Shown here: positions 1-64,000 of the stretch, piece by piece
Position numbering within the stretch: position 1 is the stretch's first letter
Layout: the number at the start of each line of letters is the position of its first letter
Origin: Curtobacterium sp. UCD-KPL2560
GTDB taxonomy: Bacteria > Actinomycetota > Actinomycetes > Actinomycetales > Microbacteriaceae
Reading direction: 5' to 3'
Assembly (NCBI RefSeq): GCF_001705035.1
Contig: NZ_MCIG01000002.1
Location: 3,110-67,109, forward strand
DNA: 64,000 nt
Program-made: the position numbers and the translations under genes
Notes under the pieces: generated by a model
What the model was told of the DNA's origin: nothing
What the model saw: the letters and a program-made list of their open reading frames with translations, nothing else
Database searches by the model: none

Positions 1-89
1 TTGTTCGGGAGCACGTCACACCAGGCCGCGTCGCGCTAGGACGCCCGGCCACGCCCACGCCCGCGCCCGCGCGCCCGCGCGCCCGCCGG
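1..89. other. Left-edge intergenic stretch, low complexity
   Basis: The first 89 bases hold no convincing gene. From about 51 to 88 they consist of CGCCCG/CGCCCA-like short repeats just downstream of the RDD gene, which is read leftwards. No clear hairpin terminator is visible before the window edge. Confidence 0.5.
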
Positions 90-560
90 TCAGCGTCGGA
101 CGAGCACCGTCCCGGCGATCCGGTCGTGGGCGCCGCGGCTGTCGCGGTCGATGATGAGCGCCGGCACGACGATGCACAGCAGCAGGGTCCGGACCACCGG
201 CCGCCACACCCCGACGTAGCCGCCGCGCATCGGCACGACGCGCAGCCCGACGCACAGGTGGCCGAACGACCCCGAGAACGTGCAGATGAACAGGACCTGC
301 AGCACGGCGAAGATCGCCAGCTGGATCCACGTGTGCGCGATGTCGCCGGAGCCGTTCACGGGCGACCAGACGCCGAGCAGGAAGGCCACGAGGTCGGCCA
401 GGACCCCGTCGATCAGGAGCGCGACGACCCGCCGTCTGATGCGCCCGACGCTGCGGGGGCCCTCCTCGGGAAGACCGAGCTCCTTGCCCGGCCAGCCGTC
501 CGGGTGTCCGCCAGCGGCGTGTGCGGATGCGTCGGAGGGCGGGGTGGTGCTGCGGGCCAT
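90..560 (-). CDS. RDD family membrane protein
   Basis: The 156-residue product has a hydrophilic N-terminus rich in S, T, D and G, then an RDD-type membrane domain. That domain starts with the Arg-rich RIRRRVVALLIDG segment that gives the family its name, has hydrophobic segments at about residues 50-68 and 80-100, and ends with a third segment (LLLCIVVPALII) and the conserved D-R motif (HDRIAG). RDD proteins are polytopic membrane proteins of poorly defined role, some linked to ion or solute transport. I chose the ATG at 560 because TACGCT lies 6 nt upstream with an overlapping GGAGG, and a longer start would add an unstructured tail. It is divergent from glnA, so the shared region also carries the GlnR box. 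Family assignment is firm; function is unknown. Confidence 0.8.
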   Translation of the reverse strand: MARSTTPPSDASAHAAGGHPDGWPGKELGLPEEGPRSVGRIRRRVVALLIDGVLADLVAFLLGVWSPVNGSGDIAHTWIQLAIFAVLQVLFICTFSGSFGHLCVGLRVVPMRGGYVGVWRPVVRTLLLCIVVPALIIDRDSRGAHDRIAGTVLVRR

Positions 561-587
561 GCCTCCAGCGTAGGCGACCACCTCGAC

Positions 588-625
588 GTAACACGCGCGA
601 AACAACGCAGTCATGTCCGGGAAAC
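588..625 (+). promoter_or_regulatory. GlnR box upstream of glnA
   Basis: The sequence reads GTAAC-n6-GAAAC-n6-GTCAT-n6-GAAAC. This is the a-site/b-site layout of actinobacterial GlnR operators (gTnAC-n6-GaAAC repeated at 22-bp spacing), with one mismatch in the third block. It lies 77 bp before the glnA start codon and also between the divergent RDD gene and glnA. It indicates nitrogen control of glnA by an OmpR-like GlnR encoded elsewhere. Confidence 0.85.
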
Positions 626-701
626 TCTTGGTCAATAGCCTCGTCGGAGGGTGCACCCGCGGCACCTCCGACATCACCTACCCCCCAGGAGATCGACACA
701 C

Positions 702-2126
702 ATGTTCAGCGATTCCTCCGAGGTGCTCGCCTTCATCAAGGACACGGACGTCAAGTTCCTCGACATCCGGTTCACGGACCTCCCCGGGGTCCAGCAGCAC
801 TTCAACATCCCGGCGTCGACGGTCGACGAGGACTTCTTCTCGGTCGGTCAGCTCTTCGACGGTTCGTCGATCCGCGGCTTCGCGTCGATCCACGAGTCGG
901 ACATGCAGCTCATCCCCGACGTGACGACGGCCTACATCGACCAGTTCCGTGCCGAGCGCACGCTGATCATGATCTTCGACATCTACAACCCGCGGAACGG
1001 CGAGATCTACGGTCGCGACCCGCGCCAGGTCGCCAAGAAGGCGGAGAAGTACCTCGCCTCGACCGGCATCGCGGACACCGCGTTCTTCGCCCCCGAGGCC
1101 GAGTTCTACATCTTCGACGACGTCCGCTACTCGGTGACCCAGAACCAGTCGTTCTACGCGGTCGACTCCGAGGAGGGCGCGTGGAACACGGGCCGCGAGG
1201 AAGAGGGCGGCAACCTCGCGAACAAGACCCCCTACAAGGGCGGCTACTTCCCCGTCTCCCCCGTCGACAAGACGGCTGACCTCCGCGACGACATCACCCT
1301 CAAGCTGATCGAGGCGGGCTTCGTGCTCGAGCGCTCGCACCACGAGGTGGGCACGGGCGGCCAGCAGGAGATCAACTACCGCTTCGACACGATGGTCCAC
1401 GCCGCGGACGACATCCTGAAGTTCAAGTACATCGTCAAGAACACGGCCGACCAGTGGGGCAAGGTCGCCACGTTCATGCCGAAGCCGCTCTTCGGTGACA
1501 ACGGTTCGGGCATGCACACCCACCAGTCGCTCTGGAACGACGGCAAGCCGCTGTTCTACGACGAGAACGGCTACGGCGGCCTGTCCGACGTCGCCCGCTG
1601 GTACATCGGCGGCCTGCTGAAGCACGCCCCGGCGCTCCTCGCGTTCACGAACCCGTCGATCAACTCGTACCACCGCCTGGTCAAGGGCTTCGAGGCACCG
1701 GTCAACCTGGTCTACTCGGCCGGCAACCGCTCGGCAGCGATCCGCATTCCGATCACGGGCACGAACCCGAAGGCGAAGCGCATCGAGTTCCGCGCGCCGG
1801 ACGCCTCGGGCAACCCGTACCTCGCCTTCGCCGCGCAGCTGATGGCGGGCCTGGACGGCATCCAGAACCGCATCGAGCCGCACGAGCCGGTCGACAAGGA
1901 CCTCTACGAGCTCCCCCCGGAGGAGGCCAAGGGCATCCCGCAGGTGCCGGGCTCCCTCGACGAGGCACTCGAGGCGCTCGAGGCGGACCACGAGTTCCTC
2001 ACGAAGGGCAACGTCTTCACCGAGGACCTCATCCAGACGTGGATCGACTACAAGCGTGAGAACGAGATCCTCCCGCTCGCGCAGCGTCCGCACCCGTTCG
2101 AGTACGAGCTGTACTTCGGCGTCTGA
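702..2126 (+). CDS. glnA: Glutamine synthetase type I, adenylylatable
   Basis: Glutamine synthetase condenses ammonium and glutamate to glutamine with ATP, as a cytosolic dodecamer. The 474-residue length fits bacterial GSI. Visible motifs are the N-terminal beta-grasp start, FDGSSIRGF, the active-site region [44 protein letters not shown] and, near the end, [11 protein letters not shown], whose Tyr402 is the adenylylation target of GlnE. The start at 702 has AGGAG ten bases upstream. A GlnR box sits in the promoter and a very strong hairpin follows the stop. The second glutamine synthetase and glnE lie 8-11 kb away on the other strand, so transcriptional (GlnR) and covalent (GlnE) control components are both in view. 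Confidence 0.97.
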
Positions 2127-2134
2127 CCTTCGCT

Positions 2135-2183
2135 GAACGCAGGAGAGCCCCGCACTGTCCCGGTGCGGGGCTCTCCTGCGTTC
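2135..2183. terminator. glnA terminator hairpin, 21-bp perfect stem
   Basis: A perfect 21-bp inverted repeat (2135-2155 with 2163-2183) around a 7-base loop begins 9 bases after the glnA stop. It lacks a T tract, as is common for high-G+C actinobacterial terminators. Confidence 0.85.
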
Positions 2184-2311
2184 GCGGCACCGGTCAGGAC
2201 GGCGTCCCGAGTGGGATCGGGCGTACCTGGGCGGATCAACGGACCTGGTACACCCGGAAGGACCAGCTACGCCCGGGAGCAACAGGTCTGCCCGGCAGGT
2301 GGTGCGGTGGT

Positions 2312-2369
2312 GACCAGCCTGGAGGCGCGGGGCGGCCTGGCGGACGGGCGCCGCGCCTCCAGGCTGGTC
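2312..2369. repeat. Inverted repeat, divergent member of the dispersed palindrome family
   Basis: A perfect 19-bp stem (2312-2330 with 2351-2369) surrounds a 20-base loop. The inner part, GGAGGCGCGG, matches the recurring GGACGGGAGGCGCGG palindrome, but the outer ends (GACCAGCCT) differ. Like most other copies it lies between convergent genes. Confidence 0.6.
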
Positions 2370-2518
2370 GCGACGCACGCTCGTGGTCGCCGCACCGCGT
2401 CACCGTGCCGCGCCACCTCGCTGCCGGAGCAGACGGCGGCACGCAGTGCCGCGCCGTGACCCGCCCCCGGGGCCCACGGACGACGCAGCACCCGGGTGCC
2501 GGACACGCGCACACGCAC

Positions 2519-2555
2519 GGACGGGGCCCACACCGCCCCGGCGCGGGCCCCGTCC
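2519..2555 (-). terminator. Terminator of the exopolysaccharide operon
   Basis: A perfect 11-bp inverted repeat (GGACGGGGCCC at 2519-2529 with its complement at 2545-2555) lies directly downstream of the leftward UDP-glucose dehydrogenase gene. Confidence 0.6.
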
Positions 2556-2571
2556 TCGAGGTGACGAGTGC

Positions 2572-3999
2572 CTACCGCGCCGTCGCCAGCACGTCGGCGG
2601 CACCCGCCGCCACGCTCACGGGTGCACCCGTGACCGGCGTGGGACGTCCCAGGGAACGGACGGACCACCCCGCCTCGACCCAGTTCGCGACCGGGAGGCA
2701 GTTGCGCGCGTCGATCACCGAACGGCGTCCGACGAGCGCTCCGAGGGCGGCCGGGTCGGCACCGACGACCTCGTCCCACTCGGTGAGCACGAGCACCAGG
2801 TCGGCGCCCTCGACCGCGTCGGTCATCGACGTGGCGTACGTCAGCGTCGGGAAGGACCGACGGGCGGTGTCGTTCGCCTCCGGGTCCCACAGCGAGACCT
2901 GCGCGCCGCGCAGGTGCAGGGCGGCGGCGACGTTGAGCGCCGGCGAGTCCCGCACGTCGTCGGTGAGCGGCTTGAAGGCCGCCCCGATGACCGCGATGCG
3001 ACGGTTGAGCACCGAGCCACCCAGGGACTCGATGGACATGTCGATGACGCGTTCCCGCTGCCCCATGTTGATCTCGTCGACCTGCTGCATGAGTCCGACG
3101 ACCCGCCCGGCGCCGAGCTCCCCCGCACGGTGCATGAGGGCACGGATGTCCTTCGGCAGGCAGCCGCCGCCGAAGCCGAGGCCGGCGTTGAGGAACTTCC
3201 GGCCGATTCGCTCGTCGTGCCCGAGGGCGTCGGCGAGGGTGGTGACGTCGGCACCGGTGATGGCGCACATCTCCGAGATCGCGTTGATGAAGGAGATCTT
3301 CGTCGCGAGGAACGCGTTCGCGCTGACCTTGACGAGCTCGGCGGTCGCGAGGTCCGTCGAGACCACCGGGGTGCCCTCGGCGATCGGGGCGGCGTAGACC
3401 TCGCGGATGACGGCGTCCGCAGCGGCCGAGGCACCGCCCCACACCAGGCGGTCCGGGTGCAGCGTGTCCGCGACGGCCTTGCCCTCGCGCAGGAACTCGG
3501 GGTTCCAGATGAGCTCGGCGTCGATCCCGCTCGGGGTGAACTCCCGGACGATGCCGCGCAGCCGCTCGGCGGTGCCGACCGGCACGGTCGACTTCCCGAC
3601 GATGAGGCCCGGGTGGGTGAGGTGCTCGGCGACCCCGCGGGTTGCGCTCTCGACGTACGCGAGGTTCGCCGCGTGCGACCCGGCCTTCTGCGGGGTCCCG
3701 ACGCAGATGAAGTGCACGTCGGCCGCGGCGACCGCGTCGGCCATCGAGTCGGTGAAGCGGAGCTTGCCGGTCGCGACGTGCTTCGTGATGAGCTCCGGCA
3801 GCCCGGGCTCGTAGAACGGGACCTCGCCGGCGGAGAGCGCCGCGAGCTTCGCCGGGTCGACGTCGACGCCGATGGTGTCGAAGCCCATCTCGGCCATGGC
3901 GGCCGCGTGGGTCGCACCGAGGTAGCCGGTGCCGATGACGCTGATCACCGGCGCGGGGCGGGTGTCGGGGGACGTGGATGCCTTCTTCGGAGCGGTCAC
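2572..3999 (-). CDS. UDP-glucose 6-dehydrogenase
   Basis: The enzyme oxidises UDP-glucose to UDP-glucuronate with two NAD+. Its 475 residues carry the N-terminal Rossmann motif VIGTGYLG (about 21-28), GTPQ, the GKSTVPVGT segment, the central WNPEFLREG stretch and the catalytic cysteine loop GFGGGCLPKD (Cys280), followed by the UDP-binding C-terminal domain. It starts with GTG overlapping the stop of the GH26 gene (GTGA), so the two are translationally coupled. It is the last gene of a three-gene operon with a GT2 synthase, which suggests it supplies UDP-glucuronate for the polymer made there. The family is certain; the link to the polymer is inference. A short disordered tail precedes the Rossmann fold. 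Confidence 0.93.
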   Translation of the reverse strand: MTAPKKASTSPDTRPAPVISVIGTGYLGATHAAAMAEMGFDTIGVDVDPAKLAALSAGEVPFYEPGLPELITKHVATGKLRFTDSMADAVAAADVHFICVGTPQKAGSHAANLAYVESATRGVAEHLTHPGLIVGKSTVPVGTAERLRGIVREFTPSGIDAELIWNPEFLREGKAVADTLHPDRLVWGGASAAADAVIREVYAAPIAEGTPVVSTDLATAELVKVSANAFLATKISFINAISEMCAITGADVTTLADALGHDERIGRKFLNAGLGFGGGCLPKDIRALMHRAGELGAGRVVGLMQQVDEINMGQRERVIDMSIESLGGSVLNRRIAVIGAAFKPLTDDVRDSPALNVAAALHLRGAQVSLWDPEANDTARRSFPTLTYATSMTDAVEGADLVLVLTEWDEVVGADPAALGALVGRRSVIDARNCLPVANWVEAGWSVRSLGRPTPVTGAPVSVAAGAADVLATAR

Positions 4000-5498
4000 T
4001 TCGAGACCTCCTGCAGGTCGTAGTCGATGTCGGTGCGGGCGATGCCCTTCGCGAAGGTCGCGAGGCTGTCGGCGCGGGAGTCGATGCGCCAGTCGTTCGT
4101 GGTGCGCGTGCCGTCGACGATGGTGGTCGCCACCTGGCTGAAGTACGCGAAGCCGATGACGTCACGGTTCGCCGGGTCGGCCAGGGCGTCGAACAGCGAG
4201 TCGAGCCACTGCGACTTCTGGCTGTCGGAGACCGTGCCCCCGGTCTCGGTCGCGCCGATCTCGTTGAGGACGATGTTCTTGCCCGGGGCGACCTTGCGGA
4301 TCTGGGCGAGGGTCGCGCCGAACGTGTTCTGGAAGGTCGGCTGCTCGGTCGGCGTGCGGTAGTAGCCGGACATGCCCACCCAGTCGACGTACTGCGCGCC
4401 CGGGTAGTACTGCTGCATGTACGCGAGCGTCTGGTAGTCCGGGTTGCCGAGCTTGTCGATGCGCGACGGCGACCAGTTCCAGATGACGTAGTCGTTCGCG
4501 CCGTTCGCCTGGAAGACGTTCCACACGTGCTGCCACATGGCCGTGTAGGAACCCTTCGCGTTCTGCTGCTTGGCGCCCTCGGACCAGTTGTACCAGGAGC
4601 CGTTCATCTCGTGGTCGAGGCGGATGACGAGGGGCATGCCGTTCGCCTTCAGCGCCTGCGCGTACCGCGTCAGGTAGTCGTCGAACCTGCCGGAGACGAT
4701 GTCCTGGTTCGTGTAGCCGGCGACGTAGGCCTCGTCGTTCCCGGTCTTCGCGGGCACGGTCTCCCACGTCATCATCGGCAGTCGTCCGTTCGCCCAGGAC
4801 CGCTGGACGGCGGTCTGGTTGAAGTCCTGGTCGAAGCCCTGGAAGAAGCCGACCATGTTCGTGGCCTTGCCGACCTCCTGCGAGACGCTGTCGTACTCAG
4901 CCCAGTTGAACGGTGCCTGCGCCGTGTAGAGCCCGAACCAGCGGGACTGCTGCCCGAGGATCTCGGCCTTCGACGGCGTGCTGATCGGTTCGGTCGCTGG
5001 GTCCTTCGAGGGGCCGGCGTTCGGCGAGCCAGCGCTGCCGCCGTGCGCCCCGGAACCACCCTTCGCCGCACCGCCGGCACCGGCGGCCTTGGCCGCGCCG
5101 GCCGCGCTCGCGGCCCCGGCCGCGGCGCTCTTCGCGGCGCCGAGGTCGGACTGCAGCGACGCGATCTGCGCCTTGAGCTTCGTGATCTCCTCGGCCCGCG
5201 AGCCGGCCTGGGCCCCGGAGGCGTCGAGCTTGCCCTCGAGCGCCCAGATCTGCTTCTGCGCGGCGGTGAGCTTCGTCTGGAGCTCGGCGGCGGACACCTT
5301 CTTCGACGCGGACGCCGGTGGGCGGACCCCGAGGGCCTCACCGACCGCCGTCGACACCGGACCGCCGGGCGACACCCAGACCATCCAGGTGATGAGTCCG
5401 AGGACGAGGACGATCGCGGTGGTCCCGATCGCGGTGCGACGGGCGTGCTTGCTGGACTGTGCCCACCAGGTACCGGTGGAGCGGATGAGGTCAGACAA
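3996..5498 (-). CDS. Membrane-anchored GH26 glycosidase with coiled coil
   Basis: The 500-residue protein has a single transmembrane anchor (about 24-42), a predicted coiled coil (about 66-125), an Ala/Gly-rich linker to about 165, and an outside-facing glycoside hydrolase family 26 domain (about 185-490). HEMNG carries the acid/base Glu297 and LNEIGATE the probable nucleophile Glu413. GH26 enzymes are beta-mannanases or related endo-glycanases; the substrate here is not visible. I chose the TTG at 5498 because it overlaps the synthase stop and restores a cytoplasmic tail before the anchor; the next in-frame ATG falls inside the membrane segment. Lying between a polymer synthase and UDP-glucose dehydrogenase, it probably trims, releases or senses the nascent polysaccharide at the cell surface. 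Confidence 0.85.
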   Translation of the reverse strand: MSDLIRSTGTWWAQSSKHARRTAIGTTAIVLVLGLITWMVWVSPGGPVSTAVGEALGVRPPASASKKVSAAELQTKLTAAQKQIWALEGKLDASGAQAGSRAEEITKLKAQIASLQSDLGAAKSAAAGAASAAGAAKAAGAGGAAKGGSGAHGGSAGSPNAGPSKDPATEPISTPSKAEILGQQSRWFGLYTAQAPFNWAEYDSVSQEVGKATNMVGFFQGFDQDFNQTAVQRSWANGRLPMMTWETVPAKTGNDEAYVAGYTNQDIVSGRFDDYLTRYAQALKANGMPLVIRLDHEMNGSWYNWSEGAKQQNAKGSYTAMWQHVWNVFQANGANDYVIWNWSPSRIDKLGNPDYQTLAYMQQYYPGAQYVDWVGMSGYYRTPTEQPTFQNTFGATLAQIRKVAPGKNIVLNEIGATETGGTVSDSQKSQWLDSLFDALADPANRDVIGFAYFSQVATTIVDGTRTTNDWRIDSRADSLATFAKGIARTDIDYDLQEVSK

Positions 5499-7077
5499 TG
5501 AGGAACGCCTCCAGAGCGAAGATCGCGATCCCGATGCAGTACGGGATCGCCGCGTACGGGTTGAGCCGGCGACCGCGGCGCGGCGCGGGGCGCCCGGCCG
5601 GGGCCGCGGCGGTGGCCGTCGAGCGGCGGGTCGCGAGGACCGTCGTGGTCGAGGTGGTGGTCGCGTCCGCGCCGAACAGCTCGTCGAAGGCGCGGTCGGC
5701 GGCGGCCTGTTCGGCCGGCAGCGCGCGGTCCGCGGCACCGGTCGCGGGGCCGTCGCCGGTCCCTGCGGCGTCGACCGGGCTCACCGGCGCGAGACCGGTC
5801 GTCGGCTGCACCGGCTCCTGCTCCATCGGTCCACCGGCGTACGCCCCGGCCCGGGTCCCCCACCCCGACGCGTGCGCCAGGCGGAAGAAGCCGATGAGCC
5901 GGATCGGCATGAGGAAGAAGGTCGACACGATGATGAAGAGCGGGAGCCGGAAGAAGTCGCTCGGCTTCTCGGACAGGTGTCGGATCTGCCGGATCGCCAT
6001 GCTCAGCACGCTCGAAACGACCATGAGTGCGGCGACGTAGACGAAGCCGGTCGAGAAGCCGTACTGCTGCAGGATGCCCTGGTACAGGTTCTCGCCCTGC
6101 CCGGTGAGCGCCCGGTAGATCCACCCGGCGATGACGCCGAACAGCATGAACGGCAGCAGGATGTCGGTGACGAAGAAGACCGCGAGCAGCGGGGCGTGCC
6201 CGAGCATCCACGGCAGCATCCGCAGCGTGTTGTACTGCGACCCGCGTGCCCAGCGCAGCTGCTGCTTGAACAGCTTCTTCACCTGGAGCGGTGCGTCCGT
6301 GTAGACGAGCGACGTGTACTGGTAGACGGTCCGGTACCCCTCCTTGAGCGTCAGGTTCGTGAGCGTCCGGTCGTCGGACACCTCGAGGAAGACGCCCATG
6401 AACTCCTCGTGCATGAACTTGTCCATCACGCGGGTGAGGATGCTGCGGCGGAACGCGATGGTCCGCCCGGGCAGGCAGCCGATCTGGCCGAGCACGCTCT
6501 GCGCGGGCATCGAGTACAGCGCCCGGGAGTTCTCGAGCCAGTCCGCCCAGCGGGTGATCCAGGACCGGGTCGGCTCGAGGATCCGCTGGCGGGTGGTGAC
6601 GCCGCCGACGGACTCGTCCGCGAACGGCTTCAGCAGCTCCTCGAGCGTGCCGGGCGTCCAGACGGTGTCGGAGTCGACGAGCACGGTGATGTCACCGTTC
6701 GAGAGCTCGGTGCCGACCTTGACGGCGTTGCGCTTGCCGGGGATCGGGGTGTGGGTCCAGCGGACGAGCGGGGCGAACTCGTCGCAGACCTCCTCGAGTG
6801 CCTCGTTGCGGGCGCCGTTGATGACGACGATGATCTCGCCCGGTCGCTGCTCGACCATGCGGCCGATGACGTCCCGGAAGAGGTCGAGCGGCTCGTCCAC
6901 CACGGGGACGACGACACTCGTCGTCCCGGTGTACGTGCCGGTGAAGGGGCGGTACCGGGCGGACAGCACGACCTTGAGGATCCAGAGCAACCAGATCACC
7001 GCGGAGTACACGGCGAACAGGTAGAACTCGGGATGCCCTTCGACCATCTGCCGGATCTGGAGGATGAAGGTGAACAT
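5491..7077 (-). CDS. Processive family 2 glycosyltransferase (polysaccharide synthase)
   Basis: This 528-residue membrane enzyme resembles cellulose, hyaluronan and NodC-type synthases. It has an N-terminal membrane segment (about 12-38), a GT-A domain with the VPVVDEP start, the DSD metal-binding motif, a second acidic ED/DD region (EVSDDRTLT) and the acceptor motif QQLRW. Several membrane segments follow (about 270-400), then a Pro/Ala/Thr-rich cytosolic stretch and a final hydrophobic helix. It probably polymerises a UDP-sugar and extrudes the product. I chose the ATG at 7077, preceded by AGGG; an in-frame TTG at 7092 has no better signal. It is the first gene of the operon with the GH26 hydrolase and UDP-glucose dehydrogenase, which makes a uronic-acid-containing polymer plausible. 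Confidence 0.87.
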   Translation of the reverse strand: MFTFILQIRQMVEGHPEFYLFAVYSAVIWLLWILKVVLSARYRPFTGTYTGTTSVVVPVVDEPLDLFRDVIGRMVEQRPGEIIVVINGARNEALEEVCDEFAPLVRWTHTPIPGKRNAVKVGTELSNGDITVLVDSDTVWTPGTLEELLKPFADESVGGVTTRQRILEPTRSWITRWADWLENSRALYSMPAQSVLGQIGCLPGRTIAFRRSILTRVMDKFMHEEFMGVFLEVSDDRTLTNLTLKEGYRTVYQYTSLVYTDAPLQVKKLFKQQLRWARGSQYNTLRMLPWMLGHAPLLAVFFVTDILLPFMLFGVIAGWIYRALTGQGENLYQGILQQYGFSTGFVYVAALMVVSSVLSMAIRQIRHLSEKPSDFFRLPLFIIVSTFFLMPIRLIGFFRLAHASGWGTRAGAYAGGPMEQEPVQPTTGLAPVSPVDAAGTGDGPATGAADRALPAEQAAADRAFDELFGADATTTSTTTVLATRRSTATAAAPAGRPAPRRGRRLNPYAAIPYCIGIAIFALEAFLIV

Positions 7078-7592
7078 CGATCCCTGCTTCAACGTTCGAG
7101 GTGGGGATTCCGCTCCATCGAGGAACCTGTGGGGGTTCGGGTGTCCTCATTGAGACAGAACCTGAACGTCGGCGCAACGCGTCCCCCGTCCGGGGGCGGT
7201 CGGGTCACCTCGCGGGGTACGTCGGTGTCCCCCACGGACTCGAGGAACGCTGTCCGCACTGCTGCTGACAGCACTGATGCGGACCGGTCAGTGTCGCGTC
7301 ACCGTTCCGTCGGGGCGCATCGACGGCCGGGAGGCGCGACCCGCTTCCGCCAGGAACCCCAGGTCAGCAGGTGGTCCCGACCGATCCGCGGGGTCGCCCG
7401 GCCCGGCTCGGTTGCGGGTCGCCGACGAGCGGAGCCGTCCGATGGTGCGCGTCGGCGCGGGGGTGACGGCGGGGTACGCCGGGAACGCGATCGGGGGACA
7501 GCGTTCGATGCACAGGAATCGACCCGGAGACCTTCTCAAGTTCGGGTCTCGGAGGTCGTCCCGGGCGTGTCGCGGCCGGGGTCAGCGCCGGG
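7078..7592 (-). other. 515-bp leader/intergenic region before the exopolysaccharide operon
   Basis: No coding sequence is supported. On the minus strand it lies between the glnE stop and the polysaccharide synthase start. It contains a stem-loop at 7252-7284 with outer arms GTCCGCA/TGCGGAC and an inner TGCTG/CAGCA helix, plus a short C5/G5 hairpin near 7191-7204. A half copy of the dispersed palindrome (CCGGGAGGCGCG) lies near 7329. The length and hairpins leave room for a regulated 5' leader, but I recognise no riboswitch class. Confidence 0.5.
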
Positions 7593-10565
7593 TCAAGCGC
7601 CGTAGAACTCCCGCTCGAACACCTGCCGCGCCCGTCGGGTGACGCCGAGGTAGTCGTCCTCGAGGCGCGACGCGGACCCCGGCGGGTACTCCAGCAGCCG
7701 CGCGATGCCCTCGAGCTGCACCCGGTCGACGGGCAGCACGTCCGTGGTCCTCCCCGACCAGAGCACGAGCGCACTGCGGGTGCGGGACGCGAAGCGCCAG
7801 GCGGCGCCGAGCTTCTCGGCGTCCTCGGCGGCGACGAACCCGGCCGCGGTCGCCGCGTCCAGTGCCTCGAGCGTCGACGTGGTCCGGAGGCCGTGCACCG
7901 CGGTCGCGTGCTGGAGCTGGAGCAGCTGCACGAACCACTCGACGTCGCTCAGCGACCCTCGTCCGAGCTTGAGGTGCCGTGCGGGGTCGGCGCCGCGCGG
8001 GAGTCGTTCGGACTCCACGCGTGCCTTGATCCGGCGGACCTCGCGGACCTCGCGCTCGTCGATGTGCTCGGGGTAGCGCGTGCGGTCGGCGAGGTGCTCG
8101 AAGTCGCGGAGCAGCTGCTGGTCGCCGACCGAGCCCCGGGCGCGCAGGAGCGCCTGGGCCTCCCACGTGAGGGACCAGCGGGCGTAGTACGCGCCGTACG
8201 AGTCGAGCGTGCGGACGACCGGGCCGTTCTTCCCCTCGGGGCGCAGGTCGATGTCGAGCTCGAACGGGTGGATCGCGTCCTCGGTGAGCCGGGACAGCTC
8301 GCGCACGATGCGCTGCGCGGCCCGGGACGCCTGCTCGGACGGCAGGTCCTCGGCCGCGCGGTACACGTACAGGACGTCGGCGTCCGACCCGAAGCCGAGC
8401 TCGCGTCCGCCGAACCGGCCCATCGCCACCACACCGAACTCCAGCCCCTCCGGGGCGTCCCGTCGGGCGAGGGCGAGGACGCCCGCGAGCGTCGCCTCGG
8501 TGACGTCGGTGAGCGCGGGGCCGAGCTGGTCGACGTCGAGGTGGCCGAGCACCGCCGCCATCCCGAGCCGCAGGGTCTCCCGACGCCGGGCCGACCGGAC
8601 GAGCGCGGCCGCACCCTCGACGTCGTCGCCGTGCCGGGCCGTCGTCGCGCTGTGCTCGGCGAGCAACGACTCCGCCGGACGCGGACGCAGCAGGGCCTCG
8701 GGCTCGTCGAGCCACGCCACGGCCTCGGGGAACCGTTCGAGCAGGCCGGCGAGGAAGGCCGACTCGGACAGCACCGTCGTCAGCGAGTGCGCGGCACCGG
8801 ACGAGTCGCGGAGCATGCGGAGGAACCAGCTCGACTCGCCGAGGGTGTCGCTCAGGCGACGGAAGGCCAGGAGCGCACGGTCCGGTGCCGGCCCCTCCGC
8901 CATCCACCGCAGGAGCACCGGGAGCAGGTTCCGCTGGATCGCCGCGCGCCGGCTCGTGCCCTGCGTGAGCGCACGGATGTGGCCGAGGGCACCGGACGGG
9001 TCCGCGAAGCCGATCGCGCCGAGGCGGTCGGCCGCCTGGTCGTTCGTCAGGACGATGTCGCCGTCGGTCGCCGCGACCGCGGAGAGCAGCGGACGGTAGA
9101 ACAGGCGCTCGTGGAGTCCGCGGACCTCGAGCTTCACGCCGCGCCACCGCTGTTCGAGCGCGGAGGCGGAGGTCGCGAGGCCGGTCGACCGGGCGAGCAC
9201 CCGGAGCTCGTCCTCGTCAGAGGGCATGAGGTGCGTGCGCTGCAGCCGTCGGAGCTGGATGCGGTGCTCGAGCAGCCGCAGCAGGGCGTAGTCCGGCCCG
9301 AAGCGCGCGGCCTCGGGGCGTCCGACGTACCCGGCGCTGGCGAGGGCGTCCATCGACTCGAGCGTCGAGCGCACCCGCACCGACTCGTCGTCCCGACCGT
9401 GCACGAGCTGCAGGAGCTGCACGGTGAACTCGACGTCACGCAGCCCACCCGGACCGAGCTTCAGCTGCCGGTCGACCTCGGCGTCCGGGATGTGCTCCGT
9501 GACCCGCTCGCGCATCCGCTGCACCGACTCGACGAAGCCCGGCCGCTGCGCCGAGCTCCAGACGAACGGGGCGACCGCCGCCGCGTACCGCGCCCCGAGG
9601 TCGGCGGACCCCGCGATCGGACGGGCCTTGAGGAGCGCCTGGAACTCCCACCCCTTCGCCCAGCGCTCGTAGTACGCGACGTGGGAATCGAGGGTCCGGA
9701 CGAGCGCCCCGTCCTTGCCCTCCGGTCGGAGGTTCGCGTCGACCTCCCACAGCGCGGGTTCGGCGGCGAGGTCGGTGATCGCGTGGGTCGCCGCGATCGC
9801 CAGGCGCGTCGCGATGAGCACGGCCCGGTCGGTCCCGACCCCGGTGTCGGCGTCGTCGTCGCGGGTCGGCTCGGTCACGAAGATGACGTCGACGTCGCTG
9901 ACGTAGTTGAGCTCGCGCGCGCCGGCCTTGCCCATGCCGATGACCGCGAGCGGGGTGGCCGCGACGTCGGCGGCCGGGAACGGGACCTCGCGCCGGGCGA
10001 CGTCGACCGCCGCCTCGAGCGCGGCGCCCGCGAGGTCGGCGAGTCCGGCCGCCACCGACGGGAACACCTCGGTCGGGGCGGGGTGGAGCACGTCGTACAG
10101 GGCGATCTGCGCGAGGTGCCGGCGGTACCGGACCCGCAGGCGCAGGCGGGCGTCCTCACCCGTCGCTCCGTCGACGGCTTCGAGGAGCGACGCCGTGTAG
10201 GCGTCCTGGTCCCAGGGCGCGGTCACCGGGTCGAGCAGCAGCGCGATCTCGGCCGGGCGCCGGTGCAGGAACTCCCCCAGCCCGACCGACGCCCCGAGCA
10301 GGCGTACGAGCCGCTCGGTCGCCTGCCGGTCCGCCAGGACCGGCCGGAGCTCGTCCGGGGCGCGCTCGAGCAGGCGCTCCACGAGGCGGAGCGCACCGTC
10401 GGGATCGGCCGTGGCCTCCCACAGGGCCGGGGCGTCGCTGACCGGCACCCGCAGGTCCGGGCCGAACTGCGCCTCCAGGCCGGCGATCCGTTCCAGGCTC
10501 TCCGACAGCTCCGCGAAGCCCAACCGGGCCATCTCGGAACGGGACGTCCTCGTCCGACCGGTCAC
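7593..10565 (-). CDS. glnE: Bifunctional glutamine synthetase adenylyltransferase/deadenylase
   Basis: GlnE attaches or removes AMP on glutamine synthetase to tune nitrogen assimilation. The 990-residue protein has the two nucleotidyltransferase halves expected: an N-terminal deadenylase domain with GMGKAGARELNYVSDVD and a C-terminal adenylyltransferase domain with AMGRFGGRELGFGSDAD, each followed by a helical GlnD-like domain (LRDVEFTVQ and LSDVEWFVQ). I chose the GTG at 10565, with GGAG eight bases upstream and 20 bp after the glnA2 stop, so the two form an operon. Its target is probably the Tyr402 GlnA encoded at 702. The glnA2-glnE linkage is typical of Actinobacteria. Confidence 0.95.
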   Translation of the reverse strand: MTGRTRTSRSEMARLGFAELSESLERIAGLEAQFGPDLRVPVSDAPALWEATADPDGALRLVERLLERAPDELRPVLADRQATERLVRLLGASVGLGEFLHRRPAEIALLLDPVTAPWDQDAYTASLLEAVDGATGEDARLRLRVRYRRHLAQIALYDVLHPAPTEVFPSVAAGLADLAGAALEAAVDVARREVPFPAADVAATPLAVIGMGKAGARELNYVSDVDVIFVTEPTRDDDADTGVGTDRAVLIATRLAIAATHAITDLAAEPALWEVDANLRPEGKDGALVRTLDSHVAYYERWAKGWEFQALLKARPIAGSADLGARYAAAVAPFVWSSAQRPGFVESVQRMRERVTEHIPDAEVDRQLKLGPGGLRDVEFTVQLLQLVHGRDDESVRVRSTLESMDALASAGYVGRPEAARFGPDYALLRLLEHRIQLRRLQRTHLMPSDEDELRVLARSTGLATSASALEQRWRGVKLEVRGLHERLFYRPLLSAVAATDGDIVLTNDQAADRLGAIGFADPSGALGHIRALTQGTSRRAAIQRNLLPVLLRWMAEGPAPDRALLAFRRLSDTLGESSWFLRMLRDSSGAAHSLTTVLSESAFLAGLLERFPEAVAWLDEPEALLRPRPAESLLAEHSATTARHGDDVEGAAALVRSARRRETLRLGMAAVLGHLDVDQLGPALTDVTEATLAGVLALARRDAPEGLEFGVVAMGRFGGRELGFGSDADVLYVYRAAEDLPSEQASRAAQRIVRELSRLTEDAIHPFELDIDLRPEGKNGPVVRTLDSYGAYYARWSLTWEAQALLRARGSVGDQQLLRDFEHLADRTRYPEHIDEREVREVRRIKARVESERLPRGADPARHLKLGRGSLSDVEWFVQLLQLQHATAVHGLRTTSTLEALDAATAAGFVAAEDAEKLGAAWRFASRTRSALVLWSGRTTDVLPVDRVQLEGIARLLEYPPGSASRLEDDYLGVTRRARQVFEREFYGA

Positions 10566-10585
10566 GTGGTGCTCCGGGCGGGCTG

Positions 10586-11923
10586 CTAGAGCGCGCCGAG
10601 GTTCGTGTCGAGCTCGAACGGCGTGACCTGGTCGCGGTAGGCCTTCCACTCCTGCCGCTTGTTGAGCAGCACGTAGTTGAAGACCTGCTCGCCGAGGGTC
10701 TCGGCGACGAGCTCGGAGTCCTCCATGAGGCCGAGCGCGTGGTCGAGGCTCGCCGGGAGCTGCTTGTAGCCCAGTGCACGGCGCTCGGCGTCGGACAGGC
10801 TCCAGACGTTGTCCTCGGCCTCGGGCGGGAGCTCGTAGCCCTCGTCGATGCCCTTCAGACCGGCCGCGAGGAGCAACGAGTACGCCAGGTACGGGTTCGC
10901 CGCGGAGTCGATTCCACGGTACTCGACCCGGGCGGACTGGCCCTTGTTCGGCTTGTACAGCGGGACCCGGAGCAGCGCCGAGCGGTTGTTGTGCCCCCAG
11001 GTGACGAACGAGGGTGCCTCGTCGCCGCCCCAGAGCCGCTTGTAGGAGTTGACGAACTGGTTCGTCACGGCGGTGATCTCGGGTGCGTGGCGGAGCACGC
11101 CCGCGATGAAGTGCCGCGCGGTCTGCGAGAGCTGGTACTCGCCGCCGGCCTCGTAGAACGCGTTCTGGTCGCCCTCGAAGAGCGACACGTGCGTGTGCAT
11201 GCCCGAGCCCGGCTGCCCGGAGATCGGCTTCGGCATGAACGTCGCGTAGACGCCCTGCTCGATCGCGACCTCCTTGACCACCGTGCGGAAGGTCATGATG
11301 TTGTCCGCCATCGTCAGCGCGTCGGCGTAGCGGAGGTCGATCTCGTTCTGCCCGGGACCGGCCTCGTGGTGGCTGAACTCGACCGAGATGCCGAGGTCCT
11401 CGAGCATCCGGACCGAGCGGCGTCGGAAGTCGTGGGCGCTGCCGCCCGGGACGTTGTCGAAGTAGCCGGCCTGGTCGACGGGCTGCGGGCCGCCGTCCTT
11501 CCAGTCGCGGCTCTTCAGCAGGTAGAACTCGATCTCGGGGTGCGTGTAGAACGTGAAGCCCCGGTCGCTCGCCTTGGCGAGGGTGCGCTTGAGCACGTTG
11601 CGCGGGTCGGCCACGGCGGGCTGGCCGTCGGGCGTCGTGATGTCGCAGAACATCCGCGCGGTGGGGTCGACCTCACCGCGCCACGGCAGGATCTGGAAGG
11701 TCGAGGGGTCCGGGTGCGCGAGCACGTCGGCCTCGTAGCTGCGGGTCAGGCCCTCGATGGCGGAGCCGTCGAAGCCGATGCCCTCGGCGAAGGCACCCTC
11801 GACCTCGGCCGGCGCGATCGCCACCGACTTCAGGGTGCCGATGACGTCCGTGAACCAGAGGCGGATGAACTTGATGCCCCGCTCCTCGATGGTGCGGAGC
11901 ACGAAGTCCGTCTGCTTGTCCAT
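10586..11923 (-). CDS. glnA2: Glutamine synthetase-like GlnA2, not adenylylatable
   Basis: The 445-residue protein has the full glutamine synthetase fold: GFDGSAIEG, the HHEAGPGQNEIDLRY active-site segment, MPKPISGQPGSGMHTH and NRSALLRVP. Where GlnA has NLYDLPPEE-like sequence this protein has EDNVWSLSDAE, so the adenylylation tyrosine is missing and GlnE cannot control it in the same way. It lies immediately before glnE. In Mycobacterium and Streptomyces the equivalent gene is a minor synthetase, so its precise role (glutamine or a related gamma-glutamyl product) is less sure. ATG at 11923 follows GAAAGGG. Confidence 0.9.
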   Translation of the reverse strand: MDKQTDFVLRTIEERGIKFIRLWFTDVIGTLKSVAIAPAEVEGAFAEGIGFDGSAIEGLTRSYEADVLAHPDPSTFQILPWRGEVDPTARMFCDITTPDGQPAVADPRNVLKRTLAKASDRGFTFYTHPEIEFYLLKSRDWKDGGPQPVDQAGYFDNVPGGSAHDFRRRSVRMLEDLGISVEFSHHEAGPGQNEIDLRYADALTMADNIMTFRTVVKEVAIEQGVYATFMPKPISGQPGSGMHTHVSLFEGDQNAFYEAGGEYQLSQTARHFIAGVLRHAPEITAVTNQFVNSYKRLWGGDEAPSFVTWGHNNRSALLRVPLYKPNKGQSARVEYRGIDSAANPYLAYSLLLAAGLKGIDEGYELPPEAEDNVWSLSDAERRALGYKQLPASLDHALGLMEDSELVAETLGEQVFNYVLLNKRQEWKAYRDQVTPFELDTNLGAL

Positions 11924-11959
11924 TCGAGGCCCTTTCCGTGGTGCTGCAGGACCCCCAGC

Positions 11960-12139
11960 CTATTGGTCTTCGTCGTCCCAACGCTCGTTGTTGGCCTTGA
12001 TGCGGTCCAGGGCGTGTTGCGCTTCCTCGCGCGTCTCGAACGGGCCGATGCGGTCGCGCTGCGGGGACTGCGGGCCCTGCTCGACCGTCTTGGTCTTGTC
12101 GTTGAACCACCACTGGGACTCGATGCGTTCGTCGCTCAT
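11960..12139 (-). CDS. Small SPOR-domain-like protein
   Basis: The 59-residue product begins MSDERIESQWWFNDKTKTVE and ends in a very acidic tail. The GPFETREEAQHALDRIK segment resembles half of a SPOR domain; homologous small proteins are found beside glnA2 or map in Microbacteriaceae by my recollection. No membrane segment or signal is present. TACGGT lies 6 nt before the ATG, so it is probably leaderless. Function is unknown. Confidence 0.75.
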   Translation of the reverse strand: MSDERIESQWWFNDKTKTVEQGPQSPQRDRIGPFETREEAQHALDRIKANNERWDDEDQ

Positions 12140-12609
12140 GCCGCCACCGTACCCACGCGGACGCGGGCGCGGCCGGGCGCGGTCGGGCTCGGCGGGCGGG
12201 TCGTTGTCGCCGAACTGTCGCTTTCGTGAAAGCGACAGATCTGCGCGGAACATCGACGGCGATCTGTCGCTCTCGCGTGGTGGAGGGGTCGACGGAGACG
12301 TGATCTGTCGCTTTCGCGACACGGGCGTGGGTGCGTGGGAGGGTCGGGCGGAGCGGGTGGGTCTGCGTCGCAGATCTGTCGCTTCCGTGAAAGCGACAGA
12401 TCTGCGCGGAACATCGGCCGCGATCTGTCGCTCTCGCGTGGTGGACGGGGCGACGGAGACGTGATCTGTCGCTCTCGCAACAGGGCCCGGGGCCGTGGCG
12501 GCGGGGCGCCGGCGTGCGGTCCCTGTCGTCCGCGCTCCGCGCAAGGGCGACCGACCGCGCAACGCGGCCGCGCGACGGCGCAGCGCGACGCCCGGTTAGA
12601 GTGGTCCGC
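12140..12609. other. 470-bp intergenic region dominated by a duplicated repeat block
   Basis: Between the divergent SPOR-protein gene and map no reading frame looks coding. The interval 12212-12481 is taken up by two 106-bp near-identical units, annotated separately. The remainder is G+C-rich, ending with the leaderless promoter of map (TAGAGT, seven bases before the ATG). Confidence 0.7.
12212..12481. repeat. Two 106-bp direct repeats carrying eight GATCTGTCGCTYTCGC motifs
   Basis: Copies at 12215-12320 and 12376-12481 are offset by exactly 161 bp and differ at 7 of 106 positions. The 16-mer GATCTGTCGCTYTCGC recurs on the plus strand at 12261, 12302, 12422 and 12463 exactly, at 12212 and 12373 with one or two changes, and on the minus strand at 12226-12241 and 12387-12402. 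Each unit opens with a palindrome made of two facing motifs, with 11-bp arms CTGTCGCTTTC around GT in copy 1. The role is unknown. Confidence 0.85.
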
Positions 12610-13473
12610 ATGCCCCGGGACGCACACGGACACCTGACCGCCGGCCGGATCTCCCCGCAGCGACCCGTCCCCCGGGACATCGAGCGCCCCGAGTACGTCG
12701 GGAAGGCCGAGCCGCACGAGCACGGCCTCGGCGACACCTACACGCCCGACGAGGTCGAGCGGATCCGCGCGGCGGGGCGCATCGCCTCGCAGGCCATCGA
12801 CGCCGTCGGTGCCGCGATCCGGCCCGGGGTCACGACCGACGAGCTCGACCGGATCGGGCACGAGTACGTCGTGTCGCACGGCGCCTACCCCTCGACGCTC
12901 GGCTACCGCGGCTACCCGAAGTCGCTCTGCTCCAGCCTGAACGAGGTGATCTGCCACGGCATCCCGGACGACACCGTGCTGCAGGAAGGCGACCTCGTCA
13001 ACATCGACGTGACCGCGTACAAGGACGGCATGCACGGCGACACGAACCGCACGTTCGTCGTCGGCGAGGCCGCCCCCGAGGTCACCGACCTGGTCACCCG
13101 CACGGAAGAGGCACTGCGTCGCGGGATCAAGGCCGTCGCGCCCGGACGCCAGGTCAACGTCATCGGACGGGCCATCGAGGCCTACGCGAAGCGCTTCGGC
13201 TACGGGGTCGTCCGCGACTACACCGGCCACGGCGTCGGGCGCGCGTTCCACTCCGGGCTGATCATCCCGCACTACGACGCACCCCAGTACGACACCGTCA
13301 TCGAGCCCGGCATGGTGTTCACGATCGAGCCGATGCTCACCCTCGGCGGCATCGAGGCCGACATCTGGTCCGACGACTGGACCGTCTCGACGCGCGACAA
13401 GTCCTGGACCGCACAGTTCGAACACACCCTCGTCGTCACCGAGCGCGGCGCGGAACTCCTCACCGTCTCCTGA
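12610..13473 (+). CDS. map: Type I methionine aminopeptidase
   Basis: The enzyme removes the N-terminal methionine from nascent proteins. The 287-residue protein has a roughly 40-residue N-terminal extension, a hallmark of actinobacterial MetAP1c, then the pita-bread fold. The five metal ligands are visible as Asp133 ([10 protein letters not shown]), Asp144 (HGDTNRTF), His207 (GHGVG), Glu240 (TIEPML) and Glu271 (QFEHTL). The ATG at 12610 follows TAGAGT by seven bases, suggesting a leaderless transcript. ppgK begins 16 bases after the stop and is probably co-transcribed. Confidence 0.95.
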
Positions 13474-13489
13474 AAGGGCCCCAGTTCCC

Positions 13490-14248
13490 ATGACCTCACT
13501 CGCAGTCGGCGTCGACATCGGCGGTACGGGCATCAAGGGCGCGATCGTCGACGTGACCACCGGCGAGCTCCAGACCGACCGGATCAAGAAGGCCACCCCC
13601 GAGGGCGGGAAGCCGCACGACATCGTCGCCGTGGCGAAGTCGATCCTCGACGAGCTCGCCCCCGGCGCGGACGTGCCGGTCGGGGTCTGCTTCCCCGCGA
13701 TCGTCCGTGACGGCAAGACCATGTCAGCCGCGAACGTGTCGAAGAAGTGGATCGGCTTCGAGGCCGAGGCGCTGTTCGAGAAGGAACTCGGGCGCTCCAT
13801 CCACTTCGTCAACGACGCCGACGCCGCCGGGTTCGCCGAGCAGCAGTTCGGCGCCGCGAAGGGCAAGGATGGCCTCGTCGTCGTGACGACCCTCGGCACC
13901 GGGATCGGCACCGCGCTCATCAACGACGGTGTCCTCATCGTCAACTCGGAGCTCGGACACCTGGAGATCGACGGCCACGACGCCGAGTCGCGGGCCTCGT
14001 TCGCGGCGAAGGAGCGGGACGAGCTCAGCTGGAAGCACTGGGCGAAGCGCCTGCAGACGTACTACTCGACGCTCGAGGCGCTCCTCTCCCCCGAGCTCTT
14101 CGTCGTCGGCGGCGGCGTGTCGAAGCACCACGAGGAGTTCCTGCCGCTGCTCGACCTGCAGGCCGGGATCATCCCCGCGACGCTCCGCAACAACGCCGGC
14201 ATCATCGGTGCGGCGACGCTGGCCGCACGGTCGCACGCGCCCCGGTAG
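13490..14248 (+). CDS. ppgK: Polyphosphate glucokinase
   Basis: A ROK-family sugar kinase that phosphorylates glucose with polyphosphate (and often ATP). The 252 residues carry the N-terminal phosphate loop GVDIGGTGIKGAIVD, the catalytic region NDADAAGFAEQQFG, the TTLGTGIGTALI loop, ELGHLEIDG and a C-terminal GGGVSKHHEEFLP motif characteristic of PpgK. The ATG follows GAAAGGG at 13473-13480. It lies directly after map, and rnpB begins 11 bp after its stop. Confidence 0.93.
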   Translation: MTSLAVGVDIGGTGIKGAIVDVTTGELQTDRIKKATPEGGKPHDIVAVAKSILDELAPGADVPVGVCFPAIVRDGKTMSAANVSKKWIGFEAEALFEKELGRSIHFVNDADAAGFAEQQFGAAKGKDGLVVVTTLGTGIGTALINDGVLIVNSELGHLEIDGHDAESRASFAAKERDELSWKHWAKRLQTYYSTLEALLSPELFVVGGGVSKHHEEFLPLLDLQAGIIPATLRNNAGIIGAATLAARSHAPR

Positions 14249-14258
14249 ACTCAGCGGT

Positions 14259-14625
14259 GCGAACGGGTCGGTGAGACGGTCGCGTCACTCCCCCGGGAGT
14301 GCCGAGGAACGTCCGGGCTCCACAGAGCAGGGCGGTGGGTAACACCCACCCGGAGCAATCCGCGAGACAGTGCCACAGAGAACAGACCGCCGGCGGCGAC
14401 GTCGGTAAGGGTGAAACGGTGGTGTAAGAGACCACCAGGGGTCCGGGTGACCGGATCCGCTCGGTAAACCTCGCCCGGAGCAAGGTCAGACAGAGGACGT
14501 CGAGGCTGCTCGCCGAGTCCTCGGGTAGACCGCTGGAGGCCGACGGCAACGTCGGTCCGAGAGAGATGGCCGTCACCGCCGCGTCAGCGGCGGGACAGAA
14601 CCCGGCGTACGGCCGGCCCGTTCGC
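14259..14625 (+). ncRNA. rnpB: RNase P RNA, bacterial class A
   Basis: The conserved P4/J region GAGGAACGUCCGGGCUCC (about 14305-14322) followed by ACAGAGCAGGGCGGUGGGUAAC and the 3' CAGAACCCGGCGUACGG element (about 14597-14613) identify the catalytic RNA of tRNA 5' maturation. The ends are set by the P1 helix, GCGAACGGG at 14259-14267 with CCCGTTCGC at 14617-14625. A long palindromic terminator begins 13 bp downstream. The mature ends may differ by a few bases. Confidence 0.95.
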
Positions 14626-14637
14626 GCACCGACCACG

Positions 14638-14687
14638 AGACGGACGGGAGGCGCGGTGCCAGCTGGCACCGCGCCTCCCGTCCGTCT
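14638..14687. terminator. Bidirectional terminator, 24-bp dispersed palindrome
   Basis: A perfect 24-bp inverted repeat (14638-14661 with 14664-14687) with core GGACGGGAGGCGCGG lies between rnpB and the convergent zinc-ribbon-like gene. It belongs to the recurring palindrome family of this window. Confidence 0.8.
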
Positions 14688-14701
14688 GCTGGTCGCGTCC
14701 G

Positions 14702-15436
14702 CTACAGGCCCGACTCGGCCGTCCGCACCAGGATCGCGTCGCTGTCCGGGCAGAGCACCACGTCGTCCGGTGCGGCGCGACGGATGGTCTGCAGGTCCGA
14801 GTTGGTGAGCGTCACCCCGGACGCCGTGGAGACGCCGCCCTGCAGGAGCGACGCGCCGAAGCCGTACCGCGCCCGCTGCCGGTCGTACAGCGCCAGGAGG
14901 TCGGCGGGCACCTTCGCGGCGACCGCTGCCCGGCTCTGCACCGCGGCGTCGCGGTCGGCCTCGACGCGGGCGATCTCGGCGTCGCGTTCGGCGACGAGCG
15001 AGGACCGGGAGGCCTCGACGTCGGCGAGCTGCGCCTCGATGTCCCCGACCCGGGCACGGTGCACGTCGAGCTGCTCCATGACCTCGAGCTCGGCCGTCTC
15101 GAGGTCGCCGATGCGCCGCTGGAGCGACTCCATCTCGCTCTGCAGCCCGGCGGCGTCCTTCGCGTTCGAGACGTTCTGCAGCATCGTCGTGTCGCGGGTG
15201 ATGCGTGCCTGAGCGGTCGCGGTGTCGGACTCCAGGCGTGCGAGGTCCCGCTCGGCGTCCTCGGCACGGCCGGTGGCGGCGACGAGCTCGGCGCGGAGCT
15301 TCGCGGCGGTGCTGCCGAGCTCGGTGAGCTTGTCGCCCTTCTGCAGCGACGTGATGCGGTGCGTGAGGCGGGTCACGTCGTTGTCGAGTCGCTGGAGGTC
15401 GAGGAGGACGACCTGGTCCTCGGGTGCTGCCTTCAC
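14702..15436 (-). CDS. Coiled-coil protein of the C4 zinc-ribbon family, cysteines degenerate
   Basis: The 244-residue protein is mostly a long helical hairpin or coiled coil (about 8-180). It ends in a segment aligned in style with the C4 zinc ribbon of the CT398/DUF164 family (RYGFGASLLQGG ... PDDVVLCPDSDAILVR). Relatives have two CxxC pairs; here only one cysteine remains, so metal binding is probably lost. It starts with GTG overlapping the NIF3 stop (GTGA), a widely conserved pairing. Family members have been proposed to act in nucleic-acid-related or secretion processes, but the role is not established. Confidence 0.8.
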   Translation of the reverse strand: MKAAPEDQVVLLDLQRLDNDVTRLTHRITSLQKGDKLTELGSTAAKLRAELVAATGRAEDAERDLARLESDTATAQARITRDTTMLQNVSNAKDAAGLQSEMESLQRRIGDLETAELEVMEQLDVHRARVGDIEAQLADVEASRSSLVAERDAEIARVEADRDAAVQSRAAVAAKVPADLLALYDRQRARYGFGASLLQGGVSTASGVTLTNSDLQTIRRAAPDDVVLCPDSDAILVRTAESGL

Positions 15437-16392
15437 GGTCGGTCTCCTTCGGGGACGGTGGTGGTGTCGGGGTGGGACGCGGCGGTGGCGGGCTGGTCGG
15501 CCCGCGTGGCGGGCTGGTCGGCCCGTTCGGCCGACTCGGCGGGCTGGTCGGGCTGCGCGGCGGGCCCGCCGGGCTCGGTCGCCGGCAGGACGGCGAAGTC
15601 CCAGGGGTCGGTGCGGAGGTCGCTCACGGTGACGCGGACGCCGGCTGCCCGGCGGAGCTGCTCGGCCGCGACGTCGAGCCAGAGCCACTCGGTGGCCCAG
15701 TGCGACGTGTCGACGAGTGCGGGGCCGTCGCCGAGCATCGCCTGCTCCCGGAACTCCGACGCGGGGTGGTGGCGCAGGTCGCTCGTGACGTAGACGTCGG
15801 CGGCCCGCACCGCGGGGTTGCCGAGGAGCGAGTCGCCCGCACCCGCGCAGAGCGCCACGGTGCGGACCGGCCGGTCGAAGTCGCCGGACACGCGGACGCC
15901 GGTCGCGGTGGGCGGGAGCAGGTCGACGAGGGACCGCGCGAGGGCCCCGAGCGTCGTGGCCGTCGGCAGGGTCCCGACGCGGCCGATGCCGGTCTCGGGG
16001 TCCGAGCCGGACTCCAGCGGGCGCTGGTCGGTCAGCCCGAGCCGGTCGGCGAGCACGGCCGAGGTGCCGGTCGTGACGACGTCGGCGTTCGTGTGCGCGG
16101 CGAGGAGCCCGGCACCGCCGCGGACGAGGGTCGCGAGGACCGCACCCTTGTAGGTGGACTCGTCGATCGTGGTGACCCCGCGGAGCAGCAGCGGGTGGTG
16201 CGTCAGGAGGAGGTCCGCACCGAGCTCGACGGCCTCGCTCGCGGTGGCCGGGACGGCGTCGACGGCGAGGTGCACGTGCTCGACCTGCTGGTCGGGGTGT
16301 CCGGCGACGAGCCCGACGGCGTCCCAGGACTCGGCCCCGGCGGCGGGCCACAGGTCCTCGATGACGGCCTGGAGTTCGCGGAGCGTCGGCAT
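15433..16392 (-). CDS. NIF3-like dinuclear metal-centre protein
   Basis: A 319-residue Nif3/YqfO-family protein. LLLTHHPLLLRG holds the histidine pair of the metal site and LLAAHTNAD a further His/Asp; the C-terminal SDLRHHPA and DTSHWATE segments complete it. The family is often annotated as GTP cyclohydrolase 1 type 2 homologue, but its activity is uncertain. The last 45 residues or so are an unusual Ala/Asp/Gln/Pro repeat (ADQPAT-like units) not part of the fold. It is translationally coupled to the downstream zinc-ribbon-like gene. Confidence 0.88.
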   Translation of the reverse strand: MPTLRELQAVIEDLWPAAGAESWDAVGLVAGHPDQQVEHVHLAVDAVPATASEAVELGADLLLTHHPLLLRGVTTIDESTYKGAVLATLVRGGAGLLAAHTNADVVTTGTSAVLADRLGLTDQRPLESGSDPETGIGRVGTLPTATTLGALARSLVDLLPPTATGVRVSGDFDRPVRTVALCAGAGDSLLGNPAVRAADVYVTSDLRHHPASEFREQAMLGDGPALVDTSHWATEWLWLDVAAEQLRRAAGVRVTVSDLRTDPWDFAVLPATEPGGPAAQPDQPAESAERADQPATRADQPATAASHPDTTTVPEGDRP

Positions 16393-16454
16393 CCCGTCAG
16401 TCTACCGAGCCGTCCGGTCCCGCCGGGCCGCGGGTCGGACCCGGCCTGGGCGGT

Positions 16455-17612
16455 TCAGCGTCGGCCGACGAGGCGCAGCAGGCGGGCGACGAGCCGTGCC
16501 CACCAGCCCGGCTGGTCCTGGTCGACCGTGACGGGTGCGCTCGAGGTGTCGGCGGACCGTGTCGCGTCGGCACCGTCCGGACCGAGGCCGGAGGCGACCG
16601 TCTCGGGCAGGACGACGGGCGTGCTCGCGGTGGCGCCGGTGTGCGCGGTCAGCACGGCCGCGAAGGCGGCACGGTCGATGACCGTGGGGCCGGTGGCCGG
16701 CTGCACGAGCGGCGTGGGGCGCGTGTTCGCCGAGACCGGGCTGACGGCCGGGAGGGACAGCACGAGTCGGGCCGGTTCGTCGCGGCCCGGGGCGGTCGCC
16801 TCGGCGCCGGGGGCGACCGTGGGGACCACCGGGGACGCCATCGCGGCCCGGCGCGCGGCGGCGCGGCCGACGGTCCGAGCACCGCGGTCCGCGGTGCCGC
16901 GGCCGGTGTCCGCGAGCGAACGTGACGCCGTGGCCCGGCGGGCGGCGGCGCGGTCACGGCGGTCCGACTCGGCGGCTGCGTCGGCGAGCAGGTCGGCGAA
17001 GACGGCGTGTGCGAACTCGCGGGCGGCGGTGACCTCGGCGTCGTCGTACCCGGCGACCGTGGCCTCCCAGGCGGCGAGGCGGGCGAGGTCCTCGTCACGA
17101 CGTCGGACCTCGTCCTCGAGCAGGACGATGCGTTCGATGGTGGTGCGTCCGCTGCTCGCGGCGACCTCGACGGCGAGGTCCTCGATGCGCAGGGCGATGC
17201 GCTCCGGCGGCTCCGGGAAGGCCGGGGCGCAGGCGGCGACGTGGCGGGCGCGGTCGCGGCGGCGGAAGGCGCTGGGCGCTGCCGCCTCGGATGCTCCGTC
17301 CGGTGCGGTGCGCGCGGCGTCCGGGCTGGTGCGCTCGGCGTCGGGTGTGGTGACACTCGGGTCGTGGGAGGTGGTCGCGTCGGCGGCGGCCGCGGTGTCC
17401 GCTGCGGTGGTCGGCTCGACCACGGCGGTCTGCGCGCCGTCGACCGCGGCGAGGTCGGCGGCCGCGGGGCGCTGCACCGGTCCGGTGACGGGCGGGACGA
17501 CGAGGTCGGCCAGGTACGGCGTCCGGGTGGCCGGGGCGTCCCGGAGCCACTCCTCGAGCTCGCGCCCGAACGGGTCGACGAGGGGAGCGCGTGCACCGGA
17601 CTGCGTTTCCAT
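16455..17612 (-). CDS. Uncharacterised Ala/Thr-rich coiled-coil protein
   Basis: I do not recognise this 385-residue protein. It begins METQSGARAPLVDPFGRELEEWLRD-like, then has a low-complexity Ala/Thr/Asp stretch (about 60-115). A helical, heptad-like middle (about 140-230, with TIERIVLLEDEVRRRDEDLARLA) follows, then another disordered Ala/Pro/Thr region and a short basic amphipathic C-terminus (WWARLVARLLRLVGRR). No catalytic motif or full membrane segment is apparent; the C-terminal helix could associate with membrane. TATCCT lies seven bases before the ATG, so the mRNA is probably leaderless. The reading frame is supported by G+C-biased third positions and an internally consistent protein. 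Confidence 0.65.
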   Translation of the reverse strand: METQSGARAPLVDPFGRELEEWLRDAPATRTPYLADLVVPPVTGPVQRPAAADLAAVDGAQTAVVEPTTAADTAAAADATTSHDPSVTTPDAERTSPDAARTAPDGASEAAAPSAFRRRDRARHVAACAPAFPEPPERIALRIEDLAVEVAASSGRTTIERIVLLEDEVRRRDEDLARLAAWEATVAGYDDAEVTAAREFAHAVFADLLADAAAESDRRDRAAARRATASRSLADTGRGTADRGARTVGRAAARRAAMASPVVPTVAPGAEATAPGRDEPARLVLSLPAVSPVSANTRPTPLVQPATGPTVIDRAAFAAVLTAHTGATASTPVVLPETVASGLGPDGADATRSADTSSAPVTVDQDQPGWWARLVARLLRLVGRR

Positions 17613-17656
17613 GTGACGCAGGATAGATATCACGCGCCTCGAGATGCGGCACATCC

Positions 17657-17722
17657 GCGGTGTGTCGCGGTTCCCGGGGTCCGGCGCGTGGTGTGCCACC
17701 CCGGACGTGAGCGGCGTGTCGC
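17657..17722. repeat. Three GYGGYGTGYCRC motifs upstream of the hypothetical gene
   Basis: Copies begin at 17657 (GCGGTGTGTCGC), 17688 (GTGGTGTGCCAC) and 17711 (GCGGCGTGTCGC). They lie 45-110 bp upstream of the leftward hypothetical gene starting at 17612 and just after the hydrolase stop. They could be operator-like sites, but this is only a pattern. Confidence 0.35.
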
Positions 17723-17750
17723 ACCCCGTCCCACCGTCTCTGGAGCGCGG

Positions 17751-18314
17751 TCAGCAGCGAGCGGAGAAGGCCTCGAGCAGCCGACGGCCCTCCGGCCAGT
17801 CCCCCACGCCGCTGGCCACGTTGACGTGCTGGCGGGGACCCACGCGGAGCACCTCGGCACCGAGGGTCGCCGCGAACCCCAGCGCCCGGTCGACGCCGCA
17901 GTACGGGTCGTCGTCGCTCACCACGAGGGCGGTCGGTACCTGCACCGCCCGGTTCGGGGCGCGGAACCCCGCCGCAGCCGGTGGGAACGCCGGGGTCTCG
18001 GGGTCGGGCGGTGCGACGAGGAACGCCCCGGCGACCTGTTCCGCGTGGTCGACGAGCCAGTGCGCCGCCGCCAGCACCCCGAGGCTGTGCGCCACGAGGA
18101 CGGGCCGGCGGGGCGCCGCGGCCACGGCACGCGAGATGGCGTGTGCCCAGTCCTCCGGGTCCGGTTCGGACCACGACCCGGGGGCGATGCGCACGGCGTC
18201 GGGACCGCGGTCCCGCTCCCACCGGGACTGCCAGTGCTCGGCGTCGGAGCCCCAGATGCCCGGGATCACGACCCACGGGTGGTCCACAGCGCCGTCGACG
18301 GGGAGTTCGGTCAC
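17751..18314 (-). CDS. RBBP9/YdeN-type alpha/beta hydrolase
   Basis: A compact 187-residue serine hydrolase. The start WVVIPGIWGSDAEHWQSRWE and the nucleophile elbow LVAHSLG are typical of RBBP9-like proteins; the SDDDPY segment offers the acid and RQHVN the histidine. Substrates of this family are mostly unknown. The GTG at 18314 is seven bases after TACGAT, matching the leaderless signature used by several neighbours. It appears monocistronic. Confidence 0.82.
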   Translation of the reverse strand: MTELPVDGAVDHPWVVIPGIWGSDAEHWQSRWERDRGPDAVRIAPGSWSEPDPEDWAHAISRAVAAAPRRPVLVAHSLGVLAAAHWLVDHAEQVAGAFLVAPPDPETPAFPPAAAGFRAPNRAVQVPTALVVSDDDPYCGVDRALGFAATLGAEVLRVGPRQHVNVASGVGDWPEGRRLLEAFSARC

Positions 18315-18385
18315 GGTCGGATCGTAGCCGTCGGCTCCGTTCGTGCGTCGTCCCGCGTCACCGGGTGACGCCGGACCGGTCGGCC

Positions 18386-19351
18386 TCAGTGCCCGAGGGT
18401 CTCGCGGGGGTACTCGCCGAAGCGCTTGGCGTACGCCGCCGAGAACCGGCCGAGGTGGGCGAAGCCCCAGCGGACGGCGACCTCGGCCACCGTGGTCTCG
18501 CCCGGCGTGCCGCGCTGGAGTTCCTCGCGGACGCGGTCCATGCGGACGCCGCGGAGCATCGCGTTCGGTGCCGTGCCGACCTGCCGCTGGAACGCCTGCT
18601 GGAGTCCGCGGACACTGAGGCCGACGTGCTCGGCGACGTCGGTCGTCGTGATCGGCGTGTGCGCGAAGGCGTGCAGGAACTCGATCGCCTCGCGCACACG
18701 GCTGCTCGCTCCCTCGGGCACGGGTGCCGTCGGGGCGAGCTGGCGGTGCGGGAACGTGCGGAGCATCGCGAGGGCGGTGTCGCGTGCGGTCTCGGCCATC
18801 GCGATCGGCGACACCGGTGCCGACCCGAGCACGGTCTGCGCGGCCCGACGCACCTGGGCGTTCCAGGCGCGGAGGTCCTCGGCCCGCGGGGTCTGCGCGT
18901 GGTCGAACACGAGCGGACCCGGGCCGGTCTGTCCGAGCTCGGCCGCGATGCCCTCGAGGTAGCCCCGGTCGAAGTGCACCAGGCTCTCGCGGACGTCCTG
19001 GAGCTCGAAGCGGAAGGACCCCTCGGTCGGGAACACGACGGGTGTGCCCGGCGCGTAGCTGACCTCCTCGCCGCCGGCCGTGATCGTGCCACCGCCCTGC
19101 GAGGTCCACATCACGACGTACTCGTCGTCGGTGCCGGCCTCTCCGGCGGCACGCGCGTCGAACAGCGTCGAGCGGAACGACATCGTCTGGTCGCCGACCA
19201 CCCGGAACCGGTACGAGAACGGACGTTCGGTGCGCGACCCGACGAACCCGGAGCCGTCGTACGCCCGTCCGAACGTGTCGAGGGCGTCACCGAGGTCGGT
19301 GCCCGCCGTCTCGAAGCGCGTCCGTGGGTCGGCGGGGGTCTGCATGGTCAT
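18386..19351 (-). CDS. AraC family transcriptional regulator
   Basis: The 321-residue protein has an N-terminal cupin-like ligand domain (AraC-binding-like type, about 20-190, with RPFSYRFRVVGDQ and APGTPVVFPTEG) and two C-terminal helix-turn-helix motifs (about 215-315; ITTTDVAEHVGLSVRGLQQAFQRQVG and a final WGFAHLGRFSAAYAKRFGEYP). Members of this subgroup often control stress or aromatic-compound genes. No operator is obvious. The start is ATG 19351 or the ATG two codons later; neither has a clear ribosome-binding site. Confidence 0.88.
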   Translation of the reverse strand: MTMQTPADPRTRFETAGTDLGDALDTFGRAYDGSGFVGSRTERPFSYRFRVVGDQTMSFRSTLFDARAAGEAGTDDEYVVMWTSQGGGTITAGGEEVSYAPGTPVVFPTEGSFRFELQDVRESLVHFDRGYLEGIAAELGQTGPGPLVFDHAQTPRAEDLRAWNAQVRRAAQTVLGSAPVSPIAMAETARDTALAMLRTFPHRQLAPTAPVPEGASSRVREAIEFLHAFAHTPITTTDVAEHVGLSVRGLQQAFQRQVGTAPNAMLRGVRMDRVREELQRGTPGETTVAEVAVRWGFAHLGRFSAAYAKRFGEYPRETLGH

Positions 19352-19449
19352 CAGGGGGAGCGTCCCATCCGGCACGGGCGGTGTCCGGCGTGTCCGTCCA
19401 GCGTGCGTGGACCGTCTCCCGCCGTGCGGGAAGTGGATGACCGCCTCCC

Positions 19450-19468
19450 CCGCTCGGGTGACGAGCGG
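19450..19468 (-). terminator. Small hairpin after the anti-sigma gene
   Basis: A 7-bp stem CCGCTCG/CGAGCGG with a 5-base loop lies just beyond the stop of the RsbW-like gene in the direction of transcription. It is short and only a modest terminator candidate. Confidence 0.4.
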
Positions 19469-19481
19469 TACCGGGCAGGGG

Positions 19482-19895
19482 TCAGTGCCGGCCGCGGTGC
19501 GCGGTCCAGCGGTTCCCGTCGCCGACACGCTCGTAGCGGAGGTCCTCGACGACCATCTGCACGAGCGCGAGCCCGCGGCCGCTCTCGGCGAGCCCCTCGG
19601 GCAGGTGCGCCTTCGCGGGGTCGACCGGAACCGGCACCCCGTCGTCGGTGAGCAGCACCCGCACGTCGTCCGCCCCGACGTCGAGGCGGAGCGAGCAGGA
19701 GACCGGGCGGCCGCCGGCGCCGTGCTCGATCACGTTGGAGGCGAGTTCGACCAGCGCGAGCTCGAGGGCCATCCGGTCCTCGACGGACACGTCGGGCTCG
19801 CGGTCCCACACGGACTCGAGGAACGTGTGCACCGCCGTGACGTCGTCCGGCGGGCAGGCGAGGTCGAGCACGTGGCCGCCCATGACGGGGCTCAT
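19482..19895 (-). CDS. RsbW-like anti-sigma factor kinase (HATPase)
   Basis: The 137-residue protein is a GHKL ATPase of the RsbW/SpoIIAB type. The N box ELALVELASNVIEHG, the G1 box LLTDDGVPV and the G2 box ESGRGLALVQ are all visible. Such proteins sequester a sigma factor and phosphorylate a STAS antagonist. Its ATG overlaps the stop of the STAS gene (ATGA), so the pair is co-translated, but no sigma factor gene is adjacent. Without one, a role in other partner-switching is also possible. Confidence 0.88.
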   Translation of the reverse strand: MSPVMGGHVLDLACPPDDVTAVHTFLESVWDREPDVSVEDRMALELALVELASNVIEHGAGGRPVSCSLRLDVGADDVRVLLTDDGVPVPVDPAKAHLPEGLAESGRGLALVQMVVEDLRYERVGDGNRWTAHRGRH

Positions 19896-20230
19896 CCCCA
19901 GTTCGTCACCGCGGCGTCCCCGTCCGGGTACGTCCGCAGGATCTTGTCGATGTTCGAGAGCTTGAGCACCATCTGCACCTGCTCGGACGGTGCCGCGATG
20001 CGCAGGTCACCGCCGGCCTGCCGCGCGGTCTTCAGGCAGCCGACCAGGGCGCCGAGACCGGACGAGTCCATGAACTCGACACCGGACAGTTCGACGACGA
20101 GCCGAGCGCGTCCACCGTCGACCACGGTCGCGACGGTCTCGCGGAACGTCCCCGCGCTCACCATGTTGAGCCGGCCGCTGCACTCCAGCACCGCCGTGTC
20201 CGACGAGACCTCGTGTACCTGGATGTCCAT
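19892..20230 (-). CDS. STAS-domain anti-sigma factor antagonist
   Basis: A 112-residue single STAS domain of the RsbV/SpoIIAA type. EFMDSSGLGALVGC carries the phosphorylatable serine. It should bind the downstream RsbW-like kinase when unphosphorylated and release its target. A SpoIIE-type phosphatase encoded at 46350-47657 could dephosphorylate it, which is inference from family roles only. ATG at 20230 is preceded by AGGAGGG at 20239-20245 (minus strand). Confidence 0.9.
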   Translation of the reverse strand: MDIQVHEVSSDTAVLECSGRLNMVSAGTFRETVATVVDGGRARLVVELSGVEFMDSSGLGALVGCLKTARQAGGDLRIAAPSEQVQMVLKLSNIDKILRTYPDGDAAVTNWG

Positions 20231-20286
20231 GCAGCCGCCCTCCTGATCAGTGTCGGTGCACCCAGCAACCTACCGGGTCGGTGCCG

Positions 20287-21504
20287 TCAGCCGGTACGGG
20301 TCCTCCGCGTGGCGAGGACCTGGACGACGAGCGCGGCCGTGATGAGCACCGCCATCACGCCGCCCATCGCGAGTGCCGTCCCGCCGAGCGCGCCCGCGAG
20401 CGGGGTGCCGAGCCCGCCGAGTCCGAACGTCAGCCCGCCCTGGAGCGCCGCCGCGGTCCCGGGGTGCGCCGCCCCGACGTGCTGGGTCCTCGTCATCGCG
20501 GCGGGCAGCACGAACCCCCAGGCGCCGGTCACCACGGCGAGACCGCACCACACGGGTACCGGCCCGGCACCGGTCGACGCCGCGACGAGCACGACCGAGC
20601 TGCCGACCGCGCCGACGAGCAGGCCGGTGGTGAGCAGCGCGTCCTCGGAGAACCGGCCGACGACGCGGCGGAACACCAGGGTCGTCACCACCATCGCCGT
20701 CGCGTTCGTGGCGAACACGAGCGTGTAGCGCTGCTCGCTGAAGCCGAACTGCTGCTGGAACACGAACGAGCTCGTGGCGATGTACGCGAAGAACCCCACG
20801 GTGGACAGCACCCCCGTCAGCACGGAGGCGCGGAACCTCCCGATCGCCAGCAGGTCACGGATGCGTCGACCGTTCGCGCGGAACCCCGTCCCGCCCCGGG
20901 CCGACCGCGGGAGCGTCTCCCGGAAGCGCAGGACCACCGCCACCGCGAACACGACCCCGAGCGCGGCGAGCACCACGAACATCGCCCGCCAGGTCGACAC
21001 CGTCAGCACCGCTCCCCCGGCCAGCGGTGCGACGACCGGGCCGAGGGCGTTGATCGCCGCCAGGGTGCCGAACACGCGGGCGGTCCGCGCGCCGGTCGTC
21101 GTGTCGGACACCATCGCCCGCCCGGCGACGGCACCCGCGGCCCCTGCCAGGCCCTGGACCACGCGCGCGGCGACCAGCGTCCCGACGTCGGGGGCGACCG
21201 CGCACCCGACCGAGGCGATCGCGAACCCGATCGTCCCGACGAGCAGCAGCGGGCGGCGGCCGATGCCGTCGCTGACCGGACCGGCGAGGAGCTGGCCGAC
21301 GGCGAACGCCACCAGGAACGCGGTCAGCGACAGCTGCACGGCGCCCGGTGTCGTGCCGAGTTCGCGTGCGATCGCCGGCAGCGCCGGGATGTACATGTCG
21401 GTCGCGAACGGCGAGACCCCGACGATGAGGGCGAGCGGGACGATCGGGGGCAGGGCGGCCCCGGTGGTGGCCGTCGACCCGGTCCCTGCGCGCTCCGTCG
21501 TCAC
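20287..21504 (-). CDS. MFS transporter, Bcr/CflA drug-resistance type
   Basis: A polytopic exporter of about 405 residues with roughly 12 membrane segments. The PFATDMYIPALPAIARELG start, the SDGIGRRPLLLVG loop 2-3 motif and the GRAMVSDTTTGARTARVFG region place it in the Bcr/CflA branch of drug:H+ antiporters. The substrate cannot be read from sequence. The start is uncertain: GTG at 21504 has TACCGT seven bases upstream, while an in-frame ATG at 21525 has no signal. It is not in an obvious operon. Confidence 0.85.
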   Translation of the reverse strand: MTTERAGTGSTATTGAALPPIVPLALIVGVSPFATDMYIPALPAIARELGTTPGAVQLSLTAFLVAFAVGQLLAGPVSDGIGRRPLLLVGTIGFAIASVGCAVAPDVGTLVAARVVQGLAGAAGAVAGRAMVSDTTTGARTARVFGTLAAINALGPVVAPLAGGAVLTVSTWRAMFVVLAALGVVFAVAVVLRFRETLPRSARGGTGFRANGRRIRDLLAIGRFRASVLTGVLSTVGFFAYIATSSFVFQQQFGFSEQRYTLVFATNATAMVVTTLVFRRVVGRFSEDALLTTGLLVGAVGSSVVLVAASTGAGPVPVWCGLAVVTGAWGFVLPAAMTRTQHVGAAHPGTAAALQGGLTFGLGGLGTPLAGALGGTALAMGGVMAVLITAALVVQVLATRRTRTG

Positions 21505-21642
21505 GCGCGCCACGGTACGCGCCATCGAATCGGTTCGACGGGACCAGGGCGGCGGATGCGTGCGCATCGTGCGACACCGCGGCCGTCGGACGAGTCGCAC
21601 GAGAGCGGCAGGCGGCGCGGGTGGGCGCGCGGGGCGACCCCG

Positions 21643-21690
21643 GACGGACGGGAGGCACGTGGCGGACCCGCCACGTGCCTCCCGTCCGTC
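21643..21690 (-). terminator. ppc terminator, variant of the dispersed palindrome
   Basis: A perfect 23-bp inverted repeat (21643-21665 with 21668-21690) has outer GACGGACGGGAGGC as in other copies but an inner ACGTGGCGG instead of GCGG. It lies 28 bp past the leftward ppc stop. Confidence 0.7.
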
Positions 21691-21717
21691 ACCGGGTCGC
21701 GGGGCGACCCGACCCGG

Positions 21718-24375
21718 TCACCCGGTGTTCTGCAGGCCGGCGGCGATGCCGTTCACGGTGAGCAGGAGCAGGCGGTGGTCGCCGTCCGTCGGGTCGGTGC
21801 TGCCGGACGTCCGGATCGCCCGGAGCGCACGGAGCTGCAGGTGCGACAGGGCGTCGACGTACGGGCTGCGGAGGCGCACGGCGCGGGCGAGGACGGGACG
21901 GTCCTCGAGCACGTCGCTGCCGCCCGACACCCGGAGGACCCACTCGCGGGTGCGGAGCATCTCGTCGAGCACCTGCGCCGCGAGGTCGTCGCGGTCGGCG
22001 AGCTCGAGGTACCGGCGCGCGATCTGCTCGTCGGTCTTCGCGAGCGACATCTCGACGTTCTTGATCATCGCGCCGAACAGCGGCCACTCGCGGTACGCCG
22101 TGCGCAGGAGCTCGACGTCGCCGACCGCCTGCAGCGCGGACCCGAGGCCGTACCAGCCGGCGAGGTTGATGCGCGCCTGCGTCCACGAGAAGACCCACGG
22201 GATGGCCCGGAGGTCCTCGAGCGACTCGACGCTCAGGCCGCGACGGGCCGGGCGCGAGCCGAGGGGCAGCAGGCCGATCTCCTCCATCGGCGTGACCCGC
22301 GCGAACCAGGGCGCGAAGCCGTCGGCCTTGACGAGGTCGTAGAACGCGGCGCGCGAGACGTCGTCGAGCTGCTGCGCGAGGTCGGCGAACCGGTCTGCTG
22401 CGGCCGCGGTGCGGTCCTCGTTCGACGGCGACGACGCGAACAGCGTGGCCGAGGCCATCTGCTCGAGGTGCCGGGCGGCGATGTCCTGGTCGCCGTACTG
22501 GGCGAAGATGACCTCGCCCTGCTCGGTGAGCTTCAGGCGACCGTCGATCGACCCCGGCGGCTGCGCGAGGACGGCCTCGTTCGCGGGTCCGCCGCCGCGG
22601 CCGAGCGAGCCGCCACGGCCGTGGAACAGGGTCAGCTCGACGTCGTTGTCCCGCGCCCAGTCGGCGATCCGGGCCTGGGCGTCGTACAGCGCCAGGTTGG
22701 CCGACACCGGACCGACGTCCTTCGACGAGTCCGAGTACCCGAGCATGACCTCGAGTCGACGCCCGGTCGCGGCCAGGCGGCGCTGGAAGGGTGCGGTGCG
22801 CACGGCCTCGTCGAGGATGTCGACGCTGGCGTGCAGGTCGGCGAAGGTCTCGAACAGCGGGATGACGTCGAGCACCGGCGCGGCCTCGGGCGAACCGAGC
22901 GCCGCGACGGCCAGCTCGTGCACGTTCGCCAGGTCGGCGGGCGACTGGGTGAAGGAGACGATGTAGCGGTGCGCGGCGCGGACGCCGTACCGCTGCTGGA
23001 GCTCGGCGATCGTCCGGAAGACCGCGAGGACCTCCTCCGTGGTCTCGCTCAGCGGGCCACCCGCGCGGATCTCGGCGAGGGCGGTCCGGTGCACCTGCGA
23101 GTGCTGGCGGACCTCGAGCTCGGCCAGGTGGAAGCCGAAGGTCTCCACCTGCCAGACGAGGTTCTGCAGGTCGCCGTTCGCGGTCCGTGCCGCACCGGCC
23201 GCGACGAGCGAGGCCTGGATGACCCGGAGGTCGGCGAGGAGCGCCTCGGGGCCGTCGTAGACGAGCGGGCCCTGGCCGCGGCGGGTGGCACGGATGCGGG
23301 CGGCCACGAACAGCAGCGCGCGGCGGTGGGTCTCGTTCGGGGCGCGGACGCCGATGCGCTCGGCGATGCCCGGGTCGAGGGCCTCCTGCGCGGCGACGAG
23401 CGCCTGCAGCCCGGCGTCGGCCGGGGTCTCGGCGGCGTCGAGCGTCAGGGCCGACCCGATCCGGGTCGCGGCACGGGCGAGGCCGAGCAGGATGTGCTCG
23501 GAGGCGATCTCGGCCGCCTGCCGTGTGACGTCGGCGGTCACGTGCGGGTTGCCGTCCCGGTCGCCGCCGATCCAGGTGCCGAACCGGACGAACGCCGGGG
23601 CGGTCACCGGCACGCGACCGGCGTCGTCGCCGAGCAGCCGGTCGTCGAGCAGGCGGTACACCTGCGGCACGATCTCGAACAGCGTCTGGTCGAACACGCT
23701 CATCGCGGTGCGGACCTCGTCGAGCGGGGTCGGCCGGGTCGTGCGGAGCGGCGAGGTGCGGAGGAGGGTCGTGATCTCCTCGAGCAGCCGGCGCTCGTTC
23801 TCGGCACGCGCGGTGGCGTTGCGGGCGCGGTCGCGCTCGTCGATGAGGTCCGTGATCCGTCGGACCGCCGTGGTCACCGCGCGACGGCGGGCCTCGGTCG
23901 GGTGCGCGGTGAGGACCGGGTGGAACCGGAGGTCGCGGAGCCGCTCGGCAGCGGCGTCGGCGCCGACCTGCTCGACCAGCGATGCGTAGGTCGCGGGGAA
24001 CGAGTCGCCCGCGACGCCGCCGTCGTCGCCGCGACCGCGGAGGACCCGGACGCGGTGGTGCTCCTCGGCGAGGTTCGTGAGGTGGAAGTACGTCGTGAAC
24101 GCCTGGGCCACCGCCTCGGCGCGCTCGGCCGACATGCCGGCCACGATCGCCTCGGCCCGCGCGGCACCCTCGGCGTCGGAGCCCTCGTAGGCCCCGATCA
24201 CCGCGGCCCGCAGGTCCTCGACGTCGTGCAGCAGGTCCTCGCCACCGGTCTCCCGCAGCACCCGCCCGAGCAGGTTGCCGAGGTACCGCACGTCCGCGCG
24301 CAGGTCGCTGTCGACCGCTCCGCTGACGTCGTCCCGTGCGCGCCCGTGGCGCGTCGATCCGTCGATCGCCGTCAT
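21718..24375 (-). CDS. ppc: Phosphoenolpyruvate carboxylase
   Basis: The anaplerotic enzyme converts PEP and bicarbonate to oxaloacetate. The 885-residue length is normal. Hallmarks are VLTAHPTEARRR with the catalytic histidine, the central GYSDSSKDVG, the glycine-rich FHGRGGSLGRGGGP loop and the invariant C-terminal QNTG. The ATG at 24375 follows GTGAGAGGAA. It appears to be a single-gene unit ending in the palindromic terminator. Confidence 0.97.
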   Translation of the reverse strand: MTAIDGSTRHGRARDDVSGAVDSDLRADVRYLGNLLGRVLRETGGEDLLHDVEDLRAAVIGAYEGSDAEGAARAEAIVAGMSAERAEAVAQAFTTYFHLTNLAEEHHRVRVLRGRGDDGGVAGDSFPATYASLVEQVGADAAAERLRDLRFHPVLTAHPTEARRRAVTTAVRRITDLIDERDRARNATARAENERRLLEEITTLLRTSPLRTTRPTPLDEVRTAMSVFDQTLFEIVPQVYRLLDDRLLGDDAGRVPVTAPAFVRFGTWIGGDRDGNPHVTADVTRQAAEIASEHILLGLARAATRIGSALTLDAAETPADAGLQALVAAQEALDPGIAERIGVRAPNETHRRALLFVAARIRATRRGQGPLVYDGPEALLADLRVIQASLVAAGAARTANGDLQNLVWQVETFGFHLAELEVRQHSQVHRTALAEIRAGGPLSETTEEVLAVFRTIAELQQRYGVRAAHRYIVSFTQSPADLANVHELAVAALGSPEAAPVLDVIPLFETFADLHASVDILDEAVRTAPFQRRLAATGRRLEVMLGYSDSSKDVGPVSANLALYDAQARIADWARDNDVELTLFHGRGGSLGRGGGPANEAVLAQPPGSIDGRLKLTEQGEVIFAQYGDQDIAARHLEQMASATLFASSPSNEDRTAAAADRFADLAQQLDDVSRAAFYDLVKADGFAPWFARVTPMEEIGLLPLGSRPARRGLSVESLEDLRAIPWVFSWTQARINLAGWYGLGSALQAVGDVELLRTAYREWPLFGAMIKNVEMSLAKTDEQIARRYLELADRDDLAAQVLDEMLRTREWVLRVSGGSDVLEDRPVLARAVRLRSPYVDALSHLQLRALRAIRTSGSTDPTDGDHRLLLLTVNGIAAGLQNTG

Positions 24376-24502
24376 GGGTTCCTCTCACGTCCGCCGGGCA
24401 CGCGGCCCGGGTCCCCAGCAGCGTACCGGCGGACGGCGACGCGTGACGACGCGTGACGAGGACCGTCCGGACGGACTCCGAGCGGTGCGACGGCGCCGGT
24501 GC

Positions 24503-25156
24503 TCAGGCCGTCACGGCGGGGGCGCCGTGCCCGATGGACCGCAGCACCGCACGGTCGAGCGACGCGGCCAGGTCGACCTCGGCGAGGACGGCCTCGCGCT
24601 CCTCGGCCGACCACGGTGCGGCGTCGAGTTCGGCGCGGTAGGTGTCCTCGAACGCCGCCGGGTCGGCGACCTGGTCGAAGATCGTGAAGAGCACGCCGTT
24701 CGTGTCGAAGCCGAACCGCTCCTCGAGCAGCCGGGCGAGCGACGGGCCGCCGCTGAGGTCGCCGAGGTACCGCGTGTAGTGGTGCGCCACGAACCCGCCG
24801 GGCGACGTCGCCGCGACCTCGTTCAGGCGTCGGACGTACGCCGTGGTGGCGGGCGTCGGGCAGCACAGCTCCGACCAGTCCGGGCCGACGAGGTACTCGA
24901 GGTCGGCGCGGATCGCGGGCAGCCGGGTGAGCTGCGCCGTGACGAACGGCGCCGCGACGGGGTGGTCCGCCATCCGTTCGGCGGCCCGTTCGAGTGCGGC
25001 GTAGACGACGGCGTACTGTCCGAGCAGGTCGGCGTAGTCGGCGACCTCGCACTCCCCCGCGAGCAGTCCGTGGGCCCCGGACGTGCCGGCGGCCGCGTCC
25101 GATCGGCCCGCCCGCCGCCGCAGCAGCTCGGAGAACGTCGTCACGGTCGCACCCAT
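24503..25156 (-). CDS. Biliverdin-producing heme oxygenase
   Basis: The 217-residue HmuO-type enzyme opens heme to release iron. The distal helix is seen as HHYTRYLGDLSGGPSLARLL, and the N-terminal TSGAHGLLAGE carries the probable proximal histidine (many relatives have H-x-x-A/T here). The C-terminal FDTNGVLFTIFDQV follows the family. Its start codon overlaps an IdeR/DtxR box, so expression should rise when iron is low. It is divergent from the siderophore-interacting protein gene. Confidence 0.88.
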   Translation of the reverse strand: MGATVTTFSELLRRRAGRSDAAAGTSGAHGLLAGECEVADYADLLGQYAVVYAALERAAERMADHPVAAPFVTAQLTRLPAIRADLEYLVGPDWSELCCPTPATTAYVRRLNEVAATSPGGFVAHHYTRYLGDLSGGPSLARLLEERFGFDTNGVLFTIFDQVADPAAFEDTYRAELDAAPWSAEEREAVLAEVDLAASLDRAVLRSIGHGAPAVTA

Positions 25157-25174
25157 GAGGTAAGGCTAACCTCA
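25156..25174. promoter_or_regulatory. IdeR/DtxR iron box between heme oxygenase and SIP genes
   Basis: The 19-mer TGAGGTAAGGCTAACCTCA matches the DtxR/IdeR consensus TTAGGTTAGGCTAACCTAA at 16 of 19 positions and is nearly palindromic. It overlaps the heme oxygenase start and lies 42 bp before the siderophore-interacting protein start, so one site can repress both genes. Confidence 0.88.
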
Positions 25175-25216
25175 GTGCTCGGAACGTCAAGCAGCCCACT
25201 GACAGGAAGTCCCCCG

Positions 25217-26062
25217 ATGACCCCCAGCCCGAAGCGCCAGCAGCACGTCTTCGTCGTCGAGCGGACCGAACGGCTGACGCCGCACATGGTCCGCGTCCAC
25301 CTCGGCGGGCCGGCCTTCCGGGACTTCGTCGACGGCGCCGACCCGGACCGGCTCGCGGCGACCGACAAGTACGTCAAGCTGCTGCTCGCCCCGCCGTCGT
25401 CCGGGCTCACCCCGCCGTACGACCTCGAGGCGCTCCGCACCGCCCTGCCGAAGCACGAGCGGCCCGCGCGCCGCACGTACACCGTGCGCGCGGTCGACCA
25501 CGCGGCGGGGACGATCGCGATCGACTTCGTCGTGCACGGCGACGACGGCCTCGCCGGGCCCTGGGCGGCCGCCGCCCGTCCCGGGGACCTGCTCGCGCTG
25601 AGCGGCCCGGGCGGCGGGTACGCGCCGTCCACCGACCCGGCCGTCACGCACGTGCTGCTCGGCGACGACAGCGCCCTGCCCGCGATCGGCGCCGCCCTGG
25701 AGGCGATGCCCGCCACCGCGCAGGGCGTCGCGCTCGTCGAGGTGGCCGGGCCCGAGGACGAGCAGGCGCTCGTGGTGCCCGCCGGGGTCGACCTGCGGTG
25801 GCTGCACCGCGACGCCACCGGCGCCGAGCCGGGCACGCTCCTGCTGGCGGCGGCGCGCGCACTGCCCCGCGCCTCCCGACCGGTCCGGGTCTTCGCGCAC
25901 GGCGAGCGGACCGCGGTCAAGGCGATCCGTCGGCTGCTGCAGGACGACTGGGGACTCGACAAGGCCGACCTGTCGCTGTCGGCGTACTGGGCGCTCGGCC
26001 GTGCCGAGGACCGGTTCCAGGAGGAGAAGCGCGAACCCGTCGGCATGGTGTTCCCGGACTGA
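25217..26062 (+). CDS. Siderophore-interacting FAD-dependent ferric reductase
   Basis: The 281-residue protein belongs to the SIP/ViuB family, which reduces ferric siderophores in the cytosol with NAD(P)H and FAD. RRTYTVRAVD is the FAD-binding motif, followed by IDFVVHGDDGLAGPWA and the GDLLALSGPGGGY loop; HVLLGDDSALPAIGAALEAM begins the NAD(P)H domain and SLSAYWALGRAEDRF closes it. GGAAG precedes the ATG. The shared IdeR box fits iron starvation control. No siderophore synthesis or uptake gene is adjacent. Confidence 0.93.
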   Translation: MTPSPKRQQHVFVVERTERLTPHMVRVHLGGPAFRDFVDGADPDRLAATDKYVKLLLAPPSSGLTPPYDLEALRTALPKHERPARRTYTVRAVDHAAGTIAIDFVVHGDDGLAGPWAAAARPGDLLALSGPGGGYAPSTDPAVTHVLLGDDSALPAIGAALEAMPATAQGVALVEVAGPEDEQALVVPAGVDLRWLHRDATGAEPGTLLLAAARALPRASRPVRVFAHGERTAVKAIRRLLQDDWGLDKADLSLSAYWALGRAEDRFQEEKREPVGMVFPD

Positions 26063-26191
26063 CGCGGGCGCGCGGCGGTCGCCGCGGTCGCGGTGGGCTG
26101 CGGCCGCCGCGGTCGCTGTCGTCGCGGCTGCGCGCTCCGGTGCGGCCGGGAGGCGCGGTGCACGTCGGTGGGTGCGGCTAGCGTCCGGCGC

Positions 26192-26806
26192 GTGGTCACC
26201 GCGAAGCGCACCCCTCCCGTCCCCGACGGCCGTGCGGGCGACCGCGCGCGGTGCGCGATCCCCGGGTGCGACGGCGACGCACTGCCCGCCGTCGCGGCCG
26301 TGCTGCCGCTGTGCGCGGGGCACGTCGCGCTCGTGGCCGACCTGGCCGCCGAGCACACCGGCGTCGAGGACGTGCTGCCCGGGCCGTGCCCGCTGTGCGG
26401 GTCGCGGAGCGGCGTCCGGTTCCCGTCGGGCAGCCTGTGCGCCGTGTGCGAGTGGCCGTGGGGCGACGTGCCGGACGGCGACCTCGCGCCGCCCCGCGTC
26501 GACGTCGTCTACTACCTGCGGCAGCGCGACGACTTCGGCGACCGGATCAAGATCGGCACGACGACGAACCCGCGGCAGCGCCTGGCGGCGGTCCCGCACC
26601 AGGAGCTCCTGGCGTTCGAACGGGGCGACCGCACGCTCGAACGCCGACGGCACCGCGCGTTCGCGGCCGACCGGTACCCGCGCACCGAGTGGTTCCGGAC
26701 GACCCCGGCACTGCTCGCGCACGTCGCGGTGGTCGGGGCCGGGGTCACCGACCCGTGGGCGCTGCACGCGCGGTGGACGAGCGAGGCGCTGGCCCTGCGG
26801 GGGTGA
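26192..26806 (+). CDS. Zinc-ribbon protein with T5orf172/GIY-YIG-like domain
   Basis: The 204-residue protein has two cysteine clusters (CAIPGCDG ... LCAGH at about 20-45 and CPLCGS ... LCAVCEW at about 70-92). A domain follows that begins VDVVYYLRQRDDFGDRIKIGTTTNPRQRL and includes ERGDRTLERRRHRAFAADR and TEWFR. The KIGTTTNP and RRRHRAF elements resemble the Bacteriophage T5 Orf172 domain, related to GIY-YIG nucleases; here the first motif is VYY/KIG. It may bind or nick DNA, but the activity is not established. TAGCGT lies seven bases before the GTG at 26192, so it is probably leaderless. Confidence 0.75.
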   Translation: MVTAKRTPPVPDGRAGDRARCAIPGCDGDALPAVAAVLPLCAGHVALVADLAAEHTGVEDVLPGPCPLCGSRSGVRFPSGSLCAVCEWPWGDVPDGDLAPPRVDVVYYLRQRDDFGDRIKIGTTTNPRQRLAAVPHQELLAFERGDRTLERRRHRAFAADRYPRTEWFRTTPALLAHVAVVGAGVTDPWALHARWTSEALALRG

Positions 26807-26810
26807 CGCA

Positions 26811-26844
26811 CGACGCCCGCCGACCGGGTGGTCGGCGGGCGTCG
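26811..26844 (+). terminator. Hairpin terminator after the T5orf172-like gene
   Basis: A perfect 15-bp inverted repeat (26811-26825 with 26830-26844, loop GGGT) begins 4 bases after the stop codon. Confidence 0.75.
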
Positions 26845-26884
26845 GGGCGGTGCCGTGCCCGTGCCGGCACCGGTGCGGTGCCGG

Positions 26885-26921
26885 CACGCTCGCGCTCGCT
26901 CTCGCGCTCGCTCTCGCTCCG
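26885..26921. repeat. Short GCTCGCGCTC/GCTCTC tandem repeat
   Basis: A run of imperfect 12-bp units (CGCTCGCTCTCG-like) between two convergent genes. It is simple sequence with no coding signal. Confidence 0.5.
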
Positions 26922-26937
26922 GTGCGCGTGCCCGGCC

Positions 26938-28527
26938 TCAGGCGGCGACGGTCGCCGCTCCCGCCCGGTCCGCCGCGGCGTCGTCACGGAGGAACCGGTC
27001 GGCCGTGCGGAGCGACAGCGCCATGATCGTCAGCGCCGGGTTGGCGATGACCGCGCTCGGGAACACCGAGTTGTCGCAGATCCACATGTTCGGCACGTCC
27101 CACGACCGGCCTGCCGGGTCGACGACCGAGCTGCCGCCGTCGGCCCCCATGCGCGCGGTGCCGATGGTGTGCGCCGTGCGCTCGAGCACGCGGACGTCGG
27201 TGCCGCCCGCCGCCTCGACGATCGCGGTCATGGTGCGGACGGCGTGGGCGCGGATGGCGTCCTCGTTGCTGCCGGGCGAGAACGACACCCGGGCCCGCGG
27301 GACACCGTGCTCGTCGAGCTCGTCGGACAGCACGAGCCGGTTGTCGTCGTACGGCAGGCACTCGGCGTTGATCCCGACGCCGGCCGTCCGGGGGTAGTCG
27401 CGCATCGCCCGCACCAGCTCGGCGCCGCGCAGCCCGCCGCCGCGCACGAGCGTCGTGGCGAAGGTCAGCGGCTGCACCCCCAGGCTCTGGATGAGGTAGC
27501 CGCCCGCGAAGTCGGCGTCGGCTGGGCGGACGAAGTCCTCGGTGATGATCGACGACGGGTACCCGCGGTACGAGCGCATCGACTCGTCGAAGGTCGCCCA
27601 GACCTGGGTCGCACCGTGTGCCGTGAAGTTACGGCCCACCTGGCCGCTGCTGTTCGCCAGGCCCGTGTGCAGGAGCAGGCGTGCCGTCTCGACCCCGCCC
27701 GCTGCGAGCACGAGGGACCGGCAGCGCTGGCGGCGCTCCTGGCCGTCGCGCGTGTAGAGCACGGCGCTGACGCGTCCGGACCCGTCGAGCTCGATGCCGT
27801 GCACGAACGAGCCGGGTCGGATCTCCGCGCCGAACGCCACGGCGGCGGGCAGGTACGTGGTGTCCATCGACACCTTCGCGCCGTTGCGGCAGCCCTGGTG
27901 GCAGGACCCGCACGAGACGCAGGCCTGGCGGAGGCCGTGGTGCTCCTGGTGCCGGTCCTCGGTGGTGAGCGCGACCGGGGCGTCGGTGGCGGTGATGCCG
28001 AGCGCCGCGGTGCCGCGCATCATCATGTCCGAGGACGCGTTCCGGGCGGGCGGGCCCATCCGGTAGCGGCGTGCGGGGTCCCACGGGTAGTGCGCGGGGC
28101 CGGCGACGCCGACCTCGTGCTCCACGCGCTCGATGTACGCGGTCAGCTCGGCGTGGTCGACCGGCCAGTCCTCGCCCTGCCCGGACTCGGTGCGCAGGCG
28201 CAGGTCGTGGGTGCTCGGCCGCGGGGTGAACGCGCCCCAGTGCAGGGTCGACCCGCCGACGCCCGTGCCGCTGTTGTTCGGACCGAACGCGGTCGGGGCG
28301 GACCCGCCGCTGATCCGCTCGTCCATCCAGTTGATGTCCGCCGGCGCCTCGACCTCGTCGGGCAGGTGGTCCTCGGGTTCGGTGTTGCGGCCGGCCTCGA
28401 GGGCGACCGCGGTCAGGCCCTCGCGGGCGAGCCGGGCGAGCAGCGGAGCACCGCCGGCACCCGTGCCCACGACGACCACGTCGACGACCTCGTCGTCCTG
28501 GTAGCGGCGCTGTGCGTCGAGTCTCAT
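26938..28527 (-). CDS. GMC-family FAD oxidoreductase
   Basis: The 529-residue flavoenzyme has an N-terminal FAD Rossmann motif VVVVGTGAGGAPLLARLAREG (split here as about residues 14-34), a GSGVGGSTLHWG-like GTGVGGSTLHWG loop, a cysteine-rich CVSCGSCHQGC segment (about 237-247), and the C-terminal HTIGTARMG and NMWICDNSVFPSAVIANPALT signatures with the GMC active-site region. The pattern fits the large flavoprotein subunit of gluconate 2-dehydrogenase-type enzymes, which work with a GADH subunit 3. Its partner may be the fusion protein encoded just upstream, with which it overlaps by 4 bp. The substrate is unknown. GGGAG precedes the ATG. Confidence 0.88.
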   Translation of the reverse strand: MRLDAQRRYQDDEVVDVVVVGTGAGGAPLLARLAREGLTAVALEAGRNTEPEDHLPDEVEAPADINWMDERISGGSAPTAFGPNNSGTGVGGSTLHWGAFTPRPSTHDLRLRTESGQGEDWPVDHAELTAYIERVEHEVGVAGPAHYPWDPARRYRMGPPARNASSDMMMRGTAALGITATDAPVALTTEDRHQEHHGLRQACVSCGSCHQGCRNGAKVSMDTTYLPAAVAFGAEIRPGSFVHGIELDGSGRVSAVLYTRDGQERRQRCRSLVLAAGGVETARLLLHTGLANSSGQVGRNFTAHGATQVWATFDESMRSYRGYPSSIITEDFVRPADADFAGGYLIQSLGVQPLTFATTLVRGGGLRGAELVRAMRDYPRTAGVGINAECLPYDDNRLVLSDELDEHGVPRARVSFSPGSNEDAIRAHAVRTMTAIVEAAGGTDVRVLERTAHTIGTARMGADGGSSVVDPAGRSWDVPNMWICDNSVFPSAVIANPALTIMALSLRTADRFLRDDAAADRAGAATVAA

Positions 28528-29864
28528 CGTCGTGCTCCCTCTGGTTCCCATGCTTCGCGTTGCCCGGCTCCGAGCAACTGGAAGCCCTGTTTCCGGACGC
28601 CGTCGCCGCCGTTGGCGTAGCCGTCGTAGTCGATCTCGGACATGGTCGCGGGGTGCGCCAACCACTGCTTCACCAGGTCCACGCTGGCGTCCTCGAACCA
28701 GGCGCGCAGCGCCCCGGCGTCGAGCGGGCCGTCCGACCGGTGGCGACCGGCGGCGACGGCCTCGAGGACCGCGTCGAGGTCCCCTCCGTCGACCACCGGG
28801 GCGAGCACGTCGAGTGCCGCCCGGTACGCCTCGACGTCGGTCGGCAGACCGTCGGGCCGCCAGCCGTCGCCCGCGCCGGCGGCGAGCTGGGCGTCCACGC
28901 GCAGGGCCAGGTCGACGTGGTACGGGCCGGGCTGCGGGACGACCGTGCGGGCCACGGCGCGCAGGGTGTCGAGCTGCCGACGGGTGAGCGCGGCGGGCTC
29001 GGCGGCGGGGTCGTCCGCGAGGGAGCGCACCGCGAAGACGCCGCGCGTGCGGGCGCTGACCCGGGGCGAGGCGATCACGCGCACCGCGTCGGCGGGGACG
29101 GCCGGCGTGTGCGCGACCCGGCGGTTCCAGAAGTCACGCACGACCGCGGCGACCTCGAGCGGACGCTCCCACGGCAGCAGGTGCGCCGCACCGTCGACGA
29201 CGTGCAGCTCGGCGGCGGGCCAGTGCGGCATCGTCAGGCGTCGCTGGGCGTCGGCGTCGAGGTCGCCGTCCTCGGCCCCGGCGATCACGAGCGTCGGGAC
29301 GGGGTTCGGCACGGCGTCGGCCGACCAGTCCTCGCGGCTGCCGCGGAGCAGCCAGTCCCGCCAGGCGCGGGGGTCCGTGCGCTCGACGTCGTGCACGGCC
29401 ATCTCGTGCCGGTCGGGCGGCAGGACCTCGGCGGTGTTCGCGTCGACGAACGCGGCGGCGTGGTCCGGGCGGATGCGACCGTCCTCGGCCCACGAGAGCA
29501 TCGAAGCGCGACGGTCCTCGGCCATGGGCTCGGGCGACAGCGGCGAGGCCGCGAGCAGCACGACGGCGCGGAGCCCGAACAGGCCGTTCGCACCGGAGAC
29601 GGTGCGGTCCGCGACCACCGTGGCGACCTTGCCGCCCATCGAGTGGCCGACGAGCACCCACTCGGTGGCGCCGCTCGCCCCGACGGCGCGCTCGACGGCG
29701 ACGGCCATCTCCTCGACCGTCGTGCCGGCCGACGCCGGGCTGCGACCGAAGCCGGGGAGGTCGATCCCGACCAGGTCGAGGTCGCCGGCGAGCTCGGACC
29801 GGAGCAGCACGAACTCCTCCGAACTCGACCCGAGGGCGTGGAGGCAGAACGCGGTCGCAGTCAT
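28524..29864 (-). CDS. Fusion of alpha/beta hydrolase and gluconate 2-dehydrogenase subunit 3
   Basis: Residues 1 to about 240 form an alpha/beta hydrolase: LHALGSSSEEF oxyanion loop, GHSMGGK nucleophile elbow, AGAEDGD for the acid and GAAHLLPWERP for the histidine. Residues about 265-440 match gluconate 2-dehydrogenase subunit 3 (TRRQLDTLRAVARTVVPQPG and the C-terminal SEIDYDGYANGGDG). Subunit 3 normally is a separate, Tat-exported partner of a GMC flavoprotein; here it is cytosolic by sequence and fused. The gene overlaps the GMC gene by 4 bp (ATGA), so the two are surely co-expressed. A role in oxidising a lactone or ester-derived substrate is plausible but inferred. Confidence 0.82.
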   Translation of the reverse strand: MTATAFCLHALGSSSEEFVLLRSELAGDLDLVGIDLPGFGRSPASAGTTVEEMAVAVERAVGASGATEWVLVGHSMGGKVATVVADRTVSGANGLFGLRAVVLLAASPLSPEPMAEDRRASMLSWAEDGRIRPDHAAAFVDANTAEVLPPDRHEMAVHDVERTDPRAWRDWLLRGSREDWSADAVPNPVPTLVIAGAEDGDLDADAQRRLTMPHWPAAELHVVDGAAHLLPWERPLEVAAVVRDFWNRRVAHTPAVPADAVRVIASPRVSARTRGVFAVRSLADDPAAEPAALTRRQLDTLRAVARTVVPQPGPYHVDLALRVDAQLAAGAGDGWRPDGLPTDVEAYRAALDVLAPVVDGGDLDAVLEAVAAGRHRSDGPLDAGALRAWFEDASVDLVKQWLAHPATMSEIDYDGYANGGDGVRKQGFQLLGAGQREAWEPEGARR

Positions 29865-29962
29865 CGTTCGTTCCTACCGGCGGCTCGGCGTCGGTCTCAG
29901 GCTGGCGTACCCCGTTGCCGTACCCCGACCGCGGTCGTCGGCGGCGCGGGCGGCGGGAGCGG

Positions 29963-31060
29963 TCACCGGGCGTAGGCGTCGACGAACAGCGGTCCGCGCA
30001 GGTCGCGCAGCGTGTCGGCGAGCTGGTCGACGGTCCGCCGGGAGATGCCCGACACCTGCAGGTCGTACGGGCCGAGCGCGGGCAGGCGTCCGGTGCGGAT
30101 GCGGACGACCTCCCAGCCGACACTCCGCACCGCACGGTCCTTCCGCCGGTCGGTCTCCTGCCGCGGACCGACGTGCTCGAGCCCGTGGCGGCCCGTGCTG
30201 TCGTACTCGATCGCGACGCGGAGCTCCGGCAGGACGATGTCCGGCCAGGCCTCGACGTGGTCGAAGAACGGTCGGTCGAGGCGGATCGCCGTGTGCGAGA
30301 ACGTGAACGCGAAGCGCTCCTGCAGGGCCGCGCGGAGGTCCGCCTCGACGGCGGACGCGGTGGCCGGCGCGCACGTGCTCGTGAAGGACTCGCCCGACGG
30401 CAGCCGCGGGGTCTTCGGGCAGACGGCCCGCGGGATCGGCTGCCCGGCACGCACCGGCACGCCACCGCCGACCGGTCCGCCACCGCGCACGGGCGCACCG
30501 CCACCCCGGACGGGGCCACCACCGCGGACGGGCGCACCGCCACGGACGGGCCGACGACGGGTCGAGGCCACCGCACCGGGCGGGAGGCCGCCGGACGGGA
30601 CGGCACCGGGCAGCGCCCCGACGGCCGCCGGTCCGCGCGCGGCTGCGGCTCCCCCGCGCGCCGACGGCAGGGTCTGGCGCCCGACGCTCCGGACGGCGCG
30701 CTGCGGGACGGGCACCGACGCCGGCCAGTCCTCGGGCAGCACGGGCCACCGCTGCGGCTGTGCCTGGACCTGGCACTCCGGGCACCACACCGAGCGGCGG
30801 CGTTCGCGGCCCGGCCGGGAGCGCTGCTCGGCGGGGGTCGCGACGAAGACGTGGCCGACGTCGCACTCCCACGTGAGCAGGACCTCGGCGAGCGGGGGCA
30901 CCTGGGTCAGGACGACCCCGTGGTTCCACTCCGGGTGGTACTGCCGGACCAGGACCGGGTACGAGGCCCACGCTTCACGGAAGGTCCCGACGGCGTACGG
31001 CACGGCTGTGCCGCGCGACCACTGTCGCCGGCGCCACCAGGCGTCCACGGGTTCCACCAC
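29963..31060 (-). CDS. Zinc-ribbon and Vsr-like endonuclease-fold protein
   Basis: The 365-residue protein has an N-terminal probable zinc-ribbon (DUF4379-like): YHPEWNHG ... LTWECDVGHVFVATPAEQRSR ... VWCPECQ, about 30-100. A long low-complexity middle of PVRGGG repeats follows (about 165-205), and then a C-terminal restriction-endonuclease-like fold (about 225-350): DIVLPELRVAIEYDSTGRHG followed by RRKDRAVRSVGWEVVRIR. The E-Y-D and K/D residues resemble Vsr/DUF559 nucleases. Its substrate is unknown. The GTG at 31060 is seven bases after TACGGT and is probably leaderless. It could be a DNA repair or defence enzyme; the neighbourhood does not decide. Confidence 0.75.
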   Translation of the reverse strand: MVEPVDAWWRRRQWSRGTAVPYAVGTFREAWASYPVLVRQYHPEWNHGVVLTQVPPLAEVLLTWECDVGHVFVATPAEQRSRPGRERRRSVWCPECQVQAQPQRWPVLPEDWPASVPVPQRAVRSVGRQTLPSARGGAAAARGPAAVGALPGAVPSGGLPPGAVASTRRRPVRGGAPVRGGGPVRGGGAPVRGGGPVGGGVPVRAGQPIPRAVCPKTPRLPSGESFTSTCAPATASAVEADLRAALQERFAFTFSHTAIRLDRPFFDHVEAWPDIVLPELRVAIEYDSTGRHGLEHVGPRQETDRRKDRAVRSVGWEVVRIRTGRLPALGPYDLQVSGISRRTVDQLADTLRDLRGPLFVDAYAR

Positions 31061-31167
31061 GTGGGCCACCGTAGGCACCGCCACCGACAGCGCCGACCGC
31101 CGCTGCACGAGCGCGCGACCGGCCGCGCGACCGGTCCCGCCCGCGTCCGGTCGCTCGTGCCCGCGGG

Positions 31168-31836
31168 TCAGTCCTGCGGCGGCGTCGCGAAGGTGAAGCG
31201 CTCCGGCCCGGACTCGGACCCGTCGTCGAGCACCCGGATCCCGGCCTCGCGGCAGGCGGTGACCCCGTCGCGGTGCACCCGCTCGGGTCGCGGACGGCGC
31301 GGCACACCGGCCGCCCCGAACACCGCCCAGGCGTTCGCGGCCGCGGCGCTCGTGAAGCGCGTGCTGTACCGCACCCCCGCGAACCCCGCCGCGTCGAACG
31401 CGCGCGCCCAGGCCTGCGGCACGCGGTAGTCGCCCATCGTCTGGAGCTCGGCGCCCACCCCGGAGCGCACGGCCGCCGGGTGCGTGACGTCGGCGAACCG
31501 TCGCCCGCGGGACGCCCGGGCCGCGACGACGACCATCTCCCGGGCCCGCGACGCGAACACCGTGTTCGTCGAGAGCACGTGGTGCGCCAGGCGCTCCCGG
31601 ACGGCGACCTCGACCGCGTCCGCCCAGTAGCAGGTGCCCCGCGGCACGGCGAGGTCGAACCGGCCGCCGTCGACACCGTCGGCGTCGGGCTCGGTGCTCG
31701 CGAACCACCACGCGCCACGGTCGTGCCGCTTCGCCCGGTAGAACGTCGTGCCCCGCGACTCCTCGGCCGGGAAGTCGGTCAGGTCGAGGTCGGGTCGCGG
31801 GCGCCGCTGGGCGACCTCGTTGCGGTCCGGTGTCAC
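31168..31836 (-). CDS. RES-domain toxin
   Basis: The 222-residue protein begins with a RES domain (about 25-190): FYRAKRHDRGAWWFAST, RFDLAVPRGTCYWAD, and the later RYSTRFTSAAAANAWAVFG. Characterised RES toxins (for example Mycobacterium MbcT) degrade NAD+ and stop growth unless bound by a Xre/MbcA-type antitoxin. The gene starts with GTG overlapping the stop of the antitoxin gene (GTGA), and order antitoxin-toxin matches known pairs. It should act in the cytosol. Confidence 0.88.
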   Translation of the reverse strand: MTPDRNEVAQRRPRPDLDLTDFPAEESRGTTFYRAKRHDRGAWWFASTEPDADGVDGGRFDLAVPRGTCYWADAVEVAVRERLAHHVLSTNTVFASRAREMVVVAARASRGRRFADVTHPAAVRSGVGAELQTMGDYRVPQAWARAFDAAGFAGVRYSTRFTSAAAANAWAVFGAAGVPRRPRPERVHRDGVTACREAGIRVLDDGSESGPERFTFATPPQD

Positions 31837-32390
31837 GCGTCGGCCGCCCACGCGGTCGCCGCCCGACGGGCCGCCGCGAGCACCTGTTCCTCGCGGCCGT
31901 CGCGGAGCGCCTGGGCGGCCGTGGTCCCGCCGAACTCCTCGGCCTCGGTGTTCAGCCAGAGCGCACTCCCCCACGGGTCGATTCGGTCGGGGTCGACGAG
32001 CGCGAGGACCTGGCGCAGGTGCGGCAACGGACTGCCGGACACGCCGAACTGGAACGAGGGGAAGACGAGGCTGCCGTCGCCGATCTTCAGGCCGATGAGG
32101 TCGCGCTTCGCCGTCGCCTTGCTGAGCGCCTGGCGGGTCACCCCGCGCCACGCCGCGAGGGTCGGCGTGTCGTAGAACGGCCCGATCAGGGCGTCGGCCT
32201 CGTGCTTGACCGACGGGAGCGCCGCGACCATCCGGTCGGCGAGCAGCTCGACGTCGACGCCGGAGTCGAGCGCCCCGGCCGCGCGTCCGCTCTCGATGCG
32301 GCGTCGGAGCGCGTCGAGCAGTGCGGCACCGTCCGCCCCGACGCCCGGACGCCCGGCCTGCTCGTGTCGTGCCTGTGTGGTCGCAGCCAT
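31833..32390 (-). CDS. Xre/MbcA/ParS-type antitoxin
   Basis: The 185-residue antitoxin has an N-terminal segment with a DNA-binding-like region (TPTLAAWRGVTRQALSKA, about 80-100) and a C-terminal MbcA/ParS/Xre antitoxin domain (RIDPWGSALWLNTEAEEFGGTTAAQALRDG, about 135-165) that should bind the RES toxin. AGGAGG precedes the ATG at 32390. Two 16-bp operator-like repeats upstream fit autoregulation. It is translationally coupled to the toxin. Confidence 0.87.
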   Translation of the reverse strand: MAATTQARHEQAGRPGVGADGAALLDALRRRIESGRAAGALDSGVDVELLADRMVAALPSVKHEADALIGPFYDTPTLAAWRGVTRQALSKATAKRDLIGLKIGDGSLVFPSFQFGVSGSPLPHLRQVLALVDPDRIDPWGSALWLNTEAEEFGGTTAAQALRDGREEQVLAAARRAATAWAADA

Positions 32391-32400
32391 GGTTCCTCCT

Positions 32401-32449
32401 GTCAACCCAGTCAACCACGGGGGACCGCGCTTCGACAACCCCGTCAACC
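32401..32449 (-). promoter_or_regulatory. Tandem operator-like repeats of the Xre-RES operon
   Basis: On the minus strand two 16-mers, GGTTGACTGGGTTGAC (32416-32401) and GGTTGACGGGGTTGTC (32449-32434), differ at two positions and lie 33 bp apart, about three helical turns. Each holds two GGTTGAC half-sites. They start 10 bp upstream of the antitoxin ATG, where autoregulators of such operons bind. Confidence 0.65.
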
Positions 32450-32580
32450 TCTCGGGAGCACTCGGCACGCGGACACCACCACGCCGGCGACGGGACGAGT
32501 GTGACGCCGTGTTCCGTCGTGTGCCGTCGTGTTGCGCCGGTGCTTGCCGCGCCCGGACCGCCGCTCGTACGGTCCTCGCC

Positions 32581-34176
32581 ATGACCGACACGGCAGACGT
32601 GACCACCCGCTCGACGCGGCGTGGCGAGCTGGTGTTCCGCGTCGTCCACCCGGACGACCCCGCCGCCGCACCGCTCCTGGCCGACCTGGAGCGCGAGTAC
32701 GACGCGCGCTACGGCGACCAGCTCGACGGGGGTGCGGCGGCGGAGCTCGCCCGCTACCCCGCCGAGGACTTCGTGGCCCCGCGCGGGGTGTTCCTCCTGC
32801 TCCACGAGGACGACCGACTGGTGGCCGGCGGTGCCTTCATGCCGCACGACGACGAGACCGTCGAGCTGAAGCGGATCTGGACCGCGCCCGGTGCCCGCGG
32901 GCAGGGCCTGGCCGGCCGCGTGGTCGCCGAGCTCGAGGCGGAAGCGCGTCGCCGGGGCTCCCGCCGGGTCGTCCTGACCACCGGCCCGCGCCAACCCGAG
33001 GCCGTGGCCCTGTACCGGCGCGCCGGCTACACCCCGCTGTACGACGTCAGCAGACCGGCCGAGGAGGTCGGCGTGCACGCGTTCGAGAAGACCCTCGCGC
33101 CCCGCCCCGCCGACGGTGACCGCGGCACGCGACCCGGCCACCCTGCCGGGGCGACCCGCGCTGCGGAGGGGGGCCGCGCCTCCCGTCCGGTCGCCCCGAC
33201 CATCGACGCGGCCGCACGCGCCGCGCTCGACCGCCCCGTCCTGCCGCTGCGCCACCCCGTGCGGTGGATCGCCGCCGCGGTCGTGCTGGTGCTCATGCTG
33301 AACGGCGTCGAGACGCTGTTCACGAACCCGGCCTGGGGCTGGCCCGCGGTCGGGAAGTGGCTGTTCAGCCCGGCGATCCTGACCGGGCTGCAGCTCACGC
33401 TCGTGGCGACCGGCCTGAGCGCGGTGATCAGCTTCGCCGGCGGGGTCCTGGTCGCGCTCGCGCGGCTGTCGCGGAACCCGGTGCTGTCCGGGCTCGCGTG
33501 GGGGTACGTGTGGTTGTTCCGGTCCGTGCCGCTCATCCTCGTGCTCGTCTTCCTGTACAACCTCGGGTCGCTGTACCCGACGATCGGCATCGGCGTCCCG
33601 TTCGGCCCGCAGGTCACGGTGCCGACCGCGGACGTCCTCGGCGACCTGGCGATCGGCGTCCTCGCACTGAGCCTGAGCGAGGTCGCCTACGCGTCCGAGA
33701 TCGTGCGGGCGGGGGTGCTCGCGGTCGACCACGGCCAGCTCGAGGCGGCACGGGCGCTCGGGCTCCCCCCGCGACGGCAGTTCGTCCGGGTCGTCCTGCC
33801 GCAGGCACTGCGGTCGATCGTGCCCGCGTTCGTCAACCAGGTGGTGGGGTTGCTCAAGGCCTCGTCGCTGCTGTTCTACGTCTCGCTGCTCGACCTGTTC
33901 GGCGTGGTCCAGAACCTGTCGAGCACCTACCCGACGGACATCATCCCGCTGCTCGTGGTCGCGACGCTCTGGTACCTCGCGCTGACCAGCGCGGTGTCGG
34001 TCGTGCAGTACCACGTCGAGCGCTGGACGAACCGCGGGTCCGCGCGCTCGCTCCCGCCGACGCCGTGGCAGCGGGTGCGTGGTGCGGTCCGGCGACGGCC
34101 GGGAGGCGCGGGTCGCCTGCCGTCGTCGGCGCGCGGTGCCCGGGTGCTCACCGCCGACGCCCGGAGCGCCCGGTGA
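32581..34176 (+). CDS. GNAT acetyltransferase fused to amino-acid ABC permease
   Basis: One 531-residue reading frame joins a GNAT N-acetyltransferase (about 20-180; LKRIWTAPGARGQGLAGRVVAELE is the acetyl-CoA motif A and RAGYTPLYDVS motif B) to a HisM-type permease (about 215-510). The permease has roughly five membrane segments and the EAA-loop ALGLPPRRQFVRVVLPQALRSIVP. The linker from about 180 to 215 is disordered. A separate permease is hard to support: the only in-frame start before it, GTG 33259, would cut off the conserved RPVLPLRHP motif. ATG 32581 has TACGGT seven bases upstream. The next gene, the ATPase, overlaps by GTGA. The fusion probably acetylates the imported amino-acid derivative as it enters. 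Confidence 0.85.
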   Translation: MTDTADVTTRSTRRGELVFRVVHPDDPAAAPLLADLEREYDARYGDQLDGGAAAELARYPAEDFVAPRGVFLLLHEDDRLVAGGAFMPHDDETVELKRIWTAPGARGQGLAGRVVAELEAEARRRGSRRVVLTTGPRQPEAVALYRRAGYTPLYDVSRPAEEVGVHAFEKTLAPRPADGDRGTRPGHPAGATRAAEGGRASRPVAPTIDAAARAALDRPVLPLRHPVRWIAAAVVLVLMLNGVETLFTNPAWGWPAVGKWLFSPAILTGLQLTLVATGLSAVISFAGGVLVALARLSRNPVLSGLAWGYVWLFRSVPLILVLVFLYNLGSLYPTIGIGVPFGPQVTVPTADVLGDLAIGVLALSLSEVAYASEIVRAGVLAVDHGQLEAARALGLPPRRQFVRVVLPQALRSIVPAFVNQVVGLLKASSLLFYVSLLDLFGVVQNLSSTYPTDIIPLLVVATLWYLALTSAVSVVQYHVERWTNRGSARSLPPTPWQRVRGAVRRRPGGAGRLPSSARGARVLTADARSAR

Positions 34177-34946
34177 GCGCGGCGATCGGCGTCCACGGCG
34201 CGGTCAAGGCGTTCGGCGACCAGGTCGTGATCGACGGTGTCGACCTGTCGCTGCCCGCCGGGAGCGTCACCGTCGTCCTCGGGCCGTCCGGTTCGGGCAA
34301 GTCGACCCTGCTCCGCACGATCAACCACCTCGAACCGCTCGACCGGGGCGTCGTCACGGTCGGCGGCGAGACGATCGGGGTCCGGCTGCGCACCGGGCGG
34401 GACGGGCGCGTCCGGTACCAGGAGCTGCCCGAGCGGCACATCCGTCGGCAGCGCTCCCGGATCGGGTTCGTGTTCCAGCACTTCGAGCTGTTCCCGCACC
34501 TCACGGCGCTCGAGAACGTCGCCGAGGGGCCGGTCGCCGCCGGGGTCCCGGTCGCAGCGGCGCGCGCTCGCGCCCAGGAGCTGCTCGAGCGCGTCGGGCT
34601 CGGCGACCGCGGCGCGTCCCGGCCGCGGCAGTTGTCCGGCGGCCAGCAGCAGCGCGTCGCGATCGCCCGGGCGCTCGCGCTCGACCCGTCGGTCGTGCTC
34701 CTCGACGAGCCCACGTCGGCGCTCGACCCGGAGCTCGTCGGCGAGGTGCTCGGCGTCGTCCGGGACCTCGCCGCGTCGGGAACGACCCTCGTGGTCGTCA
34801 CGCACGAGGTCGCGTTCGCCCGCGAGGTCGCCGACCACGTCGTCTTCCTCGACCACGGGCGCGTCGTCGAGCAGGGGCCGCCCGCCCGGGTCATCGACGC
34901 CCCACAGCACGCCCGGACCCGGGACTTCCTGTCCCGCGTCCGGTGA
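34173..34946 (+). CDS. Amino-acid ABC transporter ATPase
   Basis: The 257-residue ATPase of the polar amino-acid uptake (HAAT/TcyC-like) class has Walker A GPSGSGKST, the Q-loop FVFQHFELFPHL, signature LSGGQQQR, Walker B VVLLDEPTSALDPE and the H-loop VVTHE. It is translated from a GTG that overlaps the end of the GNAT-permease gene and is followed by the binding protein, so the three form an importer operon. Confidence 0.93.
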   Translation: MSAAIGVHGAVKAFGDQVVIDGVDLSLPAGSVTVVLGPSGSGKSTLLRTINHLEPLDRGVVTVGGETIGVRLRTGRDGRVRYQELPERHIRRQRSRIGFVFQHFELFPHLTALENVAEGPVAAGVPVAAARARAQELLERVGLGDRGASRPRQLSGGQQQRVAIARALALDPSVVLLDEPTSALDPELVGEVLGVVRDLAASGTTLVVVTHEVAFAREVADHVVFLDHGRVVEQGPPARVIDAPQHARTRDFLSRVR

Positions 34947-34972
34947 ACCCGCACCCACCGAAGGAGTCCGTC

Positions 34973-36031
34973 TTGCCCACCACCGCCCTCTCCCCCACGT
35001 CCGACGCACCGCCCGCCGCACCGCCCACTCGCTGGCGCGCCCGCGCCGGCGCCCTCGTCCTCGCCGCCGGGGTCGTCGTGGCCCTCGCGGGCTGCTCGTC
35101 GGGCGCCGCCGCCACCGGCAGCGGTCAGGGGTCCTCGCGCGGTTCCGTGACCATCGGCGCCGCGTCGAACGGTGCAGCCACCGAGACGACGGTCCGGGTC
35201 GCCGAGGACACGACGCTGCACGACGAGCTACCGGCCGCCGTCAAGTCCTCGGGGAAGCTCGTGATCGGTGTCGGCGCGCTGCCCGCCGGGTTCCCGCCGC
35301 TCGCCTTCACGGGCGACGACCAGCGGACGCTGACCGGTTCGGAACCGGACCTCGGACGACTGGTCGCCGCGAAGCTCGGGCTCGAGGCCGACGTGCGGAA
35401 CGCCACGTGGGACAACCTGTTCGTCGGCATCGACGGCGGGAAGATCGACGCCGGGTTCTCGAACGTCACCGTGACCGAACAGCGGAAGGAGAAGTACGAC
35501 TTCGCGTCCTACCGCCAGGACAACCTCGCCCTCCAGGTGCTCGCGACCTCGAAGCTCGCGTTCGACGGCGACCCGTCCGTGCTCGCCGGCAGGACGATCG
35601 CGGTGAGCTCCGGGACGAACCAGGAGAAGATCCTGCTCGAGTGGAAGGCCGACCTCGAGCAGCAGGGGAAGACCATCGACGTCAAGTACTACCCGGACGG
35701 CAACGCGGTGCAGCTCGCGCTCGGCTCCGGCAAGATCGACGGCTACTTCGGCCCGAACCCGACGATCGCGTACGCGAACACGCAGAGCGCCGGCAGCGCA
35801 CACCCGACGAAGACCGCGGGGACGTACTCGGGCGCCGGCTCGACGCTGCAGGGGCTCATCGCGGCGACGACGAAGAAGGACAGCGGGCTGGCGGAGCCGA
35901 TCGCCGACGCGATCGACGCACTCATCGCGGACGGGACCTACGCGAAGTGGCTGCGGGCGTACAACCTGTCGAACGAGGCCGTGCAGACCTCGCAGGTGAA
36001 CCCGGAGGGGCTGCCGCTCGACAACGGCTGA
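34973..36031 (+). CDS. Amino-acid ABC transporter substrate-binding lipoprotein
   Basis: The 352-residue lipoprotein has a membrane signal with lipobox LAGC (cysteine near 40), then a type II periplasmic-binding fold: KLVIGVGALPAGFPPLAF, SEPDLGRLVAAKLG, GKIDAGFSNVTVTEQRKEKYDFAS and GYFGPNPTIAY. It captures the ligand for the adjacent permease/ATPase. TTG 34973 is supported by AAGGAG eight bases upstream. Resemblance to cystine/S-substituted amino-acid binders is inferred from context. A terminator hairpin follows. Confidence 0.9.
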   Translation: MPTTALSPTSDAPPAAPPTRWRARAGALVLAAGVVVALAGCSSGAAATGSGQGSSRGSVTIGAASNGAATETTVRVAEDTTLHDELPAAVKSSGKLVIGVGALPAGFPPLAFTGDDQRTLTGSEPDLGRLVAAKLGLEADVRNATWDNLFVGIDGGKIDAGFSNVTVTEQRKEKYDFASYRQDNLALQVLATSKLAFDGDPSVLAGRTIAVSSGTNQEKILLEWKADLEQQGKTIDVKYYPDGNAVQLALGSGKIDGYFGPNPTIAYANTQSAGSAHPTKTAGTYSGAGSTLQGLIAATTKKDSGLAEPIADAIDALIADGTYAKWLRAYNLSNEAVQTSQVNPEGLPLDNG

Positions 36032-36048
36032 GCGGGGCTCCGATCGTC

Positions 36049-36085
36049 GGACACCCCCGTGACCGTCGTGGTCACGGGGGTGTCC
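36049..36085 (+). terminator. Terminator of the ABC importer operon
   Basis: A perfect 16-bp stem (36049-36064 with 36070-36085) surrounds a 5-base loop, 17 bases after the stop of the binding-protein gene. It can also serve the convergent monooxygenase operon. Confidence 0.75.
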
Positions 36086-36093
36086 TCCGTGTG

Positions 36094-36130
36094 GCGGTGC
36101 GCGGTGCGCGATGCGCGGTGCGCGGTGCGC
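36094..36130. repeat. GGTGCGC short tandem repeat
   Basis: Five imperfect 7-8-bp GGTGCGCG units lie between the terminator and the stop of the convergent monooxygenase gene. No other signal is seen. Confidence 0.5.
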
Positions 36131-36131
36131 G

Positions 36132-37262
36132 TCAGGCGGGCTCGCCGACCGCGGCCCGCCGCGCCCACTCGGCCGCGAGCAGCTCGTACGAGCGGACCCG
36201 GGCGTCGTGGTCGTGCGTGATGGTCGTGACGAGCAGCTCGTCCGCCCCGGTGACGCGACGGAGCACCTCGAGCCGGTCGGCGACGTGGCCGGCGTCGCCC
36301 ACGAACCGCGTCGCGAGACGGTCCCGCACGGCGGCAGCGGCGTCGTCCGGGAACGGCGTCGCACGGGCCGCGTCGGGCGTCGGGTACGGGATCGCACCCG
36401 CGCCCGAGCGGATCGAGTGCACCCACGGGCCGTAGCCCTCGGCGAGCTCGTCGGCCTCCTCGGTGGTGCGACCGACGACCACGTCGGCGGACACGATCAC
36501 GTGCGGCGCCGCGAGCACGCCGGGTCGGAACGCCGCCCGGTACGCCGCGACGGAGGCCAGGACGGTCCCGGGTGACGAGTGGTAGTTCGCGCCGTAGGGC
36601 AGGCCCAGGGACCCGGCGACCCGGGCGCTCTCGCCGCCGGTCGACCCGTGGATCCAGAGCTCGACGTCGGCACCGGTCGCCGGGGGTGCCTCGACGACCG
36701 CACCGTCGCGGGTCCAGGTGCCGGCGAACAGCTCCCGGACCAGCGCGAGGTCGCCGTCGAACCGCTCGACGTCGCCGGGCACCCGACCGAGCAGCTCGCC
36801 CTGCAGCGCGAACTTCGACCCCGGCGCGATCCGGAGGTCGAAGGGCGCCGGGACGAGCAGCCCGTCGACGACCTCGTCGGCCCGCGGTGCGAGCGACGGC
36901 GGCTTCGGCGTCCCGGGTGCCGGCGCTCCGGAGCGCCCGAGCCCGAGGTCGAACCGGGGACCGTACAGGCCGGTCAGGGTCCCGAAGGTCTCGGCGATCT
37001 GCAGCCCGCGGACGTTCCCGACGAGCGTCGCCGCACTGCCGACGCGGATCCGGGAGGTCACGGCCGCGACGGCCCCGATGACGACGTTCGGCGCGCTGCC
37101 GGCGACCCCGGGGTTGAGGTGGTGCTCGGCGAGCCAGTACCGCGCGTACCCGGCGCGTTCGGCGGCCCGGGCGAGGTCGAGGGTGTTGCGCAGGGCCGTC
37201 GCCGAGGACGACCCGGACGACACCGGGACGAGGTCGAGGACGGACAGCGGGACGGCGTTCAC
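36132..37262 (-). CDS. Luciferase-like flavin monooxygenase, MsnO8 type
   Basis: The 376-residue protein begins LSVLDLVPVSSGSSSATALRNTLDLA and continues RYWLAEHHLNPGVAGSAPNVVIGAVA, the pattern of the MsnO8/YtmO group of LLM oxidoreductases that use FMNH2 and O2. The GRSGAPAPGTP and GESARVAGSLGLPYGANYH segments follow. In Bacillus the related CmoO acts in S-substituted cysteine breakdown with an NtaA-type monooxygenase, matching the next gene here. It starts with GTG overlapping the upstream stop and has AGGAGG before it. No flavin reductase lies in the operon, so reduced FMN must come from elsewhere. Confidence 0.87.
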   Translation of the reverse strand: MNAVPLSVLDLVPVSSGSSSATALRNTLDLARAAERAGYARYWLAEHHLNPGVAGSAPNVVIGAVAAVTSRIRVGSAATLVGNVRGLQIAETFGTLTGLYGPRFDLGLGRSGAPAPGTPKPPSLAPRADEVVDGLLVPAPFDLRIAPGSKFALQGELLGRVPGDVERFDGDLALVRELFAGTWTRDGAVVEAPPATGADVELWIHGSTGGESARVAGSLGLPYGANYHSSPGTVLASVAAYRAAFRPGVLAAPHVIVSADVVVGRTTEEADELAEGYGPWVHSIRSGAGAIPYPTPDAARATPFPDDAAAAVRDRLATRFVGDAGHVADRLEVLRRVTGADELLVTTITHDHDARVRSYELLAAEWARRAAVGEPA

Positions 37263-38623
37263 GCGGAGACCTCCTGGCGGTCGAGGACGTGGCCGGGCAG
37301 CCCGAGCGTCGACCGCAGCGTGGCACCGTCGTCGTACGCCTGCCGGTACACGCCGCGTTCCTGCAGCAGCGGGACGACGCGGTCGACGAACTCGTCGAGG
37401 CCGTACGGGTTCGTGTGCGGGACGACGACGAAGCCGTCGGACGCGCGCTCCTGCACGTACCGGTCGATCTCCGACGCGATGTGCGACGGCGTCCCGACGA
37501 AGCCGCCCCGCGTCGAGACCGCGATGACGAGGTCCCGGGTCGACAGGTGCTCGGCGTCGGCCCGGTCGCGCCACGCCTGCACGGTCGCCCGTGGGTCGCG
37601 GACGTGCCGGACCCGACCGCGCGTGATCGTCTCGGCGTCGACGTCGGGCTCGACGTCGGGCAGCGGCCCGTCGACGTCGTGGCCGGACAGGTCGCGGTTC
37701 CACACCTGCTCGAGGAAGGCGATCGCCGTGGCCGGGCTGACCTGGGCGCGGCGGATCGCGCGGGACCGCTCCTCGGCGTCCGCCGCGGTGTCGCCGAGGA
37801 CGAACGTCGCCCCGGGCAGGACGAGCAGCTCGTCCTCCGAGCGGCCGACGCGCGCCAGCCGCTCCGTGAGGTCGGCGCGGAAGGCGCGGGCGTCGTCGAA
37901 CTCGGTGTGCAGCGAGAAGACCACCTCGGCCTGTCGGGCGGCGAGGTCGCGGCCCTCGTCGGAGTCCCCCGCCTGCACGACGACCGGGTGCCGCTGCGGG
38001 CTCCGCGGCACCGGGAAGGTCCCGCGCACGTCGAACTGCGGCCCGTGGTGGTCGACGTCGCGGATGCGGGAGCGGTCGGCGAACACCCCGCCCGCGGCGT
38101 CGGCGACGACCGCGTCGGGCGCCCACGAGTCCCACAGCTCGCGCGCCAGGGTGACGAACTCGTCGGCCCGCGTGTACCGGTCGGCGTGGTCGAGGAATCC
38201 GCCGCGGCGGAAGTTCGCGCCGTGGAAGGCGTCGGAGCTCGTGACGACGTTCCAGCCGGCGCGCCCGTCGGTCAGGTGGTCGAGCGTGGCGAGCTGCTCC
38301 GCGAGCTCCACGGGCTCGTTGAACGTGGTCTGCAGCGTCCCGACCAGGCCGATGTGCGACGTCACGCCGGCGAGCGCCGCGAGGATCGCGAGCGTGTTCG
38401 GTCGACCGACCACGTCGAGGTCGTGGATGCGCCCCTTCTGCTCGCGGAGCCGGAGCCCCTCGGCGAGGAACAGGAAGTCGAAGCACCCCCGCTCGGCGTT
38501 CCGCGCGAAGTGCTCGAACGACGAGAACGCGATCTGGCTCTCCGCGCGGTCGTCGCTCCACACGGTGGTGTTGTTGACGCCCGGGAAGTGGGCGGCGAGG
38601 TGGACCTGACGCTTCGTGCTCAT
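37259..38623 (-). CDS. NtaA/SnaA/DszA-family flavin monooxygenase
   Basis: The 454-residue monooxygenase has the NtaA/DszA signature: VHLAAHFPGVNNTTVW, DFLFLAEGLRLRE, DGRAGWNVVTSSDAFHGANFRRGGFLDHADRYTRADEF and the C-terminal GGFVGTPSHIASEIDRYVQERASDGFVVVPH. Such enzymes cleave C-S or C-N bonds using FMNH2 from a separate reductase. It is coupled by 4-bp overlaps to genes on both sides. In Bacillus the homologous CmoJ acts in S-alkylcysteine salvage; the substrate here is inferred from the adjacent amino-acid importer and GNAT domain. Confidence 0.88.
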   Translation of the reverse strand: MSTKRQVHLAAHFPGVNNTTVWSDDRAESQIAFSSFEHFARNAERGCFDFLFLAEGLRLREQKGRIHDLDVVGRPNTLAILAALAGVTSHIGLVGTLQTTFNEPVELAEQLATLDHLTDGRAGWNVVTSSDAFHGANFRRGGFLDHADRYTRADEFVTLARELWDSWAPDAVVADAAGGVFADRSRIRDVDHHGPQFDVRGTFPVPRSPQRHPVVVQAGDSDEGRDLAARQAEVVFSLHTEFDDARAFRADLTERLARVGRSEDELLVLPGATFVLGDTAADAEERSRAIRRAQVSPATAIAFLEQVWNRDLSGHDVDGPLPDVEPDVDAETITRGRVRHVRDPRATVQAWRDRADAEHLSTRDLVIAVSTRGGFVGTPSHIASEIDRYVQERASDGFVVVPHTNPYGLDEFVDRVVPLLQERGVYRQAYDDGATLRSTLGLPGHVLDRQEVSA

Positions 38624-39864
38624 GCCGGGACCTCCTGGTCGGCGGTGGTGCGGGCGTACCGGCTGACCGCGGGCGCGACGCCGAGTCGGGTGCGCAGGTC
38701 GGCGGTGGGACGGGAGGCCACGTCGGCGCGCAACCCGGCGGCGACGAGCGCCGGCACGAGTCGGCGGGCGACGGCGGTGCTGTCCTCGGGGATGCGGAGC
38801 GGCCGGAGCCGGACGCCGGCGTACCCGAGGGACGCGAGGTCCCCGACCAGGGACACCAGCTCGGGCACGGTGGTGGCGAGCACCGGAGCGTCGGACGCCT
38901 CTGCGTACGACGAGCCCGCGGCCGCGTCGAGCGCGGCGAGGGCGTCGGCGGCCTCGGACGCGGACGCCCCGACGAGGACCGCGAGGTCCGCGAGGACCGG
39001 ACGGCGGACGTCGGACCCGGCCGCCTGCTCGGCGTCACGGACGAGCGCCAGCGCACCCCGCGCCTCCAGGCCGGCTCCGTGCGACGGACCGGGCCCACCC
39101 GTCGGACCGGCGCTCCCCGACGGACCGGCCCCACCCGGCGTGACGAGCACGACGTCCGCCGCGTCGGCCGCGAACGCCGCCGCGTCGGCGCGGTGCGCGA
39201 GCGCGAACACCGGCGGCCGTCCCTGCGGCGAGCGCGGCACGATCGACGCACCGTGCACCGAGACGTGCTCGCCCACGAACGCGGCCCCGTGGATGCGGTC
39301 GCGGTCGATGAAACGACCGGTGGCGACGTCGCGGATGATCGCGTCGTCGTCCCAGCTGTCCCAGAGCCGCGAGACGACCTCGGCGACCTCCCGTGCCTCG
39401 GCGAACAGCGTGGCCGCGTCGTCGCCGCCGGGGCGGCGGCCGAAGAGCGCGGCCTCGCGGGCCGTCGGGCTCACCTGGATCCGCCACCCGGCTCGCCCCG
39501 CGGAGACGTGGTCCAGGGTCTGGAGGCCCGTGGCCACGTGGAACGGTTCGGTGTGCGTCACCGAGACGGTCGGCACCAGACCGACGGCGCGGGTCGCGGG
39601 GGCGACCGCACTGGCGACGAGCAGCGCGTCGAGTCGCCCGACGACCGTGCGGGTCTCGAGGTCCCCGTCCGGGTCGAGGGGTCCGGCGGTGAAGGAGTCC
39701 TCGAGGGTGACGGCGTCGGTGCCCGCGCGGTCCTGCTCGACGACGACGTCGCGCCAGTGGCGCAGGCTCGTCAGACGGCGCGCGGCGGGTCCGGCGACGC
39801 GCCAGGCGGCCGGGTGCCAGCCGGCGCCCTGCAGTGCGGTCACCAGGACGGGGCGCGTGCTCAC
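38620..39864 (-). CDS. Third luciferase-like monooxygenase, divergent
   Basis: The 414-residue protein is an LLM-fold protein with recognisable NtaA-like pieces (DHVSAGRAGWRIQVSPTAREAALFGRRPG, LWDSWDDDAIIRD, GASIVPRSPQGRPPVF). Its central segment is replaced by a short Gly/Pro/Ser-rich insert (TPGGAGPSGSAGPTGGPGPS), and it lacks some NtaA signatures, so its activity is less certain than that of its neighbours. It matches my recollection of the putative FMN-dependent LLM group found beside AhpD-like genes. GTG start overlaps the upstream stop. It may be a partner or paralogue for a second step. Confidence 0.78.
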   Translation of the reverse strand: MSTRPVLVTALQGAGWHPAAWRVAGPAARRLTSLRHWRDVVVEQDRAGTDAVTLEDSFTAGPLDPDGDLETRTVVGRLDALLVASAVAPATRAVGLVPTVSVTHTEPFHVATGLQTLDHVSAGRAGWRIQVSPTAREAALFGRRPGGDDAATLFAEAREVAEVVSRLWDSWDDDAIIRDVATGRFIDRDRIHGAAFVGEHVSVHGASIVPRSPQGRPPVFALAHRADAAAFAADAADVVLVTPGGAGPSGSAGPTGGPGPSHGAGLEARGALALVRDAEQAAGSDVRRPVLADLAVLVGASASEAADALAALDAAAGSSYAEASDAPVLATTVPELVSLVGDLASLGYAGVRLRPLRIPEDSTAVARRLVPALVAAGLRADVASRPTADLRTRLGVAPAVSRYARTTADQEVPA

Positions 39865-40289
39865 GGGTTCGTCCCCTGGTGCGGCTGGCTCGCGCCGTGG
39901 TCGTGCGGCTCGGGCTGGCCCTGCGTCTGCGGCTGCGAGGCGTGCTCGGGCGGGGTGGCGTCGGCGCCGAACTTGAAGCCGAGTCGCCCGTGGGCGAAGC
40001 CACCGCCGGCGCGGATGGCGGTCGCGACCCAGGCGGCCTCGGCGAGCTCGGCCTCCGTCGCGCCGGCGGCCACCGCGCGCTGGCTGTGCGCGTCGATGCA
40101 GTACACGCACTGCGTGGTGATCCCCACCGCGAGCGCGATGAGCTCCCGGTACCGCAGTGGGATCGCGCGCCCCTCGGGCTGGAACACCGCGGCGTCGAAC
40201 TGCACGAAGGCCTGCAGGATGTCCGGGGTCTGCTGCTTGTAGACCCGGGTGAAGGTCTTGTCCCGCTCGCGGTCGAGGTAGTCGGTCAT
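39861..40289 (-). CDS. Carboxymuconolactone decarboxylase/AhpD-like protein
   Basis: The 142-residue protein has the AhpD active site QCVYCIDAHSQRAVAAGATEAELAEAAWVATAIRAGG, with CxxC and the downstream histidine. Such proteins are peroxidases or disulfide-active partners. A His/Gln/Pro-rich tail (QPQTQGQPEPHDHGASQPHQ) is unusual and could bind metal. It is the first gene of the four-gene monooxygenase operon, each gene overlapping the next by 4 bp, so it may protect from or process peroxide made by uncoupled flavin chemistry. Confidence 0.87.
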   Translation of the reverse strand: MTDYLDRERDKTFTRVYKQQTPDILQAFVQFDAAVFQPEGRAIPLRYRELIALAVGITTQCVYCIDAHSQRAVAAGATEAELAEAAWVATAIRAGGGFAHGRLGFKFGADATPPEHASQPQTQGQPEPHDHGASQPHQGTNP

Positions 40290-40383
40290 GCGGTGACGCT
40301 ACGACGCGCCCCGGCCCGCGTCGGCGGGTGTTGCGGCACGTGACCGTGCGTTGCGTCGTGTGACGTGCGGCGCTGTCCCGGGG

Positions 40384-40632
40384 TCAGGCGAGCGCGTGCC
40401 GCACGTAGGCGACGAGGGCGTTCGCGTGGCCGTGCCCGAGGCCGTGCTCCTCCTTGAGCCAGGTCACGACCTCCATGTGCCGGTGGGTGTCGAGCTGGTC
40501 GGCCACGAGGTCGAGCCACTCCTGGACCGGACGGCCGGAGGTCTTCTCGATGCTCGGGAAGTACGACGCCGGCCCCTTCGGCTTCGTGCCGTCCGCCGGC
40601 GGCTGCGGTGCGGTCACGCGGTGCGCTGTCAT
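40384..40632 (-). CDS. DUF4287 domain protein
   Basis: The 82-residue protein contains SYFPSIEKTSGRPVQEWLDLVADQ and HMEVVTWLKEEHGLGHGHANALVAYVRHALA, the DUF4287 signature. No function is known; the fold is a small helical domain seen in many actinobacterial proteins. TACGGT lies 6 nt before the ATG, so it is probably leaderless. It follows the reverse transcriptase gene on the same strand by 104 bp but shows no clear coupling to it. Confidence 0.85.
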   Translation of the reverse strand: MTAHRVTAPQPPADGTKPKGPASYFPSIEKTSGRPVQEWLDLVADQLDTHRHMEVVTWLKEEHGLGHGHANALVAYVRHALA

Positions 40633-40736
40633 GGCGTCACCGTAGCGAGCACACCGGTGCGGGGCCAGGGGCGCGGTCCGGGGTCGGCGCTCGGACGAGC
40701 GCCGCTACCGGGTGGTTCCGTGCGCTGGGGCTCGTC

Positions 40737-42047
40737 TCACCACTCGATCCGGGCGAACAGCGCCCGGAGCTTCGCCGCCCGCTCCGGGTGCACCTGACCG
40801 ACCCAGCCGATCCGTCCGAGCAGGTGCGCCCGGAAGTCCGCGTGCCCCGCACGGTCCTGCGACGCCGGACCGTGCACGACGCAGTTGTGCAGCACGGCCT
40901 TGAGACGGTCGACCTCGCGGCGGCCGGGTGCGGTGCGCTCGTTCACGACCACACCGGTGACCGACTGCCGCACCCCGGCGGGCCGGACCCGGGTCTTCCG
41001 GGGGTTCAGCGTGTGGCCCTGGTCGGCGACGATCCGCTCGACACCGCGGAGGAACGCGTCGGCGCGGGCAGCGAGACGGTCGTCACCGCTGAAGGTCAGG
41101 TCGTCGGCGTACCGCGTGTACGTCGCCCCCGCTGCGGCCGCCCACCCGGCCAGTCGGGCGTCGAGGTGTCGGAGGGCCAGGTTGGCGAGCGCCGGCGACG
41201 TCGGGGCTCCCTGGGGCAGGTGCGCCTCGACGAGGGCGTCCCGGAGCGCCCGACGCTCGTCGACGCTCCCGCCCGGCGGCATCGCCGTGAGGACGTGGAC
41301 CGGGACCCGGTGCGTGCAGAGCCCGGTGAGGACGTGCGCCAGCGGCTCGGCGTACCCCGCGGCGCGGAACACGCCGTACACGGTCGGCGCACGGACCGTG
41401 ACGAAGAACGACGTGAGGTCGGCGGTCAGGACGACCCGGCGTCCGACGTGCCCGGCGGCACCGGTGACGACGCTGCGCCCGGGCACGAAGCCGTGCGCTG
41501 CGTCGTGGACCGGCAGCGCCGCGAGCAGGTCGTCGAGGACGGTCCGCTGGGTGCGCCGGAGCATCGCCATCGGCTTCTCGAGGAGCCTCGGGGTCCGCCC
41601 GGGCCGCGCGACCCACTCGTGCCGGACGTGGTGGAGCGGGCTCGACGCACCCGGACGGCGGTTCCACCCGCGGGTGTCGGCGAGCCAGAGCAACCGCCCC
41701 ACCGTCAGGTCGAGCGCTCGGGCGAGCTCGGGCAGCGTGTCGACGAGCAGCGGGCTGTCCGTCACCGGGCGCGCCCGCACGGCGGTGGCCTGCCGGGCCA
41801 GGACCCGGACGGGCCGTCGTGGTCCGCGGCTGTCGTGGAGGCGGACGAGGCGCGGGGCGGTCGCGAGCACCGCGGCGAGCTGCCGGGGCGCGTCGACGGG
41901 CGGCCGTGGGTACGCGTCGAGCGCCGTCCCGACCGCGACACCGACGTACGTCCGCTCCACCCCGAGCACGTCGTACCCGGCGGCGGTCAGCGCGTCGCGG
42001 CTCCAGTCGTCGGCGGCGAGGAAGGCGTCGGCGAGCGCCTGCGCCAC
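40737..42047 (-). CDS. Retron-type reverse transcriptase
   Basis: RNA-directed DNA polymerase of about 436 residues. After an N-terminal region of about 155 residues come the palm motifs: VVLTADLTSFF (catalytic Asp210), LPQGAPTSPALANL (277-290), YTRYADDLTFSG (YADD 313-316), LNPRKTRV (348-354), and RQSVTGVVVNE with the retron VTG (363-365). A TGAAGHVG segment with His200 stands where retrons have NAxxH. The thumb contains LKAVLHNCVVHGPASQDR and FRAHLLGRIGWV, as in chromosomal retron-type enzymes of the Myxococcus Mx162-like style, from memory. I chose the GTG at 42047 because the conserved N-terminus (LADAFLAADDWSRDALTAAGY) begins there. A leaderless GTG at 42227 would add about 60 disordered residues over a structured RNA candidate. 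No Cas1, maturase domain or diversity-generating repeat is nearby. Confidence 0.88.
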   Translation of the reverse strand: MAQALADAFLAADDWSRDALTAAGYDVLGVERTYVGVAVGTALDAYPRPPVDAPRQLAAVLATAPRLVRLHDSRGPRRPVRVLARQATAVRARPVTDSPLLVDTLPELARALDLTVGRLLWLADTRGWNRRPGASSPLHHVRHEWVARPGRTPRLLEKPMAMLRRTQRTVLDDLLAALPVHDAAHGFVPGRSVVTGAAGHVGRRVVLTADLTSFFVTVRAPTVYGVFRAAGYAEPLAHVLTGLCTHRVPVHVLTAMPPGGSVDERRALRDALVEAHLPQGAPTSPALANLALRHLDARLAGWAAAAGATYTRYADDLTFSGDDRLAARADAFLRGVERIVADQGHTLNPRKTRVRPAGVRQSVTGVVVNERTAPGRREVDRLKAVLHNCVVHGPASQDRAGHADFRAHLLGRIGWVGQVHPERAAKLRALFARIEW

Positions 42048-42071
42048 GACCGGGAGCGGTGCGTGCGTGGG

Positions 42072-42222
42072 GTTCCCGGGGGACCTGTCGGTGCCTCCGT
42101 GAGGGCTGGTGCGCGGAGCGCGCCGCGCCTCTCGGGGCGTGTGGTCCTGCTGGTCCTGCGTGCCCCGGGGTGACCCCGGAGAGGTCGACGCGTCACGCGC
42201 GCCGTCCGCCTCCCCCGGGAAC
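42072..42222 (-). ncRNA. Candidate retron msr-msd RNA
   Basis: On the minus strand, GTTCCCGGGGGA (42222-42211) is matched perfectly by its reverse complement at 42083-42072, giving 12-bp ends like a1/a2 of a retron RNA. Between them lie a bulged 10-bp stem (CCTCTC-GGGG type, 42184-42128 outer ends) and a smaller hairpin (CGCGG/CCGCG type near 42113-42127). The segment begins within about 12 nt of a TATGGT hexamer and ends 25 bp before the reverse transcriptase start chosen here. The branching guanosine and msd boundary are not identified. It is a prediction from position and structure only. Confidence 0.45.
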
Positions 42223-42233
42223 TCCACGAGCAC

Positions 42234-42239
42234 ACCATA
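42234..42239 (-). promoter_or_regulatory. Promoter -10 hexamer of the retron unit
   Basis: TATGGT on the minus strand is a good TAnnnT -10 element. Transcription would begin near 42227, at the 5' end of the candidate msr-msd RNA and within the 60-bp divergent region shared with the histidine phosphatase gene. Confidence 0.5.
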
Positions 42240-42287
42240 CGACCGACCCCTGCCGTGGTGGCGGGACGGGTCTGCCAGGCTGTGCCG

Positions 42288-42857
42288 GTGCCGTCGTTCT
42301 TCCTGACCCACGCCGAGGTCGTCGTCGACCCCGCGGTCCCGATCGAGTCCTGGGGACTGTCGGACTCCGGCCGCGCCCGGGCGTCCGGCGCGCACCGCGT
42401 CGCGTGGGCACCCGGGGTGCGCCGGATCGTCTCGAGCACCGAGCGCAAGGCCGTCGAGACCGCGGCCGTCCTCGGCGCGGCGGTCGGTGTGGTGCCGGAG
42501 CAGGACGCGCGGCTCGGCGAGATCGACCGGAGCGCGACCGGCTACCTGCCTCCCGAGGCGTTCGAACCGGTGGTCGACGCGTTCTTCGCGCGGCCCGAGG
42601 AGTCGGTGCGAGGGTGGGAGCGGGCGGTCGACGCGCAGCGCCGGATCGTCGGGGCGGTCCGCGACCTCACCGCCGCCGCCGGTCGGGGCACGGACGTCAC
42701 CGTGGTGGCCCACGGCGCTGTCGGGGCGCTGCTCCTCGCCGACCTGCGGGGCGAGCCCGTCTCGCGGCGCCTGGACCAGCCGGGCATGGGCAGCGTGTTC
42801 ACGTTCGACCCGCGCACCTGGCGGGCGCTGAGCGGCTGGACCCGCCTCGACCCCTGA
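42288..42857 (+). CDS. Histidine phosphatase family protein
   Basis: The 189-residue protein has the phosphoglycerate-mutase-like layout with SFFLTHAEV in place of RHG, SSTERKAVETA, LGEIDR and the second histidine VVAHGAVGALL. The first motif keeps the catalytic histidine but not the preceding arginine (T-H-A-E), so activity may be altered. GTG 42288 is preceded by CAGGCT six bases upstream. It is divergent from the retron unit; RidA follows 38 bp after. Confidence 0.8.
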   Translation: MPSFFLTHAEVVVDPAVPIESWGLSDSGRARASGAHRVAWAPGVRRIVSSTERKAVETAAVLGAAVGVVPEQDARLGEIDRSATGYLPPEAFEPVVDAFFARPEESVRGWERAVDAQRRIVGAVRDLTAAAGRGTDVTVVAHGAVGALLLADLRGEPVSRRLDQPGMGSVFTFDPRTWRALSGWTRLDP

Positions 42858-42895
42858 CCCGAGCCGGAGGTGCCGGCCTCGGGGAGGATGGCGTC

Positions 42896-43327
42896 ATGGT
42901 CAGCGCTGTGCAGCTCATCCGGTCCTCGTCCCTCAGCTCGGTCGCCGAGTACGCCTACGCCGCGACCGCACCGGCCGATGCGCGGCTCGTCTTCCTGGCG
43001 GGGGCCTGCCCACTCGACGCGGACGGCCGCACGGTCGCCGTCGGCGACCACGCCGGGCAGGCCGCCGCCTGCGTCGCGAACCTGCGCCAGGCGCTCGCGG
43101 ACGCCGGCGCCGCCCTCGAGGACGTCGTCTCGACCCGGGTGCTCGTGGCCTCGACGCGGCAGGCCGACCTCGTCGCCGCGTGGCAGGTCGTCCGCGACGC
43201 CTTCGGGGAGCACGACGTGCCGAGCACGCTGCTCGGCGTCACCGTCCTCGGCTACGACGACCAACTGGTCGAGATCGAGGCGGTGGCCGCGGTGCTCGAC
43301 GGCCCGCGCGTCGAGCGCGCGGCCTGA
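42896..43327 (+). CDS. RidA family deaminase
   Basis: The 143-residue protein belongs to the RidA/YjgF/Rid family, which hydrolyses reactive enamine and imine intermediates from PLP enzymes. The ARLVFLAGACPLDADG start, QAAACVANLRQALADAGAALEDVVSTRVLV core and IEAVAAV end are typical. The catalytic Arg/Glu of true RidA is not evident at the usual place, so it may be another Rid subgroup. GGGGAGG precedes the ATG. It probably forms a transcript with the upstream phosphatase gene. Confidence 0.85.
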   Translation: MVSAVQLIRSSSLSSVAEYAYAATAPADARLVFLAGACPLDADGRTVAVGDHAGQAAACVANLRQALADAGAALEDVVSTRVLVASTRQADLVAAWQVVRDAFGEHDVPSTLLGVTVLGYDDQLVEIEAVAAVLDGPRVERAA

Positions 43328-43400
43328 CGGGACGGCCGGTCGCGACGGCCGGGCACGCGTCGACCTGGTCCGGTGGCCCGCGCCCGTGACGCGACCGTGT

Positions 43401-43449
43401 GACGGACGGGAGGCGCGGCACCGACCGGTACCGCGCCTCCCTTCCGTCC
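43401..43449. terminator. Imperfect dispersed palindrome between convergent genes
   Basis: GACGGACGGGAGGCGCGG (43401-43418) and CCGCGCCTCCCTTCCGTCC (43431-43449) form a stem with one bulged base. It is a degenerate member of the family that ends RidA and the convergent SDR. Confidence 0.6.
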
Positions 43450-43458
43450 GGTGGTGCG

Positions 43459-44421
43459 TCAGCGACGCGAGCGGCCGAGCACGACCGTGCCCACCACCGC
43501 GGCGATGCCCGCCCACAGGAGCGGGCGGGTGACGCGGCGGCGCTTCGCGACCCAGCCACCGTCGGTCGCGTTCGCGTGGTCGGCGGGCGCGTAGAGGTTG
43601 CCGTCGGTGGGCGCCTGGCGACCGCGGAGCGCGAACACCTCGACAGCGGGACGGGTGATCCGGTGGAAGATCCCGGGGACGATGAACTCGGCGGGGACGA
43701 GCGCCGCCTGCAGGCGTCCGACGTAGCGGTTGCGCTTCGGGTGCAGCGCCTGGCGGACGACGGCCTTCGCGGCGCGCTCGACCGACACGGTCGGCGGCAG
43801 CGGGTGCGACGCCTTGTCGGTGTAGTTGGCGCCGTTCTGGTAGATCGGGGTGTCGATCGTCGACGGCAGCACCGCGCCGAAGCGGATCCGGGTGCCCTGG
43901 TGCTCGTCGGCGAGCACGTCCATCAGGCCGAGGGCTGCGTGCTTGCTCGTCACGTACGCCGACTGGTACGGCGCGGACAGCAGCGACTGGATGGAGCCGA
44001 CGAGCACGTAGGTGCCCTCGCCGCGCTGCTTCCAGTGCGGCAGGAGCGCCTTCACGGCGTGCACGTGCCCGTGCAGGTTCGTGTCGACGACCCGCTTGAA
44101 GGCCTCGACGGGGGTCTGCTCGAACAGGCCGTACACGAACAGGGCGGCGTTGCCGACGAAGACGTCGATGCGGCCGAAGCGCGTGGTCGTCGTGGCGACG
44201 AGGTCGCGGACCTGGTGTTCGTCGGCGACGTCGGTCGGGATCGCCACCGCCTCGGCACCGAGGTCGCGGCACTCCTGCGCCGCCGCCTCGAGGCTCTCCC
44301 TGCCGCGAGCGGCGAGGACGAGGGTCGCGCCCTGCCGCGCGAACTCGTGCGCGGCGGCCCTCCCGATGCCGCTCGATGCTCCGGTGACGACGACGATCTT
44401 CCCGCGGAACCGATGTGCCAT
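43459..44421 (-). CDS. Short-chain dehydrogenase with C-terminal membrane helix
   Basis: The 320-residue SDR has TGASSGIGRAAA for NAD(P) binding, VGNAAL in place of NNAG, a VGSIQS serine and YVTSKHA catalytic Tyr/Lys. Beyond the Rossmann domain it carries about 70 extra residues ending in a hydrophobic helix (LLWAGIAAVVGTVVL) and a basic tail, so it may be membrane attached. The GRLQAALVPAEFIVPGIFHRITRP region is typical of this extended class. Substrate unknown. A short hairpin/palindrome follows the gene. Confidence 0.85.
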   Translation of the reverse strand: MAHRFRGKIVVVTGASSGIGRAAAHEFARQGATLVLAARGRESLEAAAQECRDLGAEAVAIPTDVADEHQVRDLVATTTTRFGRIDVFVGNAALFVYGLFEQTPVEAFKRVVDTNLHGHVHAVKALLPHWKQRGEGTYVLVGSIQSLLSAPYQSAYVTSKHAALGLMDVLADEHQGTRIRFGAVLPSTIDTPIYQNGANYTDKASHPLPPTVSVERAAKAVVRQALHPKRNRYVGRLQAALVPAEFIVPGIFHRITRPAVEVFALRGRQAPTDGNLYAPADHANATDGGWVAKRRRVTRPLLWAGIAAVVGTVVLGRSRR

Positions 44422-44596
44422 GTCCCCATCGGTACCCGGTGCGGCCTGCGGTGCCGTCCAGCGGGTCGTCCACCGGACACCCGACGTCGACGGGCGACGG
44501 GCGACGGCCGCGGCGAGCGCACGAGCCGGGCGGGGTCGTCACGACCGCGCCCCGGCAGCGTGCGCGGTCGTCGGGTGTCGCGACGACCGGGCACCG

Positions 44597-45124
44597 TCAG
44601 CGTGCGCGCTTCGGCCACACCGTGGAGCTGACGGCCCACAGGAGTTCGACGCCGAGCACGACCCCGAGGACCGGGAGCCACGCGACGAGGGCTGCCGTGC
44701 GCTCCCCGGTACCGAACGCGAGCACGAACGCTCCGATGACGCCGGCCGCGACGACGACGCCGAGGCCGGTCCGGAGCACGTCGGCCCAGCACGCACGGGT
44801 GTACGCCCACCCGGTCCTGCGCTCCGGGAGCGGACGCCCCGTCCGCCAGTGGGCGAAGCGCGCGTCGGCCCAGGCGACCATGCGGCGCCCGTGCGCGAGG
44901 GAGACGCCGACGTACAGCGCGGCGAGACCGTGCATCCAGTCGGCCGTCCCGCCGCGGGCGAGGTCGAGTGCGGTCACCGTGAGCAGGACGACGTCGAGGA
45001 CGGGCCCGAGGGCGAGCAGGACCGCACCGGTCCGGCGGAGTCCGACGACGTACCGGAGGACCAGGCCGCCGAGCACCGCCACCCAGAAACCCGCTTCGCA
45101 GGCGACGATGACGGCGATCAGCAC
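44597..45124 (-). CDS. Conserved YmcC-like membrane protein
   Basis: The 175-residue protein has about five hydrophobic segments. The N-terminal part (IVACEAGFWVAVLGGLVLRYVVGL, split at about 5-28) and the middle GTADWMHGLAALYVGVSLAHGRRMVAWADARFAHWRTG motif resemble Bacillus YmcC-type proteins of unknown role. GTG 45124 has AGGGG six bases upstream. It is divergent from a TetR gene with two operator-like repeats between them, so it is probably the TetR target. Confidence 0.75.
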   Translation of the reverse strand: MLIAVIVACEAGFWVAVLGGLVLRYVVGLRRTGAVLLALGPVLDVVLLTVTALDLARGGTADWMHGLAALYVGVSLAHGRRMVAWADARFAHWRTGRPLPERRTGWAYTRACWADVLRTGLGVVVAAGVIGAFVLAFGTGERTAALVAWLPVLGVVLGVELLWAVSSTVWPKRAR

Positions 45125-45153
45125 GGGAACCCCTGGGTACCGGAGGAACGATT

Positions 45154-45198
45154 GAGTACGACTGTGTTCACAACGGCGATGCTAGTACGACTGTGTAC
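45154..45198. promoter_or_regulatory. Two TetR operator-like repeats
   Basis: AGTACGACTGTGTTC (45155-45169) and AGTACGACTGTGTAC (45184-45198) are direct copies 29 bp apart, each built as GTAC-n6-GTAC or near it. They lie between the divergent membrane-protein and TetR genes. The first overlaps a minus-strand promoter (TTGTGA to TACTCA) and the second ends ten bases before the TetR start. Confidence 0.7.
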
Positions 45199-45207
45199 GA
45201 TCGGCAC

Positions 45208-45840
45208 GTGCCCCGCCTGATCGACCACGACGAACGCGACCGGCAGATCGGCGACGCCGCCTGGCGGGTCCTCACGCGCGACGGGCTCGTGGCGTTCTCG
45301 GTCCGGAACGTCGCCGAGGAGGCGGGCATCGCGACCGCCTCGCTGCGCCGCGCCTACCCGACCCAGGACGCCCTGCGCGTGGCCTGCCTGCGGCGCGTGG
45401 CCGCACGGGTCCAGGAGCGCATGGACGCGGTGTTCGCAGACCCCTCCCTGCGCGCGCCCGAGGTCGACCCGGTCCCCCTCGTCTCCCGGTGCCTCGAGCA
45501 GCTGCTGCCGCTCGACGACGAGCGCCGAACCGAGACCGAGGTGTTCCTCACCCTCGGGTCCGTCGCCCTGACCGATCCCGGGGTGCGTGCGGCGTGGGAC
45601 GAGGCCGACCGCGCGGTGCGGTCCGCGTGCGCGTCGCTCCTCGCACTGCTGAACCCGTCCGGGACCGGGAGCGGAGCACCGGCCCCGACCGAGCGCCGGG
45701 TCGCGCGGCTCCACGCCCTCCTCGACGGGCTCGCCCTGCACCTGGCGCACCGTCCCCGGCAGGACGACGTCGGGTGGGCACGCGAGCTCCTGGCCGAGGA
45801 ACTCGCTCGCCTGCGGACCGAGGGCGGCCCGACCCGCTGA
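45208..45840 (+). CDS. TetR family regulator
   Basis: The 210-residue regulator has an N-terminal helix-turn-helix (about 10-55; GDAAWRVLTRDGLVAFSVRNVAEEAGIATASLRRAYPTQDAL) and an all-helical ligand domain (about 75-210). GTG 45208 has TACGAT six bases upstream and is probably leaderless. Two near-identical repeats just upstream suggest it represses itself and the divergent membrane-protein gene. The ligand is unknown. Confidence 0.86.
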   Translation: MPRLIDHDERDRQIGDAAWRVLTRDGLVAFSVRNVAEEAGIATASLRRAYPTQDALRVACLRRVAARVQERMDAVFADPSLRAPEVDPVPLVSRCLEQLLPLDDERRTETEVFLTLGSVALTDPGVRAAWDEADRAVRSACASLLALLNPSGTGSGAPAPTERRVARLHALLDGLALHLAHRPRQDDVGWARELLAEELARLRTEGGPTR

Positions 45841-45891
45841 ACCCGTCACGGCTCCTGGCCGCCGCACGGCACGGGGTGGGACGATGGCCCC

Positions 45892-46158
45892 ATGCCGAAG
45901 GACGAGCTGACCGTCGCCGAAGCGACGGCGATCGCGGAACACGCCCGGTCCGGGGCGCTCCCGCTCGACGACCCCGAGGTGCGCAAGGTCGTCGAGCAGG
46001 CGAACCGCACGCTCGTGCGGGCGCAGATGTGGGGTGACGACGACCGCAGTCCGCGCCTGCGTCGGCGCCGTCGGTTCATCGTCGGCGGGGCGCTCGTGAT
46101 GGTGCTCGTGTGGGTCGTCGGCCTCCTCGGGCCCCTGCTGCTCCGCCTCGGCGTCTGA
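45892..46158 (+). CDS. Small single-span membrane protein
   Basis: The 88-residue protein begins with a helical, acidic stretch (ELTVAEATAIAEHARSGALPLDDPEVRKVVEQANRTLVRAQM, split in two helices). A strongly basic segment (RLRRRRR) and one membrane helix (IVGGALVMVLVWVVGLLGPLLL, about 63-84) follow. No known domain is recognised. The frame is supported by its position and amphipathic design; function is unknown. Confidence 0.55.
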   Translation: MPKDELTVAEATAIAEHARSGALPLDDPEVRKVVEQANRTLVRAQMWGDDDRSPRLRRRRRFIVGGALVMVLVWVVGLLGPLLLRLGV

Positions 46159-46162
46159 CCCG

Positions 46163-46302
46163 GCGACGCCCCTGGGCGATGCCGCGACGCCCCGCGTGCG
46201 GACCCGCCACGTCCTTGGTGCGAACGCGCGACGCCCCGCGCACGACCGGGCGACGCCCGTCGTCCAACGTCGCCGATACCAGTCCAACCTGCGCGACACC
46301 CC
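46163..46302. repeat. Five GCGACGCCCC motifs spaced by about 21 or 43 bp
   Basis: Copies start at 46163, 46184, 46228, 46250 (last base G) and 46293 (GCGACACCCC), with intervals of 21, 44, 22 and 43 bp, near multiples of two helical turns. They fill the gap between a small membrane-protein gene and the phosphatase gene. Confidence 0.5.
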
Positions 46303-46349
46303 TGGACGCGGACTTGCCGAGTGATGCTCGACCCGATTGACTCGGGCGC

Positions 46350-47657
46350 GTGACGAGCACCACCGGCAGCCACGCCTCCCCCACGTGGACGGCGTCCGTC
46401 CGGGACGACACGGGGCCGATCGTCCTGAGCGCTCTGCGCGCGTCGTGGCACCCGCTCGCGAAGCAGACCGTGGTCGCGGTCCTCATCGTCGCCGCCGCGG
46501 TGACGAGCACGGTCGTGCAGGGACTCGACGTCACCGACGCGCGTGCCATGTGGTCCGGCGTCGGCCTCGCGCTCGTCGGGCTGGTCGCCGCGGGGGCGAT
46601 GGCACGGTGGCCCGCGGTCACCCGTCTCGAACTGCTCGTCCCCGCACTCGACTTCCTGGCGATCGGACTCCTCCGCTACGGCACGGGCGACGCTCGGTCG
46701 GTGTTCCTGGCGATCGTCGTGCTCCCGGTGATCTGGATGGCGACGAACCCGGGCCGGCAGCACGTGGTGTACCCCCTGGTCGGGACGGCCGCGACGCTCA
46801 TGCTGTCCTACGCGATCGCGCCGCGGACCCCGCAGCCGAGCGAACTCGTCCGACTCGTGCTCGCCCTGCTCGTCTACGCCGCCGCGGCAGCGGTCACGAA
46901 CGAGCTCGCACGCCTGTCCGGGCTGCAGCTCGACACCGCGCAGCGCCGCCGCCGGATCGCCGAGGGCGAGATCGGTCGCGCGGCGCTCGTGCAGCAGTCC
47001 CTGCTCCCGACGACCGCCGCCGGGCTGCCCGACGAGTTCCGCGCCGTCGGGGTCTGCATCCCGGCCCGGACCGTCGGCGGCGACTTCTACGACTGGTTCC
47101 CCACCGCCGACGGTGCAGCGTTCACCCTCGGCGACGTGATGGGCAAGGGCGTCGGCGCGGGCATGATCGCCGCCGCGGTGCGCTCCCTCATCCGCAGCAC
47201 CGTCGACGAGTCCGACCCGGCCGTCGCGGTCCGTCGCGCTGCCACGGGGCTGGCGACCGGCGTCTCCGACCTGACGAGCGGGCAGTTCACCACCTGCTTC
47301 CACTTCCGCGTCGCCCGGGACGGCCGGGCGCGGTGGGTCGACGCCGGACACGGGCTCGCCGTGCTCCGCCGGGCCGACGGCACCGTCCACCCCCTGCGCG
47401 CGGCGCACCTGCCGATCGGCGTCGGCACCGAGTGGACCGCTGACCAGACCGACCTGGAGCCCGGCGACGTCGTCGTGGCGGTGAGCGACGGCGTGCTCGA
47501 CCTGTTCGGCGGCGACCTCGACGCGGTCGAGCGCTTCGAGGCCTGGGTCGCGGAACGGCAGCACCCGCAGCAGATCGTCGACGGCATCGCCGAGCTCGCC
47601 CACGCCGGTGACCACCCGGACGACGTGACCGTCCTGTGCGTCGGCTACCGCCCCTGA
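46350..47657 (+). CDS. Membrane-bound SpoIIE/RsbU-type PP2C phosphatase
   Basis: The 435-residue protein has about five N-terminal membrane segments (40-195), a short helical linker and a PP2C domain (215-435). Metal-binding acidic residues appear in RTVGGDFYDWF, LGDVMGKGVGAGMIAA, VAVSDGVLDLF and HPDDVTVLCV. Such phosphatases dephosphorylate STAS antagonists and so activate a sigma factor; the RsbW-like/STAS pair encoded at 19.5-20.2 kb is a candidate partner, by inference. GTG 46350 lies downstream of a phased motif array, and a 10-bp tandem repeat overlaps its stop. Confidence 0.88.
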   Translation: MTSTTGSHASPTWTASVRDDTGPIVLSALRASWHPLAKQTVVAVLIVAAAVTSTVVQGLDVTDARAMWSGVGLALVGLVAAGAMARWPAVTRLELLVPALDFLAIGLLRYGTGDARSVFLAIVVLPVIWMATNPGRQHVVYPLVGTAATLMLSYAIAPRTPQPSELVRLVLALLVYAAAAAVTNELARLSGLQLDTAQRRRRIAEGEIGRAALVQQSLLPTTAAGLPDEFRAVGVCIPARTVGGDFYDWFPTADGAAFTLGDVMGKGVGAGMIAAAVRSLIRSTVDESDPAVAVRRAATGLATGVSDLTSGQFTTCFHFRVARDGRARWVDAGHGLAVLRRADGTVHPLRAAHLPIGVGTEWTADQTDLEPGDVVVAVSDGVLDLFGGDLDAVERFEAWVAERQHPQQIVDGIAELAHAGDHPDDVTVLCVGYRP

Positions 47658-47770
47658 CACCGCCCGACGCAGGCCGACACAGCCTGACACAGCCCGACGC
47701 AGGCCGACACAGCCCGACGCAGGCCGACACAGCCCGACGCAGCCTGACACAGCCCGACGCAGCGTGACGC
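47651..47770. repeat. Twelve-unit 10-bp tandem repeat (AGSCYGACRC)
   Basis: Twelve consecutive 10-bp units fit AG[CG]C[CT]GAC[AG]C with few changes; the first contains the TGA stop of the phosphatase gene. Two exact copies of the 20-bp pair AGGCCGACACAGCCCGACGC run from 47701 to 47740. The strict 10-bp period places every unit on about the same face of the helix. Confidence 0.85.
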
Positions 47771-48017
47771 GAGACGTCGCTCGGCCTCCGCGCGGGGCCG
47801 GAAAGCGCAGACGCACCGGACCCGCGACACGCCGGACGGCGCAGCCCCGGCACCACGCATCCCCGGCCGGCCGCGTGGCGCAGCGGCACGCCGACCTCCC
47901 TCGTCCGGGTGCCCCCCGAACACGGACTGGCGCACCGGGCTCGGAGGGGACAAGATCCTCCAGCCCCCCACCCACACCCGCCGGAGCACCCGTCCGGTCC
48001 AGCACAGGGACCACCTC
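47771..48017. other. Intergenic region before the GH16 gene
   Basis: With the repeat array, 47658-48017 is 360 bp without a gene. Beyond the repeats it is G+C-rich sequence with no clear hairpin or known operator. It should contain the promoter of the glucanase gene. Confidence 0.5.
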
Positions 48018-48899
48018 ATGCCCCAGCACCACGACGCGCTCGACCGCCGTCGCTTCCTGACCCTCGGCCTCGCCGGCGGTGCCACCGCGGCCGTGGCCGG
48101 CTCCGCGTTCTTCGCGACCGACAGCGCGTCCGCCGCGACCCGTCGGACCACGAGCACGACGCCGACGGCCGGCACCACCACCGCGCTCCTCGCCGCCGAC
48201 GAGTTCAACGGCCCCGCCGGGACCGCCCCGAACCCCGGCATCTGGCGCTTCGACACCGGCGCCGGCGGCTGGGGCAACGCGGAGCTCGAGACCTACACGG
48301 ACTCCCGCCGGAACGCCGCCCTCGACGGCAACGGCAACCTCGTCATCACGGCGATCCGGGAGGCCGACGGGTCGTACACCTCCGCCCGGCTGAAGACCGA
48401 GAGCACCTTCACCGCCCAGTACGGCCGGGTCGAGGCCCGCATCCGCATCCCGCGCGGGCAGGGCATCTGGCCGGCGTTCTGGATGCTCGGCGCCGACATC
48501 GGCCAGGTCGGCTGGCCGGCCTGCGGTGAGATCGACGTGATGGAGAACGTCGGGTACGAGCCGACGGTCGTCCACGCGACCGTGCACGGCCCGGGCTACT
48601 CCGGCGCCTCCGGCCTGTCGGCCGCGTACACGAACCCGACCGGCACGGCCTTCGCCGACGACTTCCACGTCTTCGGTGTCGACTGGCGCCCGGGTTCGAT
48701 CACGTGGCTCGTGGACGGGGTCGCGCAGCGGACGGTCACCCGTGCCGACGTGGGCGCGAACCCGTGGGTGTTCGACAAGCCGTTCTTCGTGCTCCTCAAC
48801 GTCGCCGTCGGCGGCACGTGGCCGGGGTCGCCCGACGCGACGACCCGGTTCCCGCAGCAGATGCTCGTCGACTGGGTGCGCGTCTCGCAGCTCGCCTAG
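48018..48899 (+). CDS. Secreted GH16 endo-beta-glucanase
   Basis: The 293-residue protein has a twin-arginine signal (DRRRFLTLGLAGGA, about 9-22) with a hydrophobic stretch and A-S-A-A-type cleavage region near 40. A family 16 glycoside hydrolase domain follows (about 55-293). The active-site motif GEIDVMENVG places Glu171, Asp173 and Glu176 as nucleophile, helper and acid/base; WGNAELETYTDSRRNA and GQGIWPAFWMLG are typical of beta-1,3-glucanases. It is probably exported folded through Tat and degrades beta-glucans such as fungal or plant-wall polymers. ATG 48018 is the natural start. Confidence 0.93.
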   Translation: MPQHHDALDRRRFLTLGLAGGATAAVAGSAFFATDSASAATRRTTSTTPTAGTTTALLAADEFNGPAGTAPNPGIWRFDTGAGGWGNAELETYTDSRRNAALDGNGNLVITAIREADGSYTSARLKTESTFTAQYGRVEARIRIPRGQGIWPAFWMLGADIGQVGWPACGEIDVMENVGYEPTVVHATVHGPGYSGASGLSAAYTNPTGTAFADDFHVFGVDWRPGSITWLVDGVAQRTVTRADVGANPWVFDKPFFVLLNVAVGGTWPGSPDATTRFPQQMLVDWVRVSQLA

Positions 48900-49031
48900 C
48901 AGGACGGTCCGTCCCGCGGTCGCGTGGACCACACGACCGGACCCGCCCACAGGACGGCCGACGGCGGCTGACCGCCGCCGCAGCGGCGGGATCCGCGCGG
49001 CCGCCTCCGCGGCGGGACCCGGACGGCCACC

Positions 49032-49241
49032 TCAGCGGCGCGACCGCGCCAGCAGCCAGAGGTACGTCGCGTGCCCGACCAGGGCCAGGCCGAAGAACAC
49101 CGCGGCGACGGCGTACACGCGGTCGAGCTTGCCCTGGCCGATCACGAGCATCACGACGCAGAAGACGACGGCCGCGGCGAGCACGCCGACCTGGATCGTC
49201 GACCAGACGCGACGGAAACGGGGCATGCCGGAGTCGTCCAC
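49032..49241 (-). CDS. Small two-span membrane protein
   Basis: The 69-residue product has two hydrophobic segments (IQVGVLAAAVVFCVVMLVIG, and AVAAVFFGLALVGHATYLWLL) and a basic C-terminus. No family is recognised. The GTG at 49241 gives a short acidic N-terminus before MPRFRR; an ATG 15 bases later is an alternative. It lies between the convergent glucanase gene and DUF3140. Confidence 0.6.
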   Translation of the reverse strand: MDDSGMPRFRRVWSTIQVGVLAAAVVFCVVMLVIGQGKLDRVYAVAAVFFGLALVGHATYLWLLARSRR

Positions 49242-49297
49242 GAGTCCATCCTGCCCGATCGCGGCCCGGGCACGGTGCCCGGCCCGGTCGGTCGTGC

Positions 49298-49639
49298 TCA
49301 CTTCTCGGGGTCGTGGCCCCAGTTCATGAGCGAGTAGCGCCACTTCGAGTCGTGCGCGTCGCCCTTCGGCTCCTGCTTGCTGTGCCGGGCCACGTACCCG
49401 ACGACCTTGCGCATGTGCGCGTAGTCGTCGTCGGTGTAGTCACCCTGCTGCTTCTCGAGGATCCGGACGATGTGGCGCCCGCTCTCGTGCCCGGTGGACT
49501 CGCCGCCGCTCGACGGCTTCTGCCCGACCTCCTTCGACTCGTCGGAGTCCAGCCACCGCTGCAGCTCCGACGCGGTCATGTTGACGGCGTCGGCGAAGTC
49601 GTCGCGGGTCTGCTGCTCGTCGTGCTGGTCGTCGCTCAT
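49298..49639 (-). CDS. DUF3140 domain protein
   Basis: The 113-residue protein shows FADAVNMTASELQRWLDSDESKEVGQK and HESGRHIVRILEKQQGDYTDDDYAHMRKVVGYVARHSKQ, the DUF3140 signature, ending KWRYSLMNWGHDP. Its function is unknown; it often occurs with stress-type small proteins and general SDRs. It is divergent from an SDR gene, sharing a region with two copies of GTGTCCCCCGGAAC. Confidence 0.88.
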   Translation of the reverse strand: MSDDQHDEQQTRDDFADAVNMTASELQRWLDSDESKEVGQKPSSGGESTGHESGRHIVRILEKQQGDYTDDDYAHMRKVVGYVARHSKQEPKGDAHDSKWRYSLMNWGHDPEK

Positions 49640-49684
49640 GGCGGTCACGCTGCCCGTGCAGCCTGGGCGGCCGCGCAGGAGCCC

Positions 49685-49763
49685 GTGTCCCCCGGAACGG
49701 TGCGCACAACGGACGCCACTGCAGGTGCTTCCAGGGGTGGACGGGTTGTGTGTCCCCCGGAAC
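49685..49763. promoter_or_regulatory. 14-bp direct repeats in a divergent promoter region
   Basis: GTGTCCCCCGGAAC occurs at 49685-49698 and 49750-49763, 65 bp apart, between divergent DUF3140 and SDR genes. The GGAAC end recalls ECF sigma -35 elements, but no matching -10 is clear. It may be an operator or promoter pair. Confidence 0.45.
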
Positions 49764-49790
49764 ACCCACCGTCGAAGGAGCCACACGAGC

Positions 49791-50729
49791 ATGACCGAGC
49801 AGGACGGGCACGCGCCCGACGACCAGGCAGCACCCGTCGACCAGTTCGTGTTCGGCGACCCGCGGACCCGCTACCCGAACGTCTCCCCCGAGCCGCAGAC
49901 CCAGGACGAGCCGGGCCTGCAGTCGCAGATGACCCCGGTCCCCGACCTGGGCGAGGGCTCCTACCGCGGCACCGGACGGCTGCAGGGGCGACGTGCGGTC
50001 ATCACCGGGGCTGACTCGGGCATCGGCGCGGCCGTCGCGATCGCCTTCGCCCGCGAGGGTGCCGACGTCGTCCTCGCCTACCTGCCCGAGGAGCAGTCCG
50101 ACGCCGACCACGTGGTCGAGCAGGTCGAGGCCGCCGGTCGCCGCGCCGTGACGGTGCCGGGTGACCTGCGCGACAAGGCGTACGCGGGCGAGTTGATCGA
50201 GCGCGCCGTGGCGGACCTCGGCGGGATCGACACGGTCGTGAGCGTCGCCGGCAAGCAGCGCTGGCAGCCCGACCTGCTCGACATCACCGACGACCAGTTC
50301 GAGGCGACGTTCGACGTCAACGTGTTCGGGCTGTTCCGGCTCGTGAAGGCCGCGCTCCCCCACCTCGAGTCCGGGTCGACCATCACGACGACCGCGTCGA
50401 TGGAGGCGTACCAGCCGGCACCCGACCGGCTCGACTACGCCGCGTCGAAGGGCGCGATCAACAACTTCTCGAAGGGGCTGTCGCAGCTCCTCGTGGAGCG
50501 CGGGATCCGGGTGAACGTCGTCGCTCCGGGGCCCACCTGGACCGTCCTGCAGCCGAGCGGCGGTGTCGACCCCGAGTCGCTTCCCGAGTTCGGCAGCAGC
50601 GAGTCGCCGATGGGCCGCGCCGCGCAGCCCGCCGAGCTCGCGCCGGCCTACGTGTTCCTCGCCTCGCAGGAGTCGAGCTTCGTCGTCGGCGAGACCCTGA
50701 ACGTCAACGGCGGCATGGTCACGCCGTGA
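49791..50729 (+). CDS. SDR family oxidoreductase, YghA/stress type
   Basis: The 312-residue SDR has an N-terminal extension (about 60 residues, QFVFGDPRTRYPNVSPEPQTQDEPGLQ) typical of the YghA/YhdF general-stress group. The Rossmann domain follows: TGADSGIGAAVA, SVAGKQRWQ, serine in TTASMEAYQ and catalytic YAASKGA. The C-terminal VVGETLNVNGGM is standard. GAAGGAG precedes the ATG. A 46-aa gene follows 61 bp downstream and may be in the same transcript. Confidence 0.9.
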   Translation: MTEQDGHAPDDQAAPVDQFVFGDPRTRYPNVSPEPQTQDEPGLQSQMTPVPDLGEGSYRGTGRLQGRRAVITGADSGIGAAVAIAFAREGADVVLAYLPEEQSDADHVVEQVEAAGRRAVTVPGDLRDKAYAGELIERAVADLGGIDTVVSVAGKQRWQPDLLDITDDQFEATFDVNVFGLFRLVKAALPHLESGSTITTTASMEAYQPAPDRLDYAASKGAINNFSKGLSQLLVERGIRVNVVAPGPTWTVLQPSGGVDPESLPEFGSSESPMGRAAQPAELAPAYVFLASQESSFVVGETLNVNGGMVTP

Positions 50730-50790
50730 TCGGGAATGCCGGAGCCGCCCCCGGCGTCGAACCATCCACAGACCTGCGAAGGAGCACATC

Positions 50791-50931
50791 ATGAGCCTGG
50801 ACCTCCACGAGGGGCACGGCGCCGACACCGAGCGACGCTGGAACCCCACCACCAAGACGCTGCGCGTGCTGCACGACGAGCACGAGGCGACCTTCGGTCG
50901 CTGGCTCGGCCAGATCAACGGTCAGCACTGA
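50791..50931 (+). CDS. 46-residue small protein
   Basis: GAAGGAG eight bases before the ATG at 50791 supports translation of a 46-residue protein: MSLDLHEGHGADTERRWNPT, then TKTLRVLHDEHEATFGRWLG, and finally QINGQH. It has no membrane segment or cysteine and no recognised family. Its last codons (ATC AAC GGT CAG CAC TGA) are the first unit of a 17-bp tandem repeat, so its C-terminus could have been changed by repeat slippage. Confidence 0.6.
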   Translation: MSLDLHEGHGADTERRWNPTTKTLRVLHDEHEATFGRWLGQINGQH

Positions 50932-50998
50932 TCAACGGTCAGCACTGATCAACGGTCAGCACTGATCGACGGACGGCATTGATCGCGGATCGGTGCTG
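50914..50998. repeat. 17-bp tandem repeat, three perfect plus two degenerate copies
   Basis: ATCAACGGTCAGCACTG is repeated exactly at 50914-50930, 50931-50947 and 50948-50964, then as ATCGACGGACGGCATTG and ATCGCGGATCGGTGCTG. The array begins inside the 46-aa gene and runs into the gap before the VOC gene. Confidence 0.9.
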
Positions 50999-51035
50999 AC
51001 CGTCGGTCAGCTCCGGTCGGTGGTCAGCACCGATC
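50988..51035 (+). terminator. 14-bp inverted repeat after the small gene
   Basis: GATCGGTGCTGACC (50988-51001) pairs with GGTCAGCACCGATC (51022-51035) around a 20-base loop. It is followed at once by a copy of the dispersed palindrome. Confidence 0.5.
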
Positions 51036-51037
51036 GA

Positions 51038-51081
51038 CGGACGGGAGGCGCGGTGCCGGCTGGCACCGCGCCTCCCGTCCG
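51038..51081. terminator. Bidirectional terminator, dispersed palindrome
   Basis: A 20-bp stem (51038-51057 with 51062-51081) with core GGACGGGAGGCGCGG and loop GGCT lies between the small gene and the convergent VOC gene. Confidence 0.75.
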
Positions 51082-51113
51082 CCCGTGGTCCCGCGGACCG
51101 CGACCCGGCCCGC

Positions 51114-51527
51114 TCAGGCCGGGACGCCGCTGACGTTCACGAGCCAGGTGACCCCGAAGCGGTCGGTGAGCATGCCGAACGTGTCGCCCCACGGCGCCTT
51201 CGTCAGCGGCTCGATGACGGTCGCGCCGTCGGCGAGGCCCTCCCAGTAGCCGGTGAGCCGTGCCTCGTCGTCGCCGCTGAGGGACACCGAGATGTTGCTC
51301 TCGGTCGGCGTCGGCATGCTCGCGGGCGCGTCCGAGGCCATCAGGGTCAGGTCCTCGGCGACGATCTGGCCGTGCATGACCTTGTCGGCGTCGGCCGGGT
51401 CCTGGACCATGCCGCCCTCGGCGAAGGTCATCGTCTTGAGCTCCCCGCCGAAGACGCGGTGGTAGAAGTCGAGGGCCTCGCGGGCCTGGTCGCGGAAGCC
51501 GATGTACGGGTTGAGCGTGACGGACAC
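51114..51527 (-). CDS. VOC-superfamily PhnB-like protein
   Basis: The 137-residue protein is a vicinal oxygen chelate fold of the PhnB/YjdN type: [52 protein letters not shown] and the C-terminal [14 protein letters not shown]. These are usually dimeric, with activities that are mostly unproven. GTG 51527 follows AAGGGA. It lies just left of the katG relic and may be in the promoter-distal direction of no larger operon. Confidence 0.9.
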
Positions 51528-51740
51528 GGCGGGGTCCCTTCGGGTCTGACGGACGTCGTCGTCCGGTGGGGACCATGCTGGCAGGTCGTCGCCGCCGGCG
51601 GAAGTCCGGCGGGTGCGCGGCCGGTGCCCGACGGACGCCCGGCGGGTGCCCGGCGGGGCCCTGTGGACGCCCGGCGGGTGCTCGCTCGTGGCCGGATCCA
51701 CAGCGCCGAGCGGCCGGCCTCACGTGCTCCTCCCAGTCAC
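51528..51740. other. CCCGGCGGGTGC repeat-rich stretch
   Basis: This G+C-rich segment between the VOC gene and the katG relic contains three near copies of CCCGGCGGGTGC (about 51631-51682). It has no supported gene. It may mark the site where the 5' part of katG was lost. Confidence 0.45.
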
Positions 51741-52556
51741 GGAGCGAAGCGCGCCCTGGCCCCGCAGAAGGACTGGGCCGTCAACCGCCGGACCGTCCCC
51801 GTCGTCGAGGCCCTGCGTGGCGTGCAGGCGGACTTCGCCCGCACCTCCGGCGGTCGGCAGGTCTCGCTCGCCGACCTCGTCGTGCTCGCCGGGTGCGTCG
51901 GCGTCGAGCAGGCGGCACGGGCCACCGGCACCGAGACGACCGTACCGTTCACGCCGGGTCGGGTCGACACCACGCAGGACCGCACCGACGTCGAGATGTT
52001 CGAGTGGCTCCGCCCGGTCGCCGACGGCTTCCGGAACTTCGTCTCCCCGCGGTACGACGACTTCGCGGCGGGCGTCGCGCCCGAGGCGGTCTTCCTCGAC
52101 CGGGCGAACCTGCTCACGCTGACGGCACCCGAGTGGACCGTCCTGACCGGCGGACTGCGCGTGCTCGGCGCGAACTGGGACGGCTCGGACACGGGCGTGC
52201 TCACCGACCGGGTGGGCGTGCTCACGACGGACTTCTTCGTCGACCTGACCGACACGGCGCTGGTGTGGACGAAGGACGACGACGCGGCCACGCCCTTCAC
52301 CGGCCGGGACCAGGCGTCCGGCGAGGCACGGTGGACGGCCTCGCGCGCCGACCTGGTGTTCGGGTCGAACGCGCAGCTGCGGGCCGTCGCCGACGTCGAC
52401 GCCGGCAGCGACGGCCAGGAGCGGTTCGTCCGCGCCTTCGTCGCGGTCTGGCACAAGGTGATGATGCTCGACCGCTTCGACGTCCGCGCGGGCACCGCCG
52501 CTCCGGTCCGATGGCGGCCTGAGCGGGCGACCGTCGGTCTGACCGTGGTCGACTGA
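51741..52556 (+). pseudogene. katG: 5'-truncated catalase-peroxidase (katG) relic
   Basis: From about 51741 the frame encodes a KatG C-terminal domain: [96 protein letters not shown] and [19 protein letters not shown] ... [16 protein letters not shown]. This is about 270 of roughly 740 residues. The heme-binding N-terminal domain is absent upstream and no start with a ribosome-binding site is seen, so it cannot make a peroxidase. The C-terminal domain carries no active site. It is a decayed relic still open in frame, hence fairly recent. Confidence 0.82.
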
Positions 52557-52601
52557 CGGACGGGAGGCGCGGTGCCGGTCCGGTGCCACGCCTCCCGTCC
52601 G
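52557..52601. terminator. Imperfect dispersed palindrome after the katG relic
   Basis: CGGACGGGAGGCGCGGTGCC (52557-52576) and a copy of the opposite arm to 52601 pair with one missing base. It is a member of the convergent-gene palindrome family. Confidence 0.6.
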
Positions 52602-52688
52602 CGACCGCTCGCGGTCGGCTCACCGGTCCAGGTCCTCGTCCGCGCCCGCGCCCGCGGCCGCGGACGCGGAGGCGGAGGCGGCCGCGGC

Positions 52689-53552
52689 TCAGTCGTCGTA
52701 GCGGTAGAACCCCCGACCGGTCTTCACGCCGAGGTGCCCGGCGTCGACGTACTCGTGCAGCAGCCGACGCGGCCCCTCCGGCAGGTGCGGGTCCTCGGCG
52801 GCGTAGTGGTCCTCGATGTCGAGCACGACGTCGAGACCGACCTGGTCCATCATCCGGAACGGCCCGGCCGGGGCACCCGAGTTGATCCGGAACATGGCGT
52901 CGACGTCCTCGGGTGTCGAGACGCCGTCGGCCACGACCGCCAGCGACTCGCGCTTGATGGCCGCCCAGATCCGGTTGAAGATGAACCCGGTCGACTCCCG
53001 GCGCGCGACGAACGGGAAGACGCCGTAGCGGGGCAGGTGCTCCTGCAGGAACGTCATGATCCCCGGGTTGGTCTCACCGTCGCTCATCAGGTCGACGGCG
53101 TTCTGCTGGGGCGGCATGGAGAAGTGCACGTTGAGGACCCGCTCGCGGTGCTCGACCTCGTCGACCACGAGCCGCGACGGGTACGACGACGAGTTCGTGG
53201 CGAGGATCGTGTCGGCGGCGACGAGCCGGTCGAGCTGTCCGAACAGCGGCGTCTTCAGGTCGAGGCGCTCGGGGATCGCCTCGACGACGAGCCAGGCGCC
53301 CTCGACGGCCGAGGCGAGGTCGCCGTCACCGCGGACCGAACCGGCGACCGCGCCGTCCCGCGCCGCGACGACCTCGGGCAGCGTGGCCTCGACGTAGGCG
53401 ACCGCGTCGTCCCGGACCTGCTCGGAGCGGTCGTGGACGCGGACCTCGGCACCCCCGCTCGCGAACATGAGCGCGATGCGGCGGCCGAGCGTGCCGCCTC
53501 CGATCACGGCGACGGGGCGGGACCGGTGGTCTGCGGGCAGCTGGTACGCCAT
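52689..53552 (-). CDS. 3-hydroxyacyl-CoA dehydrogenase
   Basis: The 287-residue NAD-dependent enzyme has the N-terminal VAVIGGGTLGRRIALMFASGG Rossmann motif (about 13-33, split), NSSSYPSR, HFSMPP in place of the usual HFFNP and the C-terminal domain with GFIFNRIWAAIKRESLAVV and GRGFYRY. The HFSMP variant is typical of a hydroxybutyryl-CoA-like subgroup acting on unusual substrates. It is divergent from the acetoacetate decarboxylase gene and shares tandem operators with it, so both are probably controlled by the TetR encoded at 54444. Confidence 0.88.
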   Translation of the reverse strand: MAYQLPADHRSRPVAVIGGGTLGRRIALMFASGGAEVRVHDRSEQVRDDAVAYVEATLPEVVAARDGAVAGSVRGDGDLASAVEGAWLVVEAIPERLDLKTPLFGQLDRLVAADTILATNSSSYPSRLVVDEVEHRERVLNVHFSMPPQQNAVDLMSDGETNPGIMTFLQEHLPRYGVFPFVARRESTGFIFNRIWAAIKRESLAVVADGVSTPEDVDAMFRINSGAPAGPFRMMDQVGLDVVLDIEDHYAAEDPHLPEGPRRLLHEYVDAGHLGVKTGRGFYRYDD

Positions 53553-53624
53553 CTGGGCTTCCTCTCGGGTGCGGGGTCCCTCGTGGGGACGGATGGGGCC
53601 CGGGACTTGTCACTCCGGACCTCT

Positions 53625-53656
53625 CGATACAGACTGTACTCGATACGATCTGTACT
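53625..53656. promoter_or_regulatory. Tandem 16-bp TetR operator-like repeats
   Basis: CGATACAGACTGTACT (53625-53640) is followed at once by CGATACGATCTGTACT (53641-53656). The first contains the perfect inverted repeat TACAG-A-CTGTA. They lie 20 bp before the acetoacetate decarboxylase ATG and between divergent genes, where a TetR repressor would act. Confidence 0.7.
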
Positions 53657-53675
53657 GCAATCGGAAGGACGACCC

Positions 53676-54434
53676 ATGGATCCCCTCGACGCGCTGCGCC
53701 GCGGCACCACCCCGCTCACCGCCCCCGTGTACCCGCTGCGCGCCACGCGCTTCCGGGACCGCGAGTACCTCAACGTCGTCTACCGCACCGACCCCGAGGC
53801 GCTCCGCGCGGTCGTGCCCGAACCACTGGTCGTCGAGGAGCCCCTCGTCCGGTTCGAGGTCATGAAGATGGGCGAGGTCGACGGCTACGGCCCCTACGTC
53901 GAGTCCGGGCAGGCGATCCAGGTCACCCACGACGGCGAGCACGGCGAGTACCTGCACGCCATGTACCTCGACAACTTCGCCGCCACGGTCTCCGGCCGCG
54001 AGCTCAGCGCGTACCCGAAGGTGCTCGGCACCCCGCGGCTGCGCGTCGACGAGGGCGCCCTGGTCGGGACGCTCGACCGCGGCGCCGAGCGTGTGGCGAC
54101 CGCGACGATGGCGTACGAGTGGGAACCGCTCGACCTCGACGAGGCGCGGGCGCAGATCGCGGTGCCGACGTTCATGGTGAAGTTCGTGCCCGACGTCTTC
54201 ACCCAGGGCCTGCGGGCCGCACACCTCGTGCGCACCGAGATCACCGACGTCACGGTCAAGGAGGCCTGGACCGGACCGGCGCGACTGCAGCTCTTCGAGC
54301 ACGTCATGGCACCGATGGCCGACCTGCCCGTCCTCGAGGTCGTGAGCGCGTCGCACGTCCTGACCGACCTGACCCTGGCCCCGGTCCGGCCCGTCCACGA
54401 CTACCTCGCCGCGGTGCCGCCGACGGCTCAGTAG
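53676..54434 (+). CDS. Acetoacetate decarboxylase family protein
   Basis: The 252-residue protein has the ADC fold: LNVVYRTDPEALRAVVPEPLVVEEPLVRFEVM, GELSAYPKVLGTPRL-like ELSAYPKVLGTP with the Schiff-base lysine, and the later FMVKFVPDVFTQG. True acetoacetate decarboxylases convert acetoacetate to acetone and CO2; some family members act on other beta-keto acids. GGAAGGA precedes the ATG. It lies with a TetR gene 9 bp downstream and a divergent hydroxyacyl-CoA dehydrogenase, suggesting a ketone-body or short-chain acid pathway. Confidence 0.88.
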   Translation: MDPLDALRRGTTPLTAPVYPLRATRFRDREYLNVVYRTDPEALRAVVPEPLVVEEPLVRFEVMKMGEVDGYGPYVESGQAIQVTHDGEHGEYLHAMYLDNFAATVSGRELSAYPKVLGTPRLRVDEGALVGTLDRGAERVATATMAYEWEPLDLDEARAQIAVPTFMVKFVPDVFTQGLRAAHLVRTEITDVTVKEAWTGPARLQLFEHVMAPMADLPVLEVVSASHVLTDLTLAPVRPVHDYLAAVPPTAQ

Positions 54435-54443
54435 CGTGGACGC

Positions 54444-55073
54444 ATGAGCACTCCCCCTCCGGCAGCCGCGCGACCGGTCCGACGGCGCAGCAGCACCCGG
54501 GCGCAGCTCGTCGCGGCCGCCGAGGCGGTGTTCGACGAGACCGGCACCACGGCGGTGAGCGTCGAGGCGGTCGTCAGCCGCGCGGGGTTCACCCGCGGCG
54601 CGTTCTACTCGAACTTCAGCAGTGTCGACGAGCTCTTCTTCGCCGTGTACGAGCAGCAGGCGGCCCTGGTGTTCGAGCTGCTCAGCGGCGTGCTCGAGCG
54701 CGCCGAGACCGCCGACGACCCGACCATCGACGACGTCGTCCGCGGCGTCGTGTCGGGGCTCCCGCCGGAGGAGAAGTGGTACGCGATCCGCTCGGTGCTG
54801 ATCACCCGCGCGCGGCACGACGAGGCGCTGAACCGGCTGCTGCGCGAGCACACCGACCACTTCCACGACACCCTGCAGCCGCTGCTCGTCGGCAGCCTCG
54901 CGCGGATCGGGCGACGACCGACCGTCGACCCGGCACTGTTCACCCGCGCCGTCGTCGCCGCGCACGTCGGCGCGGTCAGCCAGAGCGTCCTGCACGACGA
55001 CACCGAGCGCGTCCGCATCGCGGCGGTGGAGGGCTGCATCCTCGGCCTCACGGAACCGGTCCCGCAGCGCTGA
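54444..55073 (+). CDS. TetR family regulator
   Basis: The 209-residue regulator has an N-terminal helix-turn-helix (STRAQLVAAAEAVFDETG, AVSVEAVVSRAGFTRGAFYSNFSSVDELFF) and a helical ligand domain. It follows the decarboxylase gene by 9 bp, while TAGCGT six bases before the ATG also allows its own leaderless transcript. It probably represses the divergent dehydrogenase/decarboxylase promoters through the tandem repeats at 53625-53656. A strong palindromic terminator follows. Confidence 0.9.
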   Translation: MSTPPPAAARPVRRRSSTRAQLVAAAEAVFDETGTTAVSVEAVVSRAGFTRGAFYSNFSSVDELFFAVYEQQAALVFELLSGVLERAETADDPTIDDVVRGVVSGLPPEEKWYAIRSVLITRARHDEALNRLLREHTDHFHDTLQPLLVGSLARIGRRPTVDPALFTRAVVAAHVGAVSQSVLHDDTERVRIAAVEGCILGLTEPVPQR

Positions 55074-55122
55074 CGGCGCCGCCTGCGCGCCGCCGCGATG
55101 ACGGCTTCGGTCGGTGACCGGA

Positions 55123-55172
55123 GGACGGACGGGAGGCGCGGTGCGGGCCCGCACCGCGCCTCCCGTCCGTCC
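55123..55172. terminator. Bidirectional terminator, perfect 24-bp dispersed palindrome
   Basis: Arms 55123-55146 and 55149-55172 are perfectly complementary around GC, with core GGACGGGAGGCGCGG. It lies between the convergent TetR and SDR genes. Confidence 0.8.
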
Positions 55173-55248
55173 CGGCGTCCGTCCCGCTCACGGGTGTCGG
55201 CCCCGACGACCGGTCACCCGTCACCGGTCCGGCCCCGGCGTCGCCGGG

Positions 55249-56091
55249 TCAGCGTCCGGAGGACGCCAGTCCGACCATCGCGGCGCTCCGCTCCCAGAGT
55301 CCTGCGGCGAGGGCAGGGTCGGCTGCCTGCGGGTTGGTCCGCGCCACGACGCCCTTCTCGTAGTACTCGCCGGAGGTCCAGTCGACGCCGGGCTCCCCCT
55401 CGGCGAACTGCGAGATCGGCGCCGCGCCGGCCTCGGGGCCGATGAAGCCGAACACGCGGGCGAGCGGGGTGCGGTACACGAAGCGCATGAGGCTCGTCGT
55501 GTCGGCGGCGAAGTTGGTGCGGACCACCCCGGGGTGGAACGCGGCGGCGGACAGCCCGTCGGCGTGGAAGCGCCGGTGCAGTCCCTTGGTGAACAGGACG
55601 TTCGCCAGCTTCGCGTCGCCGTAGGCCTTGTTCGACGAGTACCGCCGCTCGTTGCCGAGGTCGTCGAGGTCGATCCGGCCGAACAGCCGTGCCGCGATGC
55701 TCGACGTGTTGACCACGGTCGCGTGGCTGTCGAGGAGGGTGTCGAGCAGCAGGTTCGTCAGCAGGAACGGGGCGAGGTGGTTGACCTGGAGCGTCTTCTC
55801 GAACCCGTCCGCGGTGCGGGCCCGGTCACCGAAGATCCCGCCGGCGTTGTTCACCAGCACGTCGATGCGGGCGTGCTCGGACCGGAGCGCCGCGGCGAGG
55901 GTGCGGACCTGCTCCAGCTCGGCGAAGTCGGCCAGGTGGAACGGCACGTGCAGTTCCTCCGCGAGAGCGCGCGTCTTGTCGGCTGAACGGCCGACGACCA
56001 CGACGTCGTGCCCGTCCGCGACGAGCTGACGTGCGCCGGCGGCACCGATGCCGTCACTGGCCCCGGTGATGACGATGGTCTTGCGGGACAT
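55249..56091 (-). CDS. SDR family NAD(P)-dependent oxidoreductase
   Basis: The 280-residue SDR resembles retinol-dehydrogenase-like or WWOX-like members: IVITGASDGIGAAGARQL, VNNAGGIFGDR, VNTSSIAARLFG with the serine and YGDAKLANVLFTKGL with the catalytic Tyr/Lys. AGGAGAC precedes the ATG. The substrate cannot be read. A 300-bp gap follows up to a small secreted-protein gene. Confidence 0.9.
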   Translation of the reverse strand: MSRKTIVITGASDGIGAAGARQLVADGHDVVVVGRSADKTRALAEELHVPFHLADFAELEQVRTLAAALRSEHARIDVLVNNAGGIFGDRARTADGFEKTLQVNHLAPFLLTNLLLDTLLDSHATVVNTSSIAARLFGRIDLDDLGNERRYSSNKAYGDAKLANVLFTKGLHRRFHADGLSAAAFHPGVVRTNFAADTTSLMRFVYRTPLARVFGFIGPEAGAAPISQFAEGEPGVDWTSGEYYEKGVVARTNPQAADPALAAGLWERSAAMVGLASSGR

Positions 56092-56391
56092 GGGTCTCCT
56101 CGTGCGTGACGACGTGCGGTGGCGGTCGGCTCCGGTCGGCGTCGACCACCCGGAGCCGCGCGCTCGACGGACAGGTCAACCCTGCCACGCGTCCCGGCTG
56201 CGGGCCGTCCTGGCGGCGCGGACGGCCGGCGGCTGGTCGGGTTCTCAGGGCTCGCGATGCAGGGTTCGCCATACGATCGTCTCGCGAGGCGGTGCGGCCT
56301 GCACTGCTCGGTCGGATCCGTTCCTGTCCGATCCGACCGTCCGCCCATCCGACCGTCCGTCCGTCCGTCCGTCCGTCCGGAGGAGAACCTG
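56092..56391. other. 300-bp divergent region with a tetranucleotide repeat
   Basis: Between the leftward SDR gene and the small exported-protein gene lie 300 bp without another gene. It should hold both promoters. The right end contains a (CCGT)6 run directly before the ribosome-binding site of the small gene. Confidence 0.55.
56353..56376 (+). repeat. (CCGT)6 microsatellite before the small exported-protein gene
   Basis: Six exact CCGT units lie 3 bp before GGAGGAGAACCTG and the ATG at 56392. A tetranucleotide repeat here could vary in length and tune expression, but it lies outside the coding frame. Confidence 0.8.
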
Positions 56392-56586
56392 ATGACGACC
56401 TCGACCTCGACCCCGTCCCTCTCGTCCCTGGGGGCGCTCGTGCCCCGGATCGGCCTCGTCGCCGCGGCGGTGGCCGTCGCGGCGACGGCTGCACTCGGCG
56501 GGCCCGCGACCCCGACGACCGCCCACGCCGAGTCGGCGCACGGGGGCTCGACCAACAACTCGATCGGGTGGCACGTGCACTGGTGA
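56392..56586 (+). CDS. Small exported protein
   Basis: The 64-residue protein has a hydrophobic, Ala-rich signal-like segment (LVPRIGLVAAAVAVAATAALGG, split at about 16-37) and a probable cleavage near AHA-ES. The mature tail would be short, Gly/Ser/His-rich and end in SIGWHVHW. GGAGGAG precedes the ATG at 56392. It could be a small secreted peptide; no family is recognised. Confidence 0.6.
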   Translation: MTTSTSTPSLSSLGALVPRIGLVAAAVAVAATAALGGPATPTTAHAESAHGGSTNNSIGWHVHW

Positions 56587-56652
56587 CGCGTCGCACGTCG
56601 GCCGGGGCGGGGGGCGTGTCGCCGCCGCCCCGGCCGTCGCGCGTCGCGGGTC

Positions 56653-58401
56653 CTACCGCGCCGCGAGGTGGGACCTCCAGGACCCCGCGTCGGTGATGTC
56701 CGGTGCGTCGACGGTCGCGAGCGGTTCGCAGAGGAAGCCGAGGACCGTGTCGCCGGACCCGAGCTCGACGACGCCCACGGTCATCGGCGCGACGAGCTGC
56801 GTCAGGAAGGTGCCGACGCGTGCGGCGGGGATCGACCACCGCTCCCCCGTGATCGCGGCGCCGCCGTCGTGCACGCGGACCAGGCCGGGCTTCGGCGGCG
56901 TCGTCGGGAGGGCGTGGAGGCGGTAGCGCGGCGCGGTGACCGCGGGTCCGGCGTGGACGGCACCCAGGTCGGTGAGCTGCCGGTTCAGGGGTTGTCCGCT
57001 CATGTGGGCTCCGAACACGGCGATGTCGATCGTCGGCGGACGCCACGGCGCAGATCGCCCCGTCTCGTGCAGGAGGAACCGGTCGGCCAGGTCGGCGAGG
57101 GCTGCGTCGGAGAAGGCCGGACCGATGAGCGTGACGCCGAAGGGTCGGCCGTCGGCCTCGGCTCCGGGGACCGCGATCGCCGCGAGGTCGAGCAGGTTGA
57201 CGAAGTTGGTGAAGGTCCCGACCCACGAGTTCACGCCGATCGGGTCGGCCTGCACGTCGGCGATGCTCGGGTGGCCGGGCGCGGTGGGCAGCAGGAGCGC
57301 GTCGACCTCGCCGAGGAGTGTCCGAGCGGTCAGGGCCGCGCGCCGGAGGGTCTGCTGGTCGGCCACCAGGTCGACGGCACTCGGACCGTGCCCGCCCCGG
57401 ATGATCGCGGTCACGCTCGGGTCCCCCGATCCGTGGTCGGCGTCGAGGTGGTGGCCGACGGCGTACGTGCGCTCGGCGACGAGCGCACCGTCGTAGAGCA
57501 GCTTCGCAGCGTCCAGCAGCGGGGTGATGTCCGTCTCGACCAGTTCCGCGCCGGCGGCGCGCAACACCTCGAGCGTCTGGTCGTAGCTGGCGCGCCACGC
57601 GGGGCTGAGCGGCGCGAGGTCCGGTTCCCGCGCGATCGCCAGCCGCGACGTGGGCGGCGCGGCGGCGGGAGCAGCCGGGTCCCACGCACGGCTGGTGGGG
57701 TCGAGCGGATCGACCCCGGTGATGACGGCGGCGACGTGCTCGGCGACGGCGAGGGTGGGAGCGAACACCGTGACGGTGTCGTAGGACGGAGCCGCAGGGG
57801 CCATGCCGCGAGCGGGCACCAGTCCGAGGGTCGGCTTGATGCCGACGAGCCGGTTGTACGCGGCCGGGACCCGACCGGACCCTGCCGTGTCGGTGCCGAG
57901 GGCGGCGTCGACGATGCCGAGCGCGGTGGCGACCGCCGACCCGGAACTGGACCCGCCGGACACGAGTCCCGGGTCGAACGCGTTCCGGACGACGCCGTGG
58001 GGGCTGCGGGTACCGACGAGACCGGTGGCGAACTGGTCGAGGTTGGTCTTGCCGATCACGACCGCACCGGCGTCCTCGAGGCGGGCGACGGCCGTCGCGC
58101 TCTCGTCGGGGACGAACCCGGTCCACGGTGCTGCGCACGTCGTGGGCAGTCCCGCGACGTCGATGTTGTCCTTGACGGCGATCACCGTGCCGGCCAGCGG
58201 GAGGCGTTCGGCACCGACCGTGTCCAGGCGTTCCTGCACGGTGCGTGCCCGGGCCAGCGCGTCGTCCCGGTCCCGGAGGGTGATCCAGACCTCCGGTCGG
58301 TCGACGGACGCGATCCGCTCGTAGGCCGCGGTGACGCGGGCGACCGGGTCCGGCGTGGGAGCGGCGGCCGTGGGACGGAAGGTGGGAGTGGTGGTGCTCA
58401 T
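56653..58401 (-). CDS. atzF: Allophanate hydrolase
   Basis: The 582-residue enzyme splits allophanate to ammonia and CO2. The N-terminal amidase-signature domain (about 20-440) has VIAVKDNIDVAGLPTT with the catalytic lysine and VSGGSSSGSAVA with the serine triad. The C-terminal domain (about 470-580; IDIAVFGAHMSGQPLNRQL) is typical of AtzF/DUR1-type allophanate hydrolases. ATG 58401 lies 38 bp after the urea carboxylase stop in the same operon. Together they degrade urea, or carboxylated guanidine products, without urease. Confidence 0.92.
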   Translation of the reverse strand: MSTTTPTFRPTAAAPTPDPVARVTAAYERIASVDRPEVWITLRDRDDALARARTVQERLDTVGAERLPLAGTVIAVKDNIDVAGLPTTCAAPWTGFVPDESATAVARLEDAGAVVIGKTNLDQFATGLVGTRSPHGVVRNAFDPGLVSGGSSSGSAVATALGIVDAALGTDTAGSGRVPAAYNRLVGIKPTLGLVPARGMAPAAPSYDTVTVFAPTLAVAEHVAAVITGVDPLDPTSRAWDPAAPAAAPPTSRLAIAREPDLAPLSPAWRASYDQTLEVLRAAGAELVETDITPLLDAAKLLYDGALVAERTYAVGHHLDADHGSGDPSVTAIIRGGHGPSAVDLVADQQTLRRAALTARTLLGEVDALLLPTAPGHPSIADVQADPIGVNSWVGTFTNFVNLLDLAAIAVPGAEADGRPFGVTLIGPAFSDAALADLADRFLLHETGRSAPWRPPTIDIAVFGAHMSGQPLNRQLTDLGAVHAGPAVTAPRYRLHALPTTPPKPGLVRVHDGGAAITGERWSIPAARVGTFLTQLVAPMTVGVVELGSGDTVLGFLCEPLATVDAPDITDAGSWRSHLAAR

Positions 58402-58439
58402 GGTGCGGGTCGTCTCCGTTTCGGGGCGCTGGCCGGTGG

Positions 58440-61400
58440 TCAGACGTCGGCGTGGACGTCGGCTGCGGTGACGACGGCGAGGGGCTGGCCCGCCGCCACG
58501 GTGTCCCCGGGGGCGACGAGCAGTTCCAGCACGGTGAGGTGGTGCGGCGCCCGGACCGGTGTCTCCATCTTCATCGCCTCGAGCACCAGCAGGTCCGCGC
58601 CGTCGTCGAGGACGTCGTCCGCGGCGGCGTCGACCCGCCAGACGGCCCCGGCCATCGGTGCCTCGACGACGGTCGCTCCGTCGGGCAGGCGGCTGTACAC
58701 GTCGTCCGTGGTCGTCGCAGCGGCCGCTCCGTCGTCGCGCGGTGCGAACTCGCCGGCGGCTTCCCACGCGAGGCGCTCGGTCTCGAACGCGGCGGCCTGA
58801 CGGGCGCGGAACGCCTCGATGTCCGCGGCGTGTCGGGTGAGGAACTCCTGGTGCTGCCGGAGGGAGAACTCGCCGGGGCGGATGTCGAGCTGCAGCCGGT
58901 CCGCTGCCATCTCGGCGCGCAGGTCGGTGAGTTCGTCGGGGCTGACGAGGTGGAACCTGATGCGGTCGAAGAACCGCAGCAGCCAGGGGTGTCCGTCGGT
59001 GAAGGACGTCCGTCGCGCTCGGAGGCCGGCCCAGATGGGGACGGTGCGCCCGACGAGCTGGTAGCCGCCGGGGCTGTCCATGCCGTAGATGCACATGTAC
59101 GTGCCGCCGATGCCGACGGTTCCCTCTGCCGTCCAGGTCCGGGCCGGGTTGTACTTGGTGGTCAGGAGTCGGTGCCGGGGGTCCAGCGGCGCGGCGGCGG
59201 GGGCGCCGAGGTACACGTCGCCGAGTCCGAGGACCATGTACTCGGCCTCGGTGACGATGCGTTGCACGTCGTCGGTGGTCTCCAGCCCGTTGGCGCGGCG
59301 GATGAACTCGATGTTCGAGGGGTTCCACGGGGCGTCGTCGCGGATGAGGGAGCCGTAGCGGGCGATCGCCTCGGCGACGGTCGGGTCGTCCCACGAGAGC
59401 GGCAGGTGCACTTCCCTGCTCGGGACGACGAGGTCGTCCGTGGCGGGCAGGTGCTGCTCGATCTCGACCAGCAGGTCGACGAGGCGTCGGATCGGCAGCA
59501 CCGCGGGGTCGACGTGCAGGTGCAGCGACCGCACGCCGGGCGTCTGGTCGACCAGCCCGGCCGGCGCCGCCTCCCGGAGGCCCTGCATCAGGGCGTGGAC
59601 CCGCATGCGCAGGCCGAGGTCCAACGTCATCGGCCCGTACTCGACGAGCACGTTGTCGTCGCCGCCGCGCCGGTACACCACCGCCGGCGTCGTCCCGATG
59701 GCGGGCAGGGCGGCCAGGACGCCGTCGTCGTCGTCGCGACGGCTCAGGGTCGGCGTGAAGACGGTGTTCGTGCGGTTCGCCTCGGCGATCGCGGGCAGCT
59801 GGGTGCTGTCGACGGGGACGAACCGGAGGGTGTCGCCGGGGCGGAGTTGGCCGAGCTTCCAGCGGTCCGCGCTCACCACGGTGACCGGACACGCGAACCC
59901 GCCGAGACTCGGCCCGTCCGGGCCGAGGACGGAGGGGGTGTCGCCGGTGAAGTTGACGGCGCCGACGGAGTACGCGTTGTCGTGCAGGTTCGAGGGGTGC
60001 AGGCCGGCCTCCCCACCGTCGCTGCGCGCCCACGTCGGTCTCGGGCCGATCAGGCGCACCCCCGTGCGGGCGGCGTGGAAGTGCACGGTCCACGTGGCGT
60101 CGTAGAGCTGCTGCACGTCCTCCCGGGTGAAGTACTCCGGGGCGGGCTGGGGGCCCTCGGTGACGTGCAGCTCCCAGCTGCTGCTCGTGCTGATCCGGGC
60201 GGCGGGATCGATGACGGTCGGCGTGGCCAGCGACGTGGTGGTGGTGGCACGGAGGACGTCCCCGGTGGCGATCGGGCGGCCGCCGTGCCCGCCGAAGCGG
60301 CCCTGCTCGAAGGTGGCTGCGCTGCCGAGGTAGCTGGGCACGTCGAGGCCGCCGCGGACGGCGAGGTAGGTGCGCACCCCGGTCCCGCGGACGGTGCCGA
60401 CGTCGAGCGTGCCGCCCGCGGGGACGGTGATCGGCTCCCACTGCGGGACGGCGACCCCGTCGACCGTGACGGGTGCGGGTGCGCCGGTGACGGCGACGAC
60501 GGTCTCCTCCGTGAACCGCAGCGCCGGTCCGGAGACGGTGCACTCCAGGGCCGGGGCGCCCTCCGGGTTGCCGACGGCGGTGTTCGCCGCCCGGAAGGAG
60601 CGGTCGTCCATGGGGCCGCCGGGGCTGATGCCGACCTGCCAGAGACCGATCCGGCCGGGCCAGTCCTGGACGGTCGTCGATGCGCCGCCCCGGAGCACGT
60701 CGATGCGTGGCCGGGGATCGGAGACGTCCTCGAGGAGGTTCGTGGTCACGGCCGCGTCGAGCACCGCGTCGGTGGTGCAGATCGCCCCCAGCAGGCCGAG
60801 GTTCGACTCGATGCCGGCGACCTCGGTGTCCGACAGGGCGCGCTGCAGGGCGGCGAAGGCGGTGCGACGGTCGTCGGCGGTGACGATCACCTTCGCGAGC
60901 ATGGGGTCGTAGACCGGAGAGACCTCGTCGCCCGTCTCGACGCCCGTCTCGATCCGCACGTCGCCGCGCTCCGCACCGTCGGTGTCGGGGAACCGGACCC
61001 GGGTGAGCAGCCCCGTGGAGGGCTGGTAGTGCTTCACCGGGTCCTCGGCGTAGACACGCGCTTCGATCGCGTGACGACCGTTCGGGACGGGTGTGGTGCC
61101 GGCGAGGAAGCCGGACGGGCCGGTGTCGCCGAGTCCGACGCGGAGCATCCACTCGACGAGGTCGACGTCGAAGACCTGCTCGGTGACGGGGTGTTCGACC
61201 TGGAGGCGGGTGTTGAGCTCGAGGAAGTACACCTGTTGCGTGTCGGTGTCGTAGACGAACTCGACCGTCCCCGCGGACCGGTAGCCGACGTGCTCGGCCA
61301 GTGCGGTCGCGCTGGCGTGCATCAGCGTGCGGACGTGTCCGGGCAGGTCCGGGGCGGGGGCTTCCTCGACGACCTTCTGGTGTCGGCGCTGGAGGCTGCA

Positions 61401-62099
61401 GTCCCGGTCGCCGAGGATCCGGACGGTCCCGTCGCCGTCGCCGAAGACCTGCACCTCGAGGTGGCGCGCACGGGCGATGAACTTCTCGACGAAGACCCCC
61501 GGTGTGGCGAAGTTCGCAGCCGCCAGTCGGGTCACGGACCCGAACGCTGCCCGCAGGTCGGCCTCGTTCCAGCAGGTGGAGATCCCCACGCCGCCACCCC
61601 CGCCGGAGGCCTTGACCATCACCGGGTAGCCGATCCGCTCCGCGGCCGTCGCCGCCTCGTCGACGGTGTCGACCAGTCCTGACCCGGGCACGCAGGGCAC
61701 ACCGCACTCCGTCGCGATCGCGATGGCGGTGTGCTTCGGTCCGAACGCCTCGATCTGCTGCCACGTCGGTCCGATGAACACCAGCCCGGCGGCTTCGACC
61801 GCTCGGGCGAACCCGGGGTTCTCGGACAGGAACCCGTAGCCCGGGTGGACGGCGCCGGCCCCGGACGCCCGTGCGGCGGCGAGGATGCGGTCGACGTCGA
61901 GGTAGCTCTGCTCCGGGGCGGCCGGGCCGAGGCGGTGCGCTTCGTCGGCCTCGCGCACGTGGGCGCTGGCACGGTCCGCGTCGGAGTACACCGCGATGGT
62001 GCGCAGGCCCATCCGCTTCGCGGTGCGGATGACGCGGCGGGCGATCTCCCCGCGGTTGGCGATCAGGACGCTCTCGAACGCAGGCTGCTGCTCAGGCAT
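58440..62099 (-). CDS. Biotin-dependent urea (or guanidine) carboxylase
   Basis: The 1219-residue enzyme has a biotin carboxylase domain (about 8-455; VLIANRGEIARRVIRTAKRMG, GGGGGVGIS, LELNTRLQVEHPVTE), a carboxyltransferase domain of two KipI/KipA-like halves (about 470-1010), and a C-terminal biotinyl domain with LEAMKMET (Lys1177). Urea carboxylase converts urea to allophanate; some close relatives carboxylate guanidine instead. Neither the two urea carboxylase-associated or carboxyguanidine deiminase genes nor a guanidine riboswitch is in view. The substrate therefore rests on context: allophanate hydrolase follows directly, and a GntR gene and NCS1-type permease lie upstream. Confidence 0.9.
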   Translation of the reverse strand: MPEQQPAFESVLIANRGEIARRVIRTAKRMGLRTIAVYSDADRASAHVREADEAHRLGPAAPEQSYLDVDRILAAARASGAGAVHPGYGFLSENPGFARAVEAAGLVFIGPTWQQIEAFGPKHTAIAIATECGVPCVPGSGLVDTVDEAATAAERIGYPVMVKASGGGGGVGISTCWNEADLRAAFGSVTRLAAANFATPGVFVEKFIARARHLEVQVFGDGDGTVRILGDRDCSLQRRHQKVVEEAPAPDLPGHVRTLMHASATALAEHVGYRSAGTVEFVYDTDTQQVYFLELNTRLQVEHPVTEQVFDVDLVEWMLRVGLGDTGPSGFLAGTTPVPNGRHAIEARVYAEDPVKHYQPSTGLLTRVRFPDTDGAERGDVRIETGVETGDEVSPVYDPMLAKVIVTADDRRTAFAALQRALSDTEVAGIESNLGLLGAICTTDAVLDAAVTTNLLEDVSDPRPRIDVLRGGASTTVQDWPGRIGLWQVGISPGGPMDDRSFRAANTAVGNPEGAPALECTVSGPALRFTEETVVAVTGAPAPVTVDGVAVPQWEPITVPAGGTLDVGTVRGTGVRTYLAVRGGLDVPSYLGSAATFEQGRFGGHGGRPIATGDVLRATTTTSLATPTVIDPAARISTSSSWELHVTEGPQPAPEYFTREDVQQLYDATWTVHFHAARTGVRLIGPRPTWARSDGGEAGLHPSNLHDNAYSVGAVNFTGDTPSVLGPDGPSLGGFACPVTVVSADRWKLGQLRPGDTLRFVPVDSTQLPAIAEANRTNTVFTPTLSRRDDDDGVLAALPAIGTTPAVVYRRGGDDNVLVEYGPMTLDLGLRMRVHALMQGLREAAPAGLVDQTPGVRSLHLHVDPAVLPIRRLVDLLVEIEQHLPATDDLVVPSREVHLPLSWDDPTVAEAIARYGSLIRDDAPWNPSNIEFIRRANGLETTDDVQRIVTEAEYMVLGLGDVYLGAPAAAPLDPRHRLLTTKYNPARTWTAEGTVGIGGTYMCIYGMDSPGGYQLVGRTVPIWAGLRARRTSFTDGHPWLLRFFDRIRFHLVSPDELTDLRAEMAADRLQLDIRPGEFSLRQHQEFLTRHAADIEAFRARQAAAFETERLAWEAAGEFAPRDDGAAAATTTDDVYSRLPDGATVVEAPMAGAVWRVDAAADDVLDDGADLLVLEAMKMETPVRAPHHLTVLELLVAPGDTVAAGQPLAVVTAADVHADV

Positions 62100-62190
62100 G
62101 GTGGTGGTTGCCTTCCCGGGTGGTGGCGAGACGGAGGAGGGGCGCCGCCCGCGCCGACCGACGGCGGCGCGGGCGGCGGTCGGGGTGGGG

Positions 62191-62907
62191 TCAGAGGACG
62201 CCGCGGGTGACCATGTTGGTGATCGCGCGCGTCGCGCGCGCCATCACCGTGTCCATGGACTCGCCGATGTGTTCCCCGAGCGCGGTCTTGGCCTGCTCGA
62301 GGTGTCCGGCGACCACCAGGTCACCGATCGCGAGGTGTTCGTCGATGGTGGCGGTGATGCGGTCTTCGGTCACGTAGTCGTACATGCGGACCGCGCGGAT
62401 GCGGTGGTTGACGCTCTCCAGCGCCTCGACGAGGGCTTCGTTCCCGGCGGCGCGGCACAGTGTGACGTGGAAGCGTTCGTCGTCCATCACGAACTGGGGC
62501 GTGGGCGACGGGGGCGATCGTCGCAGCTCCCGCCACCGGTCCAGCTCCGCGCCGAGGAGCGCGAAGTCGTAGCCGGCGAGCTCCCGTTCGACGGTGCGCT
62601 GCACGCCGCGCATCTCGATCGTGACGCGGAGCTCGTACAGCTCGGCCAGGTGGTGCAGGTCAGGCAGCACCACCCGGTACCCGTACTCGTCGTTGTCGAT
62701 CAGCCCGTCGGCACGGAGCATGAACAGCGCCGTCCGGACCGGCGTGCGGGACACCTGCAGTTCGTGCGCGATCGCGTCCTCGCGGAGTCGGCTGCGCGGC
62801 GCGTACCGGCCGTTCATCAGCTGTTCCCGGAGGTGCTCGTAGACGACGTCGGTGCGGGAACGCCCCCGCCGACCCGTCGCGGGGGCCCGGTCGTCCGCGG
62901 CGGTCAT
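62191..62907 (-). CDS. GntR family regulator, FadR/FCD type
   Basis: The 238-residue regulator has an N-terminal winged helix (RTDVVYEHLREQLMNGRYAPRSRLREDAIAHELQVSRTPVRTALFML, split) and a helical FCD ligand domain (about 90-225) with FHVTLCRAAGNEALVEAL. Its ATG overlaps the permease stop (ATGA), so it is part of the permease-regulator-carboxylase unit. It probably responds to urea, allophanate or the permease substrate. Confidence 0.9.
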   Translation of the reverse strand: MTAADDRAPATGRRGRSRTDVVYEHLREQLMNGRYAPRSRLREDAIAHELQVSRTPVRTALFMLRADGLIDNDEYGYRVVLPDLHHLAELYELRVTIEMRGVQRTVERELAGYDFALLGAELDRWRELRRSPPSPTPQFVMDDERFHVTLCRAAGNEALVEALESVNHRIRAVRMYDYVTEDRITATIDEHLAIGDLVVAGHLEQAKTALGEHIGESMDTVMARATRAITNMVTRGVL

Positions 62908-64000
62908 CGCTGCTCCGGCAGGACGTACCGGCCCGTCTTGTCCGTCGCCAACGCCAGGGACGAGATGTACTGCGCCGACCCGTCCGGAGCGCGTTCTGCC
63001 GAGAGCAGCATGTCCGGGCGTTCGAACTCGAGGCCCGTGACGTGGCAGCGCAGCAGCTCCCCGCTGGGGTTCCCGTCGGCGTCGAGCATCGGCAGGTCGA
63101 TGCCGTCGTCGGTGCGGCGCAGGTAGAACCGCCCGCGGGTCAGCACCGCCGTCAGGGGCGTCACCACGATCGGGATCGCGACGGCGAAGATCGCCGAGAA
63201 CGGAGCGACGCCGGGACCGAACGCACCGAAGAAGACCGCGATCGAGACGCCGGCGGCGAGCAGGAGCGACACCACCCCGACCGGGTTCCAGGCGTACAGC
63301 ATGCCGCGGCGGAACTCCGGGTGCTTCGGCGACAAGCCCAGCAGGTACTTGTTGACGGCGATGTCCACGGCGACCGTCACGATCCAGGCCATCCCGCAGT
63401 TGGCGTAGAAGCCGAGGATGGTGTTGAGGAAGTCGAACATCTTCAGCTCCATCAGCGCCAACGCGATCGCGAGGTTGACGACGACGAACACGAGCCGGCC
63501 CGGGTACGTGCGGGTGACCCGGGTGAAGGCGTTCGTCCACGCCAGCGAGCCGGAGTAGGCGTTGGTGACGTTGATCTTGATCTGCGACAGCACCACCAGG
63601 ACCACGGCGAGCGTCATGGCCAGCCACCCCGGCATCATCCGCTCGTACACGCCGAGGAACTGGTGCACCGGCTCGTTCGCCGTCGCCGACGCTGCCGGGT
63701 CGAGCGTCGCGATCAGGTAGACGGCGATGAAGAGGCCGATCGCCTGCTTCAACGCGCCGAACACCACCCAACCCGGGCCCGCGATGATCACCGCACGCCA
63801 CCACGAGCGACGGTTCGCGTCGGTGCGGGGCGGCATGAACCGGAGGTAGTCGATCTGCTCGGCGATCTGCGCGATCAGCGACAGGCACACACCCGCAGCG
63901 AGCATGACCGATGCGGGACTGACCCCGGTCCCGGAGCCGTCCTTGCCCGCGTAGGCGAAGAAGGTCGACAGCGACGACGGGTCGGAGACGAGCAGGTAGG
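62904..64000 (-). CDS. NCS1-family permease, N-terminus beyond the window
   Basis: About 365 residues are visible and the gene runs off the right edge. The membrane protein belongs to the cytosine/purine/uracil/thiamine/allantoin (NCS1) transporters: LAAGVCLSLIAQIAEQIDYLRFMPP, SQIKINVTNAYSGSLAWTNAF and GFYANCGMAWIVTVAVDIAVNKYLLG are typical. A C-terminal cytosolic part of about 80 residues (RGRFYLRRTDDGIDLP and onward) is longer than usual. Position before GntR, urea carboxylase and allophanate hydrolase suggests it imports urea, allantoin-like or guanidine-like nitrogen sources. Confidence 0.88.
   Translation of the reverse strand, partial: YLLVSDPSSLSTFFAYAGKDGSGTGVSPASVMLAAGVCLSLIAQIAEQIDYLRFMPPRTDANRRSWWRAVIIAGPGWVVFGALKQAIGLFIAVYLIATLDPAASATANEPVHQFLGVYERMMPGWLAMTLAVVLVVLSQIKINVTNAYSGSLAWTNAFTRVTRTYPGRLVFVVVNLAIALALMELKMFDFLNTILGFYANCGMAWIVTVAVDIAVNKYLLGLSPKHPEFRRGMLYAWNPVGVVSLLLAAGVSIAVFFGAFGPGVAPFSAIFAVAIPIVVTPLTAVLTRGRFYLRRTDDGIDLPMLDADGNPSGELLRCHVTGLEFERPDMLLSAERAPDGSAQYISSLALATDKTGRYVLPEQR

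Follow-up and report, generated by a model that had tools for sequence, protein, structure and literature searches.

A probable orphan retron of Curtobacterium whose template RNA also appears to be a leaderless message coupled to its reverse transcriptase

Retron-Eco1 (Ec86) and the other retrons with solved reverse transcriptase (RT) structures share an RT fold bearing YADD, VTG and the histidine of region X, together with an RNA upstream of the enzyme that is bounded by the pairing segments a1 and a2. To our knowledge, retron template RNAs have been treated as noncoding. Actinobacteria possess leaderless genes, with the start codon at the start of the transcript, and ATGA-coupled gene pairs, with stop and start codons overlapping by 1 or 4 nt. 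Putative actinobacterial retrons have been noted before (PMC6868368), and the motifs of retron RTs are defined as NAXXH for region X and VTG for region Y (PMC4244168; PMC6868368). Myxobacterial retrons, including Retron-Mxa1 (Mx162), are described as having an extended RT N-terminus and as likely being inherited vertically (PMC6868368, PMC8867640). Retron-Bth1 is described as a putative, unclassified retron with no obvious effector, which carries a group II intron and resides on a mobile element (PMC12548924). Our search of the literature on retrons in actinobacteria, Curtobacterium and myxobacteria, on leaderless starts and on coupling returned no title or abstract dealing with this RNA or with a translated template; the central surveys lay outside its scope, and the novelty of the RNA and of the translated template is not proven.

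The window, i.e. the whole 64,000-nt stretch of Curtobacterium sp. UCD-KPL2560 DNA that we analysed, contains a locus with all the features listed above for Retron-Eco1 and the other solved systems, but its RT has an extra N-terminal domain, no effector was found in the neighbourhood searched, and its RNA opens with a start codon whose frame is continuous with, or coupled to, that of the RT (Table 1). Both the extended N-terminus and the likely vertical inheritance are shared with Retron-Mxa1 and the myxobacterial retrons, to which we liken the locus by description alone; msDNA is proven there, whereas here it is predicted from the sequence. Retron-Bth1, known to us by description, resembles the locus in having no obvious effector but differs from it in its intron and its mobile setting. 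When set against leaderless and ATGA-coupled actinobacterial gene pairs, the locus differs in that the upstream "gene" is a structured, putative template RNA without a conserved peptide. In our view the locus is probably an orphan retron in which the template RNA also serves as a leaderless, translated mRNA coupled to the RT.

Table 1. Features of the retron-like locus in the window; the roles of the RNA elements are predicted
Feature	Position	Strand	Remarks
-10-like hexamer TATGGT	42234..42239	-	6 nt before the first codon
a1 arm CGTGGAGTTCCCGGGGGA	42211..42228	-	helix 1 of alignment A1: 16 pairs; both-side changes at 13; 96.4% of cells paired
GTG predicted to be both the transcription start and the leaderless start codon of the fused ORF	42225..42227	-	
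Candidate priming (branch) guanosine	42210..42210	-	first nt past the a1 stem
msr-like hairpin 1	42183..42207	-	helix 2 of A1: 9 pairs, 7 with both-side changes
msr-like hairpin 2, CTCCGGGG TCA CCCCGGGG	42163..42181	-	helix 3 of A1: 8 pairs
msd-like hairpin, two stacked helices	42097..42135	-	helices 4 and 5 of A1: 12 pairs, 7 with both-side changes
Conserved linker ahead of a2	42084..42096	-	conserved columns in A1 and A3
a2 arm TCCCCCGGGAACCCCACG	42066..42083	-	pairs with a1; compensatory changes in A1 and A3
Fused ORF, 496 aa	40737..42227	-	open frame; RNA = codons 1 to 54, then linker and RT
Conserved RT part (P0001)	42050..40737	-	437 aa and stop; YADD, GAAGH (region X), VTG
Helical N-terminal domain of the RT			RT residues 1-75
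RT domain			RT residues about 95-437

A preliminary description, made from the sequence alone, had reported an RT with YADD, LPQGAPTSP and VTG, and all three motifs are indeed present in the translation of the minus strand. YADD occurs in each of the 32 RTs of our protein alignment (A2). Region X has lost the N of NAXXH in the window enzyme but kept its A and H, and the histidine (H201) is invariant across A2. Residues 364-366 read VTG in 16 of the 32 proteins and LAG in 10; the LAG variant is visible in the translations of a Burkholderia locus (L048) and an Acidobacteriaceae locus (L035). The window RT carries the three motifs of a retron RT, namely YADD, region X and VTG. Its best PADLOC models were RT_other (PDLC02949, 4e-171) and RT_outgroup (PDLC03740, 2e-161), but these are HMM bins only. 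The same two models were best for 6 of 10 further RTs scanned, all 6 accompanied by the RNA described below, and the remaining 4, which lack this RNA, matched best to RT_XIII or RT_III-A.

The AlphaFold model of the window RT (pLDDT 90.7, pTM 0.74) was compared with known structures. In Foldseek, rows 1-18 were all retron RTs. In VIA-align, the first 14 rows were retron RTs (Z from 27.9 to 20.8), headed by Retron-Eco1 (7v9x: Z 27.9, rmsd 3.0, 301 aligned residues, 29% identity) and followed by G2L4 (Z 19.8) and a diversity-generating RT (Z 19.4); one more retron RT stood at rank 23 (Z 17.1), under the G2L4, diversity-generating and group II rows. The DRT2/DRT9 structures 9c0i (Z 17.8) and 9vma (Z 15.5) were placed under most retron RTs (best 27.9). 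The preliminary description had named placement of the enzyme outside retrons as a refutation; judged by HMMs and by this predicted fold, the window enzyme groups with retron RTs. The N-terminal domain, folded alone (residues 1-105, pLDDT 83), had a best Foldseek match in the PDB at E = 1.5, and no fold was assigned to it.

Upstream of the RT, the perfect 12-bp inverted repeat reported in the preliminary description is found at 42222-42211 and 42083-42072 of the minus strand. It belongs to longer arms of 26 nt that are 85% complementary (42236-42211 and 42083-42058); the 151-nt segment described as bounded by this repeat was therefore real in its repeat and too short in its a1/a2. A perfect repeat of 12 arose in 2 of 400 dinucleotide shuffles of 42249-42030, so that the rough estimate of about once in 100 tries was about right. 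Folding of this region, also proposed as a check, gave z = -4.53 for the RNA 42237-42055, and none of 200 shuffles was equally stable.

For covariation we used two alignments. Of the 74 distinct RNAs extracted, 24 were taken into A1. They come from Curtobacterium, Naasia, Microbacterium, Frigoribacterium, Cryobacterium, Subtercola and Arthrobacter, were all trimmed to 192 nt at constant distances from hairpin 2, and align gap-free. The consensus consists of an a1/a2 stem, two msr-like hairpins and a two-part msd-like hairpin (pair numbers in Table 1). Pairing holds in 96.9% of the A1 cells. Changes on both sides are seen at 27 of the 45 pairs and amount to 161 cells, where 500 shuffles gave 55 +/- 5 and slid controls never more than 39. 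A3 covers 60 chosen RNA-bearing loci, and in this alignment, which was fitted to a covariance model, both-side changes occur at 40 of 45 pairs and in 599 cells (160 +/- 11 when shuffled, at most 97 in slid controls). Within the a1/a2 stem, compensatory change affects 13 of 16 pairs in A1, where the other 3 never vary, and 15 of 16 in A3. The repeats are thus kept upstream of orthologous RTs, a test named in the preliminary description, and they are kept with compensatory change. Hairpin 2 behaves differently in the two sets: 6 of its 8 pairs never vary in A1 and none has both-side changes, and in A3 5 of 8 have them. By covariation, the segment upstream of the RT is a real structured RNA and, as in retrons, it adjoins the enzyme and has its 5' and 3' ends paired with each other, with compensatory changes in both alignments.

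In 58 of 60 family members a G directly follows the a1 stem, in the contexts GAGA (22), GAGG (17), AAGC (10), GAGC (6), GAGT (2) and AAGT (1). In retrons, the priming guanosine is described as lying within the a1 strand of the stem or immediately behind it (PMC6868368), and G42210 matches this place, which makes it a candidate for priming. The conserved linker ahead of a2 is likely to be the first stretch copied. For this RNA, Rfam 15 gave no match at gathering score in the window and 8 relatives, and a search with 41950-42350 of the window at E up to 10 returned a chance miRNA match only. Elsewhere in the window, the bacterial RNase P class A RNA was recognised at 14264-14624 on the plus strand (RF00010, 276.5 bits).

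With a covariance model built from the A1 RNAs, 67 of 82 loci gave a match to the RNA at E up to 0.1 (65 of them at 0.01), one per locus and always upstream of the RT and on the same strand. Fifty-four of these 67 loci are not in A1, and 4 of the 54 (L001, L004, L006 and L020) are close Curtobacterium relatives. With the same cut-off of 0.1, no match came from the other 15 loci (L031, L051, L052, L059, L068, L070, L073-L080 and L124). Among 30 further RT loci it was found in 25 at below 1e-5, and the 5 misses were distant RTs. The RNA-bearing loci include ones named as Actinobacteria, Proteobacteria, Acidobacteria, Planctomycetes and Verrucomicrobia, so the retron-like RNA that had been noticed beside the RT adjoins related RTs in other phyla too. 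Several RT loci lacking this RNA have features of their own. L124 (genome G061) holds a second, different retron-type RT of the genus, best matched by RT_III-A; L073 and L074 are best matched by RT_XIII; L070, L075, L076, L077 and L079 have a common ORF group about 0.7-1.2 kb upstream. The frame of an RT_III-A-like RT (L158) continues into a long C-terminal part with HELAH, by eye a metallopeptidase fusion.

The window genome has a single copy each of RT and RNA. Across the genus, the RT was matched in 44 of 66 genomes and the RNA in 44 of 66, and the two sets of genomes are identical; the check for RNA without RT covered these 66 genomes, with stricter filters, and the fetched loci. At one genus locus (L123, genome G035) the RNA is intact and the RT match is split into residues 1-265 and 315-425. 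RTs at E below 1e-20 were present in 16 of 297 genomes of an order sample and 18 of 394 of a class sample, a few of them distant RTs; the two samples overlap in three genomes (G000, which is the window genome, G292 and G106). When 20 related loci were compared with 30000-55000 of the window, several shared the chromosomal neighbourhood, and in 5 (L115, L117, L118, L120 and L121) the sole shared piece was about 42241-40736, which comprises promoter, RNA and RT. Outside the genus the spread is patchy; together with near-fixation in two thirds of the genus, this fits either defence or an inherited cellular role.

The neighbourhood was also searched for an effector: ORFs of at least 90 aa within 7 kb of the RT were clustered over up to 95 loci, with flanks limited by contig ends. 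Inspection by eye of the 25 largest shared neighbour ORF groups tied no effector to the RT; all were rejected, some because they are shadow frames, some because they belong to generic families such as ABC transporters and dehydrogenases, and some because they neighbour other kinds of RT. The view that the RT is an orphan without a linked effector holds as far as we looked, i.e. for these 25 groups and for the 5 of 20 loci that share only promoter, RNA and RT. It is possible that an effector is distant or acts in trans, or that the N-terminal domain itself acts as one. Just downstream of the RT lies a small ORF (40384-40632, minus strand), by eye DUF4287-like, which is matched in some related loci and not in all.

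The TATGGT promoter hexamer noticed previously next to the RNA lies at 42239-42234, and the first codon of the RNA follows it closely. In 39 of 41 distinct genus sequences this first codon, placed 6 nt behind a -10-like hexamer, is an NTG in the RT frame: GTG throughout, except for ATG in L117 and TTG in L108. By our reading of the sequences these two changes are unmatched in a2, and they suit a start codon. The other two sequences, L120 and L121, have a longer linker; L120 is fused too, and L121 has the same RNA. The 39 sequences share one linker layout, and in 28 of them no further ATG, GTG or TTG occurs in frame until about RT residue 23. The preliminary description had placed the RT start 25 bp after the repeat, but this GTG at 42047 is not conserved (a GTG or TTG is found near its position in 11 of 39 sequences), and the only start codon common to the genus set is the GTG at 42227-42225. 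The earlier proposal of a retron-type RT with a candidate msr-msd RNA is thus supported in substance; what it missed is the leaderless, putatively translated layout. Across almost all of the genus set, the RNA thus seems to supply codons 1-54 of the fused protein.

In most other actinobacterial relatives the arrangement is different: the leaderless frame crosses the RNA, and its stop overlaps the RT start as ATGA, GTGA or TGATG. This overlap is seen in Microbacterium, Frigoribacterium, Cryobacterium, Kineosporia, Micromonospora, Nocardia, Saccharothrix, Crossiella and Geodermatophilaceae, among others, and also in two Acidimicrobiia and two deltaproteobacterial loci. Starts were searched for as an NTG preceded at 5-8 nt by a NANNNT hexamer; for 37 of the 40 cluster representatives the observed distance was 6 or 7. 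We set this rule with the pattern already in view and later widened it a single time. In a stricter first pass, 14 NTG loci had stayed unexplained and L065 had received a wrong candidate; after these had been read individually, the rule also admitted CANNNT and GANNNT hexamers, stops no more than 8 nt away and chained frames, and it used an improved RT anchor. After duplicate RNAs were dropped, 124 distinct loci remained. An NTG stands at the predicted start in 92 of them; in 9 of the 92 two or more codons qualify, and the one that came first by hexamer and spacing was used. The 92 comprise 43 fused loci, 36 with an overlap of 1 or 4 nt, 7 with the stop within 8 nt, 5 chains and 1 with none of these (L060), and the 32 loci without NTG are mostly named Proteobacteria, Acidobacteria and Planctomycetes.

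Grouped at 70% identity, the loci form 61 clusters, 41 of which have the NTG: 4 fused, 26 overlapping by 1 or 4 nt, 5 near (within 8 nt), 5 chains and 1 none. As controls we read each of these starting points in its other two frames, which gave 82 frames; of these, 4 overlap, 1 is near, 15 chain, 24 run into the RT and 38 do neither. Direct overlap is found in 26 of 37 unfused clusters versus 4 of 82 control frames (p = 1.2e-13), or versus 4 of 74 when controls come from unfused clusters only (p = 8.8e-13), and overlap or nearness in 31 of 37 versus 5 of 82 (p = 1.7e-17); the clusters behind these values are not fully independent. Fusion taken alone argues little for coupling, because the RT frame is open through the RNA in 24 of the 82 control frames. 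Chained frames (L129, L145, L151 and others) were likewise dropped as evidence, given the 15 control frames that chain. The RT starts of coupled loci have no Shine-Dalgarno match (median -1.7, window background -3.0), and this sign was dropped as well, as proteobacterial members are also without a match. The NTG may be held in part by its pairing within a1.

Exceptions exist. Most proteobacterial members have an ATG after a2 and no NTG at the RNA start. Beyond the proteobacterial and planctomycete group, the script found no NTG in nine loci (L010, L015, L022, L026, L033, L040, L122, L131 and L135); L010 is named Acidobacteria, L135 was scored so because its model match is partial, and L033, L040 and L131, the last a relative of L015, have neither an NTG nor a placeable RT start. 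In L015 the first codon of the RNA is ATC, and a strong Shine-Dalgarno match (-10.9) precedes the ATG of the RT. L122 (genome G024) belongs to the same genus as the window and is uncoupled: its RNA lies 2 kb upstream of the RT, with ACG where the NTG is expected and with 18-nt a1/a2 arms that, by eye, are complementary and of different sequence, and its RT has a -10-like hexamer and a GTG of its own. RNA and RT each have their own -10-like hexamer at this locus, and between them, at about 5440-7366 and on the opposite strand, lies an insert encoding, by eye, a PIN-like protein and an HTH/excisionase-like partner.

Hairpin 2, nearly unchanging at the RNA level, is read in frames 0, 1 and 2 in 21, 13 and 56 of the 90 loci scored, most of the 56 coming from one genus (L030 and L038 were scored at another GC stretch, and L145 and L152 were unscorable). 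Because the conserved hairpin is read in all three frames, there is no conserved peptide. Diversity by codon position is flat in the Curtobacterium RNA part (0.092/0.080/0.084, 40 sequences), as opposed to RT codons 151-250 (0.126/0.073/0.353, 29 sequences). On both grounds we rejected a conserved peptide encoded by the RNA. From these comparisons, selection acts on the RNA and not on the peptide, and what is kept of the frame is its beginning and its end.

We thus propose the following scenario. RNA polymerase would most likely start at 42227, and the first nucleotides of the RNA would form the start codon. A ribosome would load on this 5'-terminal GTG and read a1, msr, msd and a2, after which it would either continue into the RT, as in the fused window ORF, or stop on the RT start and restart there, as in the coupled loci of most other actinobacterial relatives. 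Alternatively, the RNA would fold and be bound by the RT, which would prime at G42210 and copy the msd hairpin region into an msDNA of perhaps 50-70 nt, as estimated from the fold. Each transcript would have these two mutually exclusive fates, i.e. it would be either unfolded and translated, or a folded, RT-bound template. Since the fates exclude each other on one molecule, bound RT should lower further RT synthesis: by sitting on the folded RNA it would close the start codon, and RT synthesis could thereby be held to the amount of free template RNA available. More tentatively, we hypothesize a retron family in which msr-msd is read as codons by a leaderless ribosome and RT binding hides the start, which might sense template supply or a block of leaderless initiation (e.g. 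phage takeover of ribosomes) and switch from enzyme to msDNA; we regard this wider idea as possible, though somewhat short of likely.

One could assume instead a conventional orphan retron, in which the RNA is untranslated, the RT starts after a2 (at GTG 42047) or at a non-standard codon, and the overlap is a by-product of GC-rich sequence. On one hand, open frames are common at such GC content, as the 24 of 82 control frames running into the RT illustrate, the proteobacterial members mostly do have their ATG after a2 and no NTG where the RNA begins, and a GTG or TTG lies near 42047 in 11 of 39 genus sequences. On the other hand, 28 of those 39 sequences have no usual start from the first codon of the RNA to about residue 23, and overlaps of 1 or 4 nt are far more frequent in the unfused clusters (26 of 37) than in control frames (4 of 82). 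We therefore find this explanation unlikely.

Two further readings deny the RNA its role as a template. The RNA might be a structured 5' leader that merely regulates the RT, in the manner of an attenuator or riboswitch, and yields no msDNA. A leaderless frame, hairpins and coupling would indeed suit a leader that senses translation, yet the fold is that of a retron template, with a1/a2, a G after a1 in 58 of 60 members and msr-like and msd-like hairpins, the enzyme is a retron-type RT, and in L122 the RNA persists 2 kb away from the RT, where it is no longer an immediate leader; we consider such a leader quite improbable. Still harder to uphold is an ordinary coding sequence, i.e. an RT extended at its N-terminus by codons that fold by chance. 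The region is in the RT frame and open in the 39 genus sequences compared, but the absence of a third-position excess, the use of three frames across relatives and the massive compensatory change make this very improbable.

The arrangement seen in dozens of relatives implies passage of ribosomes along the template RNA, in line with the leaderless, coupled reading that we favour; this would offer a direct and testable answer to the question of how enzyme and template are balanced in a retron. The work also yields a covariance model, absent from Rfam, for a broad retron group without a linked effector, and the uncoupled exceptions provide a natural comparison set.
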